Shown here: positions 1-64,000 of the stretch, piece by piece | How positions within the stretch are numbered: the first letter of the stretch is position 1 | Layout of the letters: the number at the start of each line of letters is the position of its first letter | Origin: Phycisphaerales bacterium | Lineage (GTDB): Bacteria; Planctomycetota; Phycisphaerae; Phycisphaerales; UBA1924 | Length of the DNA: 64,000 bases | Direction of reading: 5' to 3' | Assembly (NCBI GenBank): GCA_027083355.1 | Contig: JALWOY010000041.1 | Coordinates: forward strand, 1-64,000 | The notes under the pieces: model-generated | Databases searched by the model: none | What the model was told of the DNA's origin: nothing | Seen by the model: only the letters and a program-made list of their open reading frames with translations | Program-made: the position numbers and the translations under genes

Positions 1-1
1 G

Positions 2-103
2 ACGATGGGCAGCCTGAGCAGCCGGACCGAGCGGACCCTCGTCGCGGAAGCAACGATCAAGGTGCTGGCCTACGCGGTCCGCCGCGACGAAGTCGCTGTC
101 TGA
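2..103 (+). CDS. C-terminal fragment of an unidentified protein (5' truncated)
   Basis: An open frame enters from the left edge and stops at a TGA at 101-103. It gives about 33 residues ending in AYAVRRDEVAV. The codon composition is GC-rich like the neighbours, so it is plausibly the tail of a real + strand gene. Too little remains to name a family. It is followed directly by repeat-derived sequence and then by the convergent ndk gene. Confidence 0.4.
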   Translation, partial: TMGSLSSRTERTLVAEATIKVLAYAVRRDEVAV

Positions 104-119
104 TATATGGTGTCTACAA

Positions 120-218
120 AGCAGCGTCTCGCCTGTCCCACCGAGAGAAAGAGGAAGAAAGAGCCCCTCACCCCGGCCCTTGTTCCAGAAAGCACGAGTA
201 TCTTCTGGAAACCGTATT
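120..218. repeat. Interspersed repeat, family F, with a family A remnant
   Basis: The stretch from about 161 to 218 (CCCCTCACCCCGGCCC, then TTCCAGAAAGCACGAG and CTGGAAACCGTAT) matches copies at 36298-36409, 41533-41603 and, inverted, 51033-51130. Just before it, CTGTCCCACCGAG at about 133-145 resembles the end of a family A arm. The TAA stop codon of ndk (217-219 read on the minus strand) lies at the element's right edge, so the element may have supplied or replaced the 3' end of that gene. Confidence 0.75.
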
Positions 219-687
219 ACTCCGGCTCGCCGCCGGACATGTCGTACACCCACGGCGTGATGGCACGGTCGAAATCGAGCACCTCGCCGGCGTTGAAGAA
301 AAGGCCCAGCTCACGCTCGGCGGCCTCGGGGCTGTCGGACCCGTGGATCAGGTTGAACGAGTTGGACACGCCGAAATCGCCGCGGATCGTCCCCGCGTCG
401 GCCTTGGACCCGAACGTCGCGCCCATCATCGACCGGCAGATGGCGATCGCCCCGACGCCCCGCACGGCCATGACGCAGACGGGGCTGGACGTCATAAACC
501 GGACAAGCCCGTCATAGAACGGCTTGCCCTGGTGGTCCTTGTAGTGCGTCGCCGCCAGTTCGGGGGTGATCTGCATCATCTTCATACCGACGATGTGCAG
601 GCCCTTGTCCTCGAAACGGGTGATGATCTTGCCCATCAGGCCGCGCTGCACGGCATCAGGTTTGAGGATGATCAGCGTGGTTTCCAT
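217..687 (-). CDS. ndk: Nucleoside diphosphate kinase
   Basis: This 156-residue protein has the normal length for NDK, which moves the gamma phosphate from ATP to other nucleoside diphosphates through a phosphohistidine. The N-terminal KPDAVQRG motif is at residues 9-16. The catalytic histidine is H115 in NLIHGSDS, followed by the conserved SPEAAERE stretch. The ATG at 687 is preferred over upstream in-frame starts because the minus strand has a GGAG site (CGGAGAAAAGAAC) just before it, and because METTLIILKPDA matches family starts. It runs convergently to the truncated gene at the left edge. Its stop codon lies at the border of an interspersed repeat. Confidence 0.97.
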   Translation of the reverse strand: METTLIILKPDAVQRGLMGKIITRFEDKGLHIVGMKMMQITPELAATHYKDHQGKPFYDGLVRFMTSSPVCVMAVRGVGAIAICRSMMGATFGSKADAGTIRGDFGVSNSFNLIHGSDSPEAAERELGLFFNAGEVLDFDRAITPWVYDMSGGEPE

Positions 688-838
688 GTTCTTTTCTCCG
701 TGGTGTATGGTGGGCACAAGGATAGCGCCCATGCGGGTCGCGATACCGTTCATATCGTGAGGAAACAGGGGCAATCGGGTTCGGCCGCGGGTATCCTGCC
801 CGTGTGGTCCAATGCGGGAAGCCGCGGGGAGGTGGTTG

Positions 839-1696
839 ATGCGGGGACAGATCGGCGTGTGCTCGTGGTCGCTCAATCCCGCATCACCGGCGGACCTTGT
901 CGGGCGAGTGCTCGCTGCGGGGTGCCGGGCGGTGCAGCTGGCGCTGGACCCCATCCGCCGGGGGGAATGGGACGAGCAAGAGACTTTCGAGAGGCTCGGC
1001 GAGGCGGGGATCGCCGTCCCCAGCGGGATGATGGCGATGGCGGGAGAGGACTATTCCACGATCAACTCGATCCGACGAACGGGGGGTGTCCGGCCGGACG
1101 CGACATGGCCCGCCAACCGCGAGGCGGCCGAGCGTCTCGCCGAGATCGCCGCCCGTCGGGGGATCGGGCTGGTCACTTTTCACGCGGGGTTCATCCCGCC
1201 GGACCCGGACGACCCCGAGCGAGGGCGGATGGTCGATCGGCTGGCGGATCTCGCCGGGGTCTTCGCGGACGCGGGTGTCCGCGTCGCGCTGGAGACGGGG
1301 CAGGAAGACGCCGACACGCTGGCGGACCTGCTCGCCATGCTCGACGGACTGGGCCATGAAGTGGGTGTGAATTTCGACCCGGCGAACATGCTGCTGTATG
1401 GCTCGGGAGACCCAATCGAGGCGCTCGACCGGCTCACCCCCCGCGTTTTCCAGATCCACATCAAGGACGCCCGCCCACCGGCTTTGCCGGGGGTCTGGGG
1501 CACGGAGACACCCGTCGGCCGGGGGGCCGTCGATTGGGGGGCGTTTTTCGGGATTGTCCGCGGCCGACTCACCGGCGTGGACCTGATGATCGAGCGTGAA
1601 GCGGGGGATGAGCGGATCTCCGAGATCGCCGCGGCCCGGGAATTCGTCGAATCGCACCTTACGGGAGAGGGTTCAGCCGGGGAGGGGTCGGCGTGA
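839..1696 (+). CDS. Sugar phosphate isomerase/epimerase family protein (AP endonuclease 2-like TIM barrel)
   Basis: A 285-residue protein of the xylose isomerase-like TIM-barrel superfamily. It opens with the typical GQIGVCSWSL strand. Candidate metal ligands lie in the expected order: a glutamate in ALETGQED, an aspartate in NFDPANMLL, a histidine in QIHIKDAR and a glutamate in MIEREAGDE. I chose the ATG at 839 over one 27 bases upstream because GGGGAGG lies six bases before it. The stop overlaps the GTG start of the next gene by four bases (GTGA), so the two are probably translationally coupled. An oxidoreductase partner suggests polyol or sugar catabolism, but the substrate cannot be read from the sequence. 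Confidence 0.88.
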   Translation: MRGQIGVCSWSLNPASPADLVGRVLAAGCRAVQLALDPIRRGEWDEQETFERLGEAGIAVPSGMMAMAGEDYSTINSIRRTGGVRPDATWPANREAAERLAEIAARRGIGLVTFHAGFIPPDPDDPERGRMVDRLADLAGVFADAGVRVALETGQEDADTLADLLAMLDGLGHEVGVNFDPANMLLYGSGDPIEALDRLTPRVFQIHIKDARPPALPGVWGTETPVGRGAVDWGAFFGIVRGRLTGVDLMIEREAGDERISEIAAAREFVESHLTGEGSAGEGSA

Positions 1697-2703
1697 CGGT
1701 CGGGGTCGCGGTGATCGGTCTTGGGTTCATGGGCATGACGCATGCGCGCGCGTACCGCGACGCGGGTCCGCGGTGCCGACTGCGAGCCGCGTATGACACC
1801 GACCCGTCCCGGCTCTCCGGTGATGGGGCAGGGTCGCGCGGGGGCAATCTCCCGCAAGGTCAGGACAGGGAAGACCCACTCGCGTCGGTCGCGGTGTTCG
1901 ATTCACTCTCGGCGTTGCTGGCCGACCCGGGGGTCGACGCGGTCAGCATCTGCACCCCGACGGACACCCACGCGGCGATCGCGTCGGCGGCATTGGAAGC
2001 GGGCAAACACGTGCTGGTCGAGAAGCCCGTCTCGCTCGACCGGGGCGAGATCCACGCTCTGGAAGCGGCCGCGACGCGGGCCGGGCGGGTGTGCATGCCG
2101 GCGATGTGCATGCGGTTCTGGCCGGAATGGGCTTGGCTGCGGGACCGCATCGCGGACGGGGAATTGGGTGAAATTCGGAGCCTGTCTTTCGAGCGTCTCG
2201 GCCCGATGCCGGATTGGGGCGTGGGGTTCTACGCCGATTCGGCCCGCAGCGGCGGGGCGCTGCACGATCTGCATATCCACGACACCGATTTCATCTGTGC
2301 ATTGCTCGGCCCTCCCGCGTCGGTCCTGTCCTCGGGCGATATCAACCGGTTGACGACGATGTACCGCTATGACACCGGGCCGGGGCATGTTGTCGCCGGC
2401 GGGGGCTGGATGCGGGGCGGGCCGGGCTTCACGATGCGGTACACGGCGGAGTTCGAGCACGCGACGGCGGTGTTCGATCTGGCGGCCGACCCGCCGCTGG
2501 TCGTCTTTCGGGCCGGCGAGCGGGAGGCGGTGCAACCCCCCGGTGCGCCCGCCACCGGGTACGACGGTGAGATCGGGGCATTCCTGCACGCGGTCGAGAA
2601 TGGAGAGGACCCGCCCGTGACGCTCGCCGATGCCGGGGTGACGCTCGCCGTGCTCGAAGCGGAGGCCCGGTCGCTGCATTCGGGCGAGATCGAGACGGTC
2701 TGA
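1693..2703 (+). CDS. Gfo/Idh/MocA family NAD(P)-dependent oxidoreductase
   Basis: A 336-residue dehydrogenase. The N-terminal Rossmann motif GLGFMG follows the first beta strand, and the family's EKPVSLD motif, carrying the active-site lysine, is near residue 115. The C-terminal half holds a [14 protein letters not shown] segment that contains the usual catalytic histidine region. It starts with GTG overlapping the stop of the upstream isomerase gene, an arrangement often seen for inositol, sugar acid or glycoside catabolic pairs. A low-similarity stretch around residues 45-65 ([14 protein letters not shown]) looks like a loop extension. The substrate is unknown. Confidence 0.9.
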
Positions 2704-2792
2704 GGGATCGCGTGCCTTGCCCCCCGCCCTCTCTGCGCCGCGGCCGCCCGCCGTATATGCTCCCGGCGCGGCGACACCAGCGAGACAGCATC

Positions 2793-6545
<3,753 letters not shown>

Positions 6546-6573
6546 GACGCCGGCAACCCGCAAGCGTTCGCCC

Positions 6574-7098
6574 ATGCCCCCCGCTGACCCGGTCAACCCG
6601 AACACCGATGAGCGTCTCGACGACGCCCTGTTCAACGTGCGGGGATCACGCCGGGAACGCTGGGCCGAACGCGCCCGCCTGAGCGACCCCGCCCTCGAAC
6701 ACGACCTGCCGCGTCTCGGGCTTGTCCTCGGGACAGACCCGACGCACGTGCACGTCGGCCGGACGCTCGCGGTGCTCACCGTCTCGATGCTCGCCGCAGG
6801 CATCGCCGTCATGGGACAGAAGTTTCATATCTGGCGGTTGCCCCCGGATGTCGAGCGTGTGCTGTCGTCGCTGTTCATTCTCTGCTGGCTCTTCGGGGCG
6901 CCGATGAGCATCTGGTGGGCGCTCCGGGCCGGGCCGCTGGCCAGGGCGATCCTCCTGCGCTCGCGCTGCCGGCTGTGCGTCTGGTGCGGGCACGACCTGA
7001 CCGGCCGCCCCCCCACCGCCGACATCTGCCCCGAGTGCGGCCGGCGCATCACGACACGGGACGCCGTCATTCTGTGGTGCCGTCGGCTGAACCGCTGA
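6574..7098 (+). CDS. Membrane protein with C-terminal zinc ribbon
   Basis: An unassigned 174-residue protein. A charged N-terminal region of about 60 residues is followed by two predicted membrane helices (TLAVLTVSMLAAGIAVMG and SLFILCWLFGAPMSIWWAL). A C-terminal zinc ribbon follows, CVWCGHDLTG...CPECG, with four cysteines in two pairs. The same ribbon, at the N-terminus, marks the proteins at 23808-24257 and 27849-28301. It starts 28 bases after carB on the same strand and may be read through from it. No catalytic motif is visible. Confidence 0.75.
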   Translation: MPPADPVNPNTDERLDDALFNVRGSRRERWAERARLSDPALEHDLPRLGLVLGTDPTHVHVGRTLAVLTVSMLAAGIAVMGQKFHIWRLPPDVERVLSSLFILCWLFGAPMSIWWALRAGPLARAILLRSRCRLCVWCGHDLTGRPPTADICPECGRRITTRDAVILWCRRLNR

Positions 7099-7125
7099 CG
7101 GCGTTTTCCCCGTCGGGCGTCGGTG

Positions 7126-8271
7126 CTACCGGCACCAGTTCTCGGTGCTGATCTCGCTGCCCCCGACGTCGATGCCCTTCAGCCCGCCGCGGGTCCACTT
7201 GTAGAACCCCGGGAAGTTCACGCCGGCGTTGTTCGGCACGTCGTAATCCTGGAAGTACCGCAGATCGATCGACTGATACAGCAACGCCGGCAACTCGTCG
7301 TTCTCGCACGGGGTGTTCGGGTCCCAGCCCGGCAGCGCCTCATTCCCCGACCACGAATCCGTCGCCGGGTTGTACGTCGGTGTCCCCGTCTTCAGCCGAC
7401 GGACCGAAGAATCGAAGAACTGCACGTCGATCGTCGCCTCGGGGTCGGCGTAATACAGCCCCTGGTTCCCCGAGTGCTTCGTGTAATCGAACTCCTCGAA
7501 GAACAACGCCTTCATGCTCGGGAACGAGACCTCGTTCATCTCGCGTGGGTAGAACGCGTTCAGGTCGCGCACCACGATCAACGTCGCCCCGGGCGCCGGC
7601 GCCAGCGGCAGGTTGCCGTTCTCGTCGGGGCGCTCGGATGTCCACGCGTACACCGTGGACTGATAACTCGACGCGAACGGCCAGCGGTTCACGGCCTGAT
7701 CGTCACGCCAACGCGTATCGTCGGTCTGGTTGTATTCCGGGATCCCCGCCGGCAGATTCGCGAAATCGAGCGGGTTCTCCTGGAAATCCAGATGGTGAAC
7801 ATCCAGCGGGCTCACCGCGATCGGCTCGGGCTGCTGACCCGTCAGCTCGTCGATCATCGGAAGATGCAGGTAACGCCGATGCGGGATCCGCGCCCAGTGC
7901 GGCGTGATCTTCACCGGCGGGCTGATCCCCGGGCCGTACCGACCCGTCGCCCGGCGGAGAATCGCCGCCTGCTGCGCCTGCGCCGCTTCGAGGTTGTTGT
8001 TGACCATGATCGTCGCGCCCGTGATGTCGACCTCGGTCGCCGACCCGAAGCCCTCGTTCACCTGCCAGTCGAAGCCCGCCATCTGCTCGTCGTTGTCGGA
8101 GGCGTGTGTGGCGTTGGCCACGGCCAGCTGCTTCAGGTTCGCCTGCGACACCATCAAGCGGGCCGAATCACGCGCACGCCCGAGCGCCGGCAACAGGATC
8201 CCGATCAGCAACGCGATAATCGCGATCACCACCAGCAATTCGATGAGCGTGAAAGCCGAGCGTCTGGACAC
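7126..8271 (-). CDS. Prepilin-type N-terminal methylation domain protein, paralogue 1 of 3
   Basis: A 381-residue secreted or pseudopilin-like protein. The GTG start at 8271 has an excellent GGAAGGAGG site five bases upstream, and the protein begins [21 protein letters not shown], a class III prepilin leader and hydrophobic helix. The leader peptidase should cut before the phenylalanine. The long C-terminal domain shares blocks with the next two genes: [48 protein letters not shown] and [10 protein letters not shown]. It ends in NWCR, where the others end in NWCN and KWCN. No H-X9-DG motif is present. Its role in a type II-like secretion or surface structure is inferred only from the leader. 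Confidence 0.85.
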
Positions 8272-8380
8272 GTCCGCCTCCTTCCGCCCCCCACCGAGAG
8301 CCCCGTGATCTTCCCACGCCGCATATCGAACAATCGGTTCGCCGTCACCGACAAGAACAGACTCGTCGTCGGTGCCGCGG

Positions 8381-9484
8381 TCAGTTGCACCAATTGCTGG
8401 TGTCGGTTTCCTGCCCGCCGACGTCGAGGCCCTGCAGCCCGCCGCGCGTCCACTTGTAATACCCGGGGAAGAACGTGTCGCCGTTGATATCGCGGAAGTC
8501 GCTGTAATCCGGGAAGAACCGCTCATCGATCGAGTCGTACCGCAGGTGGGCCGTCTTGGTCATGTCGTCCGGGTTCAGAGCGTCCCACCCCGGGTTCGCG
8601 TCGCTCGTGGCGATCCGCCTGACCGACGAATCAAAGAACTGCACGTTGATCTTCGCCTCCGGGTCGGCGTAATACTTGCCCTGATTCCCGGAACCACGCG
8701 TGTAATCGAACTCCTCGAAGAAGAACGCCTTCATGCTCGTAAACGCGACCTCCTGCATGTGCCGCGGCGCGATCGTCCGCGCATCGACATACATCAGCGT
8801 CCCGTCGTCCGCCGGGTACGTCCCCATCGTGCACGAATCCGGGTCCGGCCGAGAGGGCGACCACGCGTACACCGTGCTCTGATAGCTCGACGCGAACGGC
8901 CAGCGGTTGACCACCTGCCGCACACTCCAGCCCGAGACACCGTTGCCCAGCCCCCCGGGAAGGTTCGCGTAGTCCGTCGGGTTGTCCTGGAAATCGAGCT
9001 GGTGCACGTCCAGCGGGCTCACCGCCACCGGCTCGGGCTGCTGGCCCGTCAACTCGTCGATCATCGGGACGTGCAAATACCGCCGGTGCACCAGTCGGCT
9101 GCCGTCGAACTTGATCTCGTCCGGCCCGCTGCACCGCCCCGTCGCCTCGCGCAGGATCGCGACCTGCTGGGCCTGCGCCGCCCCGAGGTTGTCGCGGGCG
9201 GTCTCCGTCTCGCCGCAGCCGATCGGGAACTCCTGGCCGGCGAAGCCGTTCGAGTCGACGGAGTTCGGGTCAACCTTCCAGTTGTACCCGCCCATCTCCT
9301 CGTCGTTGGACGAGGCGTGGTTGGCGTTGGCGACGGCGAGCTGCTTCATGTTCTGTTGCGACACCATCAGACGCGCCGCCTGCCGCGCCTTGCCAAGCGC
9401 CGGCAGCAGGATGCCGATCAGCAACGCGATGATCGCGATCACGACCAACAGTTCGATGAGTGTAAATGCACGACGTTTCTGCAC
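8381..9484 (-). CDS. Prepilin-type N-terminal methylation domain protein, paralogue 2 of 3
   Basis: A 367-residue paralogue of its two neighbours. The start is a GTG preceded by CTGAAAGGGG, a leader sequence also found in front of the third copy. Residues 4-25 form the [16 protein letters not shown] prepilin helix. Shared blocks include [33 protein letters not shown] and [12 protein letters not shown], and the tail is [13 protein letters not shown]. It resembles copy 3 more than copy 1 in the region around the [16 protein letters not shown]-like block, which copy 1 lacks. The function of this family is unknown to me. Confidence 0.85.
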
Positions 9485-9603
9485 GAGGCGCCCCTTTCAG
9501 TTGCATTCCCGGCGATGCTACCCCCGGAAAAGAGAGTAACAAATCCACGTCGGATGTCGAGTCCTCGACGCACGAACCAGAATACCACAAGAGTGTCGAA
9601 ATG

Positions 9604-9630
9604 GAAAACGGCCGGTATGAAACCGGCCGC
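9604..9630 (-). terminator. Rho-independent terminator after prepilin-like paralogue 3
   Basis: Stem CGGCCGG (9609-9615), loop TATGAAA, stem CCGGCCG (9623-9629). Read on the minus strand it is followed by TTTT. It lies about 50 bases beyond the stop of the gene ending at 9682. Confidence 0.75.
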
Positions 9631-9681
9631 TTCCGGGGTTTTTCGTCTCATCCGCGGATGGCGGATCTTTCCGATTCCGGA

Positions 9682-10845
9682 TCAGTTGCACCACTTGCTC
9701 GTGTCGGCCTCCTGGCCGCCGACGTCGATGCCGAACAGCCCGCCGCGGGTCCACTTGTAGAAGCCCGCGAAGAACGTGTTGCCGTCCGCGTCGCGGAAGT
9801 CGGCGTAGTCCGGGAAGTACCGCGTGTCGATCGACTGGTAAAGAAGCTGCGCGAACCGGTTGGTCTGATCGGGGTTCGCGGGGTCCCAGCCCGGGTTCGC
9901 GTCGTTGCCCGAATAGATCTGCGTTGTGGCGTTCAGCGACGGCGAACCGGTCGTCACCCGGCGGACCGAAGAATCAAAGAACTGCACGTTGATCCGGGCC
10001 TCGGGGTCGGCGAAATACTTGCCCGCGGGGCCGGAACCCTTGGTGTAATCGAACTCCTCGAAGAAGAACGCCTTGCTGCTGGTGAACGCGACCTCGTTCA
10101 TGCTCCGCTGCGCCAGGGCGTTCGTGTCGTTGATCTGGATCAGCGTGCCGCCCGCGGCCGGGATGATCGGCAGCTGGCACGTCGAGGGATCGGGACGCGA
10201 GGGCGACCACGCGTACACCGTCGTCTGGTAGCTCGACGCGTACGGCCAGTACTTCACGACCTTCTTCGCGGTCCACGACTGATCGGCCTCGACATACTGG
10301 GCATCACCGCCGGGCAGGAGGTCGATGTCGAACGGGTTGTCCGCGAAGTCCTGCTGGTTCACGTCCATCGGGCTGATCGCCACCGGCTCGGGCATGTTCC
10401 CAGTCATCTGGTCGATCAGCGGGACGTGCAGATACCGGCGGTGCGGCAGGCGTGTGTCACCCAGCGGCAGCTTCTCGGGACCGCTCGTGGCGCAGCGCCC
10501 GGCCGCGCGGCGGATGATCGACCACTGCTCGATCTGGGCCGCTTCGAGGTTGTCGCGGGCGGTCTCGGTCCCGCCGCAACCGTCGGGGAAATCCCGGCCC
10601 GCGAAACCGTTGGCGCCGACGTCGCCCGCGCCGACCGACCAGTCATAACCGGCGATCTTGTCGTCGTTCTGCGACGCGTAGTTCGCGTTGCCCTGGGCGA
10701 GCTGCTTGAGGTTCGACTGCGACGCCATCAAACGCGCCGCCTGGCGGGCCTTGCCCAGTGCCGGCAGCAGGATGCCGATCAGCAACGCGATGATCGCGAT
10801 CACGACCAACAGTTCGATGAGTGTAAATGCCTTCCGCGTTTTCAC
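9682..10845 (-). CDS. Prepilin-type N-terminal methylation domain protein, paralogue 3 of 3
   Basis: A 387-residue member of the tandem family, with leader [14 protein letters not shown] and a GTG start behind CTGAAAGGGG. It has the same order of conserved blocks as the two downstream copies: [52 protein letters not shown] and [11 protein letters not shown]. The tail is [10 protein letters not shown] strong terminator lies just beyond its stop, so copies 2 and 1 probably have their own promoters. The tandem arrangement and graded similarity suggest recent local duplication. Confidence 0.85.
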
Positions 10846-11040
10846 GGGTACCCCTTTCAGTCAGTGTTCTCCGGCGGCGTCTGTGCGCCCCAGACCGTGT
10901 CCATCCCCTTGGAGGCGATCAGCCTACCAGATGTGAACGATAATTTCAATGTCCTGTCACACACAAATGCGGGTCCGCCGGGCTTTCTTCCACCGGTCCA
11001 TTCGGTATGCAGACGCCCGGCTTTGCTCTCTATACGTCAG

Positions 11041-12504
11041 TCAGTGGGCGTTGCGATGCAGAAATCCGTGAAGAATTGTCATAAACAAAATACGAATATC
11101 TAGCCAGATCGACCAGTTCCGGATGTAGTACAGGTCGTATTGCAGCCGTTTCCGCAGGCAGGTATCCCCCCGCAGCCCGTGCACCTGGGCCCACCCCGTC
11201 ATCCCCGCCTTGACGTGCTGACGCAGCATGTACCCCCGCCAGTCCTCCCGGAAACGCTTGATCAACTCGGGCCGCTCGGGCCTCGGACCGACGAGCGACA
11301 TCTCGCCGCGGAGCACATTGAACAGCTGCGGGATCTCGTCCAGGCTCGTTTTGCGGAGCACCCGACCGATCCGCGTCACACGCGGGTCGTTCCGCCTCGT
11401 CCAGCCCGGCTCCGTCTCGCGGATATCGGACCGCATCGTGCGAAACTTGTAGATCTTGAATTCCTCCCCCCCCACGCTCACGCGGCTCTGCTTGAACAGA
11501 ATCCGCCCCGGCCCGCTCAGCCGAACCAGCACGGCGATCACCACGAACAAGGGGCTGAGCAGGATCAACCCCGTGAGTGCCCCCACGATGTCGATCGCCC
11601 GTTTCGTCACACCCCCCAGCCCCATCGCCGGGTTCTCGCGGTAACTCAGGATCGGCATCCCCTCCAATTGGCTGACGTGCATGCTCAGCGGCATGTGACG
11701 GGGCAGAATGTCCGGCACCACGCGCACGTTCACCGCGAATCGGTCGAGCCGACGCAGCAACCCCGGCAGCAACCCCGCTCGGCTGCCGGGCAGGGCCAGA
11801 TACACCGCATCCACTTTGTGCCGTTCGAGAAGCGATTCGAGATCGTCCAGCCCCCCCAGCACGGGGCGGGTCAGGCACCGCTCTCGCCGGGTCTGCGCAT
11901 GGTGGCTGATAAAATAGGACACACGCAGCCCCGTCCACGAGTTCCGGCTGAGGGTCCTCGCCACGATCTGCCCGAGCCGGCCCGTGCCCACGATGGCGAC
12001 ATGGCGGAGGTTCCGGCCGCTGCGGCGGAGACGGCGGAGCACCAGCCTGATCACGGCCCGCTGCGAACCGACCAGCAACGGCATCAGAACCGCGAACGTC
12101 GCGATCTGGACCCGGGCCGGCCCGAGCACACCCGCGAAGCCCCCGATGCCGCCACCGCCCGCGCCGGCCGGGGACGAATCGATCAGGTCATTGCCCGCGA
12201 CCCACATGCTGACGACAACCCCGGCCGATCCGATCAGCGAAGCCTTGAGGACCCCGCCCAACTCGGCGATCACCCGCCGATCGCGTCTCGGCTCATAGAG
12301 GTGGGTCGCGTAGAGCACGAACAGCATGATCGGGATGGTGAACAGGATCAGCGGACCTTTGACGTAGCCCTCCCAATCCGAGGGCGGAGACTCACCGAGA
12401 ATCTTGAGCCGGAACACCCACGCCCCGAACGAGGCGGCCGCGATCATCGTCGCGTCGGCGATGATGAGCATGCACACAAAGAGTTGGTTGTATTGCTTGA
12501 GCAC
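11041..12504 (-). CDS. Exopolysaccharide polyprenyl glycosylphosphotransferase (WcaJ/WbaP type)
   Basis: A 487-residue inner-membrane enzyme that loads the first sugar phosphate on undecaprenyl phosphate for exopolysaccharide or O-antigen synthesis. The N-terminal part has four hydrophobic segments, the first starting at [18 protein letters not shown], followed by a CoA-binding-like region ([12 protein letters not shown]). The C-terminal catalytic domain begins at [18 protein letters not shown] and contains [40 protein letters not shown] and the end motif [10 protein letters not shown]. The start is GTG. No other glycosyltransferases are adjacent, so it may act for a locus elsewhere. Confidence 0.93.
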
Positions 12505-12652
12505 GGTTCCCTTCTTGAACGGGTATCAGATCATCGAGCCGCCCCGCTGTCAACGCCCGTCGCCCGCGATCCCCGCCTCGCTTGAACACCCCGAGGCGGT
12601 CGGCCGATGCCCGGCGACATGACATCGTCGCGGCCCGCCCCGGATCTCCATA

Positions 12653-13600
12653 TCAGGTCTTCATGCCGGCCCGGGGCGAGGGCTGACGCCGACAGATTCT
12701 CTCGAGCGCCTCGCGGTCGGCCTCGTCGAGCGACCCCGGATCGGGCGGGACGATTCGGACCAGGGCGTAGAGATCCCCCACCCCTGTTTTTGTGTGCAAT
12801 CCCCGGCCCTTCAGGCGGAGCTGACGCCCGCTCGCGGTCCCCGGGGGGATGCTCAGGCGGACCGGGCCTTCGAGCGTCGGCACGTCGACGGTGGCGCCGA
12901 GTGTCGCCTCGGCGATTGTGACAGGCAGGGTGATCGAGAGATCCGGGCTTTTCGGATCCGGCGCGTTGGGCTTGCCCCGGCTGAACAACGGGTGGGGCTT
13001 GACGTGAACGGTAATAAGCAGATCGCCGTTCTGCCCCCCCGGTGCGGGGGGCGGCGCACCCCGGCCTTTCAGCCGCAACGTGGTACGGTCGGCGCACCCC
13101 GCGGGGATCTTGACCTCGACGTGGTCGCCCGAGGGTGTGGTCGTGCGGAGTGTGGTGCCGCGGGCGATATCCGACAGATCGACGTGGACGGTCTGGCGGA
13201 GATCACTCCCGCGGCGCGGGGGACGCGGGGGACGGGCTCGCCGGGCCTGCGCCGAGAATCCGCCTCGGCCCCCGAAGAACGAATCGAAGACCGACCCGAT
13301 GTCGTCGAGATCCTCGAAATCAACGGTGAACCCGTGGTGGGTCGCGCCGGCCGACCCCCTGCCGGGCGCACCGCCGACCCCGACCCCGACGCGGCCCGTG
13401 CGGTCGTAGAGCTTGCGTTTTTCGGGGTCCGACAGCACGTCGTAGGCCTCCTGGACTTCGGTGAACCTCGCCTGTGCGTCCGTGGCCTTGTTGACATCGG
13501 GGTGCAGTTTCCTCGCCAGCTTGCGGTAGGCGGCTTTGATCTCGTCGGCCGAGGCCCCCCGGTCGACACCGAGAATGTCATAGAAATTCTTGTTTGCCAT
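12653..13600 (-). CDS. DnaJ-class chaperone without zinc fingers (CbpA type)
   Basis: A 315-residue co-chaperone that would stimulate a DnaK ATPase. The J domain occupies residues 4-70 with the HPD motif at 33-35. A Gly/Phe-rich linker with DSFFGGRGGFSAQ follows, and then the two beta-sandwich substrate domains, including LRLKGRGAPPP, GDLLITVHVKPHPLF and RLSIPPGTASGRQLRLKGRG. There are no CxxCxGxG repeats, which separates it from true DnaJ. The ATG at 13600 (MANKNFYDILGV) is preferred over an upstream TTG. The gene stands alone behind the terminator of the FKBP gene. Confidence 0.9.
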   Translation of the reverse strand: MANKNFYDILGVDRGASADEIKAAYRKLARKLHPDVNKATDAQARFTEVQEAYDVLSDPEKRKLYDRTGRVGVGVGGAPGRGSAGATHHGFTVDFEDLDDIGSVFDSFFGGRGGFSAQARRARPPRPPRRGSDLRQTVHVDLSDIARGTTLRTTTPSGDHVEVKIPAGCADRTTLRLKGRGAPPPAPGGQNGDLLITVHVKPHPLFSRGKPNAPDPKSPDLSITLPVTIAEATLGATVDVPTLEGPVRLSIPPGTASGRQLRLKGRGLHTKTGVGDLYALVRIVPPDPGSLDEADREALERICRRQPSPRAGMKT

Positions 13601-13657
13601 TGTGTGCAATCGTAGATCGGAGCCGCGCTGATCGCCGGGTTACGGGTCCCCGAGAAC

Positions 13658-13692
13658 CACGAAAAAAGGCGGCCGGGGCCGCCCTTTCGTGC
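13658..13692 (-). terminator. Rho-independent terminator after the FKBP-type isomerase gene
   Basis: A GC-rich hairpin (GGCGGCC at 13668-13674 against GGCCGCC at 13677-13683) sits inside flanking CACGAAA...TTTCGTG complementarity. Read on the minus strand it ends in TTTTTTC, so it terminates the - strand gene ending at 13713. Confidence 0.85.
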
Positions 13693-13712
13693 TTTGGATG
13701 AATCGGGAGGGA

Positions 13713-14849
13713 TCAGTTGTTGCTGTCGGAACCCGAATCGGCGTTGCCCCCGGGCTTGTCCGCGTCCGGCTCAGCGGGCGGAGGGGGCGGAGGGGCCTGC
13801 ACGGCGATGATCTCCGTATCGAAATACAGCGTCGCGCCGGGCGCGATGCCGGCCCGCGGCACGCCCCGCTCGCCGTAGGCCATGCCCGCCGGGATGACCA
13901 GCTTGCGGACGGTGCCCTTCATCACGCCGTCGAAGCCCTGCTGCCAACCGGGGATCACGCGCATCTCGGAGACCGGCCAGGTGAGCGGCCAGGGCTGGCC
14001 CTTGTCCCGGCTGGAATCGAACTTGTGCCCGTCGGCCGTCCAGCCCGTGTAGTGGACGTAAACACGACCGCCCTTTTCGGGGACATCGTCCTGCGGGTTT
14101 GCGAAATCGATCAGGGCGAGCCCGCCGTTGAGACGCTGGACCTTGAACGGGGTCTCGGTGCGGGTCCAGGAATAGTGCCCGTCCTCCTCCGCGCCCCAGA
14201 CGACCAAGCCGTCGGCCGCGTAGCCGCGGTCTGCCGTGGTCATCGAATCACCCGAGACCATGATCTCGCTGGTCATCTCGACCGCACCACCGATGCCGGT
14301 GGGATACGGGTAGGGCGTCCGGCCCTTGAAACCGTCGCCGGAAACCTGGATATCGAGGTCGAGCGTCGCGATCAACTCGTCGCGGCTGAGTTCGGGGAAG
14401 GCTTCGGGGAGCAACCCCATACCGGCCAGCACGCCCTTGCCGGAATCGTCACGCATGATCTCGTAGGTCCGCAGACGCAGCCCGTTCTTGTAGCGATAGA
14501 ACTGCATGACGGTCTGCCGGAACGGACGCGGGGTGTCGGCGCGGTACTGCTCGACGTACAGGGCGTCCGAGACCCCGGTCACCGGGGCCGGGTTGACGAG
14601 CATGTACATGTCGGTCGTGCCCTCGGCGTCCCCGCCCGACTCGGCGACCGCGGCGGTGGTCTTCCACGTGCCGATGAACGCCTCGGCGGCCTGCTGGATG
14701 TCCGCATCGGACCACGTCGGGGTCCATGCTTCCCACACCTCGTTGTAGGCGGGGAGGGGCGCCGGCTCGGGCTGGGCATCCTGAGCGCCGGCGAGACCCC
14801 CGAGCAGGATCGCGGGGGCCACCAACAAAGCGGCGATTCCGTTTTTCAT
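13713..14849 (-). CDS. Exported FKBP-type peptidyl-prolyl isomerase with N-terminal CpcT-like domain
   Basis: A 378-residue exported protein. Residues 1-23 are a signal peptide (MKNGIAALLVAPAILLGG, then LAGAQ). About residues 40-240 contain FIGTWKTT, VSDALYVEQYR and PFRQTVMQFYRYKNG, reminiscent of the CpcT/CpeT fold. This is a low-certainty match. The C-terminal FKBP domain (about 270-355) has VYVHYTGWTADGHKFDSS, IPGWQQGFDGVMKG and IPAGMAYGERGVP. An acidic, proline-rich tail ends the protein. The ATG at 14849 has GGAG eight bases upstream. It is expected to act as an envelope foldase; the role of the first domain is unknown. Confidence 0.85.
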   Translation of the reverse strand: MKNGIAALLVAPAILLGGLAGAQDAQPEPAPLPAYNEVWEAWTPTWSDADIQQAAEAFIGTWKTTAAVAESGGDAEGTTDMYMLVNPAPVTGVSDALYVEQYRADTPRPFRQTVMQFYRYKNGLRLRTYEIMRDDSGKGVLAGMGLLPEAFPELSRDELIATLDLDIQVSGDGFKGRTPYPYPTGIGGAVEMTSEIMVSGDSMTTADRGYAADGLVVWGAEEDGHYSWTRTETPFKVQRLNGGLALIDFANPQDDVPEKGGRVYVHYTGWTADGHKFDSSRDKGQPWPLTWPVSEMRVIPGWQQGFDGVMKGTVRKLVIPAGMAYGERGVPRAGIAPGATLYFDTEIIAVQAPPPPPPAEPDADKPGGNADSGSDSNN

Positions 14850-15002
14850 TTTTGCAACTCCATGTGTTCGATTGTCCAAACGCACCACGAGGCGCGGAAG
14901 TATAGACAATTCAGCAGACCGGCCCGGGATGAAACGGTTGCGGGATGAACCCGATCAAGCGAAGATGGGTAACACATCGGCCATACGAACGGCCACAGAA
15001 CC

Positions 15003-15554
15003 ATGAGCGACGACCCGATCATCTTCACGCCCGACGAGCCGCCCGACCGGCCCGACGACCCCGCGCTGGACGACACGGCCCTCGACGAGACGGTCGCGGA
15101 GGTTGAACTGGATGAATCGCTCGATCAGGTCGAGCCGGAAACGGAAGAAACGGTCGACGAGATCGACATGCTCGGCTTCGACCCCGAGGCGGGACAGACC
15201 CGCATCGGGGGGCGCTCGACCATCGCGGGACACCTGACCAGCGACGTGGGGATGTTCGTCATCGGGCTGATCGTCGCGATGGCGGGCCTGAGCGTGCTGA
15301 TCTACGCCATCTTCAACCAGACACAAACGAACCTGATCATCGCGGGGATCGTCTCACCGCCGACACTGATCTGGGCGTTTGTCAAGTGGCGCCGCTGGCT
15401 GGGCGGGGCGCCGTATGTCTATCGGCTGCTTCTCTCGCTGAACGAGAAGGAAGCCGCGGAGGAGGCCCTCGAGATCCACCGAGAAAAGCAGCGCAAGCGC
15501 GTCGAGAAGCGGATCGCCGAGCTCGAGGCCAAGGGCGTTCGGATCGACGAATAG
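15003..15554 (+). CDS. Hypothetical membrane protein with acidic N-terminus
   Basis: An unrecognised 183-residue protein. Residues 1-60 are extremely acidic and proline-rich (about one in three residues is Asp or Glu) and end at DMLGFDPEAG. Two hydrophobic helices follow at about 80-101 (GMFVIGLIVAMAGLSVLIYAI) and 108-125 (NLIIAGIVSPPTLIWAFV). The last 40 residues form a charged helix, KEAAEEALEIHREKQRKRVEKR, likely a short coiled coil. It is divergent from the FKBP gene with a 153-base shared upstream region. No enzyme motif is seen. Confidence 0.7.
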   Translation: MSDDPIIFTPDEPPDRPDDPALDDTALDETVAEVELDESLDQVEPETEETVDEIDMLGFDPEAGQTRIGGRSTIAGHLTSDVGMFVIGLIVAMAGLSVLIYAIFNQTQTNLIIAGIVSPPTLIWAFVKWRRWLGGAPYVYRLLLSLNEKEAAEEALEIHREKQRKRVEKRIAELEAKGVRIDE

Positions 15555-15717
15555 GGCAACTCGCTCGGCAGGGAGCGGTCATCTCACAATCAACCACGAC
15601 CGTGAGAAGATCCAGTGTCAGCCACAGGGATCTGCGACCCCACCCGCATGTGGTATGGACTCAGGAGCCGCCCGCCCCACCTCTGCCCGGTCGCCGGGGA
15701 GCGGTCGACGACTGGCG

Positions 15718-15955
15718 AGCGTCGGCGTCTGGTTGGTTCAGAAGCCCGACGCAGCGGGGCTGGATCGGGGCATCGGGCTTCGGAGAGGGGGAGAGCGCGG
15801 CTCGGAGAGCCGAGGTACCCGAGGCAGCAAAGTGCATCGGGGCACCACGATCGGATGATTTGCTTCGGGAGAGAAGAAAGCCCTCGCTTCCGCTCGGGCC
15901 TCTATTTGAAGGAAGTTGAAGATGATGCCGGCCCTCTCCCCGCAAGCGGGGAGAG
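15718..15955. repeat. Composite repeat block (G-like end, H, B and a partial F)
   Basis: The 15555-15980 gap holds no convincing gene. From 15718 it is a mosaic that runs in the same order as a block at about 36050-36255: GCGTCGGCGT plus TTCAGAA; then GGCTCGGAGAGCCGAGGTACC (family H, about 15799-15819); then GCAAAGTG...ACGATCGGATG; then the family B arm CTCGCTTCCGCTCGGGCC (about 15883-15900) and GAAGTTGAAG. It ends in a perfect 10-base-pair hairpin, CTCTCCCCGC-AA-GCGGGGAGAG (15934-15955), which is the core of family F. Frames through it encode only repeat peptides such as GSESRGTRGS. Confidence 0.8.
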
Positions 15956-15980
15956 GAAGGCGAGAACCCTCCGGGGAAGT

Positions 15981-16457
15981 TCAGTCCGTGGCGATCTCAG
16001 CGATCATCTCGACCTCGACGGGGGCACCGAGCGGGAGCGAGACACTGCCCACCGCCGCCCGAGCATGTCGGCCCGCTTCGCCGAAGATCGACACCAGCAG
16101 CCCGCTGGCACCGTTTGCGATCACCGGCTGGTCGGTGAACCCCGGGTCGCTGGCGACGAAACACCCGATGCGCACAATCCGGGTGATCCGATCCAAACCA
16201 CCGGCGGCATCGGCGGCAACAGCCACGGCGTTGAGCGCACAGACCCGGGCGCATTCAACGGCGAGTTCGACCGGGACCCCGTCGGGCACCCGGCCCGTGG
16301 CGATCAGCCCGCCGTCGCGCACCGGGATCTGTCCGCTGACAAAGACGAGCGAACCGCTGCGAACCCACGGGACGTAGTCGGCGACCGGTTTGGGGGGTTC
16401 AGGGAGCGAAAGCCCCAGAGCGGCAAGACGGGATGTATTTGTTTGGTGCATGTTCAT
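15981..16457 (-). CDS. RidA/YjgF-YER057c-UK114 family protein
   Basis: A 158-residue protein of the RidA superfamily, whose founding members deaminate reactive enamine/imine intermediates. It resembles the subgroup with the N-terminal signature LGLSLPEPPKPVADYVPWVRSG. Further family features are SGQIPVRDGGLIATGRVP, CARVCALNAVAVAADAAGGLD and the C-terminal VEVEMIAEIATD. The canonical catalytic arginine of classical RidA is not in its usual motif, so imine deaminase activity is uncertain. The ATG at 16457 is taken as the start; a second ATG lies six bases downstream. It runs away from the prepilin-like gene at 16854. Confidence 0.88.
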   Translation of the reverse strand: MNMHQTNTSRLAALGLSLPEPPKPVADYVPWVRSGSLVFVSGQIPVRDGGLIATGRVPDGVPVELAVECARVCALNAVAVAADAAGGLDRITRIVRIGCFVASDPGFTDQPVIANGASGLLVSIFGEAGRHARAAVGSVSLPLGAPVEVEMIAEIATD

Positions 16458-16853
16458 TTTTCTTGTTTCCGTCTGGTGGGCGGTATCCGGGCGTGTGCGA
16501 TGCCGGATTCCCTCGTTCAATGGAACAGATGGGCCTTGACGGGCGCATCGTAGAGCGTGTAAGGTTCACGTCGCACGCGTGTGACATGGTGGTGGCGAGG
16601 CCGGGATCTGATTTACCTGCCCTCATCGGCCGTCTGACGGCGGCCCAAGTATGCCTGACCGGCTCGACCACAACCGACAATCCGGCAGCGATGGGCGGCC
16701 GCGAGCCGTCGTGATGCCCGGTGGGTGGTCCATCGGGCGCGAGCGACCCGTCGAACCCCACCCGTGTGTCGCGGGGGGTGGAGACGGGCGGGGTGTCGGT
16801 TCCCGCGATCCAGAAAGACAGAACGCGGGACGAGTTACGGAAAGGTCTCATTC
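16458..16853. other. Intergenic region between divergent ridA-like and prepilin-like genes
   Basis: 396 bases without a convincing gene. Short open frames exist but start poorly and show no family features. The region should carry the promoters of both divergent genes; I cannot point to a convincing -35/-10 pair. The last bases (GGAAAGG at 16839-16845) are the ribosome binding site of the prepilin-like gene. Confidence 0.5.
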
Positions 16854-17912
16854 ATGTTGAAGACACTGCAACGTCGCCGCTCGGGCTTTACGCTCATCGA
16901 GCTGCTGGTGGTCATCGCGATCATCGCCCTGCTGATCGGCATCCTGCTGCCGGCGCTGAGCAAGGCCCGCAAGGCGGCCCGCCGGCTGAAGGACATGGCG
17001 AACATCCGCTCGACGATCCAGTCGCTGGCGGTGTTCTCCGACAGCAACAAAGGCCGTTACCCGATCCCGAGCCGGATCGACGAGGCCAACAACACGATCA
17101 ACGATTCGACCCAGATCACCGGTCAGATCAACTATTCGGGCAGCACCACGGACACGGCCCGGAAGGACACGAGCCAGAACATCTTCTCGATCCTGATCCA
17201 CGACGGGTTCGTCTCGCCGGAGGTGCTGATCAGCCCGTCCGAGCCTTCCGCGGCGTTCAAGCCGGACGACAATTACATGTACTCGAACCCGACGGCCGCG
17301 GGCGGCAACGGCACCGACGACAGCGATCAGTTCGCCCTGTGGGATCCTTCGTTCATGTCGTCGCCCGACAGCGGGATCGCGGGCAACCTGTCGTACTTCC
17401 ACATGCCGATCTTCGGCGCCCGCCGCTCGCTGTGGCGGAATAACTTCACGTCGACGCTGGCGATCATGGGCAACCGCGGCCCGACGTTCGACGAACGGAA
17501 CCAGGCCACCGATCCGTGGGTTCTCGAACAGGACAGCTCGACCGGCGAAGGCTCGATCACGCTCCAGATGTACGGCAACCGCAACCGTTGGGAGGGCCTG
17601 ATCGGGCTGAACGACGCCCACGTCGATTTCGACAACAAGCCGGACCCCGACAACATCACGTTCACCTTCTCTGACGCGCCCGACCCCAGCGGGGGCAACG
17701 CGGGCGTGACGGCGGCCGACAACGTCTTCACCAATGAGGACGATCTCACCGGCAAGATGGTGTGGGCCGAGCAGGATCTGACCAGCCCGGGCGCCAATAA
17801 CCGCAACGCGTTCCTTGTCATGTACAACATGGTCGATATCGCCAGCGACGCGCCTGTTCTGGACGACACCAACGCCCGGAGCAACAACGTCAAGGGCTCC
17901 TTCCACGACTGA
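16854..17912 (+). CDS. Prepilin-type N-terminal methylation domain protein (unrelated tail)
   Basis: A 352-residue protein with leader [19 protein letters not shown] and the class III prepilin helix ending in [16 protein letters not shown]. The ATG at 16854 is well placed behind GGAAAGG. The C-terminal domain differs from the triplet at 7-11 kb but includes [58 protein letters not shown] and [16 protein letters not shown]. The last resembles the slot where other family members carry an H-X9-DG box. It is monocistronic, with a strong terminator 30 bases downstream. Confidence 0.85.
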
Positions 17913-17942
17913 GCCTCGGGGTTCATCACTCTGATTTTCGCA

Positions 17943-17968
17943 GCCCGGCTCCGCAGCCGGGCTTTTTT
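17943..17968 (+). terminator. Rho-independent terminator
   Basis: A perfect 8-base-pair stem, GCCCGGCT (17943-17950) with AGCCGGGC (17955-17962), loop CCGC, followed by six T residues. It ends the prepilin-like gene at 17912. Confidence 0.93.
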
Positions 17969-18049
17969 CTGCGCACAAAGCCCCCGGCGTCGACCGATGA
18001 ACAGACCGATCGATGCCGGGGGCGACCGTGCTCTGTGATGTGATCGCGT

Positions 18050-18532
18050 TCAGGCGAGGTGCGTCAGGACCTCGTCGAAGTCCATCGCGTCGCTCGGGGC
18101 GCGGGCCTGCGACCACTTGACCTTGCCGGCCCCGTCGTCGGATTGCCCGATGACCACCGTGCCGCGCTGGGCGACGTTCATGTCGGCCCAGTACAGCCCG
18201 TAGGCCTTGCAGACGGTGCGGTGCAGATCACTGAGCATGGTGTGCCGGAAACCCTCTTTCTCGGCCCACGCCTTGAGCGCGGCGAAGGAATCGCACGAGA
18301 CACCGACGACCGCGGCCCCGGTGTCGGACCAGCGTTGCATCTCCTTGCTGAGGCACTCCATTTCTGTGCCGCAGACGCCGGTGAATGCGAACGGGAAGAA
18401 GCAGAGGACGACGTCGCCCTTGCGGACGTGTTCGGCGAGCGACCAGTCCTCGCGGTCCTGGGTCTGGAGGGTGAAATCGGGGGCGGTCTCGCCGGGAGGG
18501 ATGACCGATTCGCGTATGGTGCTTTGTGTCAT
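18050..18532 (-). CDS. Peroxiredoxin (AhpC/TSA family, AhpE-like)
   Basis: A 160-residue thiol peroxidase. The peroxidatic cysteine is C54 in PFAFTGVCGTEME, and APDFTLQTQD marks the start of the thioredoxin-like fold. Other cysteines occur at ECLSKEM and VGVSCDSF, but there is no clear resolving cysteine at the position typical of BCP/PrxQ, so 1-Cys or AhpE-like behaviour is likely. The ATG at 18532 has AGGAG six bases upstream. The gene is divergent from the YggS homologue. Confidence 0.92.
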   Translation of the reverse strand: MTQSTIRESVIPPGETAPDFTLQTQDREDWSLAEHVRKGDVVLCFFPFAFTGVCGTEMECLSKEMQRWSDTGAAVVGVSCDSFAALKAWAEKEGFRHTMLSDLHRTVCKAYGLYWADMNVAQRGTVVIGQSDDGAGKVKWSQARAPSDAMDFDEVLTHLA

Positions 18533-18617
18533 GGTGGATCTCCTGTCGAGCGGGGCGATCGGGACAGCCGAGCCCTCGTCGGGTGGTTATGCTAGGGGGA
18601 TGCAGGGAGCAGAAACG

Positions 18618-19379
18618 ATGAGTCTCGCCGAGCGATACCAGACCGTGCGTGAGCGGATCGCGACCGCGGCATCGGCGGCCGGTCGATCACCCGGCGACGT
18701 GATCCTGGTGGCGGTGACGAAGTACGCCGAGCCCGAGGATATCCGCGCGCTGATGGAACTCGGGCACGTTGATTTCGGGGAGAGCCGCCCGCAACAGCTC
18801 ATCCAGCGGGCCTCGATGGCCGCCGAATGGCTCGAGCGTGTCCGCGTGCTGGGCCAGGGCGACGACCCGCATATCACACACGCTCTGGACCCCGACAAGC
18901 CGCCCCGGTGGCACATGATCGGGCATCTCCAGCGGAACAAGGCACGCAAGATCGTGGATCTCGTCCGGCTGATCCACTCCGTGGACAGCCTGCGACTGGC
19001 CGAGGAATTGCAATCCGTTCTCCGCAAGACTGACCGCCGGATCGACGTGCTGCTGCAGGTGAACATTTCCGGCGAATCGACAAAGCAGGGGTGCCTGCCG
19101 CCGGCCGTCCCGGCGATGGTCGAACAGATCGACTCGATGTACAGCCTCCGTCTCCGCGGGCTGATGACCATGGCTCCCTACAGCGAGAACCCCGAGGACG
19201 CCCGGCCGCACTTTGCCCGATGCCGGGAGCTTTTCGAGGAAATCCGCGCGACCGGGGCGGGTGAGGGCGCATTCAACCTGCTCTCGATGGGGATGAGCGG
19301 CGATTTCGAGGTCGCGATCGAGGAGGGCGCGAACATCGTCCGCGTCGGGTCGGCGATCTTCGGTGCCCCGAAGGCATAA
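18618..19379 (+). CDS. YggS family pyridoxal phosphate homeostasis protein
   Basis: A 253-residue PLP-binding TIM-barrel protein of the YggS/PLPBP family, which buffers free pyridoxal phosphate and affects amino acid balance. The PLP lysine is K35 in ILVAVTKYAEPEDI. Diagnostic family blocks are WHMIGHLQRNKARKIV, LLQVNISGESTKQG, LRGLMTMAPYSENPE and LSMGMSGDFEVAIEEGANIV. I prefer the ATG at 18618, which has GGGAG nine bases before it. An ATG 18 bases further upstream has no spaced site. Residues near GQGDDPHITHALDPDKPPR form a longer loop than usual. Confidence 0.95.
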   Translation: MSLAERYQTVRERIATAASAAGRSPGDVILVAVTKYAEPEDIRALMELGHVDFGESRPQQLIQRASMAAEWLERVRVLGQGDDPHITHALDPDKPPRWHMIGHLQRNKARKIVDLVRLIHSVDSLRLAEELQSVLRKTDRRIDVLLQVNISGESTKQGCLPPAVPAMVEQIDSMYSLRLRGLMTMAPYSENPEDARPHFARCRELFEEIRATGAGEGAFNLLSMGMSGDFEVAIEEGANIVRVGSAIFGAPKA

Positions 19380-19666
19380 GCCGCCGAACGAGCCGCTCGC
19401 CATCTCCCCGCCCCGCGGTGTCAACACACGGACGGCATCAGTTCGGATGCCAAGGTCTCAATTCGGCCCACCGCGGAGGCACCACCCGGATTGGGGAGAT
19501 CATCAACAAACTGAATTGATTGATGCGGTGCTGAAGCCGACCGGGTTCGAATCCGGGTAGCCGAACGAGTTTTGGTAGACCCCTGCCGGCATCATGACGA
19601 TGAAACACGCCGCGGGCATGTGAACAATCGTCGCGTGAGGTGCCTCCTCTGAACACTAGCCGAACC
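19380..19666. other. Intergenic region with a tRNA T-arm-like sequence
   Basis: 287 bases with no convincing gene. The sequence CCGGGTTCGAATCCGGG at about 19541-19557 looks like a tRNA T arm, but the central base pair of the stem is mismatched and no matching acceptor, D or anticodon arms are found at the right distance. It could be a decayed tRNA 3' end or chance. A short inverted repeat (ATCAA...TTGAT) lies around 19501-19519. Confidence 0.35.
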
Positions 19667-20428
19667 ATGTTGATCGTGGAATCCTCGGCTCTGGTCGCCC
19701 GGGGGCTCGCCGACGTTGCCTCAAGATTCGGCTTTGAACCGGTTTTCGCGACGGATTTTCATACCTCGATCGACGCCGTGCTCCACAACACACCCGCGTT
19801 CATCGTGACGGCGATCGAGCTCGAGGGGATGCCCGGTCCATCGTTGATCTCGGCGCTGCGGGCGTGCCCCAAGCATCGGGTCATCCCGGCCGTGTTCGTC
19901 AGCTCCTCGCAGATCGCGTGCAGCGTCGGGGAACGGTACGGGTGTCCCGTGTTCGAAAAGAAACCGGATCTGCGGGACATGTTCGCTGCCCACCTGGAAT
20001 CGATCGGCTTCGAGCCGGGGGAGACCGAGGGCGATGCGAAAGCGGACGCTCTGCGGGGTCGGCACCTTCTGGTGGCCGAGGATATGGACGCGATGCGGCG
20101 TCTGCTCTCGCACAAGCTGCATATTCGCGGGGCGAAGGTGACACTGGCCCAGGACGGATTCGAGGCGAGTGTCGCCGGTCTGAACGACACGTATGACTTG
20201 ATCGTGCTCGATATCGAGATGCCGAGGCTCGACGGGCGGGACGTGATCAAGCTGCTGCGTGACGCCGGCGTCAAGACCCCGATCGTGGCGTTGACGGCCC
20301 ATACCGACGACATCACGGTGAAGGACCTCCAACACACGCACGGCTTCGACGACGTGATCCCGAAGCCGGACGCGGTGGAGGCGATCATCCGCGATATGCA
20401 GTTCTGGGATTCGACCCGGGCAGCGTGA
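19667..20428 (+). CDS. Tandem receiver-domain protein (pseudo-receiver plus active receiver)
   Basis: A 253-residue protein with two CheY-like domains and no output domain. The second (about 132-250) is complete: acidic residues in LLVAEDMDAM, phospho-acceptor D182 in LIVLDIEMPRLDG, T210 in IVALTAH, and K233 in VIPKPDAV. The first (1-110) lacks the acceptor aspartate (the slot reads FIVTAIELEGMPG) but keeps the lysine region FEKKPDL. It is probably a phosphorelay or stand-alone signalling adaptor. The start is uncertain: an in-frame GTG at 19640 would add nine residues. No histidine kinase is adjacent. Confidence 0.85.
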   Translation: MLIVESSALVARGLADVASRFGFEPVFATDFHTSIDAVLHNTPAFIVTAIELEGMPGPSLISALRACPKHRVIPAVFVSSSQIACSVGERYGCPVFEKKPDLRDMFAAHLESIGFEPGETEGDAKADALRGRHLLVAEDMDAMRRLLSHKLHIRGAKVTLAQDGFEASVAGLNDTYDLIVLDIEMPRLDGRDVIKLLRDAGVKTPIVALTAHTDDITVKDLQHTHGFDDVIPKPDAVEAIIRDMQFWDSTRAA

Positions 20429-20458
20429 ACCGGGGCGGCATGATTCCGAGAGATGAGA

Positions 20459-21223
20459 TCAGGTGGTCCTCGCCGCCGAGGCGGTGCGGATCGCCCCGCC
20501 GCGTGCGCGCGCGACCTGCATATGCGACTGGAGATGCCGGCCCGGGCAGGCTGTGGGCGCCCACTCGCGGTGGGTGTAGACCTTGTTGACCGGGACGCGG
20601 AACTCGTCCATCTTCATCGTGAGGAACGCGTCGAGTGTTCTCTTGGCGGCGGTGGTCGGCCGTTGTTTCTCGAAATTCCCGAGCATCAGGACGCCGAGGT
20701 TGTTCGGGTTGTGATTTTTCACGTGCGCCCCTTGCAGGGCCTCGGGCCGGGCGGCCCAGATCCGGCCCGCGGGGTCGATCGCGTAGTGGTACCCGATGTC
20801 GGCCCAACCCTTGGCGACGTGGGCATGGCGGATCGCCTCGATCCGCCGGGCGGCGTCGTCGAAGAGCGTGCTCGTGAACGGGGACATGCCGTCGTGGTGC
20901 ACCGTGATATACCGCACCCGGCCCATGCGGTCGGCCCGTGAGACGATCGGCCCGTGCGTGGCCCACGTCCTCCGACCGATAACCGAAAGGCCCGAAGTCG
21001 GCGGGGTCGTTGGTGCCTGGCCTCTGTGCGGGAGTCGGCGTCTGCTGGGCAGGGGGCGGTAGACCGGTGAACCGGGGATCGGGTCGCCGACGTGGCTGAG
21101 GCGTGTCTGGGTGGAGCCGCACCCGGTGAGCCAGGCCGCGCCCGCGCCGAGCGCCAGCCCGAGTATGTCGCGCCTCGACAGCGAGCTTTTCATTTCCTGC
21201 TTGTCTCGGTGTGTCACGCTCAT
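20459..21223 (-). CDS. Tat-exported N-acetylmuramoyl-L-alanine amidase (PGRP-like) lipoprotein
   Basis: A 254-residue enzyme that should cleave the amide between peptidoglycan sugar and stem peptide. The leader has a twin-arginine motif, SRRDILGLALGAGAAWL, and a lipobox-like LTGC with the cysteine at 35. The amidase_2/PGRP domain (about 80-235) shows the zinc ligands in order: first His in YITVHHDGMSP, second His in VYTHREW and Cys in TACPGRHL. IGYHYAIDPAGRIWAARP and NNLGVLMLGNFE are further family blocks. A second in-frame ATG at 21193 is an alternative start. It converges with the receiver gene, with 30 bases between stops. Confidence 0.9.
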   Translation of the reverse strand: MSVTHRDKQEMKSSLSRRDILGLALGAGAAWLTGCGSTQTRLSHVGDPIPGSPVYRPLPSRRRLPHRGQAPTTPPTSGLSVIGRRTWATHGPIVSRADRMGRVRYITVHHDGMSPFTSTLFDDAARRIEAIRHAHVAKGWADIGYHYAIDPAGRIWAARPEALQGAHVKNHNPNNLGVLMLGNFEKQRPTTAAKRTLDAFLTMKMDEFRVPVNKVYTHREWAPTACPGRHLQSHMQVARARGGAIRTASAARTT

Positions 21224-21326
21224 TGCATCGGCCGGTGGCGTTGGAATGGTCCAATGGTACCGGCTCGGACGTCCCCGCGCCGCCGCTTCGACGGATCATG
21301 CGGGTCGCGGGGTGGTTCCGGGTCCG

Positions 21327-23582
21327 CTATCGGCCTCGGGGAGAGGGGGCAGGTCCGATTCGATGGAGCCATTTCGCCCAGATGCTGAGCACGAGGAGCA
21401 TGTAGAGCCGCTGGGTGTGGTCTCGGCCGTGCCACGGGTTCAGCGGGGCCTCGCCGGCGGCGTCGTGCTCTCGCAGCATCCTGCGAACAAATGGCATGCG
21501 GATCTCCAACCCGGCCTCGGCCAGCCCCGGGAACGGGTCGGCCGATTCGAGGTGGTCATACAGCAGCTGCCGCATGCCGCCGAAATCATCGCGGAACCAC
21601 TCGCCGATCGGGATCGCAAAGCCCTGTTTGGAACGATCAACAATCGAACGGGGCAGATGACGCCGGGCGAGCATGCGGAGCAAGCCCTTGCGGCCGCGGG
21701 CGGTGAGCTGCTCGCCGATCTCGTCGCTCGCCCGGCGGACGCGGTCGTCGAGGAAGGGGGCCCGGGTCTCGACGGGGACGGCCATCGAGGCGATGTCGAC
21801 CTTGCGGAGATAATCGCCCGGGAGGGTGTGCCGGCGGTCGAGCAGGGCGGCCTCGTATGGGCTGCCGGGCAGGGAGAACCACGCCGGTTTGCGCGCATCT
21901 TTGCCGAGCAACCGGGCGGCGTCGGGGGCGGGGAAGATCGAGAGCAGGCTGACATAGGACGCGCGGCGCAGAGCGAGGATGAGCCGGGCGAGACGCGTGG
22001 AAAACGCCTTCGGATCGCGTTGCGGCAGGATCACCGTGGGGATGAGGCGGGCGATGAGCACGGGTACCAGCAACATGCTGAGTTCGTTCAGCCGACCCGC
22101 GACCATGTGTCGGTCGTATCCGACGAACATCTCGTCGCCCCCGTCGCCGGTGAGCAGGACCGGGGCGACGGCGCCGGCGGCGCGGCAGGCCCAGTAGGTC
22201 GGCAGCAGCGACGAATCGCCGAAGGGCAGGCCGAGCATTTCGATCAGGTGCACGAGATCCGACGCGGCGTCGGGGTCGGCGTCGACCTCGACGTGATCGG
22301 TGCCGAGATGGTCGGCCACGAGCCGGGCGTGTTCGGATTCGTCGTACCGCGGGTCGGGCATGCGCACGCAGACGGTGGTCAGATCGCCGAGGGCCTGTTT
22401 GGCGTAGTGCGAGATGAGCGACGAATCGACCCCGCCCGAGAGCAGGCAGGCCACGGGCACGTCGGCGTCGAGGTGGTCGATGACGACATCGGCGAGCAGG
22501 TCGTCGAGCGGGCCGATCGTGCGTTTCTCGATCGTGCGTTTCGACGCGAGTTGGAAGCTGTGCATCGGGCGTTTGGGCAGGATGCGGTCCTCGTCGTCGT
22601 GATCGAGACGGCGTTGCAGCGGATCTCCGTCCGTCCCGGTCCGGTCGAGTGAACTGAGCACCACCGCCGCGACATACGGCGGCAGGACGATGACCCGGTC
22701 CCACGGGGTGCACGATCCCGCGTGGCCATAGGTGATGTTCGCGGCGCTGTTGAACCCGCTGATCAGGGGGGCCTCATAGGGGTCTGCGAGGGCGAGCACG
22801 CGGACGAGGCCGGGGGCGGCGCTTGAAAAGACGAAAAGATCTGCATCTCGGTATCTGTCCGCGTTGCGCCCGATCAGCAGCGGCTTCTGGGCGAAACGGT
22901 CGGACGAGATCAGCATGTTGGCGCGTTGTCTGTCCCAGAGCATGAAGGCGTGCATCGAGCGGAGGCGGGGGATCATCATCTTGCCCCACGCCCGCCAGCC
23001 GTGGATGAGGACCTCGGTGTCGGTGTGGTCGGTGTGGAAGCGGTGGCCCTCGGCTTCGAGTTCGGCCCGGAGCCGGCGGTGGTTGTAGATGCACCCGTTG
23101 AAGGCGACGGCGACGAGGTCGGGGTTGTGGATTTCGGTCGCGTCGATTGTGGGTGGAGAGGGTGGAGAGACGCCTGTTCCACCGGAAAAGAGCCCATCTC
23201 GCAAGCGTGGGGAGTCGGGGTTGCCAAGCCCCGCGTGAACATCCGTCCCCTCGCTTGCGCGAGGGGCTCCTTCAAGAAAGATGTCGGACGCAATCGGCGG
23301 TTGGATCAGTTCATCCGACCCCTCCGCGCGACGCACGTGCACCATGGGTTGGGCGCCACCGGCGTGGTCGATGATGCTCATTCGGCGGTGGACAAGGGCG
23401 ACGTCGACGACGGTGCCGTCGGGACGGGTGGCCCGGTCACGGAATCGGCCTGAGCCGTCGGGGCCGCGGTGTTTGATCGAATCGTCGAGGATGTCGAGCC
23501 AGGCGTCGGGGATGGATTCGCGGTGCCCGGGGGGCGCCCGGCCCGGCTTGTAGATCTTCAGAACACCGGCGATGCCGCACAT
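21327..23582 (-). CDS. asnB: Asparagine synthase (glutamine-hydrolysing) with an inserted repeat
   Basis: A 751-residue two-domain enzyme. The nucleophile is Cys2 (MCGIAGVL), and the glutaminase domain has SIKHRGPDGSG and VHRRMSIID. The synthetase domain has the P-loop SGGVDSSL, LLTGDGGDEMFVGYDRH and ETRAPFLDDRV. Two oddities stand out. Residues about 102-143 (from FLEGAPRASEG to GTGVSPPSPP) interrupt the glutaminase domain and correspond to an interspersed repeat. The usual NGEIYN motif reads NGCIYN, replacing a glutamate that binds glutamine in the E. coli enzyme. Similar asparagine synthetases act in exopolysaccharide or peptide modification, so a biosynthetic-cluster role is possible. The upstream gap to 23807 has A-rich repeat sequence. 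Confidence 0.93.
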   Translation of the reverse strand: MCGIAGVLKIYKPGRAPPGHRESIPDAWLDILDDSIKHRGPDGSGRFRDRATRPDGTVVDVALVHRRMSIIDHAGGAQPMVHVRRAEGSDELIQPPIASDIFLEGAPRASEGTDVHAGLGNPDSPRLRDGLFSGGTGVSPPSPPTIDATEIHNPDLVAVAFNGCIYNHRRLRAELEAEGHRFHTDHTDTEVLIHGWRAWGKMMIPRLRSMHAFMLWDRQRANMLISSDRFAQKPLLIGRNADRYRDADLFVFSSAAPGLVRVLALADPYEAPLISGFNSAANITYGHAGSCTPWDRVIVLPPYVAAVVLSSLDRTGTDGDPLQRRLDHDDEDRILPKRPMHSFQLASKRTIEKRTIGPLDDLLADVVIDHLDADVPVACLLSGGVDSSLISHYAKQALGDLTTVCVRMPDPRYDESEHARLVADHLGTDHVEVDADPDAASDLVHLIEMLGLPFGDSSLLPTYWACRAAGAVAPVLLTGDGGDEMFVGYDRHMVAGRLNELSMLLVPVLIARLIPTVILPQRDPKAFSTRLARLILALRRASYVSLLSIFPAPDAARLLGKDARKPAWFSLPGSPYEAALLDRRHTLPGDYLRKVDIASMAVPVETRAPFLDDRVRRASDEIGEQLTARGRKGLLRMLARRHLPRSIVDRSKQGFAIPIGEWFRDDFGGMRQLLYDHLESADPFPGLAEAGLEIRMPFVRRMLREHDAAGEAPLNPWHGRDHTQRLYMLLVLSIWAKWLHRIGPAPSPRGR
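23155..23275. repeat. Palindromic element inside asnB (family C arms plus a family A arm)
   Basis: The left arm AAGAGCCCATCTCGCAAGCG (23188-23207) faces the right arm (23247-23273), whose reverse complement reads AGGAGCCCCTCGCGCAAGCG. Between them lies the hairpin GGGGTTGCCAAGCCCC. Outside the left arm is a family A arm, GAGACGCCTGTTCCACCGG. The whole stretch stays in frame with asnB on the minus strand. Confidence 0.85.
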
Positions 23583-23594
23583 GGGGGGAGGGTA

Positions 23595-23757
23595 GATCTC
23601 TCATCGGGGAGAGAGCAGCGGAGCAGCGGAGCAGCAGAACGGCAAATCAGCAAAGCAGAAAAGCAGCAAAGGAAGAGATCGGAATCGGATTGACGACTCT
23701 CTCGCATTGCTGATCAATTTTTCTCTCTGCGGCCCTCCGTGGTGAACTCTCCTCAAG
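23595..23757. repeat. A-rich and GCGGCCCTCCGTGGTGAA-type repeat sequence
   Basis: The 23583-23807 gap starts with a purine-rich run built on AGCAGCGGAGCAGCGGAGC (about 23616-23634) and AGCAAAGCAGAAAAGCAGC. It ends with CTGCGGCCCTCCGTGGTGAA (about 23727-23746). The latter resembles the CGCGGCCCTCCGCGACC segment at about 34522-34539. No gene is seen. Confidence 0.55.
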
Positions 23758-23807
23758 CATTCCGCGAGATCGTGCATCGTGCCCTGTCCGGTCATTTCTT
23801 TCGGCGA

Positions 23808-24257
23808 TCAGAGAAGTGGGAAGATGCTGAGCACCACCCAGACCGTCAGGAGCGAAATGTATATCGAGATCACCCCCCACGCCACACACCGAGCAAGCAG
23901 GGCCGCGACCGACGGACTCAAATCTCGATGTCTTCTGCTGCGAACGCTGATTTCACCGAAATGAATCGTGAGCAGTGCGAAGAACGAGGTGACGCTCAGC
24001 CCGGGCCAGAATCCCAATACGAAGAGAAAGAGCGAAAGAACGGTAAGGATTGCAAAGGTGACCGAGTAGGCGACTTCACCGTCAACAACAGGATACGGCC
24101 CGTCCTGCCGGTGAATATTCCCACACTCGGGGCACGGCGCATCGGAGGGAAGACCGGCCAACGGATAGAGACACCGGGCACAATGCGGCATCCGCAATTC
24201 GTCCGCTTCATCGGGGTCAGTATGGGATCGAGTTGATTCAGAAGTGAGTTGGCTCAT
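23808..24257 (-). CDS. Zinc-ribbon membrane protein
   Basis: An unassigned 149-residue protein. After about 25 polar residues comes a ribbon with CARCLYPLAGLPSDAPCPECG. Three hydrophobic helices follow (SVTFAILTVLSLFLFVLGFW, LSVTSFFALLTIHF and CVAWGVISIYISLLTVWVVL). The ribbon is a variant of the CxxCGYDLRG...CPECG module seen at 6574 and 27849. The ATG at 24257 is taken as the start; no strong ribosome binding site is visible. Confidence 0.7.
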   Translation of the reverse strand: MSQLTSESTRSHTDPDEADELRMPHCARCLYPLAGLPSDAPCPECGNIHRQDGPYPVVDGEVAYSVTFAILTVLSLFLFVLGFWPGLSVTSFFALLTIHFGEISVRSRRHRDLSPSVAALLARCVAWGVISIYISLLTVWVVLSIFPLL

Positions 24258-24329
24258 GCATCTGACACCCATCCCCGCGCGACATTCAGAGAGCAATACG
24301 GACGCCGTCATGCCCGGTTCACCCTCCGC

Positions 24330-25688
24330 TCAAGCATTCCGCGAGATCGTGCGCACCTGGCAGAACTGGCGGTGGCCTTCGGGGCCCATGTGGTAACCGA
24401 TGCCGGAGTGCTTGGCGCCCACCCAGGGCGAGCCGGGGGCGCCGTGGATGCCGCGGTTGACGCCGATCATGCCCGCGTCGATCCTTCGGGCGATTTCGTG
24501 GGCGAGTTCTTCGGGGCCGAACACGACCGCCCCGAGGCCGTACTCTGAATCGTTGGCGAGCGTGACGGCTTCGTCGGCGTCCTTGAATGCCATGATGGGG
24601 GCGACGGGGCCGAAGGTTTCGGTTTGCATGATGTCCATGTCGTGCGTGACGCCGGTGAGGACGGTCGGCTGGACGTAATTCCCGTCGAGTGAACCACCGC
24701 CGAGGCGGAGCGTGGCGCCGCGCCGGACCGCGTCTTCGATCTGGGCGAGGACGTGGGCCTTCTGCGCCGGCATGGCCATCGGGCCCATCGAGCAGGCGTC
24801 GCCGGTCGGGTCGCCGGGGCAGATCTGCCGCGCCGCGTCGACGAGCCTCGCGGTGAAATCTTCGGCGATCGTGTCCTGCACATAGACGCGTTCGGTGCTC
24901 ACGCAGACCTGCCCGCAGTTGCGAAAACAGTTTCGGGCGGCGAAGGCGACGGCGGCGTCGAGGTCGGCGCCGTCGAGCACGATCAGCGGGTCCTTGCTGC
25001 CGAGCTCGAGGATGAGCCGCTTGAGCCCGTCGGCGGCGGCGGCCATGATCTTCCGGCCCGTGTCCTTGCTGCCGGTGAACGCGATCAGGTTCACGTCGGC
25101 CGCGACGAGGGCCTTGCCCTGATCGTCCTCGCCATGGACGGTCTGCAGCACGCCCTCGGGCAGGAACTGATTGAGCACGTCGGCGTAGGCCTGGGCGATC
25201 AACGGCGTCTGCTCGCTCGGCTTGAGCACCACCGCGTTGCCCGCGATCAACGCCGGCAGGACCATCCAGTGCGGCATGAGGATCGGGAAGTTCCACGGCG
25301 TGATCGCGCCGGCGACGCCGAGCGGGTCGTATCGCAGTTCCGTCGTTACGCCTTCGCCGGTGAGTGTGCGGGGGGTGACGGCCCGGGCGATCTCGTCGGC
25401 CTCGGCGGGGAGGCCCTCGCCCGTGTGCTTGACCTCACCGATGCCGTCGGACAGGGGCTTGCCCATCTCACTCGTCAGCAACGAGCCCAGTTCATCGGCC
25501 CGCTCGACGAGCACGGCGCCCGCGGGCTTGAGGATCTCGGCCCGTTCTTGCGCGGTGCGCGCACCCCATGCTCTGCGGGCCTCATGGGCACGGGCCACGA
25601 TCGCGGGGATCTCGGCGGCGGGGGTGACGGGGACCTCGCCCACGGGCTCACCCGTGGCGGGGTTGTATGAAATCAGTGTGTCGCTCAT
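24330..25688 (-). CDS. NAD(P)-dependent aldehyde dehydrogenase
   Basis: A 452-residue aldehyde dehydrogenase that oxidises an aldehyde to the acid. Landmarks in order: TPWNFPILMPHWMVLPAL (substrate/cofactor entry), LKPSEQTPL, FTGSKDTGR, the catalytic glutamate region LELGSKDPLIVLD, the catalytic cysteine in NCGQVCVSTERV, and ETFGPVAPI. The C-terminus is PEGHRQFCQVRTIS. It is most like the succinate-semialdehyde group, but the substrate cannot be assigned. The ATG at 25688 starts MSDTLISYNPATGEPVGEVPV, typical of the family; no clear ribosome binding site precedes it. Confidence 0.93.
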   Translation of the reverse strand: MSDTLISYNPATGEPVGEVPVTPAAEIPAIVARAHEARRAWGARTAQERAEILKPAGAVLVERADELGSLLTSEMGKPLSDGIGEVKHTGEGLPAEADEIARAVTPRTLTGEGVTTELRYDPLGVAGAITPWNFPILMPHWMVLPALIAGNAVVLKPSEQTPLIAQAYADVLNQFLPEGVLQTVHGEDDQGKALVAADVNLIAFTGSKDTGRKIMAAAADGLKRLILELGSKDPLIVLDGADLDAAVAFAARNCFRNCGQVCVSTERVYVQDTIAEDFTARLVDAARQICPGDPTGDACSMGPMAMPAQKAHVLAQIEDAVRRGATLRLGGGSLDGNYVQPTVLTGVTHDMDIMQTETFGPVAPIMAFKDADEAVTLANDSEYGLGAVVFGPEELAHEIARRIDAGMIGVNRGIHGAPGSPWVGAKHSGIGYHMGPEGHRQFCQVRTISRNA

Positions 25689-25735
25689 GCGGGGAGGATA
25701 GGAGAAGAAGCGACGAGACGTGATCACCCGACAAC

Positions 25736-25832
25736 GAGGCTGATGTTCTGCGAAGCGTCGGATCGCCCGGCCGCGCGACGCGCCGAGATATTCCGTGGAA
25801 TCCGACGCTTCGCAAAGCCTCAGCGTCGGCGT
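25736..25832. repeat. Palindromic repeat element, family G (complete, intergenic)
   Basis: The left arm GAGGCTGATGTTCTGCGAAG (continuing CGTCGGAT) and the right arm ATCCGACGCTTCGCAAAGCC (continuing TCAGC) are inverted copies about 95 bases end to end. The same arm, TCCGACGCTTCGCAGGCTCA, occurs at about 36030-36049. The 25689-26005 gap holds only this element and the single family C arm near its right end. Confidence 0.85.
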
Positions 25833-25962
25833 CGGCATGCGTTCACTGTCATTCTTTGAATCGGAAGCAATCAACGACAGATGAACAGACCCGCGGGATC
25901 ATTGCAGCAATGAATCCATGGGTTGTCGAGGTGCTTCATGCAGAGCGGGCATCCCTGCACGC

Positions 25963-25995
25963 CCGGCCCGTCGCTGACGCTCCGGGCTCTTTTGA
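25963..25995. repeat. Single repeat arm, family C
   Basis: CCCGTCGCTGACGCTCCGGG followed by CTCTTTT is identical over that stretch to the right arm of the element inside the methyltransferase gene at about 27450-27476. It ends about 10 bases downstream of the GC-dockerin gene's stop codon. Read in frame on the minus strand it encodes SPERQRR. Confidence 0.85.
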
Positions 25996-26005
25996 GAACT
26001 GCCGG

Positions 26006-26755
26006 CTACGGACACCCGTCGAGGAACGAGCCGATGAACAGGTTCACGTCGTTCAGGTCGAGCACGCCCACGGGCAGGGCGATGTCGGCGGAGTCCTCGC
26101 CGTTGGCGAACGCGTTGACGAACACGCCGATGTCGTTCAGGTCGAGCACGCCGGCGGGGGGCGCGACGTCCGCCGGGCATGGGGCGACATTGAAGCCCCA
26201 GGTGTTGTTGTCGATCGTGACGATGCCGAACGGGCTGCCGTCGGATTTGTGCACCACGACGGAGGAGATGCCCGGGTCGTTCCGCCAGCCGACGAACGAG
26301 GCCTGCCCGGGGGAGATCGTTGCAGACACCATCCCGAGCGCGTCGTTCCCGTTGTAGAACGTCACCTCGTCCGTCCACGAGACGTTGCCGGTGACGTTGA
26401 CGACCTCGAACCCGACGGCCGCCTGCGGCGGGTCGAACACGATCGTCAGGTCGCCCGTGCATTCGAGCACGACGCTGCCCTCGCCGAGCACGAAACTGCC
26501 GTAGAGCATGAGGTCGCCGTCGGCGGAGGAATAGGTCACGCCCGGCTCCATGCCCCATGTCGCGGTATCACTCGAGAGCGGGTTGGGCACGGAAACGCCC
26601 GATCCGCCGTGGACGCTGAGGCCCTCGAAATCTTCGATAATCAGGGTGTCGCCGAGCATGTTTTCGAGCTGGGTTCGCGAAGTGACGGATTCAGCGAACA
26701 CCGAGCTTCCCACGGCGGCCCCGACACCAATGCAAACAAGACGTGTGTATTTCAT
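26006..26755 (-). CDS. Exported GC-type dockerin domain protein
   Basis: A 249-residue secreted protein. The N-terminal signal peptide is KYTRLVCIGVGAAVGSSVFA. A beta-rich domain of about 160 residues follows, with LIIEDFEGLSVHGGSG and AVGFEVVNVTGNVSW. The C-terminal 58 residues form a GC-type dockerin: CPADVAPPAGVLDLNDIGVF, then a second LPVGVLDLNDVNLFIGSFL, ending DGCP. Each VLDLND repeat is an EF-hand-like calcium loop. This module recurs on many secreted proteins of Phycisphaerae-like planctomycetes, where the partner is unknown to me. The ATG at 26755 is chosen; one nine bases upstream is possible. Confidence 0.85.
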   Translation of the reverse strand: MKYTRLVCIGVGAAVGSSVFAESVTSRTQLENMLGDTLIIEDFEGLSVHGGSGVSVPNPLSSDTATWGMEPGVTYSSADGDLMLYGSFVLGEGSVVLECTGDLTIVFDPPQAAVGFEVVNVTGNVSWTDEVTFYNGNDALGMVSATISPGQASFVGWRNDPGISSVVVHKSDGSPFGIVTIDNNTWGFNVAPCPADVAPPAGVLDLNDIGVFVNAFANGEDSADIALPVGVLDLNDVNLFIGSFLDGCP

Positions 26756-26916
26756 TCCCGGCATGCTACAAATCTCGTGCCGATCCGGGAAGGCTGTTCT
26801 CGGTCCGGAAAACATGCTTCTCGTACTCAACGCGTAGATGGAGATGGCCCGGGGCGGACAATGGGCCGGATGAGATGGCCAACCGTGGCCACCCCCGCTG
26901 TATATCGGCATGCCGC

Positions 26917-27852
26917 TCAAACCCGGGCCGCTACGAGAACGATGAAACTGTCGTCCAGTTCGTCCGGGTCCTCGACGGGGAGGACATAGGCGTTGCCGTC
27001 CTCGTCGATCGCGTCGGCCGTCTTGGCGTAGACCTCCGTCGCGGCGTAGCCCGCTTCGAGCATCGCATCGCGGAGTTCGGGCACGCTCCACAGCCGCCAG
27101 TCGTAGATGAACGCGTCGAGCAGTTCCTGCTCGATCATGCCGCCGGACTCGACGCGGAAGTGCAGCACGTCGGTGACCATCCCCGTCAGCGGGTCGGCCT
27201 TGCGCTGTTCCCAGGTGTAGCGCACGCGCTTGCCCTTGTGGTCGCCGAACTTTTCGTCGGCGGGGATCCAGTGGTCGCGGTGCACCTCGCCCGTGAGGAA
27301 CGCGGACTCGCCGCCGTAGGTGTCGCAGATGAAGACGCCTCCGGGGCGTGAGTTGGGGGTTTGCAAAGAGCCCCGAGCGTGAGCGAGGGGTTCGGGTGTG
27401 GCACTTTTCCCGTCCGTCGCTTGGCCTGTTGTTTGACCCGTCGCTTGGCCCGTCGCTGACGCTCCGGGCTCTTTTTTGCTTGCAATCAAACGTTCGCGGC
27501 TGTGCCGGAGGTATGCGACGAGTTCGGCGCGGGTGTGCAGATATCCGATCGAGAAATTGCCAACGAAGATCACGTCGGCGGGGTCGGCGGCGTCCATCAC
27601 GTCCGCGCAATGCTTGATGACTCGCTCGTGGTCGCCGTGGAAGCCGAGCGCGTCGGGGTCGAGATCGACCGCGACGGCGCGCGCGTCGGGCGACGACTCC
27701 GCCCAGAGGTGCGACAGGGCCGCCGAGCCGGCGAAGTCTTCACCGAGCACCGCGGGTGATGAGCCGTGCACGGCCCGGATGAACGGGACGAGGTGCCTCG
27801 GGCTCTGCACGCAGAGTTCGTAGAGGTCGTGTTTGCTGAGGGGTTCGGTCAC
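26917..27852 (-). CDS. Class I SAM-dependent methyltransferase with an inserted repeat
   Basis: A 311-residue methyltransferase. The SAM-binding region is VLGEDFAGSAALSHLWAE, with VAVDLDPDALG as the acidic strand-2 motif and VIFVGNFSIGYLHTR further on. The GTG start at 27852 overlaps the stop of the zinc-ribbon gene (GTGA), so the two are coupled. Residues about 124-165, including GQATGQTTGQATDG and PLAHARGS, interrupt the stretch that normally reads straight into RPGGVFICDTYGGES and correspond to a palindromic repeat. The substrate is unknown. Confidence 0.85.
   Translation of the reverse strand: MTEPLSKHDLYELCVQSPRHLVPFIRAVHGSSPAVLGEDFAGSAALSHLWAESSPDARAVAVDLDPDALGFHGDHERVIKHCADVMDAADPADVIFVGNFSIGYLHTRAELVAYLRHSRERLIASKKEPGASATGQATGQTTGQATDGKSATPEPLAHARGSLQTPNSRPGGVFICDTYGGESAFLTGEVHRDHWIPADEKFGDHKGKRVRYTWEQRKADPLTGMVTDVLHFRVESGGMIEQELLDAFIYDWRLWSVPELRDAMLEAGYAATEVYAKTADAIDEDGNAYVLPVEDPDELDDSFIVLVAARV
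27361..27485. repeat. Palindromic element inside the methyltransferase gene (family C, complete)
   Basis: The ends TTGCAAAGAGCCC and GGGCTCTTTTTTGCTTGCAA are inverted repeats. The arms continue as CGAGCGTGAGCGAGGGG on the left and CCGTCGCTGACGCTCCG on the right. The centre is a small tandem repeat built on CCGTCGCTTGGCC. The right arm is identical to the single arm at 25963-25995. Reading continues across the element in frame. Confidence 0.9.
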
Positions 27853-28301
27853 GGGAACGGCACCGGCATCGGACCCGGGCCCGCTGCGCCGGCCGCCCCG
27901 ACGGCCGCGGCCCCGATGAACAACGCGATGAAAAGCGTGTACGCAACGATAATCACAAGCATGACGATCCCGAGGATCAGCCCGATGAGGCCGCAACGGT
28001 GGCCCGCCGAGGCGAGGCTGAGCGACAGGGTCGGCGCGGCGCCGTCCTGCACGGCGAGGCGGGCGGTTTTGGCGAACCGCATGGCGAGCCAGCCGAGGAT
28101 GATGGACGGGATGCCGTAGTACATGCACATCGCCAGCGAGAGGATGCCGAGGGCGAAGGAGGCGACGGCCTTGCCCGCAACCTGATCCTGCACGGGGTAT
28201 TGCCGGACGACGGTGCCGCACTCGGGGCACTGGTCGCCGATCTTCATGCCCCGGAGGTCGTAGCCGCACGAGGCGCAGGGGATGGGGTTGTCGTGCGGCA
28301 T
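27849..28301 (-). CDS. Zinc-ribbon membrane protein (DUF4190-like)
   Basis: An unassigned 150-residue protein. Residues 8-32 form the ribbon CASCGYDLRG...CPECG. Two or three hydrophobic helices follow (VASFALGILSLAMCMYYGIP, IILGWLAMRF and GLIGLILGIVMLVIIVAYTL), resembling DUF4190-type proteins. The ATG at 28301 has AGGAAGGAAG upstream. The stop overlaps the GTG of the downstream methyltransferase gene, implying a shared transcript. Confidence 0.8.
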   Translation of the reverse strand: MPHDNPIPCASCGYDLRGMKIGDQCPECGTVVRQYPVQDQVAGKAVASFALGILSLAMCMYYGIPSIILGWLAMRFAKTARLAVQDGAAPTLSLSLASAGHRCGLIGLILGIVMLVIIVAYTLFIALFIGAAAVGAAGAAGPGPMPVPFP

Positions 28302-28388
28302 GCGGGCTTCCTTCCTTTCGCAGTTCTCCGGCGTCACCGGGGGAAGAATAGCAAACTGCGCCGGCGGTTGAGCAGGAACGGGATATGC

Positions 28389-28428
28389 GCGGTCGGTTGA
28401 AGACCGCTCCCTGACGGTCGCGGCTCGT
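28389..28428. repeat. Single repeat arm related to the uvrA insertion
   Basis: The hairpin GCGGTC...GACCGC (28389-28407) runs into TCCCTGACGGTCGCGGCTC. That matches the reverse complement of the left arm of the uvrA element at 45316 (GAGCCCCGACCGTCAGGGA) with small differences. It lies in the gap upstream of the zinc-ribbon gene. Confidence 0.75.
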
Positions 28429-28472
28429 CGAGGTGATATCCCCTCATCCTACCGGAAGTGGCCCGGTGCGTT

Positions 28473-29900
28473 TCACGCCATCCGCACCCATTTGATGAGC
28501 GTCAGCAGATTCGGCGGCTTGCCGAACATCAGCAGGCCCACGCGGAAGACCTTGGCCGCGAACCAGACGAAGAACACGACGCCCGCGATATTCACCGCGA
28601 CGCCCAGCAGCACCTGCCAGAGCGGGGGCGGGGCGCTGCTTGCGATCCGCATCATCAGGATGTAGGGGCTGATCGGCGGGATGAAGCTCGTGACCACCGC
28701 CAGGGTGGAGTTCGGGTCGCGCGAGATCGGCATGAAGAAGAAATACGGCACCATCACAAGCAGCATGACGGGGGTGAGCAGGGCCTGCGCCTCGCGCAGT
28801 TCGTTGACCGCCGACCCGATGGCCGCCATGATCGACGCGAACATGAAATAGGCCAGCGCGAACAGGAGCAGCATCCACGCGATCGACGAGCCCTCGATGA
28901 GGTCCAGCCGCTGGAAAGCGATCAGGGCGACGATGCCCACCGCGTTGTAGATCAGCATGAGCGTCAGCCCGACGGCCATCTGGCCGACAATCTTGCCGGT
29001 CATCAGTTCCATGCTGCTGACGGCGCTGAGCAGCAGCTCGACGACCCGGCTCGATTTTTCCTCGATCGTGGTCGTCATGAGGTATTGCCCGCCGGTCATC
29101 GTCCCCATCAGCATGAGGATCATGAACGCGCCGGGCAGCAGCATCGTCAGTTCCATCGAGCTGTCGCGCGTGCCCGTTTCGGTGACCTCCTGCGTGGGGG
29201 TGTACGCCACGTTGGTCAGCGCGTCGATCTTGTTGCGGTCCATGCCGGCCGCCTCGTAGCGTCGTTCGAGGATCGACCATCGCAGGGCCGTTCGGATCTC
29301 GTCGATCGTCCGGTCGTCCACCTTCGGGACGGTGTAGACCTCGAATGAGCCGTACTTGCCGGTCCTGGGGTCGGGCGTGGCGGCGTGTTCGTCGACGACG
29401 GCCAGGGCGAGAAGGCCGCGGTCCTCACCGCGTTTGGCCTTTCCGATGTTCGCCCGGAGTTGCGCTTTGATCTGCTCGGGGTCGGTGTCGGGCGGCAGCT
29501 CCTTGACGCGGAGCTGGGGGACGCCGAACTGTTCGTAGAACTTCTCGAGCTGGTCCTTGGGGAGCGTGTCGAGGGCTTCTTCGCTGAGGCTCGAGAGGTC
29601 GCGGCCGATCATCCGCCCGATGGTCTGCATCATTTCTTCGGCCTGGTCGAACCGGCTCTCGACGATCTGCTCGGGTTTGAGTTTCTCGGCGACCAGTTCA
29701 GTGACGCCCCCGGCCCGGTCGATGATGTCCACCTCGCCCCGCTCGGCCGGGGGCTTGGCGCTGTTGATGAGCATGATGACCAGCGGCATGACCACGGCGA
29801 TCAACGCGGGCACGACGAGTGCCCCGATGATGAACCCCTTTGTCAGGACCGTCGAGGCGTATTCCCGGCCCGCGATGCGGATGACCTTCGACGGATTCAT
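28473..29900 (-). CDS. ABC-2 type exporter permease (NatB-like)
   Basis: A 475-residue membrane protein. The N-terminal helix KGFIIGALVVPALIAVVMPLVI is followed by a long extracytoplasmic domain (about 60-245). Five further helices then include LLPGAFMILMLMGTMTGG, YNAVGIVALIAF, LLFALAYFMFASIMAAIGSA and LLTPVMLLVMVPYFFFMPI. The conserved EEKSSRVVELLLSAVSS segment is typical of ABC-2/NatB permeases. The ATG overlaps the stop of the ATPase gene by four bases. Sodium export by the NatAB archetype is only a suggestion. Confidence 0.92.
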   Translation of the reverse strand: MNPSKVIRIAGREYASTVLTKGFIIGALVVPALIAVVMPLVIMLINSAKPPAERGEVDIIDRAGGVTELVAEKLKPEQIVESRFDQAEEMMQTIGRMIGRDLSSLSEEALDTLPKDQLEKFYEQFGVPQLRVKELPPDTDPEQIKAQLRANIGKAKRGEDRGLLALAVVDEHAATPDPRTGKYGSFEVYTVPKVDDRTIDEIRTALRWSILERRYEAAGMDRNKIDALTNVAYTPTQEVTETGTRDSSMELTMLLPGAFMILMLMGTMTGGQYLMTTTIEEKSSRVVELLLSAVSSMELMTGKIVGQMAVGLTLMLIYNAVGIVALIAFQRLDLIEGSSIAWMLLLFALAYFMFASIMAAIGSAVNELREAQALLTPVMLLVMVPYFFFMPISRDPNSTLAVVTSFIPPISPYILMMRIASSAPPPLWQVLLGVAVNIAGVVFFVWFAAKVFRVGLLMFGKPPNLLTLIKWVRMA

Positions 29901-30889
29901 GACGTCACCCCCTCGGGCTTGTGGGCCGACTCGGGATGAAGCCTGAGCGAGGCGCGGATCGATTCGTCGTCACGCCCCGGCTCGTCGCCCCGCACGATCT
30001 CGATGAAGATGTCTTCGAGCGTGGGCCGGTGCAACTCGACACGCGACATCGGGGCGGCCGAGGCGACGGCCCCGATCGCGGATGCCGGGTCGGCCCCGTC
30101 GGCCAGTGCCGCCTCGTAATGCCCCTCGTTCTTGCGGACCGAGGCGATCTGCGGGAGCGCCTCGACTACCGTCGGGTCGAAACCGTCGAGCATCGGCTCG
30201 AACCAGACCGACCGGGGCGTGTGCCTCGACCGGATCTCCTTGAGCGGGTCGTCGAGCACCTTGCGCCCGTTGTGGATCATCACGATGTGGTCGCACAGCT
30301 GCTGGGCCTGCGCCATCACGTGCGTCGAGAAGATGATCGTCGTCCCGCCCCGGTGCAGCTCGCCGATCAGGTCGCGCAGGAGCCGCATGTTCACCGGGTC
30401 CAGCCCGCTGAACGGCTCGTCGAGGATCAGCAGTTCCGGCTCGTGCAGCACGGCCGAGATGAACTGGATCTTCTGCTGCATCCCCTTGCTGAGCTCCTCG
30501 CATTTCTTGTTCCACACGCCGGGCAGCTCGACCTTTTCGAGCCACGCCGAGACGCGGTCGTTGAGCCCGCGCGGCGGCAGGCCCTTGAGCCGACCCGTGT
30601 AGCGGAGGAACGCCCCGACCTTCATCTTCTTGTAGACCCCCCGCTCCTCGGGGAGATACCCGATGCGGTCCTTGCTCTCGACGGCGGTTTTTTTGCCCAG
30701 GACCGTGAGCTCACCCGAATCCGGGAATAAAATGGACATGATCATGCGGATTGTGGTCGTCTTGCCCGCGCCGTTCGGCCCGATGAACCCGACCAGATCG
30801 CCCACGGGGATATCGAGGTCGATGCCCTCCACCGCCACCTTGCGGCCGAAGGTCTTGCGGACGTTGCTCATCGTGATCGCTCTGTCCAA
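29897..30889 (-). CDS. ABC transporter ATP-binding protein (NatA-like)
   Basis: A 330-residue ATPase paired with the permease that follows. Walker A is GPNGAGKTT, the Q-loop region is ERGVYKKMK, the signature is ELSKGMQQKIQ, Walker B is ELLILDEPFSGLDP and the switch histidine is in IIFSTHVMAQ. A C-terminal domain of about 100 residues (RSVWFEPMLDGFDPTVVEAL) is typical of this exporter subgroup. The TTG at 30889 is kept as the start because it retains the whole first beta strand (AITMSNVRKTFG). An ATG 18 bases later would truncate it. Confidence 0.93.
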   Translation of the reverse strand: MDRAITMSNVRKTFGRKVAVEGIDLDIPVGDLVGFIGPNGAGKTTTIRMIMSILFPDSGELTVLGKKTAVESKDRIGYLPEERGVYKKMKVGAFLRYTGRLKGLPPRGLNDRVSAWLEKVELPGVWNKKCEELSKGMQQKIQFISAVLHEPELLILDEPFSGLDPVNMRLLRDLIGELHRGGTTIIFSTHVMAQAQQLCDHIVMIHNGRKVLDDPLKEIRSRHTPRSVWFEPMLDGFDPTVVEALPQIASVRKNEGHYEAALADGADPASAIGAVASAAPMSRVELHRPTLEDIFIEIVRGDEPGRDDESIRASLRLHPESAHKPEGVTS

Positions 30890-31075
30890 GCCGGCATCCC
30901 CTTGAATCAGACCTACTCGGAAACGGTGCCGGCCGTCTTTACACGGATCGCGGCACGACGAGTGTACGGCATGGAGAAGATCGCTGAGCGTAGGTGGAGG
31001 GCCGATTTTTTCTGACCCGTGGCCGGCAGGGGGGATCGTCGCGCGGTGGTGACAGGGGGGTGCTTCCGGGATCTG

Positions 31076-31193
31076 GTGGGACAGGCGTCCCGCCTGTCAT
31101 TCTTGTTTGATGTCCGGTGGGACGGGCGTCCCGCGTGCCGGTCCTTGCAAGAACCGTGCATCGACAGAAAGAGGCGGAACACCTGTCCCACCG
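31076..31193. repeat. Family A repeat arms in the 30890-31250 gap
   Basis: Two direct arms, GTGGGACAGGCGTCCCGCCT (31077-31096) and GTGGGACGGGCGTCCCGCGT (31118-31137), are followed by an inverted end, ACCTGTCCCACCGCC (about 31180-31194). The gap lies between the divergent ABC ATPase and prfA genes, holds no other feature I can identify and must carry both promoters. Confidence 0.8.
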
Positions 31194-31250
31194 CCTGCAC
31201 CGCCGCCACCGCCCCCACCGCTCGCGGGCCGTGTGGGCTAGGCTCATGGC

Positions 31251-32348
31251 ATGGCCGTGGCACCGCTCGCCGACACCATCGCGCGCAAACTCGACGAGTT
31301 GTGCGGGCAGTACGCGCACCTGCAGCGGCAACTCGAAGACCCCGATGTTCTCGCCGACCACCACAAGGTGCGCGAGCTCTCCATCAAGCGGGCCGCCCTC
31401 GAACCCGTGGCCGAGGGCTACCGGCGGTATCGCGCGATGCTGGACGAGATCGCCGAGCTGCGGGCCGCGGTCGCCTCGGGCGACGACGCGGAGTTGGCCG
31501 AGCTGGCCCGGGAGGAACTGCCGGAACTGGAGGCCCGGGCCGACGCCGAGATCGAGCGTGTCAAGGCCGCCCTGGTGCAGTCCGACGACCGCCGGGTGGG
31601 GTCGGTGATACTCGAGATCCGCGCCGGGACCGGGGGCGACGAGGCCGGGCTGTGGGCGCGGGACCTGCTCGCGATGTACGAGAAATACGCGTCGGGCAAG
31701 GGCTGGAAATGGGAAACGCTCGACCTGACCGAGGATGATTCCGTCGGCGGCGTCCGGCACGCGGTGGTCAATGTCCGGGGCGACGGGGTCTGGGCCGAGC
31801 TCGCGTTCGAGGCGGGTGTGCACTCGGTCAAGCGCGTCCCCGCGACCGAGACGCAGGGGCGGATCCACACGTCCACCGCGACCGTCGCGGTTCTGCCCGA
31901 GCCCGAGGCGGTCGAGGTGGATATCGACTGGGCGAACGACGTCGAGGAACACATCACCACCGCGCAGGGTCCGGGCGGGCAGAACGTCAACAAGGTCGCG
32001 ACGGCCGTGCACCTGATCCACAAACCCACAGGCGTCGAGGTGCGGATGCAGGAAACCAAGAGCCAGGCGCAGAACCGGGAGAAGGCGCGTCGGCTGCTGA
32101 CGGCGCGGGTCTACGAGATCGAGCGGGCCCGGGCCGAGGCGGAACGGTCGGCCGAGCGGCGCGGGCAGATCGGCACCGGGCAGCGCAGCGAGAAGGTGCG
32201 GGTGTACCGGTATCAGGACGGGATCGTGGCGGACCAGCGGCTGACGCAGAAATTCCAGAAATCGGCCGTGCTCGACCGCGGCGAGCTGGGGCCGATCATC
32301 GAGGCGCTGCTGGAACAGGAAACCGCCCGTCGGCTGGCGTCGTTGTGA
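31251..32348 (+). CDS. prfA: Peptide chain release factor 1
   Basis: A 365-residue release factor that reads UAA and UAG. The tripeptide that selects stop codons is P-A-T (residues 197-199 in KRVPATETQGR), as in RF1 rather than the SPF of RF2. The GGQ motif that triggers peptidyl-tRNA hydrolysis is at 242-244 (GPGGQNVNKVA). EIRAGTGGDEAGLWARDL marks the central domain. It converges with metF across an 88-base gap containing a hairpin. The usual downstream prmC methyltransferase is not present. Confidence 0.96.
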   Translation: MAVAPLADTIARKLDELCGQYAHLQRQLEDPDVLADHHKVRELSIKRAALEPVAEGYRRYRAMLDEIAELRAAVASGDDAELAELAREELPELEARADAEIERVKAALVQSDDRRVGSVILEIRAGTGGDEAGLWARDLLAMYEKYASGKGWKWETLDLTEDDSVGGVRHAVVNVRGDGVWAELAFEAGVHSVKRVPATETQGRIHTSTATVAVLPEPEAVEVDIDWANDVEEHITTAQGPGGQNVNKVATAVHLIHKPTGVEVRMQETKSQAQNREKARRLLTARVYEIERARAEAERSAERRGQIGTGQRSEKVRVYRYQDGIVADQRLTQKFQKSAVLDRGELGPIIEALLEQETARRLASL

Positions 32349-32399
32349 TGTCCACGATGCCGTTGTCTCGGTGTGCGCACGCAAGCCCGGATCCGGTCC

Positions 32400-32424
32400 T
32401 CGGACTCCCGCGGATCGGAGTCCG
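32400..32424. other. Hairpin between convergent prfA and metF
   Basis: CGGACTCC (32401-32408) pairs with GGAGTCCG (32417-32424) around an eight-base loop. There is no T tract, so it may be a weak bidirectional terminator or another repeat arm. Confidence 0.4.
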
Positions 32425-32436
32425 CGGGTGAGCGGT

Positions 32437-33354
32437 TCAGACCACCATACCGCGTGAATCGCTCACGCCGAGGGTTCGGTAGATCTCCCGCGTCGCGTTG
32501 CTTTTGTTGAGTGTGTAGAAATGGATGCCGTCGACATCGTTGTCGAGCAGGTCGCGGGCCTGCTCGGTCGCCCAGTGGATGCCCATCCGCCGGACCGCGT
32601 CGGGCTCGCCGCCGGTGCGTCGGATTGCGCGCAACAGCGACGCCGGGAAACGGGCCCCCGCGGCGAGTTCCGCCATCCGGCGCATGCCGTTGACCGACAG
32701 GATGGGCATGATGCCGGCGATGATCGGCACGTTGATGCCCGCGAGCTCGCAGCGGTGGCGGAAGTCATAGAAATCGCGGTTGTCGAAGAACATCTGCGTG
32801 ATGATGCAGTCGGCCCCGGCGTCCACCTTCGCTTTCAGATAGTCCATCTCCAAGAGCCGGTTGGGTGTCTGCGGATGGCCCTCCGGGAAGCCCGCCACCG
32901 CGACGCCGAACCCGCGCGGGTCCGGGTGCACCCCCTCGTCATTGAATGATCGGATGAACGACACGAGTTCCGCGGCGTACCGGAAATCCCCGACCAATGA
33001 CTCGGAGATATCCATTCCCCTCGGCGGATCACCCCGCAACGCCAGCACGTTGCTGATGCCGCAGGCCGCGTACCCTTCGAGCATCGAGCGGATCTTGGTG
33101 CGATCGTGCAGCACCGCCGTGAGATGCGGCATGGGATCGAGCCGGCCCTCGCGTTTGATCCGCAACACGAGCTCGTGGGTCAGCTCGCTCGTGCTCCCGC
33201 CGGCGCCGTAGGTCACCGAGATGAACGTAGGACGGAGCGGCACCAGCTCATTGATCGCAAGATACAGGTCGTCGGAACCGGCACCGTCCCGGGGGGGAAA
33301 GAACTCGAAGGAGAACGTCGCGGGGTGCTTGATGAACATGTCCTGAAAATGCAT
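32437..33354 (-). CDS. metF: Methylenetetrahydrofolate reductase
   Basis: A 305-residue flavoprotein that reduces 5,10-methylene-THF to 5-methyl-THF for methionine synthesis. Diagnostic stretches are FSFEFFPPRDGAG (with the catalytic glutamate), FISVTYGAGGS, HLTAVLHDRTKI, NVLALRGDPPRG, VAVAGFPEGHP and DCIITQMFFDN. The length and C-terminus (DGIHFYTLNKSNATREIY) match bacterial MetF. It starts only 41 bases from the divergent prepilin-like gene. Confidence 0.97.
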   Translation of the reverse strand: MHFQDMFIKHPATFSFEFFPPRDGAGSDDLYLAINELVPLRPTFISVTYGAGGSTSELTHELVLRIKREGRLDPMPHLTAVLHDRTKIRSMLEGYAACGISNVLALRGDPPRGMDISESLVGDFRYAAELVSFIRSFNDEGVHPDPRGFGVAVAGFPEGHPQTPNRLLEMDYLKAKVDAGADCIITQMFFDNRDFYDFRHRCELAGINVPIIAGIMPILSVNGMRRMAELAAGARFPASLLRAIRRTGGEPDAVRRMGIHWATEQARDLLDNDVDGIHFYTLNKSNATREIYRTLGVSDSRGMVV

Positions 33355-33395
33355 CGCCGAGCACCCACGTTATTACCGTTCATGCGGAAATACGG

Positions 33396-34379
33396 ATGAT
33401 CATACCCACGCCGACATCCCGACCAAGCCCGCCGGGTCCTTTTTCGGCCCGATCGGGCTTCACACTGATCGAGTTACTGGTGGTCATCGCGATCATCGGC
33501 GTGCTGATCGGGATACTCCTCCCCGCATTGGGTGGTGCCAGAGCATCGGCGGTAGGGTTGGTCTGTCAATCCCGGATGCGGCAGATCGCGGCCGGGTGGC
33601 AGTTCTACGCGCACGACAACGACGACATCTCCGTGCCCGGCCAGCCGGGGCGTTACGCCGACGAATCGCGCAATCTCTACCCGCTGGGCAACGGGCTGCA
33701 CTACAGGCCGCGGTGGTTCGCGTTGATCGGAGCGGCGGCCGGCTTTGACGCGTATTCGCGTCCTTCTACCGACCGGGCTGATGAGCACTCGCTTCCGGTG
33801 GACGGGTCCGAGGTTTTTCTCTGCCCGAGTGTCCCCGAGTGGACGAGTTCCCGGAATTATGCGTTCGGCTACAACCATCAATTCCTGGGCAACACCCGTT
33901 TCAGGGATATCAACGACGACTCGTCCGGTTTTATCCATTTTCCGGTGCGGGCGAGCAACATCCACGCCTCCCGGACGGTGCTCGCGGCCGACAGCATGGG
34001 GACGGCCGCGGGGAAGCCGGCGCGTTTGCGTGAGCCGAACCGGGCGGACGGTTCGCGTGACGATGACGCGACCCCGCTGCACGCGATGGGCGGGCACGGG
34101 TACATCATCGATCCCCCGCGTCTTGCCGAGTCCGACAGCGACTACGCCGACCCCCGATTCCGGTCTGATGCACACCGCTCGGCGCCGCACGAGCGGCACG
34201 TGGGAAAGGCGAATGTTTCGTTCTGCGATGGGCATGTCGAGCGTCTCGGTCTTGTCGAGATGGGTTACGCCATCCGCTCGGACGGTGCGGTGGAGGCTCG
34301 CGGAAACGGCACAACCAACCGGCTTTTCAGCGGCACGATGATCGACGAGACCGCGCCGGGGCTGAACGCCGGCCCTTGA
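33396..34379 (+). CDS. Prepilin-type protein with H-X9-DG tail motif
   Basis: A 327-residue protein. A proline-rich leader (PTPTSRPSPPGPFSARS) precedes [19 protein letters not shown]. The C-terminal part has the H-X9-DG box (HVGKANVSFCDG, residues spaced exactly), the planctomycete mark of processing-associated prepilin-like proteins. MRQIAAGWQFYAHDNDD and YAFGYNHQFLGN are family-like blocks. It is divergent from metF and monocistronic. It is expected to be inserted in the inner membrane and possibly assembled by a type II-like system. Confidence 0.85.
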   Translation: MIIPTPTSRPSPPGPFSARSGFTLIELLVVIAIIGVLIGILLPALGGARASAVGLVCQSRMRQIAAGWQFYAHDNDDISVPGQPGRYADESRNLYPLGNGLHYRPRWFALIGAAAGFDAYSRPSTDRADEHSLPVDGSEVFLCPSVPEWTSSRNYAFGYNHQFLGNTRFRDINDDSSGFIHFPVRASNIHASRTVLAADSMGTAAGKPARLREPNRADGSRDDDATPLHAMGGHGYIIDPPRLAESDSDYADPRFRSDAHRSAPHERHVGKANVSFCDGHVERLGLVEMGYAIRSDGAVEARGNGTTNRLFSGTMIDETAPGLNAGP

Positions 34380-34423
34380 TATGTATCCCAAAATGTGCTC
34401 GTGCGTCTGGCAGCGCCGAGGGG

Positions 34424-34551
34424 ATCAACGCGGAGAACGCGGAGAAATGATTTCAACGCAAAGGTCGTAAAGGTCGCAAAGAGCTCGAAGACTTCGAAGG
34501 CAGTGTGAAACAGAATCTACTCCGCGGCCCTCCGCGACCTCAGCGGTGAAT
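34424..34551. repeat. AACGCGGAGAACGCGGAGAA-type repeat
   Basis: Starts with AACGCGGAGAACGCGGAGAA, continues with AACGCAAAGGTCGTAAAGG and TCGCAAAGAGC, and ends with CCGCGGCCCTCCGCGACC and TCAGCGGTGAA. The beginning and end are roughly complementary in sense (GCGGAGAACGCGG against CCGCG...CCGC). A short relative occurs at about 23727-23746. The rest of the 34380-34599 gap is featureless. Confidence 0.65.
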
Positions 34552-34599
34552 CCTGACACTCCACACCATGATTTCCGAGAAAAGATCACGCACGAGAAG

Positions 34600-35799
34600 T
34601 TATCGTGTTTCGTATGAGTCCCGCGTTTCACCGATGTCTTCATCACCCCGCCGACAGATCAGCGCCCGCACCGCACGATCGAACCTGAGCACGAAGACGG
34701 TGTAGGGTGTTGAGCCTTCAGCGCGCAGGGCTTTCTGTTCGATGTCCGGATCGACCGCCTTGCCGCGGGTTTTGACGACGACAAGGCCGCCGTCGTGCGC
34801 ACGGAGCCAGTCACGGACCTTCGCACGACGCCAGGGCATCTCGGCGACCAACCTATATGACGTCAGCATCGGGTCTTCGGACGGCGAGCCGCCGATGAGC
34901 AGCCCGGTGTGCGGGTGCGGCATCGCCAGACAGGCCCGGCGGCACATCGACACGAGCAGCCCGGCCCGCTCGACCGACGGATCGACCGTGTGCACCCAGC
35001 AGCCGTCTTCGAGCGGGGCATACGGGATCTCGAACACCGGCTCGGGCTCGCCGGAGATCGTCGCCGGGGGGTGCCCATCCCGGAGCAGTGTCGCGGCGAC
35101 GGTGTGCCGGGCGAATCGCCCCGTCCAGAGCACGGCCTGGGTGAGCCGACCCCGTTCGGAGAGATATTCGAGCTCGCCCGGCGGCGGCTCGCCGGGGTCG
35201 ACACCGGGGGGGAGCTTGACCGCCCCTGATCTGCCTTCGCAGAGCCGCTCGATGAACGCGGGCCCGGGGGTGAGCAGCTCGTAGCGGATTCGTCTGCCTT
35301 TCGCGTCGCGCCGGCTCGGGTCGAGGTGGAACACGGCATCGCCGAGGTCGAGTTGTTCGACGTCCCCGGTGCGGGTGGGGCAACCCGCGTTTTTCCCCGC
35401 CATCCAGGCACGGAGATCGTCCCGGTCGATCGCCGAAACACGCAGCCCGGCCTCGGCGAGCGCTACGGCGTCGGCCCCGATCCCGCAGCACAGATCGAGC
35501 ATTTCGGCACCGGGTGACGCCTGGGCGAACCGATCGGCCTTGTGGCGCGCGGCGAGTTCGCCTGAGGCCATCTCGGCGCCTTCGGGATCGGCGACAAACA
35601 CCCGACCCGGCCACTTGCGTTCGAGCTTGCGACGGGCCGAGGCGAGCCGGAGTGCGGCGTGGACGAGATCGGCGGGGTATTTCTTTCGGAGCCGGGCGAC
35701 GGCGGAGACATCCGACGGATCGATCGAGGCGGCGGCTTTGCGCAACGCGGCGTGTTCCGGCTGGAGCAGCGCAACCCAAGTTTGAACGGACCCGTTCAC
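34600..35799 (-). CDS. SAM-dependent methyltransferase with THUMP-like C-terminal domain
   Basis: A 399-residue protein. The Rossmann motif is MLDLCCGIGADAVALAEAG, preceded by a helical N-terminal region (ADLVHAALRLASARRKLERKW). A DPSRR motif (AVFHLDPSRRDAKGRR) is typical of this family. The C-terminal quarter (WRRAKVRDWLRAHDGGLVVV then KTRGKAVDPD) matches the THUMP-like domain that follows such methyltransferases. RNA is the likely substrate, by domain analogy only. The start is GTG at 35799. Confidence 0.88.
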   Translation of the reverse strand: MNGSVQTWVALLQPEHAALRKAAASIDPSDVSAVARLRKKYPADLVHAALRLASARRKLERKWPGRVFVADPEGAEMASGELAARHKADRFAQASPGAEMLDLCCGIGADAVALAEAGLRVSAIDRDDLRAWMAGKNAGCPTRTGDVEQLDLGDAVFHLDPSRRDAKGRRIRYELLTPGPAFIERLCEGRSGAVKLPPGVDPGEPPPGELEYLSERGRLTQAVLWTGRFARHTVAATLLRDGHPPATISGEPEPVFEIPYAPLEDGCWVHTVDPSVERAGLLVSMCRRACLAMPHPHTGLLIGGSPSEDPMLTSYRLVAEMPWRRAKVRDWLRAHDGGLVVVKTRGKAVDPDIEQKALRAEGSTPYTVFVLRFDRAVRALICRRGDEDIGETRDSYETR

Positions 35800-35921
35800 G
35801 GCAGACAGTAGTGCAGAAATGAAAAGCGATCTCGCCGACGGGACACCGCGTCGTGCTGGACATACAGCGGGTTCACACGGTCCCCGAAGCGGTATCGGGA
35901 CGCGTCAACGCCAGGCGATGG

Positions 35922-35953
35922 CGAGAGAAGAGAAGAGAAGAGAAGAGAAGAGA
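35922..35953. repeat. Pentanucleotide AGAAG tandem repeat
   Basis: AGAAG/GAGAA units repeat about six times in a row within the 35800-36435 non-coding gap. Such a tract could vary in length by replication slippage. Confidence 0.75.
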
Positions 35954-36295
35954 ATGAAACCCCTCGCCCCGGCCCTCTCTCCGCCAGCGGGGAGGGGGAG
36001 GTATCTACGCGTTATGGATCTGTCGGAGAATCCGACGCTTCGCAGGCTCAGCGTCGGCGTCAGGTTGATTCAGAAACCGGACTCAGCAGAGCCGGCTCGA
36101 AGCACCGGGTTTTGGAGAGGGGAAGGGCTCGGCTCGGAGAGCCGAGGTACCCGATGCAGCAAAGTGAATCGGGGTACCACGATCGGATGTTTGCTTCGGG
36201 GAGAGAAGAAAGCCCTCGCTTCCGCTCGGGCCTCTTTTGGGAAGAAGTTGAAGGAGATGGAGAGATGGGCTGGATGCCCGTCCCACGAGGGGAAG
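35954..36295. repeat. Composite repeat block (F fragment, G, H, B and A arms)
   Basis: A mosaic in the 35800-36435 gap, which has no convincing gene. In order it holds an F fragment (CCCCGGCCCTCTCTCCGCC), a G arm (TCCGACGCTTCGCAGGCTCA at about 36030-36049), an H arm (GGCTCGGAGAGCCGAGGTAC), the segment TGCAGCAAAGTGAATCGGGG, a B arm (CCTCGCTTCCGCTCGGGCC) with GAAGTTGAAG, and an inverted A arm (GATGCCCGTCCCACGAGG). The order from G to B matches the block at 15718-15921. Confidence 0.82.
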
Positions 36296-36297
36296 TC

Positions 36298-36409
36298 GAG
36301 AAGAGAGAAAGCCCCTCACCCTGGCCCTCTCCCTGCCAGCGGGGCGAGGGAAGCAACAACACCCGTCTCTTGTTCCAGCAAGCACGAGAATATTCTGGAA
36401 TCCGTATGA
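36298..36409. repeat. Interspersed repeat, family F (complete)
   Basis: About 110 bases: CCCCTCACCCTGGCCCTCTC, CCTGCCAGCGGGGCGAGGG, CACCCGTCTCTTGTTCCAGC, AAGCACGAGAATATTCTGGA and ATCCGTATGAG. It is the fullest copy and aligns along its length with the reverse complement of 51033-51130. It lies just beyond the stop of the phosphorylase gene. Confidence 0.85.
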
Positions 36410-36435
36410 GTGCTCTCGTCGCCGGTCCGGTCTGG

Positions 36436-38157
36436 TCATGCGGTGTATGCACGCAGGGCGTATTCGCTGACCATGCGTTGGGTGGTGAAATACGACCCGT
36501 TGAGCGCGATCGCGCCCTTCATCACGCGGATCCACCCTTCGCGGTCGCGGCGGTAGAGCGGCAGGATCTCGCGTTCGAGCCTTTCATAGATCGCCTCGGC
36601 GTGCGAGACGTCGAAATCGTCGAGCGCGGGCCCCTTGGCCGGGGCGGGCGAGCCGTCGCCGATGGACCACCCGGTGACACCTTCGACACAGCCTTCGAGC
36701 CACCACCCGTCGAGCGTGGAGAGGCTGGGCACGCCGTTGAGTGCGGCCTTCATGCCGCTGGTGCCGCTGGCTTCGAGCGGGGGGCGGGGGTTGTTCAGCC
36801 AGACGTCCGAGCCGGCGACGAGGTGCTTGGCGATGTCGATGCCGTAGTCCTCGATGAAAACCACGGGCACGTCGCGCCCGAGCATGCCCGCGGCACGGTG
36901 GATCGACCGGATGATGTCCTGGCCCCGTCCGTCGTGCGGGTGGGCCTTGCCGGCGAAGATGAACTGGAGCGGGCCGACGTTTCGAGCGATGGCGCGCAGG
37001 CGTTCGATGTCGGCGAAGACCAGCCCGGGGCGTTTGTAGTCGGTCATCCGGCGGGCGAAGGTGATGGTGAGCACGGCCGGGTCGAGCGAGACACCGGTTT
37101 TTTCTTTGACCATCGCGAGCATCCGCCGTTTGGCCGAATCGTGCGCGTTCCAGAGCGCGTCGTCGTCGATGCGGGGTGCGAGGCGCAGGTCGTGGTTGTC
37201 GCCTCGCCACTGGGGCAGGTGTTCGTCGAACAGGTCGCGCATCTCGTCGCACGCCCATGTGGCGGCGTGGATGCCGTTGGTGATCGACCGGATCGGGTAA
37301 CCCGGGAACATCTCCCGGCTGATCTCCCCGTGCCGCCGGGCGACGGCGTTGGAGAATTTCGAGAAATTCATCGCCAGCCGGGTGGTGTTGAGCACACCGT
37401 TTTCGCCGTACAGGTCGGGCCGATTGAACAACGGGTGATCGCCCACGATCGCGCGGACCTGATCGATCCCGAAGCGGTCGTGCCCGGCCTCGACGGGCGT
37501 GTGCGTGGTGAACACGCATTTCTGTTTGACGTGCGCGACGGCGGCGGCGTCGAGGGGAACCTCGCGCCCCGTGATCTCGTGCTCGCGCGAGAAATACTCG
37601 CTCAGCAGCTCGACGCAGACAAACGATGCGTGCCCCTCGTTCATGTGCACGATGCCCACGTCGTGGCCGATCGCGCGGAGCATCCGCCGCCCCCCGATGC
37701 CGAGGATGGCCTCCTGCCGGATGCGGTGGTCGGGCCCGCCGTCGTAGAGCCGGTTGGTGAGCGTGCGAGCCGCCTCGTCGTTTTCTTCGAGGTCGCTGTC
37801 GAGGTAGTAGACGGGGACGATGTGCCCGCGGATGCCGTGGATGTCCAGACGCCACGCCTTGATGACGACCTCGCGCCCGTCGAGCGGGACGACGATCCGC
37901 GGCGACATGGGCCGGAGGATCTTTTCCGGCTCCCACGGGTGCGGCTCGGGCGTCTGCGAGCCGTCCGGACCGATCTTCTGCGAGAAATACCCCCCGCGGT
38001 AGAGCAGCGTCACGCCGACATAGGGCAACCCCACGTCCGCCGCCGCCTTGAGCGTGTCACCCGCGAGCACGCCCAGCCCGCCCGAATACGTCGGGATGGC
38101 CGCGTCGAAACCGATCTCGAGGCTCAGATAGGCGATGTCGTGTGAAAAGCGTGGCAT
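36436..38157 (-). CDS. glgP: Alpha-glucan phosphorylase (GT35, short form)
   Basis: A 573-residue PLP enzyme that releases glucose 1-phosphate from glycogen or maltodextrin. The start is set at the ATG at 38157 because AAGGAG lies nine bases upstream and the protein then opens PRFSHDIAYLSLEIGFDAAI, like relatives; an ATG at 38214 has no such site. Key blocks are YSGGLGVLAGDTLKAAADVG, VHMNEGHASFVCVE, CVFTTHTPVEAGHDRF, SITNGIHAATW, RMTDYKRPGLVF and the PLP lysine in EASGTSGMKAALNG. A storage-glucan role is likely. No other glycogen genes are nearby. Confidence 0.95.
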   Translation of the reverse strand: MPRFSHDIAYLSLEIGFDAAIPTYSGGLGVLAGDTLKAAADVGLPYVGVTLLYRGGYFSQKIGPDGSQTPEPHPWEPEKILRPMSPRIVVPLDGREVVIKAWRLDIHGIRGHIVPVYYLDSDLEENDEAARTLTNRLYDGGPDHRIRQEAILGIGGRRMLRAIGHDVGIVHMNEGHASFVCVELLSEYFSREHEITGREVPLDAAAVAHVKQKCVFTTHTPVEAGHDRFGIDQVRAIVGDHPLFNRPDLYGENGVLNTTRLAMNFSKFSNAVARRHGEISREMFPGYPIRSITNGIHAATWACDEMRDLFDEHLPQWRGDNHDLRLAPRIDDDALWNAHDSAKRRMLAMVKEKTGVSLDPAVLTITFARRMTDYKRPGLVFADIERLRAIARNVGPLQFIFAGKAHPHDGRGQDIIRSIHRAAGMLGRDVPVVFIEDYGIDIAKHLVAGSDVWLNNPRPPLEASGTSGMKAALNGVPSLSTLDGWWLEGCVEGVTGWSIGDGSPAPAKGPALDDFDVSHAEAIYERLEREILPLYRRDREGWIRVMKGAIALNGSYFTTQRMVSEYALRAYTA

Positions 38158-38386
38158 GGGTCCTGACTCCTTCGGCGACGCGGGCGGCTCACCCGCCGGC
38201 GCGTTCTTGTTCATCGGCCGAGAGCGTAGCCGACAGCCAGCCTCGTTCGGTTCAATCCGTGTGTCGGTCGGGTGTCGGCGGAGTATCGGCGGGGTTCTTT
38301 CATCCGCGGGATGCCCCGAAAGCGGGAATCATCCGCACAACCCGAATCGCCCCGGTCGGTGCCCGGATCGCCTATCATGGGCGTTC

Positions 38387-39541
38387 ATGGCCGGGCGTCA
38401 AAGAGCAACCAGATCAGGGCACGCGAAGTTCGACGCGTTCCGCGGCAGGATCAGGCGGCTGCGCGCGTCGATGCGGGCCGGGTCGATCAGCCACCTCGTC
38501 GTGAGCAACCCGACCGACGTGGGCTATCTCACCGGATTCCTCGGCGGCGACAGCGTGCTGATCGTCGGCCCGGGCAAGCCCGTGCTCGTCAGCGATTCAC
38601 GCTATCAGGAAGAGCTTGAATCGTTCAAGCCGCTGGTCCGCGTCGTCATGCGGCGGGGCGCGATGATGCCCGCTATCGCCGGTGTCCTCCGGGCACTGCA
38701 CGACAGGGGCACGCTCGACAGCCTCGGCGTCCAGAGCGAACACCTCACGCTCGCAGCCGAACGCTCGCTCCGGGCCGCGATGAAGAAACAGCGGCTGCCC
38801 CTGCGGCTGATCACCCCGACGACGGGGCTCGTGAGCGCCCTCCGGCGCGTCAAAGGGCCGGAGGAGATCCGGCTCATCAAGGGTGCCATCCGCATCCAGC
38901 AGGACGCCCTGCTCGCCGCGCTCGAACACCTCCGCGCGGGGATGACCGAGATCGAGTTCGCCGCCGAGCTGGAATACCAGATGAAGACCCGCGGCTCGAC
39001 CGAGCCCGCGTTCGGCACCATCGTCGCCGCGGGCGCCAACGGCTCGCTGCCGCACTACTGCCCCGCCGACACGCCCATCCGCCGGGGCCGGCCCCTGCTC
39101 ATCGACTGGGGCGCGACATACCGGGGCTACCGCGGAGACATGACCCGCACGTTTTCGTTCGGCCGGTGGCAACGCGAGATCAGGGAGATCTACACGATCG
39201 TGCTCGAGGCCCACCTCGCCGCCGCCGCCGCCATCAAGCCCGGGAAAACCGGGGCCGAGATCGACGCGGTGGCCCGCGAGATCATCGAGGACGCGGGCTA
39301 CGGCGACTGCTTCGGCCACGGGCTGGGCCACGGGCTGGGCATGGACGTCCACGAATCGCCCGGGCTGAACCGATTCGCGTCGAGTGATGTGCTCGAGCCC
39401 GGACATGTTGTCACGGTCGAGCCGGGGATCTATCTTCCGGGTGTGGGTGGTGTCCGCATCGAGGATGATTTCGTCGTGACCGCCCGCGGTTCGCGGAACC
39501 TGTGCGGCCTGCCCAAAGACCCGGAATGGGCAACAATCTGA
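38387..39541 (+). CDS. M24 family Xaa-Pro aminopeptidase
   Basis: A 384-residue metallopeptidase. The N-terminal creatinase-like domain (SHLVVSNPTDVGYLTGFLGG, VLVSDSRYQEELES) is followed by the pita-bread catalytic domain. Metal ligands appear as D in LLIDWGATYRGYRGD, D in GDMTRTF, H in CFGHGLGHGLGM, E in VVTVEPGIYLPG and E in VRIEDDFVV. It is probably a dipeptidase or Xaa-Pro peptidase that recycles proline peptides. It lies 60 bases upstream of accB on the same strand, an arrangement also common with efp and accBC in other bacteria; efp is absent here. Confidence 0.94.
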   Translation: MAGRQRATRSGHAKFDAFRGRIRRLRASMRAGSISHLVVSNPTDVGYLTGFLGGDSVLIVGPGKPVLVSDSRYQEELESFKPLVRVVMRRGAMMPAIAGVLRALHDRGTLDSLGVQSEHLTLAAERSLRAAMKKQRLPLRLITPTTGLVSALRRVKGPEEIRLIKGAIRIQQDALLAALEHLRAGMTEIEFAAELEYQMKTRGSTEPAFGTIVAAGANGSLPHYCPADTPIRRGRPLLIDWGATYRGYRGDMTRTFSFGRWQREIREIYTIVLEAHLAAAAAIKPGKTGAEIDAVAREIIEDAGYGDCFGHGLGHGLGMDVHESPGLNRFASSDVLEPGHVVTVEPGIYLPGVGGVRIEDDFVVTARGSRNLCGLPKDPEWATI

Positions 39542-39601
39542 GAAACCTCACCGGCGTGCCGCACCGGGCGACCGGCCACGCGGCCCACGCGGAGCGAAAC
39601 A

Positions 39602-40072
39602 ATGATCGATATCCGCAAACTGAAAGAACTCGTCAAGCTGATGGTCGAGAACGAGCTATCCGAGATCGACCTCCGCGATCAGGAAGAAAAGGTGACCATC
39701 CGGCGGGGCGGGTCGGAAGCCGCCGTGCCGACGGTGGTGCATCAGGTCGCCCAGCCCGCGCAGCCGCCCGCCCCGTCGCCGAACGGCTCGGCGGCCGAGC
39801 CCCCGGTTGCACCGACCACGGCCGACGAGGGGCTGGTCGCGATCGAATCGCCGATGGTGGGGACGTTCTACGCGGCGGCGAACCCGGACAGCGAGCCGTT
39901 CGTCGGCGTCGGATCGCAGGTCAGCCCCGGCACGGTGGTCTGCATCGTCGAGGCGATGAAGGTGTTCAACGAGATCAAGGCCGAGTGTTCCGGGACGATC
40001 GAACGCGTCTGCGTCAGCAACGGCGATTCGGTCGAGTTCGGGCAGCCGCTGTTCATGGTCAGGCCGACGTAA
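39602..40072 (+). CDS. accB: Biotin carboxyl carrier protein of acetyl-CoA carboxylase
   Basis: A 156-residue carrier. The N-terminal helix [20 protein letters not shown] is followed by a Pro/Ala-rich linker ([12 protein letters not shown]) and the biotinyl domain. The biotinylated lysine is K120 in [15 protein letters not shown], and [18 protein letters not shown] is the conserved entry strand. A GGAG site lies eight bases before the ATG. It forms an operon with accC; the carboxyltransferase genes are not in the window. Confidence 0.97.
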
Positions 40073-40085
40073 CGGATGGAATCGT

Positions 40086-40155
40086 GGCATCAGGCACTAG
40101 GCACAAGGCGCTAGTGTTCAACCACTCCTGACCCAGTGCCTTGTCCCTTGAGCGC
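40086..40155. repeat. Possible repeat in the accB-accC gap
   Basis: The 95-base gap contains GGCATCAGGCACTAGGCAC, AAGGCGCTAGTG and GTGCCTTGTCCCTTGAG. The sense GGCACAAGG and the antisense CCTTGTCCC partly mirror each other, which suggests another small inverted repeat. Only one copy is seen in the window. Confidence 0.4.
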
Positions 40156-40167
40156 AGTACCTCATCT

Positions 40168-41508
40168 ATGTTCAGACGAATCCTGATAGCAAACCGCGGC
40201 GAGATCGCGCTCCGCATCATCCGGGCCTGCCACGAGCTGGGCGTCGAGGCGGTCTGTGTCTATTCACAGGCCGACAAGGACGCGGCGTATCTCCGTCTGG
40301 CCGACCGGGCCATCTGCATCGGTCCGGCCCCGGCGAAGGACTCATATCTCAATATCTCGCGCATCATCTCCGCCGCCGAGGTCGCGGATGTCGACGCGAT
40401 CCACCCCGGCTACGGGTTCCTCGCCGAGCGGGCGGATTTCTCGGAGATCTGCCGCGACTGCAAGATCGAGTTCATCGGGCCCAGCCCGGAGGCGATGCGG
40501 AAACTGGGCGACAAGGTGGAGGCCAAGAACTACGCCCGCGTCGCCAAGGTCCCCGTCTTCCCGGGCTCCGAGGGCGCGATCGAGGACGAGGAAGAGGCCG
40601 TCAAGACCGCCGCCGAGATCGGGTATCCGGTCATCATCAAGGCCGCCGCCGGCGGGGGCGGTCGCGGCATGCGTGTCTGCCACAACGAGGCGTCGCTGCG
40701 GACGAACCTGCGGAATTGTGCGCAGGAGGCCCGAGCCGCGTTCGGCGACGGCTCCGTCTTCCTCGAAAAATTCCTCGAAAAAGCCAGGCACGTCGAGGTG
40801 CAGGTCATCGGCGACAAGCACGGGCACGCGGTGCACCTGTTCGAGCGGGACTGCTCGATGCAGCGTCGCCACCAGAAACTGATCGAGGAATCCCCCGCGC
40901 CGGGCGTTGAACGCAAGAAGATCAACGCCGTCTGCGAGGCGGCCGCGCGGCTGGTCAGATCGGCCGAGTACGCCGGCGCCGCGACGGTCGAGTTTCTGAT
41001 GGACGATGACCAGAATTTCTACATGCTCGAAGTGAACACGCGGGTTCAGGTCGAGCACCCGGTCACGGAGATGGTGACGGGCGTGGACATCGTGCAGACT
41101 TCGATCCGTGTGGCCGCCGGGGAGCCTCTGCCGTTCAAGCAGAAGGACATCACCACGGCGGGCCACGCGATCGAATGCCGCATCAACGCCGAGGACCCCG
41201 CCCGCGGCTTCATGCCCAGCCCGGGGAAGGTGGAGACGTGGCGCGTGCCCGGCGGCCCGGGTGTGCGCGTCGACACGCACATCTCTGCGGGCGATCGGAT
41301 CCCGCCGACCTACGACTCGATGGTCGGCAAACTGATCGTCCACGCCGACGACCGCGACGCCGCCATCCGCCGCGCCGCGCGCGCCCTCGCCGAGTTCGAG
41401 GTCGGCCCGATCAAGAGCACCATCCCCATGCACCGCGAGCTGATGGCCGACAGCGCCTTCGTCCGCGGCGGCGTGGACATCCACTTCCTCGAACGCCGAC
41501 TCAAGTGA
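40168..41508 (+). CDS. accC: Biotin carboxylase subunit of acetyl-CoA carboxylase
   Basis: A 446-residue ATP-grasp enzyme that carboxylates the biotin on AccB. It starts [20 protein letters not shown] at the ATG at 40168; an earlier in-frame start would add nine atypical residues. The glycine-rich ATP loop is [12 protein letters not shown], the [20 protein letters not shown] block is intact as [20 protein letters not shown], and the active site [19 protein letters not shown] is present. It ends with [10 protein letters not shown]. It follows accB after a short repeat-bearing gap. Confidence 0.97.
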
Positions 41509-41532
41509 CGCCGATCACCTCCGTACCCAAGC

Positions 41533-41603
41533 CCAGACAGCGGGGAGAGAGGCAAGAACACCCGTCTCCTGTTCCAGAAACCACGAGAATCTTTTGGAAT
41601 CCA
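41533..41603. repeat. Interspersed repeat, family F (partial)
   Basis: GACAGCGGGGAGAGAGGCAA, then CACCCGTCTCCTGTTCCAGA, then AACCACGAGAATCTTTTGGA and ATCCAT. It aligns with the right two-thirds of the copy at 36298-36409. It begins about 25 bases after the stop of accC. Confidence 0.8.
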
Positions 41604-41649
41604 TTTCGCTTCACCCGGTCTCAATACGACAAAGCAAACCCTCATTCTG

Positions 41650-41722
41650 ACGAGCTACGGGCGCAAGCCCGTGGAGCATCCCGCAAACGTCGGGCTCCGC
41701 GGGCTCGCGCCCGCGGCTCGTT
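41650..41722. repeat. Palindromic repeat element, family D (complete)
   Basis: The left arm GACGAGCTACGGGCGCAAGC (continuing CCGTGGAGC) and the right arm GCTCCGCGGGCTCGCGCCCG (continuing CGGCTCGTT) are inverted copies. Each contains its own hairpin: ACGGGC-GCAA-GCCCGT and CGGGC-TCGC-GCCCG. A second complete copy is at 48109-48179. Confidence 0.88.
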
Positions 41723-41856
41723 GAACCCAAGATTCGATCGCGTTCCGCATCACAAGCAGAACACCCGATGAACGATCTCCCTGGCCCTTTGTGAGCAGTC
41801 AGGCTCCGCGGGCTCGCGCCCGCGGCTCGTTGAACCCAAGATTCGATCGCGTTCCG
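41693..41856. repeat. 55-base direct repeat pair (41693-41747 and 41802-41856)
   Basis: The two copies start GGCTCCGCGGGCTCGCGCCC and end AAGATTCGATCGCGTTCCG, and appear identical over 55 bases. Each consists of a family D right arm plus 25 bases of unrelated flank. The shared flank means the second copy arose by local duplication rather than by separate insertion. The 41509-41870 gap otherwise has no gene. Confidence 0.92.
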
Positions 41857-41870
41857 TGATGCCGACGGGT

Positions 41871-43031
41871 CTATTTCCACTCCAACCCCTCGGGCAGCTC
41901 GTTCAGGTTCTCGTAGCCCATCTCGGTGACGATCAGCAGATCCTCGATCCGCATCCCCCCCACCGCCATCGAATACAGCCCCGGTTCCACCGTCACCGCG
42001 TCGCCCACCAGCAATTCCGGGCCCTTGAAATCCAGCAGCGGGGGCTCCTTCAGGTCCAGCCCCAACCCGTGCCCTGTGCCGTGCGGCATCGAGCAGAACG
42101 ACGCCGGCGCTCCCTCCGGCGGGAACCCCAACGCATACCCCCGCCCCTTGATGACGTCGGTCACCGCCCGGTGCACGGATTCGCCCGTCACGCCCGCACG
42201 CAACGCCGCCACGCCCGCGGCCTTCGCCTCGACCACGACGGCGTGCATCTTCTTCACCTCGTCGGGGATGTCGCCGTGCACCACCATCCGCGTGCAGTCC
42301 CCGTGATACCCCGTGTCGAGGTGCTTGGGGAACACGTCGACGATGATCGGCTCGCCCGTCCGCAGCACGCCCGAGCCCGCGTTGTGGCAGTCGCCCCCCT
42401 CCGGCCCGCCCGCGACGATGTGCCCCTCGCCGACGGTGTTCCGCTCGGCCAGGTGGGCCGTGATCAGCGCCTTGACCCGCTCGCTGGTGAGCACCTCGCC
42501 GGGCGTGGTCGGGTCGAGCAGTTCGCCGGCCGCGTTGGCGTCGGTCCGGGCGATCAGTTCACACGCCATGCGGATCGCGCTTTCGGTGATTCGTTGTGCG
42601 GTCCGCAGGGCGTCGATTTCCTGCGCGTCTTTCTGCCGACGATCCTTGACGCCCAGCTCGAGGTCGAGTTCCGCGTCGATGCCCGCCCGGCGCAGCGCGT
42701 CGTACACCACCATCGGCAGGGTGCGGTCGACCGTCACACGCCCCACGCCCATCCGGCGGAGACACTCGGCCGTCGCCTGCGCCGCCCTGATCTCTCGATC
42801 GCCGGATAGCCCCTCCGCCGGCTCGAAATCCTCGTAGCAATACACCTCGTCGGCCCGGGCCTGTTTTTTCGCCCGCATCAGTTCGACATCACGCAGGATC
42901 AGTGTCCGCTTGCCGTCGGGCGTCACGATGATCGAAGCCGGGTCGTGGGCATCGAACCGGATCGCATGAAACACGGCCTTGTTGATCGCGGGCACGCCGG
43001 AGAGGAGGGTGGCGGTTTTGATGTTGGTCAT
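41871..43031 (-). CDS. M24 family metallopeptidase (aminopeptidase P-like)
   Basis: A 386-residue second M24 enzyme, distinct from that at 38387. Its N-terminal domain reads AVFHAIRFDAHDPASIIVTP. In the catalytic domain, metal ligands fall in PIIVDVFPKHLDTGYHGDCT, the histidine in SMPHGTGHGLGLDLKE, the glutamate in AVTVEPGLYSMAVGG and the last in MRIEDLLIV. The CHNAGSG block is the substrate-side loop. It converges with accC across a repeat-filled gap and shares its strand with uvrA, 57 bases upstream. Confidence 0.93.
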   Translation of the reverse strand: MTNIKTATLLSGVPAINKAVFHAIRFDAHDPASIIVTPDGKRTLILRDVELMRAKKQARADEVYCYEDFEPAEGLSGDREIRAAQATAECLRRMGVGRVTVDRTLPMVVYDALRRAGIDAELDLELGVKDRRQKDAQEIDALRTAQRITESAIRMACELIARTDANAAGELLDPTTPGEVLTSERVKALITAHLAERNTVGEGHIVAGGPEGGDCHNAGSGVLRTGEPIIVDVFPKHLDTGYHGDCTRMVVHGDIPDEVKKMHAVVVEAKAAGVAALRAGVTGESVHRAVTDVIKGRGYALGFPPEGAPASFCSMPHGTGHGLGLDLKEPPLLDFKGPELLVGDAVTVEPGLYSMAVGGMRIEDLLIVTEMGYENLNELPEGLEWK

Positions 43032-43088
43032 GCTCGGATTGTATGAGCACGCCAGCGGGCGGTCGTTGAGCGGCTGCGTTGCCCGGAA

Positions 43089-46000
43089 TCAATCCGCCGA
43101 CGAACGCCCGAGCATCTTCTTCAGATACCCGCCCGTGAAGCTCCCCTTCACCCCGGCAACCTTCTCCGGCGGCCCGTACGCGACGATCTCGCCGCCCCTG
43201 TCGCCGCCCTCGGGGCCGAGGTCGATGATCCAGTCGGCGCACTTGATCACGTCGAGGTTGTGCTCGATCACGATCAGCGTGTTGCCCGCGTCGGCGAGGC
43301 GGTCGAGGACCCCGAGGAGCCGGCGGATATCCTCGAAATGCAGCCCCGTCGTCGGCTCGTCGAGAATGTAGAGCGTGTGCTCGGCGCTCGGCGTGCCGTC
43401 GTATCGCGTGCCCTTGCCCAGCTCCGTCGCCAGTTTCACCCGCTGCGCCTCACCCCCCGAGAGCGTCGTGCTGGGCTGGCCCAGCTTGATGTACCCCAGC
43501 CCCACGTCGCGCAGGCACTCGGCGAATCGCAGGATCTTCGGGTGGTTCTCGAAGAACGTGCATGCCTCCTCGACGGTCATGTCGAGCACGTCGGCGATGT
43601 TCTTCCCGCGGTAGTGCACCTCGAGCGTTTCCCGGTTGTACCGCTTGCCGAGGCAGACCTCGCACTCGACGTACACATCCGGCAGGAAGTGCATCTCGAT
43701 CTTCTTGAGCCCCTGCCCCTGGCAGGCCTCGCAGCGCCCCCCCGCGCCCGCCTTGCCCTTGCGCGTCGCGGGCACGTTGAACGAGAAGCGGCCGGGCTGA
43801 TAGCCCCGGATCTTCGCCTCCTTCGTCTGCGTGAACACCTTGCGGATCTCGTCGAAGATGCCCGTGTACGTCGCGGGATTGGAGCGGGGCGTCCGGCCAA
43901 TGGGGCTCTGGTCAACCTCGATCACCCGGTCGATGCGGTGCAGCCCGTTGACGCGGGTATGCTCGCCGGGCCGGTCTTTCGAGCCCAGCAGGTGCCGCCG
44001 GACGGCCTTGAGCAGGATCTCGTTGACGAGCGTGGACTTGCCCGAGCCCGAAACACCCGTGACGCAGACGAACCCACCGACGGGGAAGGCCGCGTCGATC
44101 TTCTTGAGGTTGTTGTGCCGGGCGCCCTTGACGACGAGGGCGTTCTTTTCATTCAGCGCCCGCCGCTTCTTCGGCACCGGGATCTCGCGCCGACCCGCGA
44201 GGTAGTCGCCCGTCAGGCTCTCGTCGGCGGCGCAGATGTCGTCGATCGTGCCCTGGGCGACGATCCGCCCCCCGTGCACCCCCGGCCCCGGGCCGATATC
44301 GACCACGTGGTCGGCCGACCGGATCATGTCCTCGTCGTGCTCGACCACCAGCACGGTGTTGCCGATATCCGTCAGGTGCCGCAGCGTGCGGATGAGCCGC
44401 GCGTTGTCGCGTTCGTGCAGCCCGATGGTGGGTTCGTCGAGCACATAGCACGCACCGACGAGGCCCGAGCCGACCTGCGTCGCAAGCCGGATGCGCTGCG
44501 CCTCGCCCCCCGAGAGCGTCGCCGTGCGCCGGTCGAGGCTCAGGTAATCCAGCCCCACGCTCGTCAGGAACCGAAGCCGGTTGCCCACCTCGCGCAGGAT
44601 CGGCTCGGCGATCCGGGCCTGTTCTTTCGAGAGTTTCAGCCCGTCGATGAACCCGATCGCGTCGTTGATGTTCAGCCGGCTGAGCTCGGAGATGTTGAGG
44701 ATCGTGCCGTCGTCGCGGGGCCGACCCAGAACAGTTTGAGAAAACGCCCGGGCCTTCTCGGCCCTGTGCGACGATTCGAGAAAAACGTGCAGCGATTCGA
44801 TCTTGAGCCGGTCGCCGTGGCAGTCCGGGCAGGTCTGCTCGCGCTGGAACTGGTGGAGGTGGTCCTTGACCCACGCGGACTCGGTCTTGTTGAACCACTT
44901 GTGCAGCATGGGCAGCACGCCCGCCCACGACACACCGAGCGCGTCCTCCTGCGCCGGCGTGGTGCCGTGCAGGAGGATGCCGCGGGTCTCGTCGTCGAGC
45001 TGCCCGATGGGCGTCGAGCCGTGGATGCCGAAGGCGCGGCAGAACCGGCGGAGATACCGCGGGTAGATCATCCCGCCGGGGCCGTTCTTTTTCCACGGCG
45101 CGATCGCATTCTTGAGGATCGGCCTGTCCGGGTCGGGCACGACCAGATCCTCGGCGAATTCGAGGATCGCCCCGAGTCCGTGGCAGGTGGGGCACGCCCC
45201 GTACGGCGAGTTGAACGAGAACAGCCGCGGGCTGAGCTCGTCGAGCGCGACGCCGGGGTGGTCCGGGTCGGCGAATTTCTCCGAGAACGTATGGTCGGCC
45301 CACGCAGTCTCTGACGAGCCCCGACCGTCAGGGAGGGGTTTCTTGCCCAACCCGGAATCCCCTCCCGCACGGTCGCGGCCCGTTTGAACCGCGACGACCA
45401 CCGAGCCATCCCCCAGCCGCAACGCCGCCTCGATGCTCTCGGCCAGGCGTTGCCGGGCGTCCTGCCGGATGACGACGCGGTCGACAACGACCTCGATGGT
45501 GTGTTTCTTGTAGCGGTGCAGGCCGAGCGGGTTTTCCCCGCCCTCCTTGAGCGCCCCGCGGAGATCGATGATCTCGCCGTTGACGCGGACGCGCGCCCAC
45601 CCCTCACCGAACAGATTTTCGAGCGTGTCCTTGTGATGCCCCTTCTTGCCGCGGACGACCGGGGCGAGGACCATCAGCCGGGTGCCCTCGTCGAAACCCA
45701 TGATGTGGTCGACGATCTGGCTCGCGCTGCTCGACTCGATCAGCCGCCCCGAGCGGGCGAGGACCGTCCCGTCTTTCTTCGTCCGCGTCGCCGCCCACGA
45801 CCGCGGCGTGCCACACCGGGCGTACAGCAGCCGGAGATAGTCATAGATCTCCGTCGTCGTCGCCACGGTCGACCGTGGGTTGTGGGCGCTCGACCGCTGC
45901 TCGATCGCGATGGTCGGGGGGATGCCCTCGATCTCCTCGACGTCCGGCTTCTTCAGCTGGTCGAGGAACTGCCGCGCATACGCCGACAGCGACTCCATGT

Positions 46001-46229
46001 ATTTCCGCTGCCCCTCGGCGAAGATCGTGTCGAACGCGAGTGAGCTCTTGCCCGACCCGCTCAGCCCCGTCATCACGATCAGCCGATCCCGCGGCAGCGT
46101 CAGGTCGACATTCTTGAGGTTGTGCTCCTTCGCGCCGCGCACACGGATCACCCGCCCGGCGTCGGCCCGACGACCAGACGAACCGGTGGATTCCTTCACC
46201 TCGACTATCCCCGCGGCATCGGGCGGCAT
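43089..46229 (-). CDS. uvrA: UvrABC system protein A with an inserted repeat
   Basis: A 1046-residue damage-recognition ATPase of nucleotide excision repair, about 100 longer than E. coli UvrA. Both Walker A motifs (GLSGSGKSSLAFD, GVSGSGKSTLVNE) and both signatures (TLSGGEAQRIRLA, TLSGGEAQRVKLA) are present. The C-terminal zinc finger (RCEACQGQG...CEVCLGKRY) is complete. In the N-terminal one the first CxxC of relatives is replaced by DPDH (FSEKFADPDHPG), while the later CPTC remains. Residues about 283-305 (GLGKKPLPDGRGSSE) correspond to a palindromic repeat. The ATG at 46229 has a GGAGGGAG site and is preferred to an upstream start. Confidence 0.97.
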   Translation of the reverse strand: MPPDAAGIVEVKESTGSSGRRADAGRVIRVRGAKEHNLKNVDLTLPRDRLIVMTGLSGSGKSSLAFDTIFAEGQRKYMESLSAYARQFLDQLKKPDVEEIEGIPPTIAIEQRSSAHNPRSTVATTTEIYDYLRLLYARCGTPRSWAATRTKKDGTVLARSGRLIESSSASQIVDHIMGFDEGTRLMVLAPVVRGKKGHHKDTLENLFGEGWARVRVNGEIIDLRGALKEGGENPLGLHRYKKHTIEVVVDRVVIRQDARQRLAESIEAALRLGDGSVVVAVQTGRDRAGGDSGLGKKPLPDGRGSSETAWADHTFSEKFADPDHPGVALDELSPRLFSFNSPYGACPTCHGLGAILEFAEDLVVPDPDRPILKNAIAPWKKNGPGGMIYPRYLRRFCRAFGIHGSTPIGQLDDETRGILLHGTTPAQEDALGVSWAGVLPMLHKWFNKTESAWVKDHLHQFQREQTCPDCHGDRLKIESLHVFLESSHRAEKARAFSQTVLGRPRDDGTILNISELSRLNINDAIGFIDGLKLSKEQARIAEPILREVGNRLRFLTSVGLDYLSLDRRTATLSGGEAQRIRLATQVGSGLVGACYVLDEPTIGLHERDNARLIRTLRHLTDIGNTVLVVEHDEDMIRSADHVVDIGPGPGVHGGRIVAQGTIDDICAADESLTGDYLAGRREIPVPKKRRALNEKNALVVKGARHNNLKKIDAAFPVGGFVCVTGVSGSGKSTLVNEILLKAVRRHLLGSKDRPGEHTRVNGLHRIDRVIEVDQSPIGRTPRSNPATYTGIFDEIRKVFTQTKEAKIRGYQPGRFSFNVPATRKGKAGAGGRCEACQGQGLKKIEMHFLPDVYVECEVCLGKRYNRETLEVHYRGKNIADVLDMTVEEACTFFENHPKILRFAECLRDVGLGYIKLGQPSTTLSGGEAQRVKLATELGKGTRYDGTPSAEHTLYILDEPTTGLHFEDIRRLLGVLDRLADAGNTLIVIEHNLDVIKCADWIIDLGPEGGDRGGEIVAYGPPEKVAGVKGSFTGGYLKKMLGRSSAD
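45316..45382. repeat. Palindromic element inside uvrA
   Basis: The left arm GAGCCCCGACCGTCAGGGAG (continuing GGGTTTC) faces a right arm, CCCCTCCCGCACGGTCGCGG (continuing CCCG), whose reverse complement is CGGGCCGCGACCGTGCGGGA. A related single arm is at 28389-28428. On the minus strand the right-hand reading gives KPLPDGRGS. The element lies just before the first zinc-binding region of UvrA. Confidence 0.87.
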
Positions 46230-46273
46230 CGCACTCCCTCCGGATTCGGTCGATCGACGCCCAGCCATGCGGT

Positions 46274-46531
46274 TCACGGGGTGTCGCTGTCGGCCGGCCC
46301 GACATCAGATGCAGAGGGCGCGGCCTGATCGTCAAGCCCCGTAGCCGCGCCCGCGGCCTGCCCCCCGGCCTGCCGGGCAGACTGCCGGGCGGCCTCCTCA
46401 CGCTCGGCCTGCTGCTTGTGGCTCGCGAAGAACCCGAGCAACACCACACCGATCGCCAGACCGAGAAAAAAATACCCGAATCGCTGCCGGGTCGTGGTTC
46501 CAGACGTGTTCGCGGCGTGCGGTGAAACCAT
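46274..46531 (-). CDS. Small single-span membrane protein
   Basis: An unrecognised 85-residue protein. One hydrophobic helix (FGYFFLGLAIGVVLLGFFAS) is preceded by a short Thr/Arg-rich segment and followed by a Gln/Glu/Ala-rich charged stretch (HKQQAEREEAARQSARQ) and an acidic tail. It lies 44 bases upstream of uvrA on the same strand and may share its transcript. The start at 46531 is tentative; a start 39 bases further upstream is possible. Confidence 0.55.
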   Translation of the reverse strand: MVSPHAANTSGTTTRQRFGYFFLGLAIGVVLLGFFASHKQQAEREEAARQSARQAGGQAAGAATGLDDQAAPSASDVGPADSDTP

Positions 46532-46619
46532 CGCGTCAGGGTAGGCGGGCACACCGCCCGGGCGCGGCACACCAATCGACCGCCGGGGGGAGACCCGGCC
46601 CGTTCCCGATCCACCGCGG

Positions 46620-48014
46620 TCAGAAATGCGTCGCCTCGCGGGGGATGAGCCTGCCCCGCCCGATCGTGCCGACGAACGCCCCGTCGCGGGCCTGCACCTC
46701 GCCGCGGACCGTCACCACCGACGCCCGCCCCCACACCTTCCAACCCTCGAAGGCGTTGTAGTCGACCGCGCTCAGGCTCGTCTCTTTCGAGATCGTCCCG
46801 GCATAATCAGGGTCCCACACCACGAGGTCGGCGTCGGACCCCACGCGGATATCGCCCTTGCGCGGGTACATGCCGAACAGCCTCGCCGCCTGCGTGCTGC
46901 ACGCGTCGACGAAAGTATGCAGATCGATCCGGCCGGCGCACACGCCGTGGGTGTAGACCATGACGGGGCGTTCCTGGATGGAGGGGATGCCGTTGGGGAT
47001 CTTGGTGAAGGCGTCTTTGCCCATGTCCTTCTGGCCGTTGAAGTTGAACGGGGCGTGGTCAGTGCCGATGGTGCTGATCGCCCGGCCCGCGAGCCCGGCC
47101 CACAGCACGTCCTGATGCTGACGCTCGCGCAGCGGGGGCGACATGACATACTTCGCGCCCTCGAAATCAGGCTTCTCGGCGGCTGTCTTGTCGAGCAGGA
47201 GATGCGGCAGCACCGCCTCGATCCAGACATTCACGCCCCGCAATCGGGCATCGACCGCCGCCCGCACCGCCGGCTCGCACGACGTGTGCACGGTATAAAT
47301 GTGCGCCCCGGTCAGACCCGCCATCGTGGCCAGATGATGCACCCCGTCGGCCTCGACACTGATCGGGCGAGAAGGCTCGTGCCACTCGGGCCCGGTCTTG
47401 CCCTCGGCCAGCAGCCGCTTCTGCATCGAATCGATCGCCTCGGCGTTCTCGCAGTGGGCGGTGACGATGACGCCGAGTTCCTTGGCCATCGTGAGCATGG
47501 CGAACAGGTCCTCGTCGGAGAGATCGAGCGCCCCCTTGTAGGCAAGGAAGACCTTGAACGACGGGATGCCCTCGTCCTCGACGATCCGCCGGAACTGCTG
47601 CCGGGCCGACTCGTCGAACCGCACGACGGACATATGGAACGAGTAATCCACCGCCGCCAACTCGTCGGCCTTGGACTTCCATTCGTTGAACGCGTCCATC
47701 GGCTCGTCGGTCGGGCCGGGGCAGATCATCTCGATGATCGAGGTGGTGCCCCCCGCCAGCGCCGCCCGCGAAGCCGACGCGTGGTCGTCGATCGCGTTGG
47801 TGCCCATGAACGGCAGGTGGATGTGCACGTGCGGGTCGATGAACCCGGGGAAGACATACTTGCCGGCCGCGTCGATGATCTCGGTGTCCGGGGGCAGATC
47901 CTTCGCGTCGAGCGCGGGGGCGATCCTCGTGATCGTCTCGTTCTCGCAGTAGATATCCGCGTCGTAGGCATCGGTCGCGGTGACGATTTTCCCGCCTTTG
48001 ATGAGCAGTGACAT
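46620..48014 (-). CDS. Dihydropyrimidinase / hydantoinase
   Basis: A 464-residue amidohydrolase that opens dihydrouracil or hydantoin rings. The metal-binding DPHVHIHLPFMGT motif is near residue 60. The lysine to be carbamylated is in SFKVFLAYKGALDLS. Further ligands and substrate residues lie in VIVTAHCENAE, HIYTVHTSCEPAV and ISTIGTDHAPFNFNGQKD. Together with the aminotransferase and NCS1 permease upstream on the same strand it fits reductive pyrimidine catabolism. A repeat element sits in the 181-base gap to the aminotransferase gene. Confidence 0.93.
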   Translation of the reverse strand: MSLLIKGGKIVTATDAYDADIYCENETITRIAPALDAKDLPPDTEIIDAAGKYVFPGFIDPHVHIHLPFMGTNAIDDHASASRAALAGGTTSIIEMICPGPTDEPMDAFNEWKSKADELAAVDYSFHMSVVRFDESARQQFRRIVEDEGIPSFKVFLAYKGALDLSDEDLFAMLTMAKELGVIVTAHCENAEAIDSMQKRLLAEGKTGPEWHEPSRPISVEADGVHHLATMAGLTGAHIYTVHTSCEPAVRAAVDARLRGVNVWIEAVLPHLLLDKTAAEKPDFEGAKYVMSPPLRERQHQDVLWAGLAGRAISTIGTDHAPFNFNGQKDMGKDAFTKIPNGIPSIQERPVMVYTHGVCAGRIDLHTFVDACSTQAARLFGMYPRKGDIRVGSDADLVVWDPDYAGTISKETSLSAVDYNAFEGWKVWGRASVVTVRGEVQARDGAFVGTIGRGRLIPREATHF

Positions 48015-48108
48015 CGGTTGTTCTCCTGTATCACCCGCTGTGTATCTTTTTCAGGACCCCAGTGACAAACCGCGCGTTTTTACGAGCCACGATCTCCGCC
48101 CCGCGCTG

Positions 48109-48179
48109 GACGAGCCACGGGCGCAAGCCCGTGGAGCGGTCGGCCATGAACTCCGCGGGCTTGCGCCCGCGGCGCGTTG
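48109..48179. repeat. Palindromic repeat element, family D (complete, within an operon gap)
   Basis: The left arm GACGAGCCACGGGCGCAAGC (continuing CCGTGGAG) and the right arm CTCCGCGGGCTTGCGCCCGC (continuing GGCGCGTT) are inverted copies, and each forms its own hairpin. The element occupies much of the gap between the aminotransferase and dihydropyrimidinase genes, so its transcript would fold into two strong hairpins that could lower downstream expression or set mRNA ends. Confidence 0.88.
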
Positions 48180-48195
48180 ATCCACCAGACATGCC

Positions 48196-49548
48196 CTATC
48201 CCTTCGCCGCCCTCGCCAGCGCCTCGTCGAGCACGCCGCACATGAACGTGCAGTCGTCTTTCGTCAGGCACATGGGCGGCTTGATCCGCAGCACGTTGCC
48301 GTACAGCCCGCCCTTGCCGATCAGCAGGCCCATGTCCTTGCAGTGCTCCATCACGTCGGACGTCTCGGCCGAGGCGGGTTCCTTCGTCGAGCGGTCCTTG
48401 ACCAGCTCGACGCCGAGCATCAGACCCATGCCGCGGACGTCACCGACGAGGTCGTGCTTGTTCTTGAGCGATTCCAGCCCCGCCTTGAGAAAACCGCCGA
48501 TCTCTTTCGACCGTTTCTGCACGTCCATCTCGCGCATCACCTCGAGCGTCGCGATGCCCTGCGCCATCGAGACGGGATTCCCGCCGAAGGTGTTGAAGTG
48601 CAGCCGCTGCGCGAGCGGCTCGGCGATCTCCTTGCGGGTGATCACGCAGCCGATGGGGGCGCCGTTGCCGATGCCCTTGGCCATCGTCACGATGTCGGGC
48701 GTGACGCCGTGGTTCTCGAAGCCCCAGAAATGCTCGCCGGTGCGGCCGAACCCGGTCTGGACCTCGTCGGCGATGCACACCCCGCCGGCGTCATGCACCG
48801 CGGCATAAACATCCTTCAGATAGCCCGGCGGCAGCTCGACCGCCCCGCCCACGCCCTGGATGCTCTCGGCGATGAACGCCGCCACCTTGCCGGGCGTGCT
48901 CGAACGGATCAGGTCGCGTACGTCCGCGGCATACTTCGCCCCCGCGTCGGGGTCGTCATAGCCATACGGGCCTCGGAAGCGATCCGGATTCAGCGCATGG
49001 TGCACGCCGACGCCCTGCAGAACCGGGAATTTCCAGGTGTGCAGGGCCGTCAGCCCCATGGCCGTGGGCGACATGCCGTGGTAGGCGTTGCGCAGGGCGA
49101 TGATGTCGTTGGCCCCGGTGTGCAGCTTTGCCATCATGCAGGCCAGGTCGTTGGCCTCGCTGCCCGAGTTGGTGAAGTAGCAGGTGTCGAGCCCCGAGCC
49201 GGCGGGCATGGCGTCGGCGATCATCTCGGCGAACCGCGCGATGTTGGGGTGCAGATAGATCGTCGTCGTGTGCTGGAGCAGGCTGTTCTGTTCGTGCACG
49301 CGCTCGATGACCTTCGGGTGGCAGTGCCCCACGCTCACGGTGACGATCCCCGCGAACCCGTCGAGATACCGCCGGCCCGTCTCGTCGTACAGATACTGCA
49401 TCTTCCCCTCGACGATCATCACAGGGTCGCGGTAATACGTCAGGATCGCCGAGGCGAGGTGGGCCGATCGCATGCCGCGCACGTCGGCCTTGCTCGGGCC
49501 GGTGTACGGCGCGGGCTGATGATCGAACGGGGGGAGTGTCGGTGTCAT
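48196..49548 (-). CDS. Class III aminotransferase (AGXT2 / beta-alanine-pyruvate type)
   Basis: A 450-residue PLP transaminase. Features are YLDGFAGIVTVSVGHCHPKV, the phosphate-binding CYFTNSGSEANDLACMMA, the ring-stacking region NAYHGMSP, the aspartate in CIADEVQTGFGRTG and the PLP lysine in VTMAKGIGNGAPIG. The best match by pattern is the alanine-glyoxylate aminotransferase 2 group, which accepts beta-alanine and beta-aminoisobutyrate. That fits a pathway in which dihydropyrimidinase products end as beta-alanine. It lies three bases after the permease stop. Confidence 0.92.
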   Translation of the reverse strand: MTPTLPPFDHQPAPYTGPSKADVRGMRSAHLASAILTYYRDPVMIVEGKMQYLYDETGRRYLDGFAGIVTVSVGHCHPKVIERVHEQNSLLQHTTTIYLHPNIARFAEMIADAMPAGSGLDTCYFTNSGSEANDLACMMAKLHTGANDIIALRNAYHGMSPTAMGLTALHTWKFPVLQGVGVHHALNPDRFRGPYGYDDPDAGAKYAADVRDLIRSSTPGKVAAFIAESIQGVGGAVELPPGYLKDVYAAVHDAGGVCIADEVQTGFGRTGEHFWGFENHGVTPDIVTMAKGIGNGAPIGCVITRKEIAEPLAQRLHFNTFGGNPVSMAQGIATLEVMREMDVQKRSKEIGGFLKAGLESLKNKHDLVGDVRGMGLMLGVELVKDRSTKEPASAETSDVMEHCKDMGLLIGKGGLYGNVLRIKPPMCLTKDDCTFMCGVLDEALARAAKG

Positions 49549-49551
49549 GGT

Positions 49552-51015
<1,464 letters not shown>

Positions 51016-51032
51016 GATACAGAAAGATCACA

Positions 51033-51130
51033 CCATACGGATGCCAGAACACCCTCGTGCTTTCCGGATCAAGAGCCGGGTGTGCTTCCCTCCCTCTCCC
51101 CGCTGGCGGGAGAGGGCCGGGGTGAGGTTG
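51033..51130. repeat. Interspersed repeat, family F (inverted, complete)
   Basis: The reverse complement of 36298-36409, including ATACGGATGCCAGAACACCC, TCGTGCTTTCCGG and the hairpin core CTCTCCCCGCTGGCGGGAGA. It begins about 18 bases before the permease start codon, so it separates that gene from its promoter or supplies its leader. Confidence 0.85.
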
Positions 51131-51190
51131 GACTCCCGAACCCCACACCCGAAGCCCAGAATACGGATAGAGCCAACGTTCCAGAAAAAC

Positions 51191-51210
51191 ACCCGGGCTC
51201 GCGCCCGGGT
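51191..51210. repeat. Perfect hairpin in the 51016-51295 gap
   Basis: ACCCGGGC-TCGC-GCCCGGGT forms an eight-base-pair stem with a TCGC loop. It resembles the inner hairpin of the family D right arm. It has no T tract, so it is a repeat arm rather than an intrinsic terminator. Confidence 0.7.
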
Positions 51211-51295
51211 CTGGTTGATGCACACGGGATTGTCCCGGAGCCGTCTGTATCCGTACCGCCCCGCGGGGAGCCCCCGCGGGACGCGCCGCATCCGC

Positions 51296-52378
51296 TTACT
51301 TCACGTCCGCCATCACCGCAGCCAGGATGTCGCACGCGGCCTTCAGGTCACGACGGTCGATCATCTCCGTCACAGTATGAATATACCGCGTCCCGACCGT
51401 GATCCCCACGGCCTTCGCACCCGCGGCCGCCTGCTGGGCCGCCGCCCCGTCCTGACCGCCCGCGGCAAGGATCGACCGCTGATAAGGGATCCGCTTCTTC
51501 CTGGCCAGCGCCTCGACCCGCTCGACGAAGCCGTGGTCGGAGATGAAACTCGCGTCCTTGATGTGCAGCGCGAACCCCTTGCCCTGCGTCGTCACGCTCT
51601 CGGCCTCGGGCACGCCCGGCGTGTCACACGCCAGCGTCACGTCGATACCCAGCCCGTAATCAGGCTTGACCGCGAACGAGGCGGTCTTCGCCCCGCGCAG
51701 ACCGACCTCTTCCTGCGTCGTGAACGCGACGACGATCTCGGCCGCGTGCCCCGACCCGCTCTTGACCAGCTTGCGGACCGACTCGATCCCCAGCCAGCAC
51801 GCTACACGGTTGTCGAGCGCCTTGGACACCAGCTTGTCGCCCATCTCGATGAACGGCTCGTCCATCACGATGAAGTCGCCGATCTTGATCTTCTTTTTCG
51901 CCTCGTCGGGGCTCATCCCGACATCGACGAAGAACTGCTTGACCGTCGGCACCTTCTGCCGGTCCTCCGGGCTCTGCGTGTGGATCGGCTTGCCGCCCGG
52001 GTTCATCACGCCCTTGTAATCCCCGTCGGACGCGCACACCAGCACACGCCGGCTGAACAGGTTCCGCGGGTCGAACCCCCCCGCCGGATCGACCCACAGA
52101 AAACCCTTGTCGTCGATCCACGAGACGTAAAACCCGATCTCGTCCATGTGGCACAGCTGCATCACCCGCGTCGGCTCGCCGCGCGTGGCCCGCTTCTTCG
52201 ACGCCTTGCCCTTGCCCGCCGTCCGCGGCGAACGCCGGCAGATCAGCGAACCCATCGCGTCCGTCTCCACGCTGTCGAACAGCCCCTTGATCTCGCCCAT
52301 GATCAGGTCGCGCACGCGCTCCTCGCGGCCGGGCACGCCGGGGGTCTCACAAAGCCGCTTCAGCAGATCGATATTCAC
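51296..52378 (-). CDS. M42 family metallopeptidase (glutamyl aminopeptidase / cellulase M-like)
   Basis: A 360-residue di-zinc aminopeptidase that would form large tetrahedral assemblies. The first metal region reads CHMDEIGFYV (AHMDEIG in most relatives), the bridging aspartate is in KALDNRVACWLG, the catalytic glutamates are in FTTQEEVGLRGAKTA, and further ligands are in GIDVTLACDTPG and TRYIHTVTEMIDRRDL. An inserted basic loop (RSPRTAGKGKASKKRATRGE) follows MGSLICR. It is probably cytosolic peptide recycling. Confidence 0.92.
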   Translation of the reverse strand: MNIDLLKRLCETPGVPGREERVRDLIMGEIKGLFDSVETDAMGSLICRRSPRTAGKGKASKKRATRGEPTRVMQLCHMDEIGFYVSWIDDKGFLWVDPAGGFDPRNLFSRRVLVCASDGDYKGVMNPGGKPIHTQSPEDRQKVPTVKQFFVDVGMSPDEAKKKIKIGDFIVMDEPFIEMGDKLVSKALDNRVACWLGIESVRKLVKSGSGHAAEIVVAFTTQEEVGLRGAKTASFAVKPDYGLGIDVTLACDTPGVPEAESVTTQGKGFALHIKDASFISDHGFVERVEALARKKRIPYQRSILAAGGQDGAAAQQAAAGAKAVGITVGTRYIHTVTEMIDRRDLKAACDILAAVMADVK

Positions 52379-52513
52379 GGTGTCCTCCGTTTCTCGGCCC
52401 GATCACGCGGGCCGCGAGGGTGTGTTGATACCCAACAGTAAGGCGTACCATCACCCGACGCGCGATCGGAACCGCGCATTCCGCACAGATCCCCGCGACG
52501 CGAGGAGCACGAG

Positions 52514-53710
52514 ATGGCACACGCCAGCCCGCTGCGAGAAAGACACCTCCAGGCCGAGGCCGCCCTGATGCGATACGGGCCCGCGGGCACCCGCATCGAA
52601 CTCGTCGAATCTTTCGGCGAGCTCGACTTCGAGTACGCCGCGATCCGAAAGTCCTGCATCCTGCTCGACGAACCCCACCGCGGCACCGTCGAGATCACCG
52701 GCGACGACCGCCACGAATTCCTCAACAACATGCTCACCCAACAGATCAAGGGGCTGGCCCCGATGCGGTCGGCCCCCTCCTTCTGGCTCAACCGGCAGGG
52801 ACGCATCATCGCAGACCTCCGTGTGCTCGAACTCGGCGGCCGGATGCTGCTCGACCTCGACGCCCACGCCGTCGCCCCGACCGTCGAATCGCTCTCGGGC
52901 TTCGTCATCATGGAGGACGTCGAAATCACCGACGCGAGCGAACGGTTCCATCGCCTCGCCCTGCACGGCCCGACCGCCCCCGCCCTGCTCGACGCCGCCT
53001 CGGTCCACCGCGACGGCCCGCACCCCGCCGACCTGACCCCGTTCTCGGCGTGCACCGTCGAGATCGCCGGCGCCGAGGTCATCGCCGAGCGCGTCGACAC
53101 CACCGGCGAGGTCGGGCTGGAACTGACGATGGACACCGACGCCGCCCGGGCCGTCTACGAACACCTCGTCGAGGTCGGCCAGCCCCACGACGGCGAGGAC
53201 GAATCCAGCCCCGCCTCACGCATCAAGCTCCGCCCCGCGGGCTGGCTCGCCTACAACACCGCCCGCATCGAGGCCGGCACGCCCCTGTTCAACATCGACT
53301 TCTCGACAGAGAGCCTCCCCGCCGAGACGGGCCTGCTCGAAAGCCGCGTGAGCTTCACCAAGGGCTGCTATCTCGGCCAGGAGATCGTCGCCCGGCTGCA
53401 CAACCTCGGCAAGCCCAAACAACGCCTCGTCGCGTTCAAGCCCGAGGGCGAGAACCTCCGCGACGAACAGGGCCTCGCCCGCCAGCCCGTCGGCGGCGCC
53501 CACGTCTTCCCCGCCGACAACCCCTCCAGCGATCCCGTCGGCATCGTGACGAGTTCCACCATCAGCCCGATGCTCGGCGGCGAACCCGTCTGCTTTGCGC
53601 TCGTCAAGGGCGATCACGCCGACCCCGGCACCCGCCTCGCCGTCCAGGCCGAGGGTGTGCTGCTGACGGGCGAAGTCCGCGAGAAACTCGCCTTCTACCA
53701 GCGCGGGTAG
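52514..53710 (+). CDS. YgfZ/GcvT family folate-binding protein
   Basis: A 398-residue protein of the tetrahydrofolate-binding YgfZ/IBA57 type, which supports repair or assembly of certain Fe-S enzymes. The hallmark is KGCYLGQEIVARLHN with the conserved cysteine, and the N-terminal GcvT-like fold shows RGTVEITGDDRHEFLNNMLT and LNRQGRIIADLRVLE. It lacks the aspartate pattern of true glycine-cleavage T proteins, and no gcvH or gcvP is adjacent. The ATG at 52514 is preceded by GAGGAGCACGAG. It is divergent from the M42 gene. Confidence 0.9.
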   Translation: MAHASPLRERHLQAEAALMRYGPAGTRIELVESFGELDFEYAAIRKSCILLDEPHRGTVEITGDDRHEFLNNMLTQQIKGLAPMRSAPSFWLNRQGRIIADLRVLELGGRMLLDLDAHAVAPTVESLSGFVIMEDVEITDASERFHRLALHGPTAPALLDAASVHRDGPHPADLTPFSACTVEIAGAEVIAERVDTTGEVGLELTMDTDAARAVYEHLVEVGQPHDGEDESSPASRIKLRPAGWLAYNTARIEAGTPLFNIDFSTESLPAETGLLESRVSFTKGCYLGQEIVARLHNLGKPKQRLVAFKPEGENLRDEQGLARQPVGGAHVFPADNPSSDPVGIVTSSTISPMLGGEPVCFALVKGDHADPGTRLAVQAEGVLLTGEVREKLAFYQRG

Positions 53711-53748
53711 GGCGGAACGACTCGCTCCAGATCGCCCGTGTGCTTCCG

Positions 53749-54080
53749 TGGGTACCTCGGCTCTCCGAGCCGAGTTCTTCCCCCTCTCCTTTCCCTCGGT
53801 GGGCCGGGCTTCCAGCCCGTCTCTCCATCTCTCCTCTCCCTTGTGGGACGGGCTTCCAGCCCGTCACTCCATCTCTCCTCTCCCTCGTGGGACGGGCATC
53901 TTGCCCGTCACTTCCTCTTCTCCTCCCTCTCCTCGGTGGGACAGGCTTCCAGCCCGTCTCTCCATCATCTTCAAATGCCTTCAAAATGAAACCCAAGCGA
54001 AATCGAAGGCTCTGCATGGACTATCGAATCCGGTGACAAATCCAGAGGTAAGCCCTCGCTCCCGCTCGGGCCTCCTTCCC
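53749..54080. repeat. Repeat-filled gap: H palindrome, four tandem family A arms, B arm
   Basis: The 53711-54106 gap has no gene. It opens with CTCGGCTC-TCC-GAGCCGAG (family H palindrome, about 53757-53775). Four direct family A arms then begin at about 53796, 53842, 53886 and 53934. Each has a GACGGGC-type hairpin (GACGGGCTTCCAGCCCGTC or GACGGGCATCTTGCCCGTC) and a CTCCATCTCTCCTCTCCC tail; units are 44-48 bases. A family B arm (CCCTCGCTCCCGCTCGGGCC) closes the block at about 54053-54072. Confidence 0.87.
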
Positions 54081-54106
54081 ATTTCGACCCCGGATCGGCG
54101 CACGCA

Positions 54107-55258
54107 TTACGCATCCCCCACGCGCCGCCGATACGTCAGCTCGACATCATCCCCCACCCGCTTGACCCGACACAGATCAAACCGCCGACCCTCGCTCAGC
54201 CGCTCCGCGATCCGCCCTGTCGCCGCCGCCATCGCCTCGGCGTCACCCAGCAGCACCGGCGCCACATACACCACCGCCTCGCACACCAGGTCCGCCTCGA
54301 ACAACGCCCCCAACAACCCCGGCCCCGCCTCGACGAGCAGGTTCGTCACATCAAAGCGGGACGCAACGGCTTCCAGCAGCATGTCCAGCCGCAGCCGACC
54401 CGATCCGCCGGGTTCCTCGGGCACGCCCACCATCTCGACCCCCGCCCCCTCCAGCGCCGCGACCTTCTCCGCCGCGATGCCCGACGTCAGCAGCGCCTTG
54501 CCGCAGACCACCGCCGTCGGGATATCCCCCGCCGTGCGCACGAGCGTGCACCCCGAATCGATGTCGAGATCCCGGTCGATGACGATCCGCCGCGCGACAC
54601 GCCGCACCCGCCGCACGCCCCGGGCCGTCAGCATCGGGTCGTCGGCCGCCACGGTTCCCAGCCCCGTGAGGATCGCATCGACGCGCGCGCGCAGCCGGTG
54701 CACACGCCGCCGCGAGTGCTCGTTGCTGATCCACTGGCTCTCACCCGTCCGCGTGGCGATCCGCCCGTCGATGGTCTGGGCCCACTTGGCGATCACCCAG
54801 GGCAGGCCCGTGGTCACGCGGTGCACGAATGGATCGCTCAGCCGCGTCGCGAGCACGCTCGCCGATGAGCAGGCCGCCTCGATCCCCGCGCCGCACAGCA
54901 CACCGTGCCCGCCCCCCGAAACCCCCGCCGGGTCGGGCCTCGCATAGACGACCCGCGCCACGCCCGCCTCGATCAGGGCGTCGCAGCAGGGCGGCTGCTT
55001 GCCGTGGTGCAGACAGGGCTCGAGCGTGCAATACACCGTCGAGCCGCGGGGGTCCTCGCCGCGCCGGGCGCAGTCGGCCAGCGCCTCGCGCTCGGCGTGC
55101 AGACCGCCGAACCGCCGGTGGTGCCCCATGCCGATGATCCGCCCGCCCTTGACCACTACCGCCCCCACCATCGGGTTCGGCTCCACGTCCCCCGCGGCCC
55201 GCATCGCGATCCTCGCGGCGAGATCGAGCATCCGGCGTTGGGTGTTCTCATCCGGCAT
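54107..55258 (-). CDS. ribD: Bifunctional riboflavin biosynthesis deaminase/reductase
   Basis: A 383-residue enzyme for the second and third steps of riboflavin synthesis. The deaminase domain has zinc ligands H54 and catalytic E56 in LHAEREALADC, and C82 and C91 in VYCTLEPCLHHGKQPPCCDA. The reductase domain begins around AKWAQTIDGRIATRTGES and contains ILTGLGTVAADDPMLTARG and NLLVEAGPGLLGALFEADLV. The ATG at 55258 lies five bases after the stop of the RNase HII-like gene, so they are probably cotranscribed. No other rib genes are nearby. Confidence 0.96.
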   Translation of the reverse strand: MPDENTQRRMLDLAARIAMRAAGDVEPNPMVGAVVVKGGRIIGMGHHRRFGGLHAEREALADCARRGEDPRGSTVYCTLEPCLHHGKQPPCCDALIEAGVARVVYARPDPAGVSGGGHGVLCGAGIEAACSSASVLATRLSDPFVHRVTTGLPWVIAKWAQTIDGRIATRTGESQWISNEHSRRRVHRLRARVDAILTGLGTVAADDPMLTARGVRRVRRVARRIVIDRDLDIDSGCTLVRTAGDIPTAVVCGKALLTSGIAAEKVAALEGAGVEMVGVPEEPGGSGRLRLDMLLEAVASRFDVTNLLVEAGPGLLGALFEADLVCEAVVYVAPVLLGDAEAMAAATGRIAERLSEGRRFDLCRVKRVGDDVELTYRRRVGDA

Positions 55259-55263
55259 GGTGT

Positions 55264-56226
55264 TCACGCGATCCTGATAATCTTGCGGCGTTGGTCGTCG
55301 GTCAGGTGCTCGCGGGTGTCGTCGAGCCAGCGCCGGGCGTCGAGCACATACCCCGCCGTCGGGCGCACGCCGGGGCACCTTTCCGCGAAGAAGCGGTTGA
55401 ACCGGGCCATCATCAGTTCCCGCACCAGTTTCGCCGCCATCGACGCCAGCGCCACGGGCAAGTGGCGGTCCTCGGCTTCCGTCTCAAAATGCAGCGCCAC
55501 CCGCCCGTCCCGGACGAGATACCGGCTGGCGCGTTGCGTGCGCGCGTCGAGTGCCACAGGCTCACCGGGGAACGCCCGCGCGATGATGTTCTCGTAATCC
55601 AGCCGACCGCTCTGCCGGTCGCACACCACCCGCACCGGCCCGCCTCCGTCGGCCATATCGGCCGCCTCGCGAAGAAACCCCGCCACCGGCCCGGCGGTGG
55701 TTTCCGATTTCGACCCGGTCGCGCGGATGATCTCGTTGAACTCGGGTGCCGGGATGATGCGCACACGAAGCGCCACCGGCGATACACCCGACCGGTCGAA
55801 GGCGGCGGCGAGGATGTTCGCGTCGATGCGCACCTTCTCGGGGTTGCCCTCCAGCGGCAGCGGGATCGGGTCGCCCCCGAGCCAGGGGTGCCCAGGCGGG
55901 TCCGCCCCGAGCGCGGCGAGCAGGTCCACGTCGTTCCGGACCGTCTTCCCCGCGGCGGTGAGCATCGCCAGGATGCCCCGCTCAAGGTGGATGCAGGGAT
56001 GATGCTTCTTCGCCGTATTCGGGAGTTTGAGTTTTTTCGAGTCGGCGATCGGTATCCGACCTCCCGCGCCGCGGATCGATCGGCTCACGCCGAGACGGTC
56101 CCACAGATCGGGGGCGGGTTCGCCGGGGTTCCAATCCCGCACCTCGAACAGAGCCATACCGACGACGAGCGGCCCGAGCATGGGGCCGAAACCGGCTTCA
56201 TCAATTCCCGCGTAGAGGAGGCTCAC
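55264..56226 (-). CDS. Ribonuclease HII-like protein
   Basis: A 320-residue protein with the RNase HII fold, about 100 residues longer than typical. The first acidic pair is D9-E10 in YAGIDEAGFGPMLGPLVVG, and IADSKKLKLP follows as in the family. A later aspartate is in RVVCDRQSGRLDYEN, and ALASMAAKLVRELMM resembles the C-terminal catalytic helix. The GRG motif that reads the ribose 2'-OH in RNase HII is GFG here, so activity on single ribonucleotides is uncertain. The GTG at 56226 is chosen because the protein then starts just before the first strand. It is upstream of ribD with a five-base gap. Confidence 0.82.
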   Translation of the reverse strand: MSLLYAGIDEAGFGPMLGPLVVGMALFEVRDWNPGEPAPDLWDRLGVSRSIRGAGGRIPIADSKKLKLPNTAKKHHPCIHLERGILAMLTAAGKTVRNDVDLLAALGADPPGHPWLGGDPIPLPLEGNPEKVRIDANILAAAFDRSGVSPVALRVRIIPAPEFNEIIRATGSKSETTAGPVAGFLREAADMADGGGPVRVVCDRQSGRLDYENIIARAFPGEPVALDARTQRASRYLVRDGRVALHFETEAEDRHLPVALASMAAKLVRELMMARFNRFFAERCPGVRPTAGYVLDARRWLDDTREHLTDDQRRKIIRIA

Positions 56227-56441
56227 GGCCAGAGCGTATCGCCCGTGCGGGGGGGAATCCCGCCGAGGGCCGCGGACGTGCGCCACCGGCACGCCCGGCA
56301 CAGACCGACGCGCGGCGACGTGTGATAAATGCTTCTCGCAACAGAGGTTCGAGACTCTGTGCGCCTTCGTCGATAGGTACGAACAAGGCCGGGATGTCGT
56401 GTCTGACCCGGCCCACGCACAGCCCATATGGAGTCCACCCC

Positions 56442-59183
56442 GTGAACCGCACCATCGAATCCATCGCGTCTCGTCCTGTCGTGGTCAGTTCTTTCGTCGT
56501 GTCGCTCGCCGCCCTGCTCGGCGGCTGCTCGGCGACGCATTCCGGCCATGCCACTGGTTCGTTCAGCACCGAGGGTCTGGCGAGCCTCTCCGAGCAGGAG
56601 ATCAAGCCCGAGTCCACGGTCGGGACGTACACCGCCGAGACGTACCGCGCCGAGGCCGAGCAGGTGCACCTGCCGGATCAGTGGCTGAGCGAGGCGGAAT
56701 GGGGGACGGCGTCCGTGGAGGCGAGGCGTGCGAGCGCCGAGGCGGCGAAACTCCGCGCCGCGGCGGGGACACAGGAAGCCAACGCCGCCGCCGATGCCGC
56801 CCTTGCCGAGTCCTACGGGCAAACCCAGGCGCAGCTGGCACACTCGCGGTTGATGTCCGACGTGTACGAGGCCCGGATCGATGAGCAACGAGGGCAGATC
56901 GAGGCCCGCGCCCACGCCTACGAGGCCGAGGCGAAGCGTCGCGAGGCTTTCCTGACGTCCTCGATCGCGGAGTGGCAGGCGGAGGTCGAGCGGATGCGGT
57001 CGGCCGCCGAGGCGCAGTGGAACGAAGCCGTCGCCAAGCACGACAAGCTTCTGGCCGAGCGTGAGGCCGTTCAGCAGCGCGGGCAGGCGACGATCGACAA
57101 GATGGTGCAGGTCGCGGAGCTGACGGCCCGTCGGGCGGCGGACAAGGTCGCCGCGTTGCGGACCGAAGCGCAGAGCACGACCGAATCCACCGAGGCGCAG
57201 GTCGCCGAGCTGAACGCCCGGATCCAGTCCGTGCGTGAGCAGACGGCGGCGCGGGTCGCCGCGTTGCGGCAGCAGGCCGAATCGTTGCGTGAATCGACGG
57301 CCGCCACGGTGGCGGACCTGAACGCGGAGGCCGAGGCGCTCGACACGCAGGACGTTCAGGGGGAATACTCGGTGGCGTTGCAGGAAGCGCAGACAGCGTT
57401 CGAGGCGGCGATCACCGAGGCGAGCAACCTTCGATCGCAGGCGGTGGAGAAGCGGATCAACGCGACGGCGGAGATGGATCGCCGGATGGCCGAGCTCGAA
57501 CAGAGCAAGAAGAACACGAAAGCCGCCTACGACGAGGCGATGGCGCACATCGACTCGACGTTCAAGGACGTGATGTCGCGCATCGCCGTTGCGCGGGCCG
57601 AGGCGGACAAGGTCGAGAAATCGGCAAGAGCGGCGTTCATCAAGGCGGAGACGGACGCCCGCGTCAAGGCCGCGCTCGCCCGGAGCGAGCACCAGCGTCG
57701 GCTCGCCGACGACGAGTTCGAGAAGGTGAAGGCGGCCGCGGAAGCCGAGGCGGCGGCGTTGCAGGCCAAGCTGTACCGGCAGATCGCCAAGGAACTCAAG
57801 GCGGGCAAGATCGCGTTGGACCCGAAGGCGGAAGCGAACCCGAACACCCCGACCGCGGACGCTGAGGCCCCGAGATTCACCGAGGCTTCGGAGAAGGCGC
57901 CCGTGGTCGAGCCGGACCGGATTGCACAGTTCAAGACGGGCCTTGCCGAGGCGACGCGTCTGCGTGTGCGTGCGGACGCCGACGAGGCCGCCGCCAACGC
58001 CCAGCGTGACGCCGAGACGGGCCATTTCAACGCGTGGCTCGCGCAGGCGGAGGCGAACCACAACGCGTGGCGTGCGCGGATCGACGCGTTCGGCAAGCAG
58101 TCCGACGCGGAGATCGCCGCGCTGCTCTCGAAGGCCGAGAGCGTTGTCGTGGCGGCCGAGGCGGCGCGTGAGAAGGCGTTCGTGCTGGCCGAGAGCGACA
58201 AGCAGAGCACGATGGCGCGGATCGCGACGCTGCACGCCAAGGCGCAGGCGACCGAGAAGAAGAACCTCGCCCGCGTCGAGCAGCTGCTCGCCCAGGCCGA
58301 CACGACGGCCCGCAACGGCGACAGCGAGGTGAGCACGCTGACGATCCGACGTGACTCGACGCTGCGTCGCGGGAAGGCCCGCAGCCGCGAGCTGCTTGTT
58401 CAGGCGGATTCGCTCGAGCAGAGCCAGGCCGCGGTGGTGGCGAGGATGCACAGCGAGATCGACTCGGCGAGGAAGATCCTTTCGAGCGAGCTGGCGCGTC
58501 TGGACCAGAGCGCCGAGACGTTCTACGCCGTCGCCAAGGCCGACTTCGAAGAGCAGAAGGTGTTGGCCGACACGTTCGAGCGGATCAGCGTCGCCAACGC
58601 GACCGAGCTGGCCGCGGCGCATGTGAGCGCCCGCAAGCAGGCGCAGGCGGACGTCGAATATCTGCGTCGCATCGCCGACGCGAACGAGATCAGCGCCGGC
58701 GCGGACGTCGACCGCATGGTGGCCGACGCGACCGCCCAGCAGTCGCTCTTCGAGGCCGCCGATCTGGCCGACCGCGCGCGGATCGAGTCGCGGCACAAGA
58801 TCGCGCTGGCGTCGGCCGCCGAGCAACGGGCCATCGCCGACGCCCGCGAACAGGTCGTCCGCTCGACGTTCGACTCGCGGATCAACGCCACGATCGCCTC
58901 ACGGGATCGTGCCTACGCGGACCAGTACCTGGCGAACTTCCGCGACGACACCCGCTCGCGGCAGGCCCTCGCCGACGCGGCCCGGTACGAGGAACTCGCC
59001 AACGCCGCGCTCGACCGGCTGAACGCCGCCGCCCGCTCGTTCGGCCGGACGGCGGACGAGAACTGGGACGCCCGGTTGGCCATCCCCACCGGCTTCTCGC
59101 AGCCCGCCGACACCGACGCGCTGTACCGCGAGGCGATCCAGAAGCTCAACGACGGGGTCTTCGCCAACGTCGATGTCGATTGA
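56442..59183 (+). CDS. Giant coiled-coil lipoprotein
   Basis: An unrecognised 913-residue protein. The GTG at 56442 starts a lipoprotein signal: basic N-terminus, hydrophobic SRPVVVSSFVVSLAALLGGC, and a lipobox cysteine at 29. The rest is almost entirely Ala/Glu/Arg/Gln-rich helix with few prolines, consistent with a very long coiled coil. The exceptions are a break at about residues 465-500 (NPNTPTADAEAPRF) and a tail ending FANVDVD. Similar helical units recur, for example ARVAALRQQAESLRESTAAT and KVAALRTEAQSTTESTEA. It is probably envelope-anchored and elongated. It is monocistronic with a strong terminator. Spectrin- or TolA-like architecture is an analogy only. Confidence 0.85.
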   Translation: MNRTIESIASRPVVVSSFVVSLAALLGGCSATHSGHATGSFSTEGLASLSEQEIKPESTVGTYTAETYRAEAEQVHLPDQWLSEAEWGTASVEARRASAEAAKLRAAAGTQEANAAADAALAESYGQTQAQLAHSRLMSDVYEARIDEQRGQIEARAHAYEAEAKRREAFLTSSIAEWQAEVERMRSAAEAQWNEAVAKHDKLLAEREAVQQRGQATIDKMVQVAELTARRAADKVAALRTEAQSTTESTEAQVAELNARIQSVREQTAARVAALRQQAESLRESTAATVADLNAEAEALDTQDVQGEYSVALQEAQTAFEAAITEASNLRSQAVEKRINATAEMDRRMAELEQSKKNTKAAYDEAMAHIDSTFKDVMSRIAVARAEADKVEKSARAAFIKAETDARVKAALARSEHQRRLADDEFEKVKAAAEAEAAALQAKLYRQIAKELKAGKIALDPKAEANPNTPTADAEAPRFTEASEKAPVVEPDRIAQFKTGLAEATRLRVRADADEAAANAQRDAETGHFNAWLAQAEANHNAWRARIDAFGKQSDAEIAALLSKAESVVVAAEAAREKAFVLAESDKQSTMARIATLHAKAQATEKKNLARVEQLLAQADTTARNGDSEVSTLTIRRDSTLRRGKARSRELLVQADSLEQSQAAVVARMHSEIDSARKILSSELARLDQSAETFYAVAKADFEEQKVLADTFERISVANATELAAAHVSARKQAQADVEYLRRIADANEISAGADVDRMVADATAQQSLFEAADLADRARIESRHKIALASAAEQRAIADAREQVVRSTFDSRINATIASRDRAYADQYLANFRDDTRSRQALADAARYEELANAALDRLNAAARSFGRTADENWDARLAIPTGFSQPADTDALYREAIQKLNDGVFANVDVD

Positions 59184-59224
59184 CGACGCGGGAATCCCCA
59201 CCAACACATCAGCAATCCGATGAG

Positions 59225-59249
59225 GCCCGGGCAACCGCCCGGGCTTTTT
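59225..59249 (+). terminator. Rho-independent terminator after the coiled-coil lipoprotein gene
   Basis: GCCCGGGC (59225-59232), loop AACC, GCCCGGGC (59237-59244), then five T residues. It sits between the convergent lipoprotein and permease genes. Confidence 0.93.
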
Positions 59250-59290
59250 CAATCCCCCGTTCAAGGAGGACCCGGGCCGAGTGGGATCGA

Positions 59291-60646
59291 TCAGCCGAGG
59301 TCGCGATCCTGGAAGAGCAGCACCGCCAACCCCAGCAGCCCGCCCGCCTCGACAACCGAATACAGCAAGACAAGCCCGACATGCTGCATCGGGATGCGCT
59401 TGGCCTGCGTCACGGCATCAACAAGCCAGAAGGCCTGCATCCGGGGGATGGTTACCCACAACGCCAGAGCCGGCCAGGAAACCGTGGTCGGCTCAAGAAA
59501 GACCCAGTCCCCCTTTTCCGGTGGGCGATCGAGGCGGAGGGGCGACCCGCCGATGCATTTGACGACGATGGAATCATCGCCGGGCTCGAAGATCACCAGA
59601 GCCGGGGGGACGTCGGCGGGCATCAGGTCACGCCCGAGGTCGAGATCCGGGTCGGGCGGATCGAACCGGGGCGGGATCATGCCGAGCCCGTCGGGCGAGG
59701 AGGCATAGAAGAAGCGATCACCCCGGTGGACCTCGACATTCAGCGGGGTGCCGAATGTCACCCGGTACATATCCCCCGGATTGGTGAGCGTGTCCATGCC
59801 GGGCTTGACGGGTTGGGCGGTTTCGACGAGGCCGATGGGGTCGTTGGTGAAGGCGTGCCGCCCGACGAAGTAATCGCTGAGCAAACCGAGGATGAACACC
59901 CCGAGGCAGACCATGATCGTCATCACCTGGCTGAGTCGGGTCGAGGCCGTGGTGGCGACCGCCGTCAGGACGATCAATGCCCCCAACGAGGCGAGACAGG
60001 CCTTGATGACCTCGGGCTTGAAGTTCGCGGCGAACCCCTCAAATTCCCAACTCGGCCCGAAGGGGAGCGAGATCAGGTACGCGAGCGTCACCAGCGGGAG
60101 CATCGAGACAAGTGCGGTCTGGGCGAAAGGCCAGCCGTAGGCGTAGTTTGTGAACGCCCCGAACGCGAGGGCGGAGATGACCGCCGCGAGCCCGAGCAGG
60201 ACGACGGGCTGGTGGATTTTGTCCGAGGCGTTCATGAGGACACCGTGGCGGAGGGCGAGCAGGAGGAAGAGGATCATCAGGGCCGAGGCGAGCAGGGTTG
60301 CCCCCATGACGCCGAAGAACTTGCCGATGATGATTTTCGATCGTCCGATGGGCTTCGAGACCACGGTGAGGACGGTTTTGTTCTCGATCTCGCGGCTGAT
60401 GATGGCCGTGGCGATGAAAGCGGCGACGAGGATGCCGCAGAGGAAGACGGTACTCATCCCGATGTCGAACAAGAGTTTATCGTCGCCCGTGACCTCGCCG
60501 GCGACGTTCCGATAGCCCATGGAATAGGCACTGACGGCGGTGTTGAAGTATTGGACAACGGCGCTCAGGAGGACCACAACCAGCACGATGGGTTGCCGGA
60601 GGCTCTCGACGAAGGCGTTGCGGGCGATGGCGAGGAGAGGAATCAT
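59291..60646 (-). CDS. ABC-2 family transporter permease
   Basis: A 451-residue membrane protein. It starts MIPLLAIARNAFVESLRQPI with an ATG at 60646. Helices include IVLVVVLLSAVVQYF, TVFLCGILVAAFIATAII, LLASALMILFLLLALRHG and VMTIMVCLGVFILGLLSDYF. The segment SREIENKTVLTVVSKPIGRS is the conserved cytosolic motif of ABC-2 permeases. A soluble extracytoplasmic domain of about 110 residues (VTFGTPLNVEVHRGDRFFYA) precedes the last helix. No ATPase gene is adjacent, so its partner must lie elsewhere. Confidence 0.85.
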   Translation of the reverse strand: MIPLLAIARNAFVESLRQPIVLVVVLLSAVVQYFNTAVSAYSMGYRNVAGEVTGDDKLLFDIGMSTVFLCGILVAAFIATAIISREIENKTVLTVVSKPIGRSKIIIGKFFGVMGATLLASALMILFLLLALRHGVLMNASDKIHQPVVLLGLAAVISALAFGAFTNYAYGWPFAQTALVSMLPLVTLAYLISLPFGPSWEFEGFAANFKPEVIKACLASLGALIVLTAVATTASTRLSQVMTIMVCLGVFILGLLSDYFVGRHAFTNDPIGLVETAQPVKPGMDTLTNPGDMYRVTFGTPLNVEVHRGDRFFYASSPDGLGMIPPRFDPPDPDLDLGRDLMPADVPPALVIFEPGDDSIVVKCIGGSPLRLDRPPEKGDWVFLEPTTVSWPALALWVTIPRMQAFWLVDAVTQAKRIPMQHVGLVLLYSVVEAGGLLGLAVLLFQDRDLG

Positions 60647-61065
60647 GCGGTCAGTTCGTGGGCCGATCTTCGTGCCCGGTGGGCGGGTGTCTGGCCGGGT
60701 GTCTGGGGGGCCGGGCGGGGCGTATGGTAGCCGGCTGATTTCTTCGCCCGCGGGTGAACCGGGGTTCGGCGTCCCCGTAGAAAGATTCGGGATTCGGCCG
60801 ACCGGGGCGGCGTGAGTGCCGGTCGGCGTCCGCGTTGGCGCTGCAGGCCGATCGGCGTCGGGGTGGACATCCACCCCGGAGGCGTTGACAATACCGCTCG
60901 TGCCGCCCGGGGGGTTGCCGGTGGGCAACGCTCGGCGCGGGCCGGCCGGCGGAGCAGATCGGCCGCCGCGGCTTGGGGCAACGACGCCAGCGAGGAGCCC
61001 GGGGCACAGCACCCCGGCGGGCGCCAAGAAGGGTCCGCACACTGGATCGCACACCGAGGAGTCGG
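60647..61065. other. Intergenic region upstream of the SPFH pair
   Basis: 419 bases with no gene I can support, although GC-rich frames run through it. The hairpin GGGGTGG-ACAT-CCACCCC lies around 60864-60881 and a TTGACA-like hexamer just after it, but no -10 element follows at 17 bases. The promoter of the SPFH operon should lie here. Confidence 0.4.
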
Positions 61066-63216
61066 ATGAAGGGCGACGCACAGAGTTACGGGCGGGCCGC
61101 CGGGGCTTCAATCCTCGGCCTGGTCCTGCAGGTCCTCAGCACGATCACACTCTCGGTCTACGCCGCCTTCTCGGACGGCGACCACGCGGCGACGACGGCG
61201 GCGATGTACGCCGGCGTGGGCGTGCTGGTCTGGATCCCCCTGATCGTGTTGTTCGATTTGCACCGCCGGGAGCGGCTCGAATCCATCGAGCTGGATCGGC
61301 TCGAGGAAGAATCGGGCACCGGGGTCTTCGAACAGACCGACCAGCCCAGGGCGGCGCGCACGCTCGAGGCGATGCAGAAATACGCGATGCCGCTGCTGAG
61401 CCTGATCGTCGGCGGTCTGCTGTTGACGATCGGGTTCGTGCGGTTTTCGGGCCTCGGGGGGGAAACGGCGCTGGCCGACACGCAAACCCTGCATAAAGGC
61501 TGGGGCATCGCCATCGGTCTGGCGATCGCGATCGTCGGGTTCATCTTCGCCCGGTTCGTGTCGGGGATGGCAACGCAGCGGATCTGGGCCCCCCTCCGCG
61601 CGGGGGCGTCTTATGCCGTCGGCACCGCCATCGTCGGCTTGGCCATCGCGGTGATGCAGTTCATCGACAAGTCGGCGGGTCGTTCGATCGCGTTGGGCCC
61701 CGTGGCGCACGCGATCCCGATTTTCACGATCGTTCTGGGCGCCGAGACGCTGCTGAACGTCGTGCTGGACATCTACCGCCCCCGCAAGCCGGGCGAGGAC
61801 CCCCGGCCCGGGTTCGACTCCCGGCTGCTCGGGCTGCTGGCGGCCCCGGACAAGATCGCCGAGAACATCGGCGAAGCACTCAATTATCAGTTCGGCGTCG
61901 AGGTCTCCCGGACATGGTTCTACCTGCTGCTGCAGCGCTGGTGGCCCGGGCTGGTGGCCGTGGCGGTGCTGGTGACATGGGCGATGACGGCGCTGGTGGT
62001 GATCCAGCCGCACCAGAGGGCCCTGGTGCTGACATTCGGCAAGCCGACGAAGCCGCTGCTGAGTTTCGGCGATGTCGACGGTGTCGAGGTGGGGCCCGGG
62101 CTGCACATCGTCGCCCCCTGGCCGATGACCGAGGTGTATATCCCGGTCTCGAAAACACGGGACGAGAAGGGCCGGCCCGTCGAGATCCGCACGTCCACGG
62201 GCGTCCGGCTGATGAACCTCGGGACGAACCCGCCCAAGCGTGACACCGCGATCCTGTGGACGAATGAGCACACGCTGCGGGAAGTTTTCAACCTCGTCCA
62301 GCCCGCGCATCTCCGCGACGGCATCGGCGGCTCGACGGGCGAAGGCGGGGGCACGACGGACCTGTCGCTCGTAGCGATCGAGGCCCCGGTGCAGTACGTC
62401 ATCGACAACGTCCGCGAATACGACGAGTTCGCCCAGCCCGGGCACCGCGACAGGCTGCTGCGTCTGCTCGGCCAGCGGGAGCTGCTGCACTTGCTCGCCT
62501 CGACGAGCATCGACCGCGTGCTGGGCGCGGGGCGTGCGGAACTCGCCGAGGCGTTGCGTCGGCGGCTTGAAATCGCGTACAGCGCGGTCCCCGTCGGGGG
62601 GGGCGAGGTCCGCCCCGCGGGCGTCCGGCTGACGGATGTCGGCTCGGGCTTCGTGCACCCGCCGAAGGACGCGGCGCGGAGCTTCGAACGCGTCGTGCAG
62701 GCGGGGCAGGTGCTCGAGGCGAAGATCGAGGCCGCGACGGAGGACAAGATCCGCATCCTGACGGAGGTGGCGCCGCCGATCACCCGTGATGACGGCTCGG
62801 TCGTGACGACCGAGGACATCGTCGCACGGATCGACAACCTGACCGCGATGCTCGAAGCGGGTGCCCCTCGGAGCGAGATCGCATCGAAGGAACTCGCGAT
62901 CCAGCACCTGCTCGAAGAGGCGGGCGGCGAGGCGGGCGCGTCGCTGATCGCCGCCAGCGCCCAGCGGTGGGACACGCACATGGGCGAGCGCGGCAAGGCG
63001 GCGTTGTTCACCGGCCAGCTGGCGTCGTACGAGGCGGCCCCGTCGCTCTACAAGTCGAAGAAGTATTTCGACGCGCTGCTCGATATCATGGCCCCCTCGC
63101 GGGTCTACCTCACGAGCGAGCGTCTCAAAGACCTGAACATCGTTATCGAGTTGCAATCCCGCGACACGGGGATCGACCTGTTCAACCCCGAAGAGGGCAA
63201 CCCGAACGCGCCCTGA
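61066..63216 (+). CDS. SPFH/band 7 protein, HflK-like, with a polytopic N-terminal extension
   Basis: A 716-residue membrane protein. The C-terminal 400 residues are HflK-like: the helix WWPGLVAVAVLVTWAMTALV leads straight into the SPFH start IQPHQRALVLTFGKP. VGPGLHIVAPWPMTEVYIP, FERVVQAGQVLEAKIEAATE and the tail LTSERLKDLNIVIELQ follow. The first 285 residues are unusual for HflK and hold about six hydrophobic segments (for example ASILGLVLQVLSTITLSVYA and GIAIGLAIAIVGFIFARFVS). GAGGAG lies five bases before the ATG. It is paired with an HflC-like gene 17 bases downstream, so the two probably form a ring complex around a membrane protease such as FtsH. Confidence 0.9.
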   Translation: MKGDAQSYGRAAGASILGLVLQVLSTITLSVYAAFSDGDHAATTAAMYAGVGVLVWIPLIVLFDLHRRERLESIELDRLEEESGTGVFEQTDQPRAARTLEAMQKYAMPLLSLIVGGLLLTIGFVRFSGLGGETALADTQTLHKGWGIAIGLAIAIVGFIFARFVSGMATQRIWAPLRAGASYAVGTAIVGLAIAVMQFIDKSAGRSIALGPVAHAIPIFTIVLGAETLLNVVLDIYRPRKPGEDPRPGFDSRLLGLLAAPDKIAENIGEALNYQFGVEVSRTWFYLLLQRWWPGLVAVAVLVTWAMTALVVIQPHQRALVLTFGKPTKPLLSFGDVDGVEVGPGLHIVAPWPMTEVYIPVSKTRDEKGRPVEIRTSTGVRLMNLGTNPPKRDTAILWTNEHTLREVFNLVQPAHLRDGIGGSTGEGGGTTDLSLVAIEAPVQYVIDNVREYDEFAQPGHRDRLLRLLGQRELLHLLASTSIDRVLGAGRAELAEALRRRLEIAYSAVPVGGGEVRPAGVRLTDVGSGFVHPPKDAARSFERVVQAGQVLEAKIEAATEDKIRILTEVAPPITRDDGSVVTTEDIVARIDNLTAMLEAGAPRSEIASKELAIQHLLEEAGGEAGASLIAASAQRWDTHMGERGKAALFTGQLASYEAAPSLYKSKKYFDALLDIMAPSRVYLTSERLKDLNIVIELQSRDTGIDLFNPEEGNPNAP

Positions 63217-63233
63217 CCAGAGGAGTCTCTCAG

Positions 63234-64000
63234 TGCAGAAATTGCTGCGACCACTGCTCGCCGTGTTGTTCGTGCTGGCGATCATCGCCTTCGCGTTCAC
63301 ATACAAGGTGCGGTTCACAGAAAAGGCCGTCGTCACCACGTTCGGCAAGGCGGGCGAGAACGCCGTCGTCTCGACGCCGGGCCTGAAGTTCAAATGGCCC
63401 TACCCGATCCAGTCCGTCACCAAGTACGACACACAGGTGCGGGTGCTGCAGACGCAGAGCCAGACGCAGCAGACGGCCGACGATGCACAGATCATCGTCG
63501 AGGCGTTCGCGGCGTGGCGTGTGTCTGACCCGTTGGCGTTCTTCCAGCGATTCTCGAACGCGGGCGGGCGGGCCGAGGACCACTTCGCCCAGGCCGAGGA
63601 CATCCTGCGGACGTCGCTCCGGAGCGCGTTGGGCGAGACGAGCAAATATCGGCTCGACGAGTTGTTCAACGCGGACCCCTCGAAGAACAAGCTCGGCGAG
63701 CTCGAGGGCCGGATCCATGATCTGCTGACCCACGGCGGGGGCGAGGGCGATCAGCAACAGGGCGGTCTGAGCGAGTACGGCATCGAGGTTGCGCTGGTCG
63801 GGATCAACCGCGTGCTGCTGCCGGAAGACACGACCAAGGAAGTGATCAAGCGGATGGGGGCCAACCGCGACCGGCTGGCACAGGAACTGGAAAGCCAGGG
63901 GGCGGCCCGTGCCACGGCGATCCGCGCCAAAGCCGAGGCCGACGCGAGGAAGATCCGCGCGTTCGCCGAGCGCCGTGCCGCGGAGATCCGCGCCAAGGGC
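63234..64000 (+). CDS. SPFH/band 7 protein, HflC-like (3' truncated by the window end)
   Basis: The GTG at 63234 has AGAGGAG eight bases upstream and opens a frame that runs past 64000, giving at least 255 residues. The single N-terminal helix is LLRPLLAVLFVLAIIAFAFT, followed by YKVRFTEKAVVTTFGKAGEN, TPGLKFKWPYPIQSVTKYD and WRVSDPLAFFQRFSNAG. The SPFH end and coiled-coil start (GIEVALVGINRVLLPEDTTK, ARATAIRAKAEADARKIRAF) match HflC. It is the partner of the HflK-like protein upstream. Confidence 0.92.

Follow-up and report, generated by a model that had tools for sequence, protein, structure and literature searches.

A class-restricted family of predicted lipid-anchored helical hairpins in Phycisphaerae, candidate periplasmic spacers or tethers

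A 64,000-nucleotide stretch of DNA from a Phycisphaerales bacterium (the window; all positions are those of this stretch unless another locus is named) carries a gene for a lipoprotein of 913 residues that is helical almost throughout, and the locus raises the question of what shape such a protein takes and what it might do in a cell envelope. The source genome is 3.4 Mb and 92% complete. The periplasm of planctomycetes is unusually wide and variable. To our knowledge, what spaces or ties together the two planctomycete membranes is largely unknown, and a conserved, lipid-anchored hairpin with a fixed length of ~50 nm is a concrete candidate for a part in their spacing. The gene, its signals, and the parts of its product are as follows.

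56430-56433, + strand: GGAG, the likely ribosome-binding site as judged from sequence, 8 nt upstream of the GTG
56442-59183, + strand: hairpin lipoprotein gene, 913 aa, with a GTG start, a stop codon at 59181-59183, and ~70 homologues
56442-56528, + strand: lipoprotein signal peptide (residues 1-28) and lipidated Cys29 (codon 56526-56528), the Cys being invariant
56529-56675, + strand: residues 30-78, a variable spacer running into a conserved LPxxWVSEA (77-85)
56676-57800, + strand: ascending arm, residues 79-453 (paired part 79-405), with the 18-residue repeat
57093-57134, + strand: predicted helix break, residues 218-231, one side of a possible elbow; present in both models and conserved
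57657-57911, + strand: tip, residues 406-490, consisting of a conserved helix (406-453) and a Pro-rich loop (454-490) of variable length
57912-59060, + strand: descending arm, residues 491-873, with the 18-residue repeat at 3.60 residues per turn
58437-58454, + strand: predicted helix break, residues 666-671 in the 61-row model, on the opposite side of the possible elbow
59061-59180, + strand: C-terminal tail, residues 874-913, containing a conserved NWDxRLA; many members end in a VxVPxD-like terminus
59219-59250, + strand: intrinsic terminator hairpin and U run, -24.6 kcal/mol, z -5.4

An earlier note, made from the sequence alone, had described the product as lipid anchored and the gene as having its own strong terminator, and both descriptions hold. 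The terminator is real, and it is absent from the consensus-scan listing. A hydrophobic signal peptide leads into an LGGC lipobox ending at Cys29; this cysteine is invariant in the 34-row and 61-row alignments, and the lipobox is present in all of the distinct homologues covering the region (71/71), the one exception being a 5'-truncated copy. The residue at +2 in the homologues is S, A, G, E, T, N, or Q and never Asp, which would probably place the protein in the outer membrane by the enterobacterial Lol rule, a rule that may not hold in planctomycetes.

The hairpin lipoprotein represents a real, undescribed, and class-restricted family with an unusual and well-supported architecture; its function is inferred. 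A homologue search among planctomycetes, as the earlier note had suggested, yields ~70 members, all in the class Phycisphaerae and patchy in occurrence, of which the closest named relatives among the genomes compared are in the Phycisphaerales MAGs UBA1926 and UBA7812 (67-68% identity over the hairpin lipoprotein). Homologues are present in 12 of 41 near relatives, 47 of 301 genomes of the order, 23 of 161 genomes from a second order of the class, and 28 of 298 genomes of the class, with a few of the weakest matches in these four tallies being false; for the window's own family the count is 42 of 163 genomes (about a quarter). Full-length matches in a sample of the phylum come from class members only. 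The sole match outside the class (in G750) is a flotillin-like protein and a false positive of composition, as is a weak match in genome G180 (L159) to an unrelated lipoprotein; this 874-codon open reading frame itself codes for a long helical lipoprotein with a VVAGC lipobox and a different C-terminal part. An apparently split and reordered homologue in G301 (L152) proved to be a scaffold-gap artefact, with 300 N in the stretch. Genome G361 carries the hairpin lipoprotein gene twice, as diverged copies in tandem (L153, 5814-8582 and 10222-13056). At the rnhB site, 10 genomes without a match were searched for hidden divergent copies and contain other genes instead, so the patchiness looks real there.

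No relative of the hairpin lipoprotein was found in Pfam (none at E<=1), NCBIfam, PHROG, or the PDB sequences. The family was not found described in the papers searched, where the 18-residue repeat and PrgA were likewise without a match, and structure searches (Foldseek/VIA) with the models returned only generic helical bundles and coiled coils. The open reading frame, the lipobox, the AlphaFold2 helices, and the lack of a family match thus agree with the earlier description of an almost wholly helical lipoprotein of 913 residues and unknown family. Neither of the findings named beforehand as contrary to that description, a globular domain or membership in a known cytosolic family, emerged from the Pfam and other searches or from the AlphaFold2 models.

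With 61 homologues, AlphaFold2 predicts helices at residues 79-217, 232-453, 491-665, and 672-873 and little besides (mean pLDDT 81.1). Residues 41-78 have a pLDDT of 86-94 in this deeper model, and a model built with 12 homologues is also nearly all helix (mean pLDDT 76.7). Proline is at ~0% in both arms and at 12-14% in residues 460-499. The recurring ALR.xAES units remarked upon from the sequence are an 18-residue repeat, which period analysis places far above shuffled sequences. The autocorrelation of hydrophobic positions peaks at 18, 36, and 54 residues, and the best period is 3.60 residues in the C-terminal arm (power 21-24 versus shuffle maxima of 10-13, with 23.9 versus 13.4 at this best period) and 3.615 residues in the N-terminal arm (power 16.0 versus a shuffle maximum of 11.7). 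The phase of the repeat is fixed, with Ala occupying ~80% of cells at position 16 mod 18 in the C-terminal arm. Eighteen residues in five turns is near the geometry of an unstrained alpha helix, so the strands would need little supercoil and could lie nearly straight.

Covariation between the arms indicates that these two long Ala/Glu-rich helical segments very probably pair in antiparallel orientation, with a constant register (i+j ~897) and a connecting tip that contains a Pro-rich loop (454-490). In 71 sequences, with correction for relatedness, covariation of arm 79-405 with 491-873 peaks at i+j=896-897 with a z of 10.6, whereas the best of 300 block permutations reaches 7.4 and the next-best register, i+j 932, reaches 6.3; parallel pairing of the arms attains only 3.8, which is not significant. 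The upper half of the hairpin (232-405 with 491-662) has its peak at i+j 896 (z 7.4, above all 200 permutations, p<0.005), the lower half is mixed between i+j 930 and 895, and two disjoint sets of 31 sequences have top registers of 896 (z 8.7) and 897 (z 4.1). The two arms also show mirror-image conservation about this axis (r=0.64, with the maximum at i+j=896), and the deletion in two homologues without columns 395-502 (L144 and L146) is centred on 448.5, equivalent to i+j 897. The correlation of mean hydrophobicity across the hairpin has no peak at 897 and is uninformative, both arms being periodic. The earlier note had envisaged either a single rod exceeding 100 nm or a helix that folds back on itself; the covariation, the mirrored conservation, and the symmetric tip deletion favor the second, and the single rod is disfavored.

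An intramolecular hairpin with its turn at 454-490 is the simplest reading of these patterns and most likely the correct one. Equal i+j covariation and a symmetric central deletion are also expected of an antiparallel homodimer, in which two extended chains of ~120 nm would lie head to tail with an anchor at each end, as a membrane staple or lattice, and the arm junction in variants that lack the tip is free of Pro and Gly. However, Pro-rich sequence between the arms is confined to the centre, which is loop-like, its length varying freely from 0 to 73 residues among the homologues, and lipid anchors ~120 nm apart are hard to fit in one envelope. The single-chain models also fold back, though such models favor compact shapes, and we regard the homodimer as very unlikely.

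The arms of the hairpin hardly vary in length. Of the 71 homologues, 62 have arms of exactly 374 (N-terminal, 79-452) and exactly 383 residues (C-terminal, 491-873), and these lengths hold down to 23% identity. Gap openings in the hairpin lipoprotein number 0.43 per 100 columns at 42% identity and fall nearly all outside the arms, compared with 0.8-1.6 per 100 columns at 49-61% identity in three enzymes encoded next door and 0.45 at 77% identity in a fourth adjoining enzyme. The family would offer a clean case, found in nature, of a long antiparallel coiled coil that is nearly straight, follows an 18-residue, five-turn repeat, and keeps a constant length over deep divergence, which is useful for coiled-coil design and for understanding how rod length gets selected. 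It might be supposed that sequence of this kind is low-complexity, Ala/Glu-rich filler whose homologues align through composition only, and compositional bias does yield weak false matches, as with the flotillin-like protein in G750 and the lipoprotein in G180. Filler would not be expected to align almost without gaps over about 800 columns at 23-43% identity, to keep an invariant lipobox Cys and further invariant residues (E392, F810, R813, and R821), or to have a phase-locked repeat and register-specific covariation. The collinear alignment, the invariant Cys, the repeat phase, and the covariation refute this explanation for the family, and we hold it to be almost certainly wrong.

At 0.149 nm per residue, the computed length of the paired arm 79-405 is ~49 nm and that of arm 491-873 is ~57 nm. 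Helix breaks are predicted at residues 218-231 and ~666-671 in both AlphaFold2 models, where they face each other across the hairpin in stretches that are well conserved, and by arithmetic the parts of the paired arm that flank them are ~21 and ~26 nm long. These breaks may form an elbow at which the rod could bend back to about half its length, a feature of the models that we put forward tentatively; the pairings of a folded elbow (A-B, C-D, A-C, and B-D) have no significant covariation. Nearer the membrane, residues 79-125 prefer a register of 927 and residues 130-170 one of about 933 (overall 924-935), not 897. We note that the near-membrane pairing, of 79-170 with about 755-850, is slipped by 30-36 residues, about two repeats. 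Aliasing by the repeat may account for part of this slip, and the base is no simple continuation of the hairpin.

A folded, elbowed bundle could instead lie along a membrane as a shaping scaffold, forming BAR-like arrays that curve invaginated planctomycete membranes. F-BAR and BAR domains do top the structure comparison of the models (Z 10-12), and planctomycete membranes are strongly invaginated (PMC5394234). Values of Z <13 are within chance for helical bundles, however, the folded-elbow contacts are without significant covariation, and no basic concave face has been demonstrated; such a scaffold is highly improbable. Among better-known proteins, the predicted hairpin is reminiscent in geometry of the arms of SMC, MukB, and Rad50, which are likewise ~50-nm antiparallel intramolecular coiled coils with a tip at the turn, and whose elbow part-way along has a predicted counterpart here. 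It is unlike them in having no ATPase head or hinge domain, in being secreted and lipidated, and in having no sequence relationship to them. Among the first Foldseek rows are MukB (7nyx, E 9e-4), condensin, PrgA, and the cohesin elbow, with scores that are within chance for helical bundles; the same is true of the scores with which the models align to the antiparallel hairpins of chemoreceptors (248..643) and of SMC arms (Smc5/6, 225..667).

Taken overall, we give a probability of roughly 0.5 to a hairpin rod of ~50 nm that is anchored in the outer membrane, has a conserved tip and possibly an elbow, and acts as a periplasmic spacer or tether. In this arrangement Cys29 would hold the secreted lipoprotein, probably in the outer membrane's inner leaflet; the base of the rod would contain the anchor together with the C-terminal tail, and the conserved helix and loop would lie at the far tip. 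It is plausible, though somewhat doubtful, that the rod extends into the periplasm with its tip on peptidoglycan or on an inner-membrane partner and so acts as a fixed-length spacer or tether of the outer membrane. The hairpin lipoprotein yielded no peptidoglycan-binding domain or transmembrane helix, and no partner gene was found for it. Envelope spacing in E. coli responds to the length of a lipoprotein rod, and a longer Lpp widens the periplasm (PMC8824477). In planctomycetes this compartment can become very large, and at crateriform complexes the inner membrane is kept near the wall, as described in studies of other classes (PMC5394234). A more specific version, in which the elbowed hairpin is a molecular ruler (~50 nm long in its straight form and about half as long in its folded form) that sets the distances of the outer membrane from a conserved inner partner and so helps to shape the unusually wide periplasm, is decidedly unlikely. 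Since the gene is present in only about a quarter of the genomes of its family, it answers to no general envelope requirement.

The main rival to the periplasmic spacer or tether is a surface stalk, in which the hairpin would project outside the outer membrane as a fibre for adhesion or spacing, with its tip ~50 nm away from the cell. Exposure at the surface is possible for lipoproteins, and the patchy distribution suits an accessory surface trait. PrgA is a long coiled-coil stalk anchored at its base, and the hairpin lipoprotein is similar to it in architecture; the Foldseek match to PrgA (6z9l) is a weak one (E 0.037). Planctomycetes are also known to carry surface fibres (PMC5394234). The tip-proximal segments 386-445 and 491-505 are nevertheless among the most conserved parts of the protein, unlike the typically variable tip of an adhesin, and no adhesin domain was found in Pfam searches or in the AlphaFold2 model. 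PrgA differs further in its Gram-positive cell-wall anchor and its adhesin domain, the hairpin model being without any globular domain. We consider the surface stalk unlikely. Natural tip-less variants occur in a divergent subgroup of the family (L144, L146, and L083), in which the tip is reduced or missing.

Other envelope proteins are closer in presumed role or presumed location than in build. Lpp (Braun's lipoprotein) and other envelope-spacing lipoproteins share with the hairpin lipoprotein a lipid-anchored helical rod of fixed length, the common role being presumed, but Lpp is a short single-helix trimer whose C-terminal Lys is attached to peptidoglycan, whereas the hairpin lipoprotein is 913 aa long with antiparallel arms, and its C-terminus is not Lys. 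The HlyD/MFP periplasmic adaptors are coiled-coil hairpins of the periplasm, as the hairpin lipoprotein is proposed to be, but their hairpin is far shorter and they have lipoyl and beta-barrel domains that are absent here (no Pfam match and no strands predicted).

The gene stands alone, with rnhB upstream and divergent and an ABC-2 permease gene downstream and convergent. The earlier note had named the ABC-2 permease and an HflK/HflC pair (Band_7) as neighbours, which is correct, and had placed the protein beside them as a possible envelope spacer, tether, or scaffold. That role is plausible, short of demonstration, whereas the association finds no support: neither the permease nor HflK/HflC lies beside a homologue at any other locus examined, including both same-genus loci. 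The upstream genes (rnhB, ribD, gcvT, and M42) are conserved in the near clade only, with rnhB transcribed the opposite way, and no common neighbour gene was found at the homologue loci of far relatives. The permease and HflK/HflC neighbours are thus not conserved and say nothing about function. The SPFH/flotillin proteins (HflK/HflC) resemble the hairpin lipoprotein in their Ala/Glu-rich helices and share its neighbourhood in the window, but the hairpin lipoprotein has no Band_7 domain, and that neighbourhood is not a conserved one. We note that the HflK-like protein encoded at 60973-63216 (+ strand) is 747 aa long with a Band_7 domain that starts only at residue 343; the ~340 residues at its beginning contain several hydrophobic stretches and resemble a multi-pass membrane domain that has been added.
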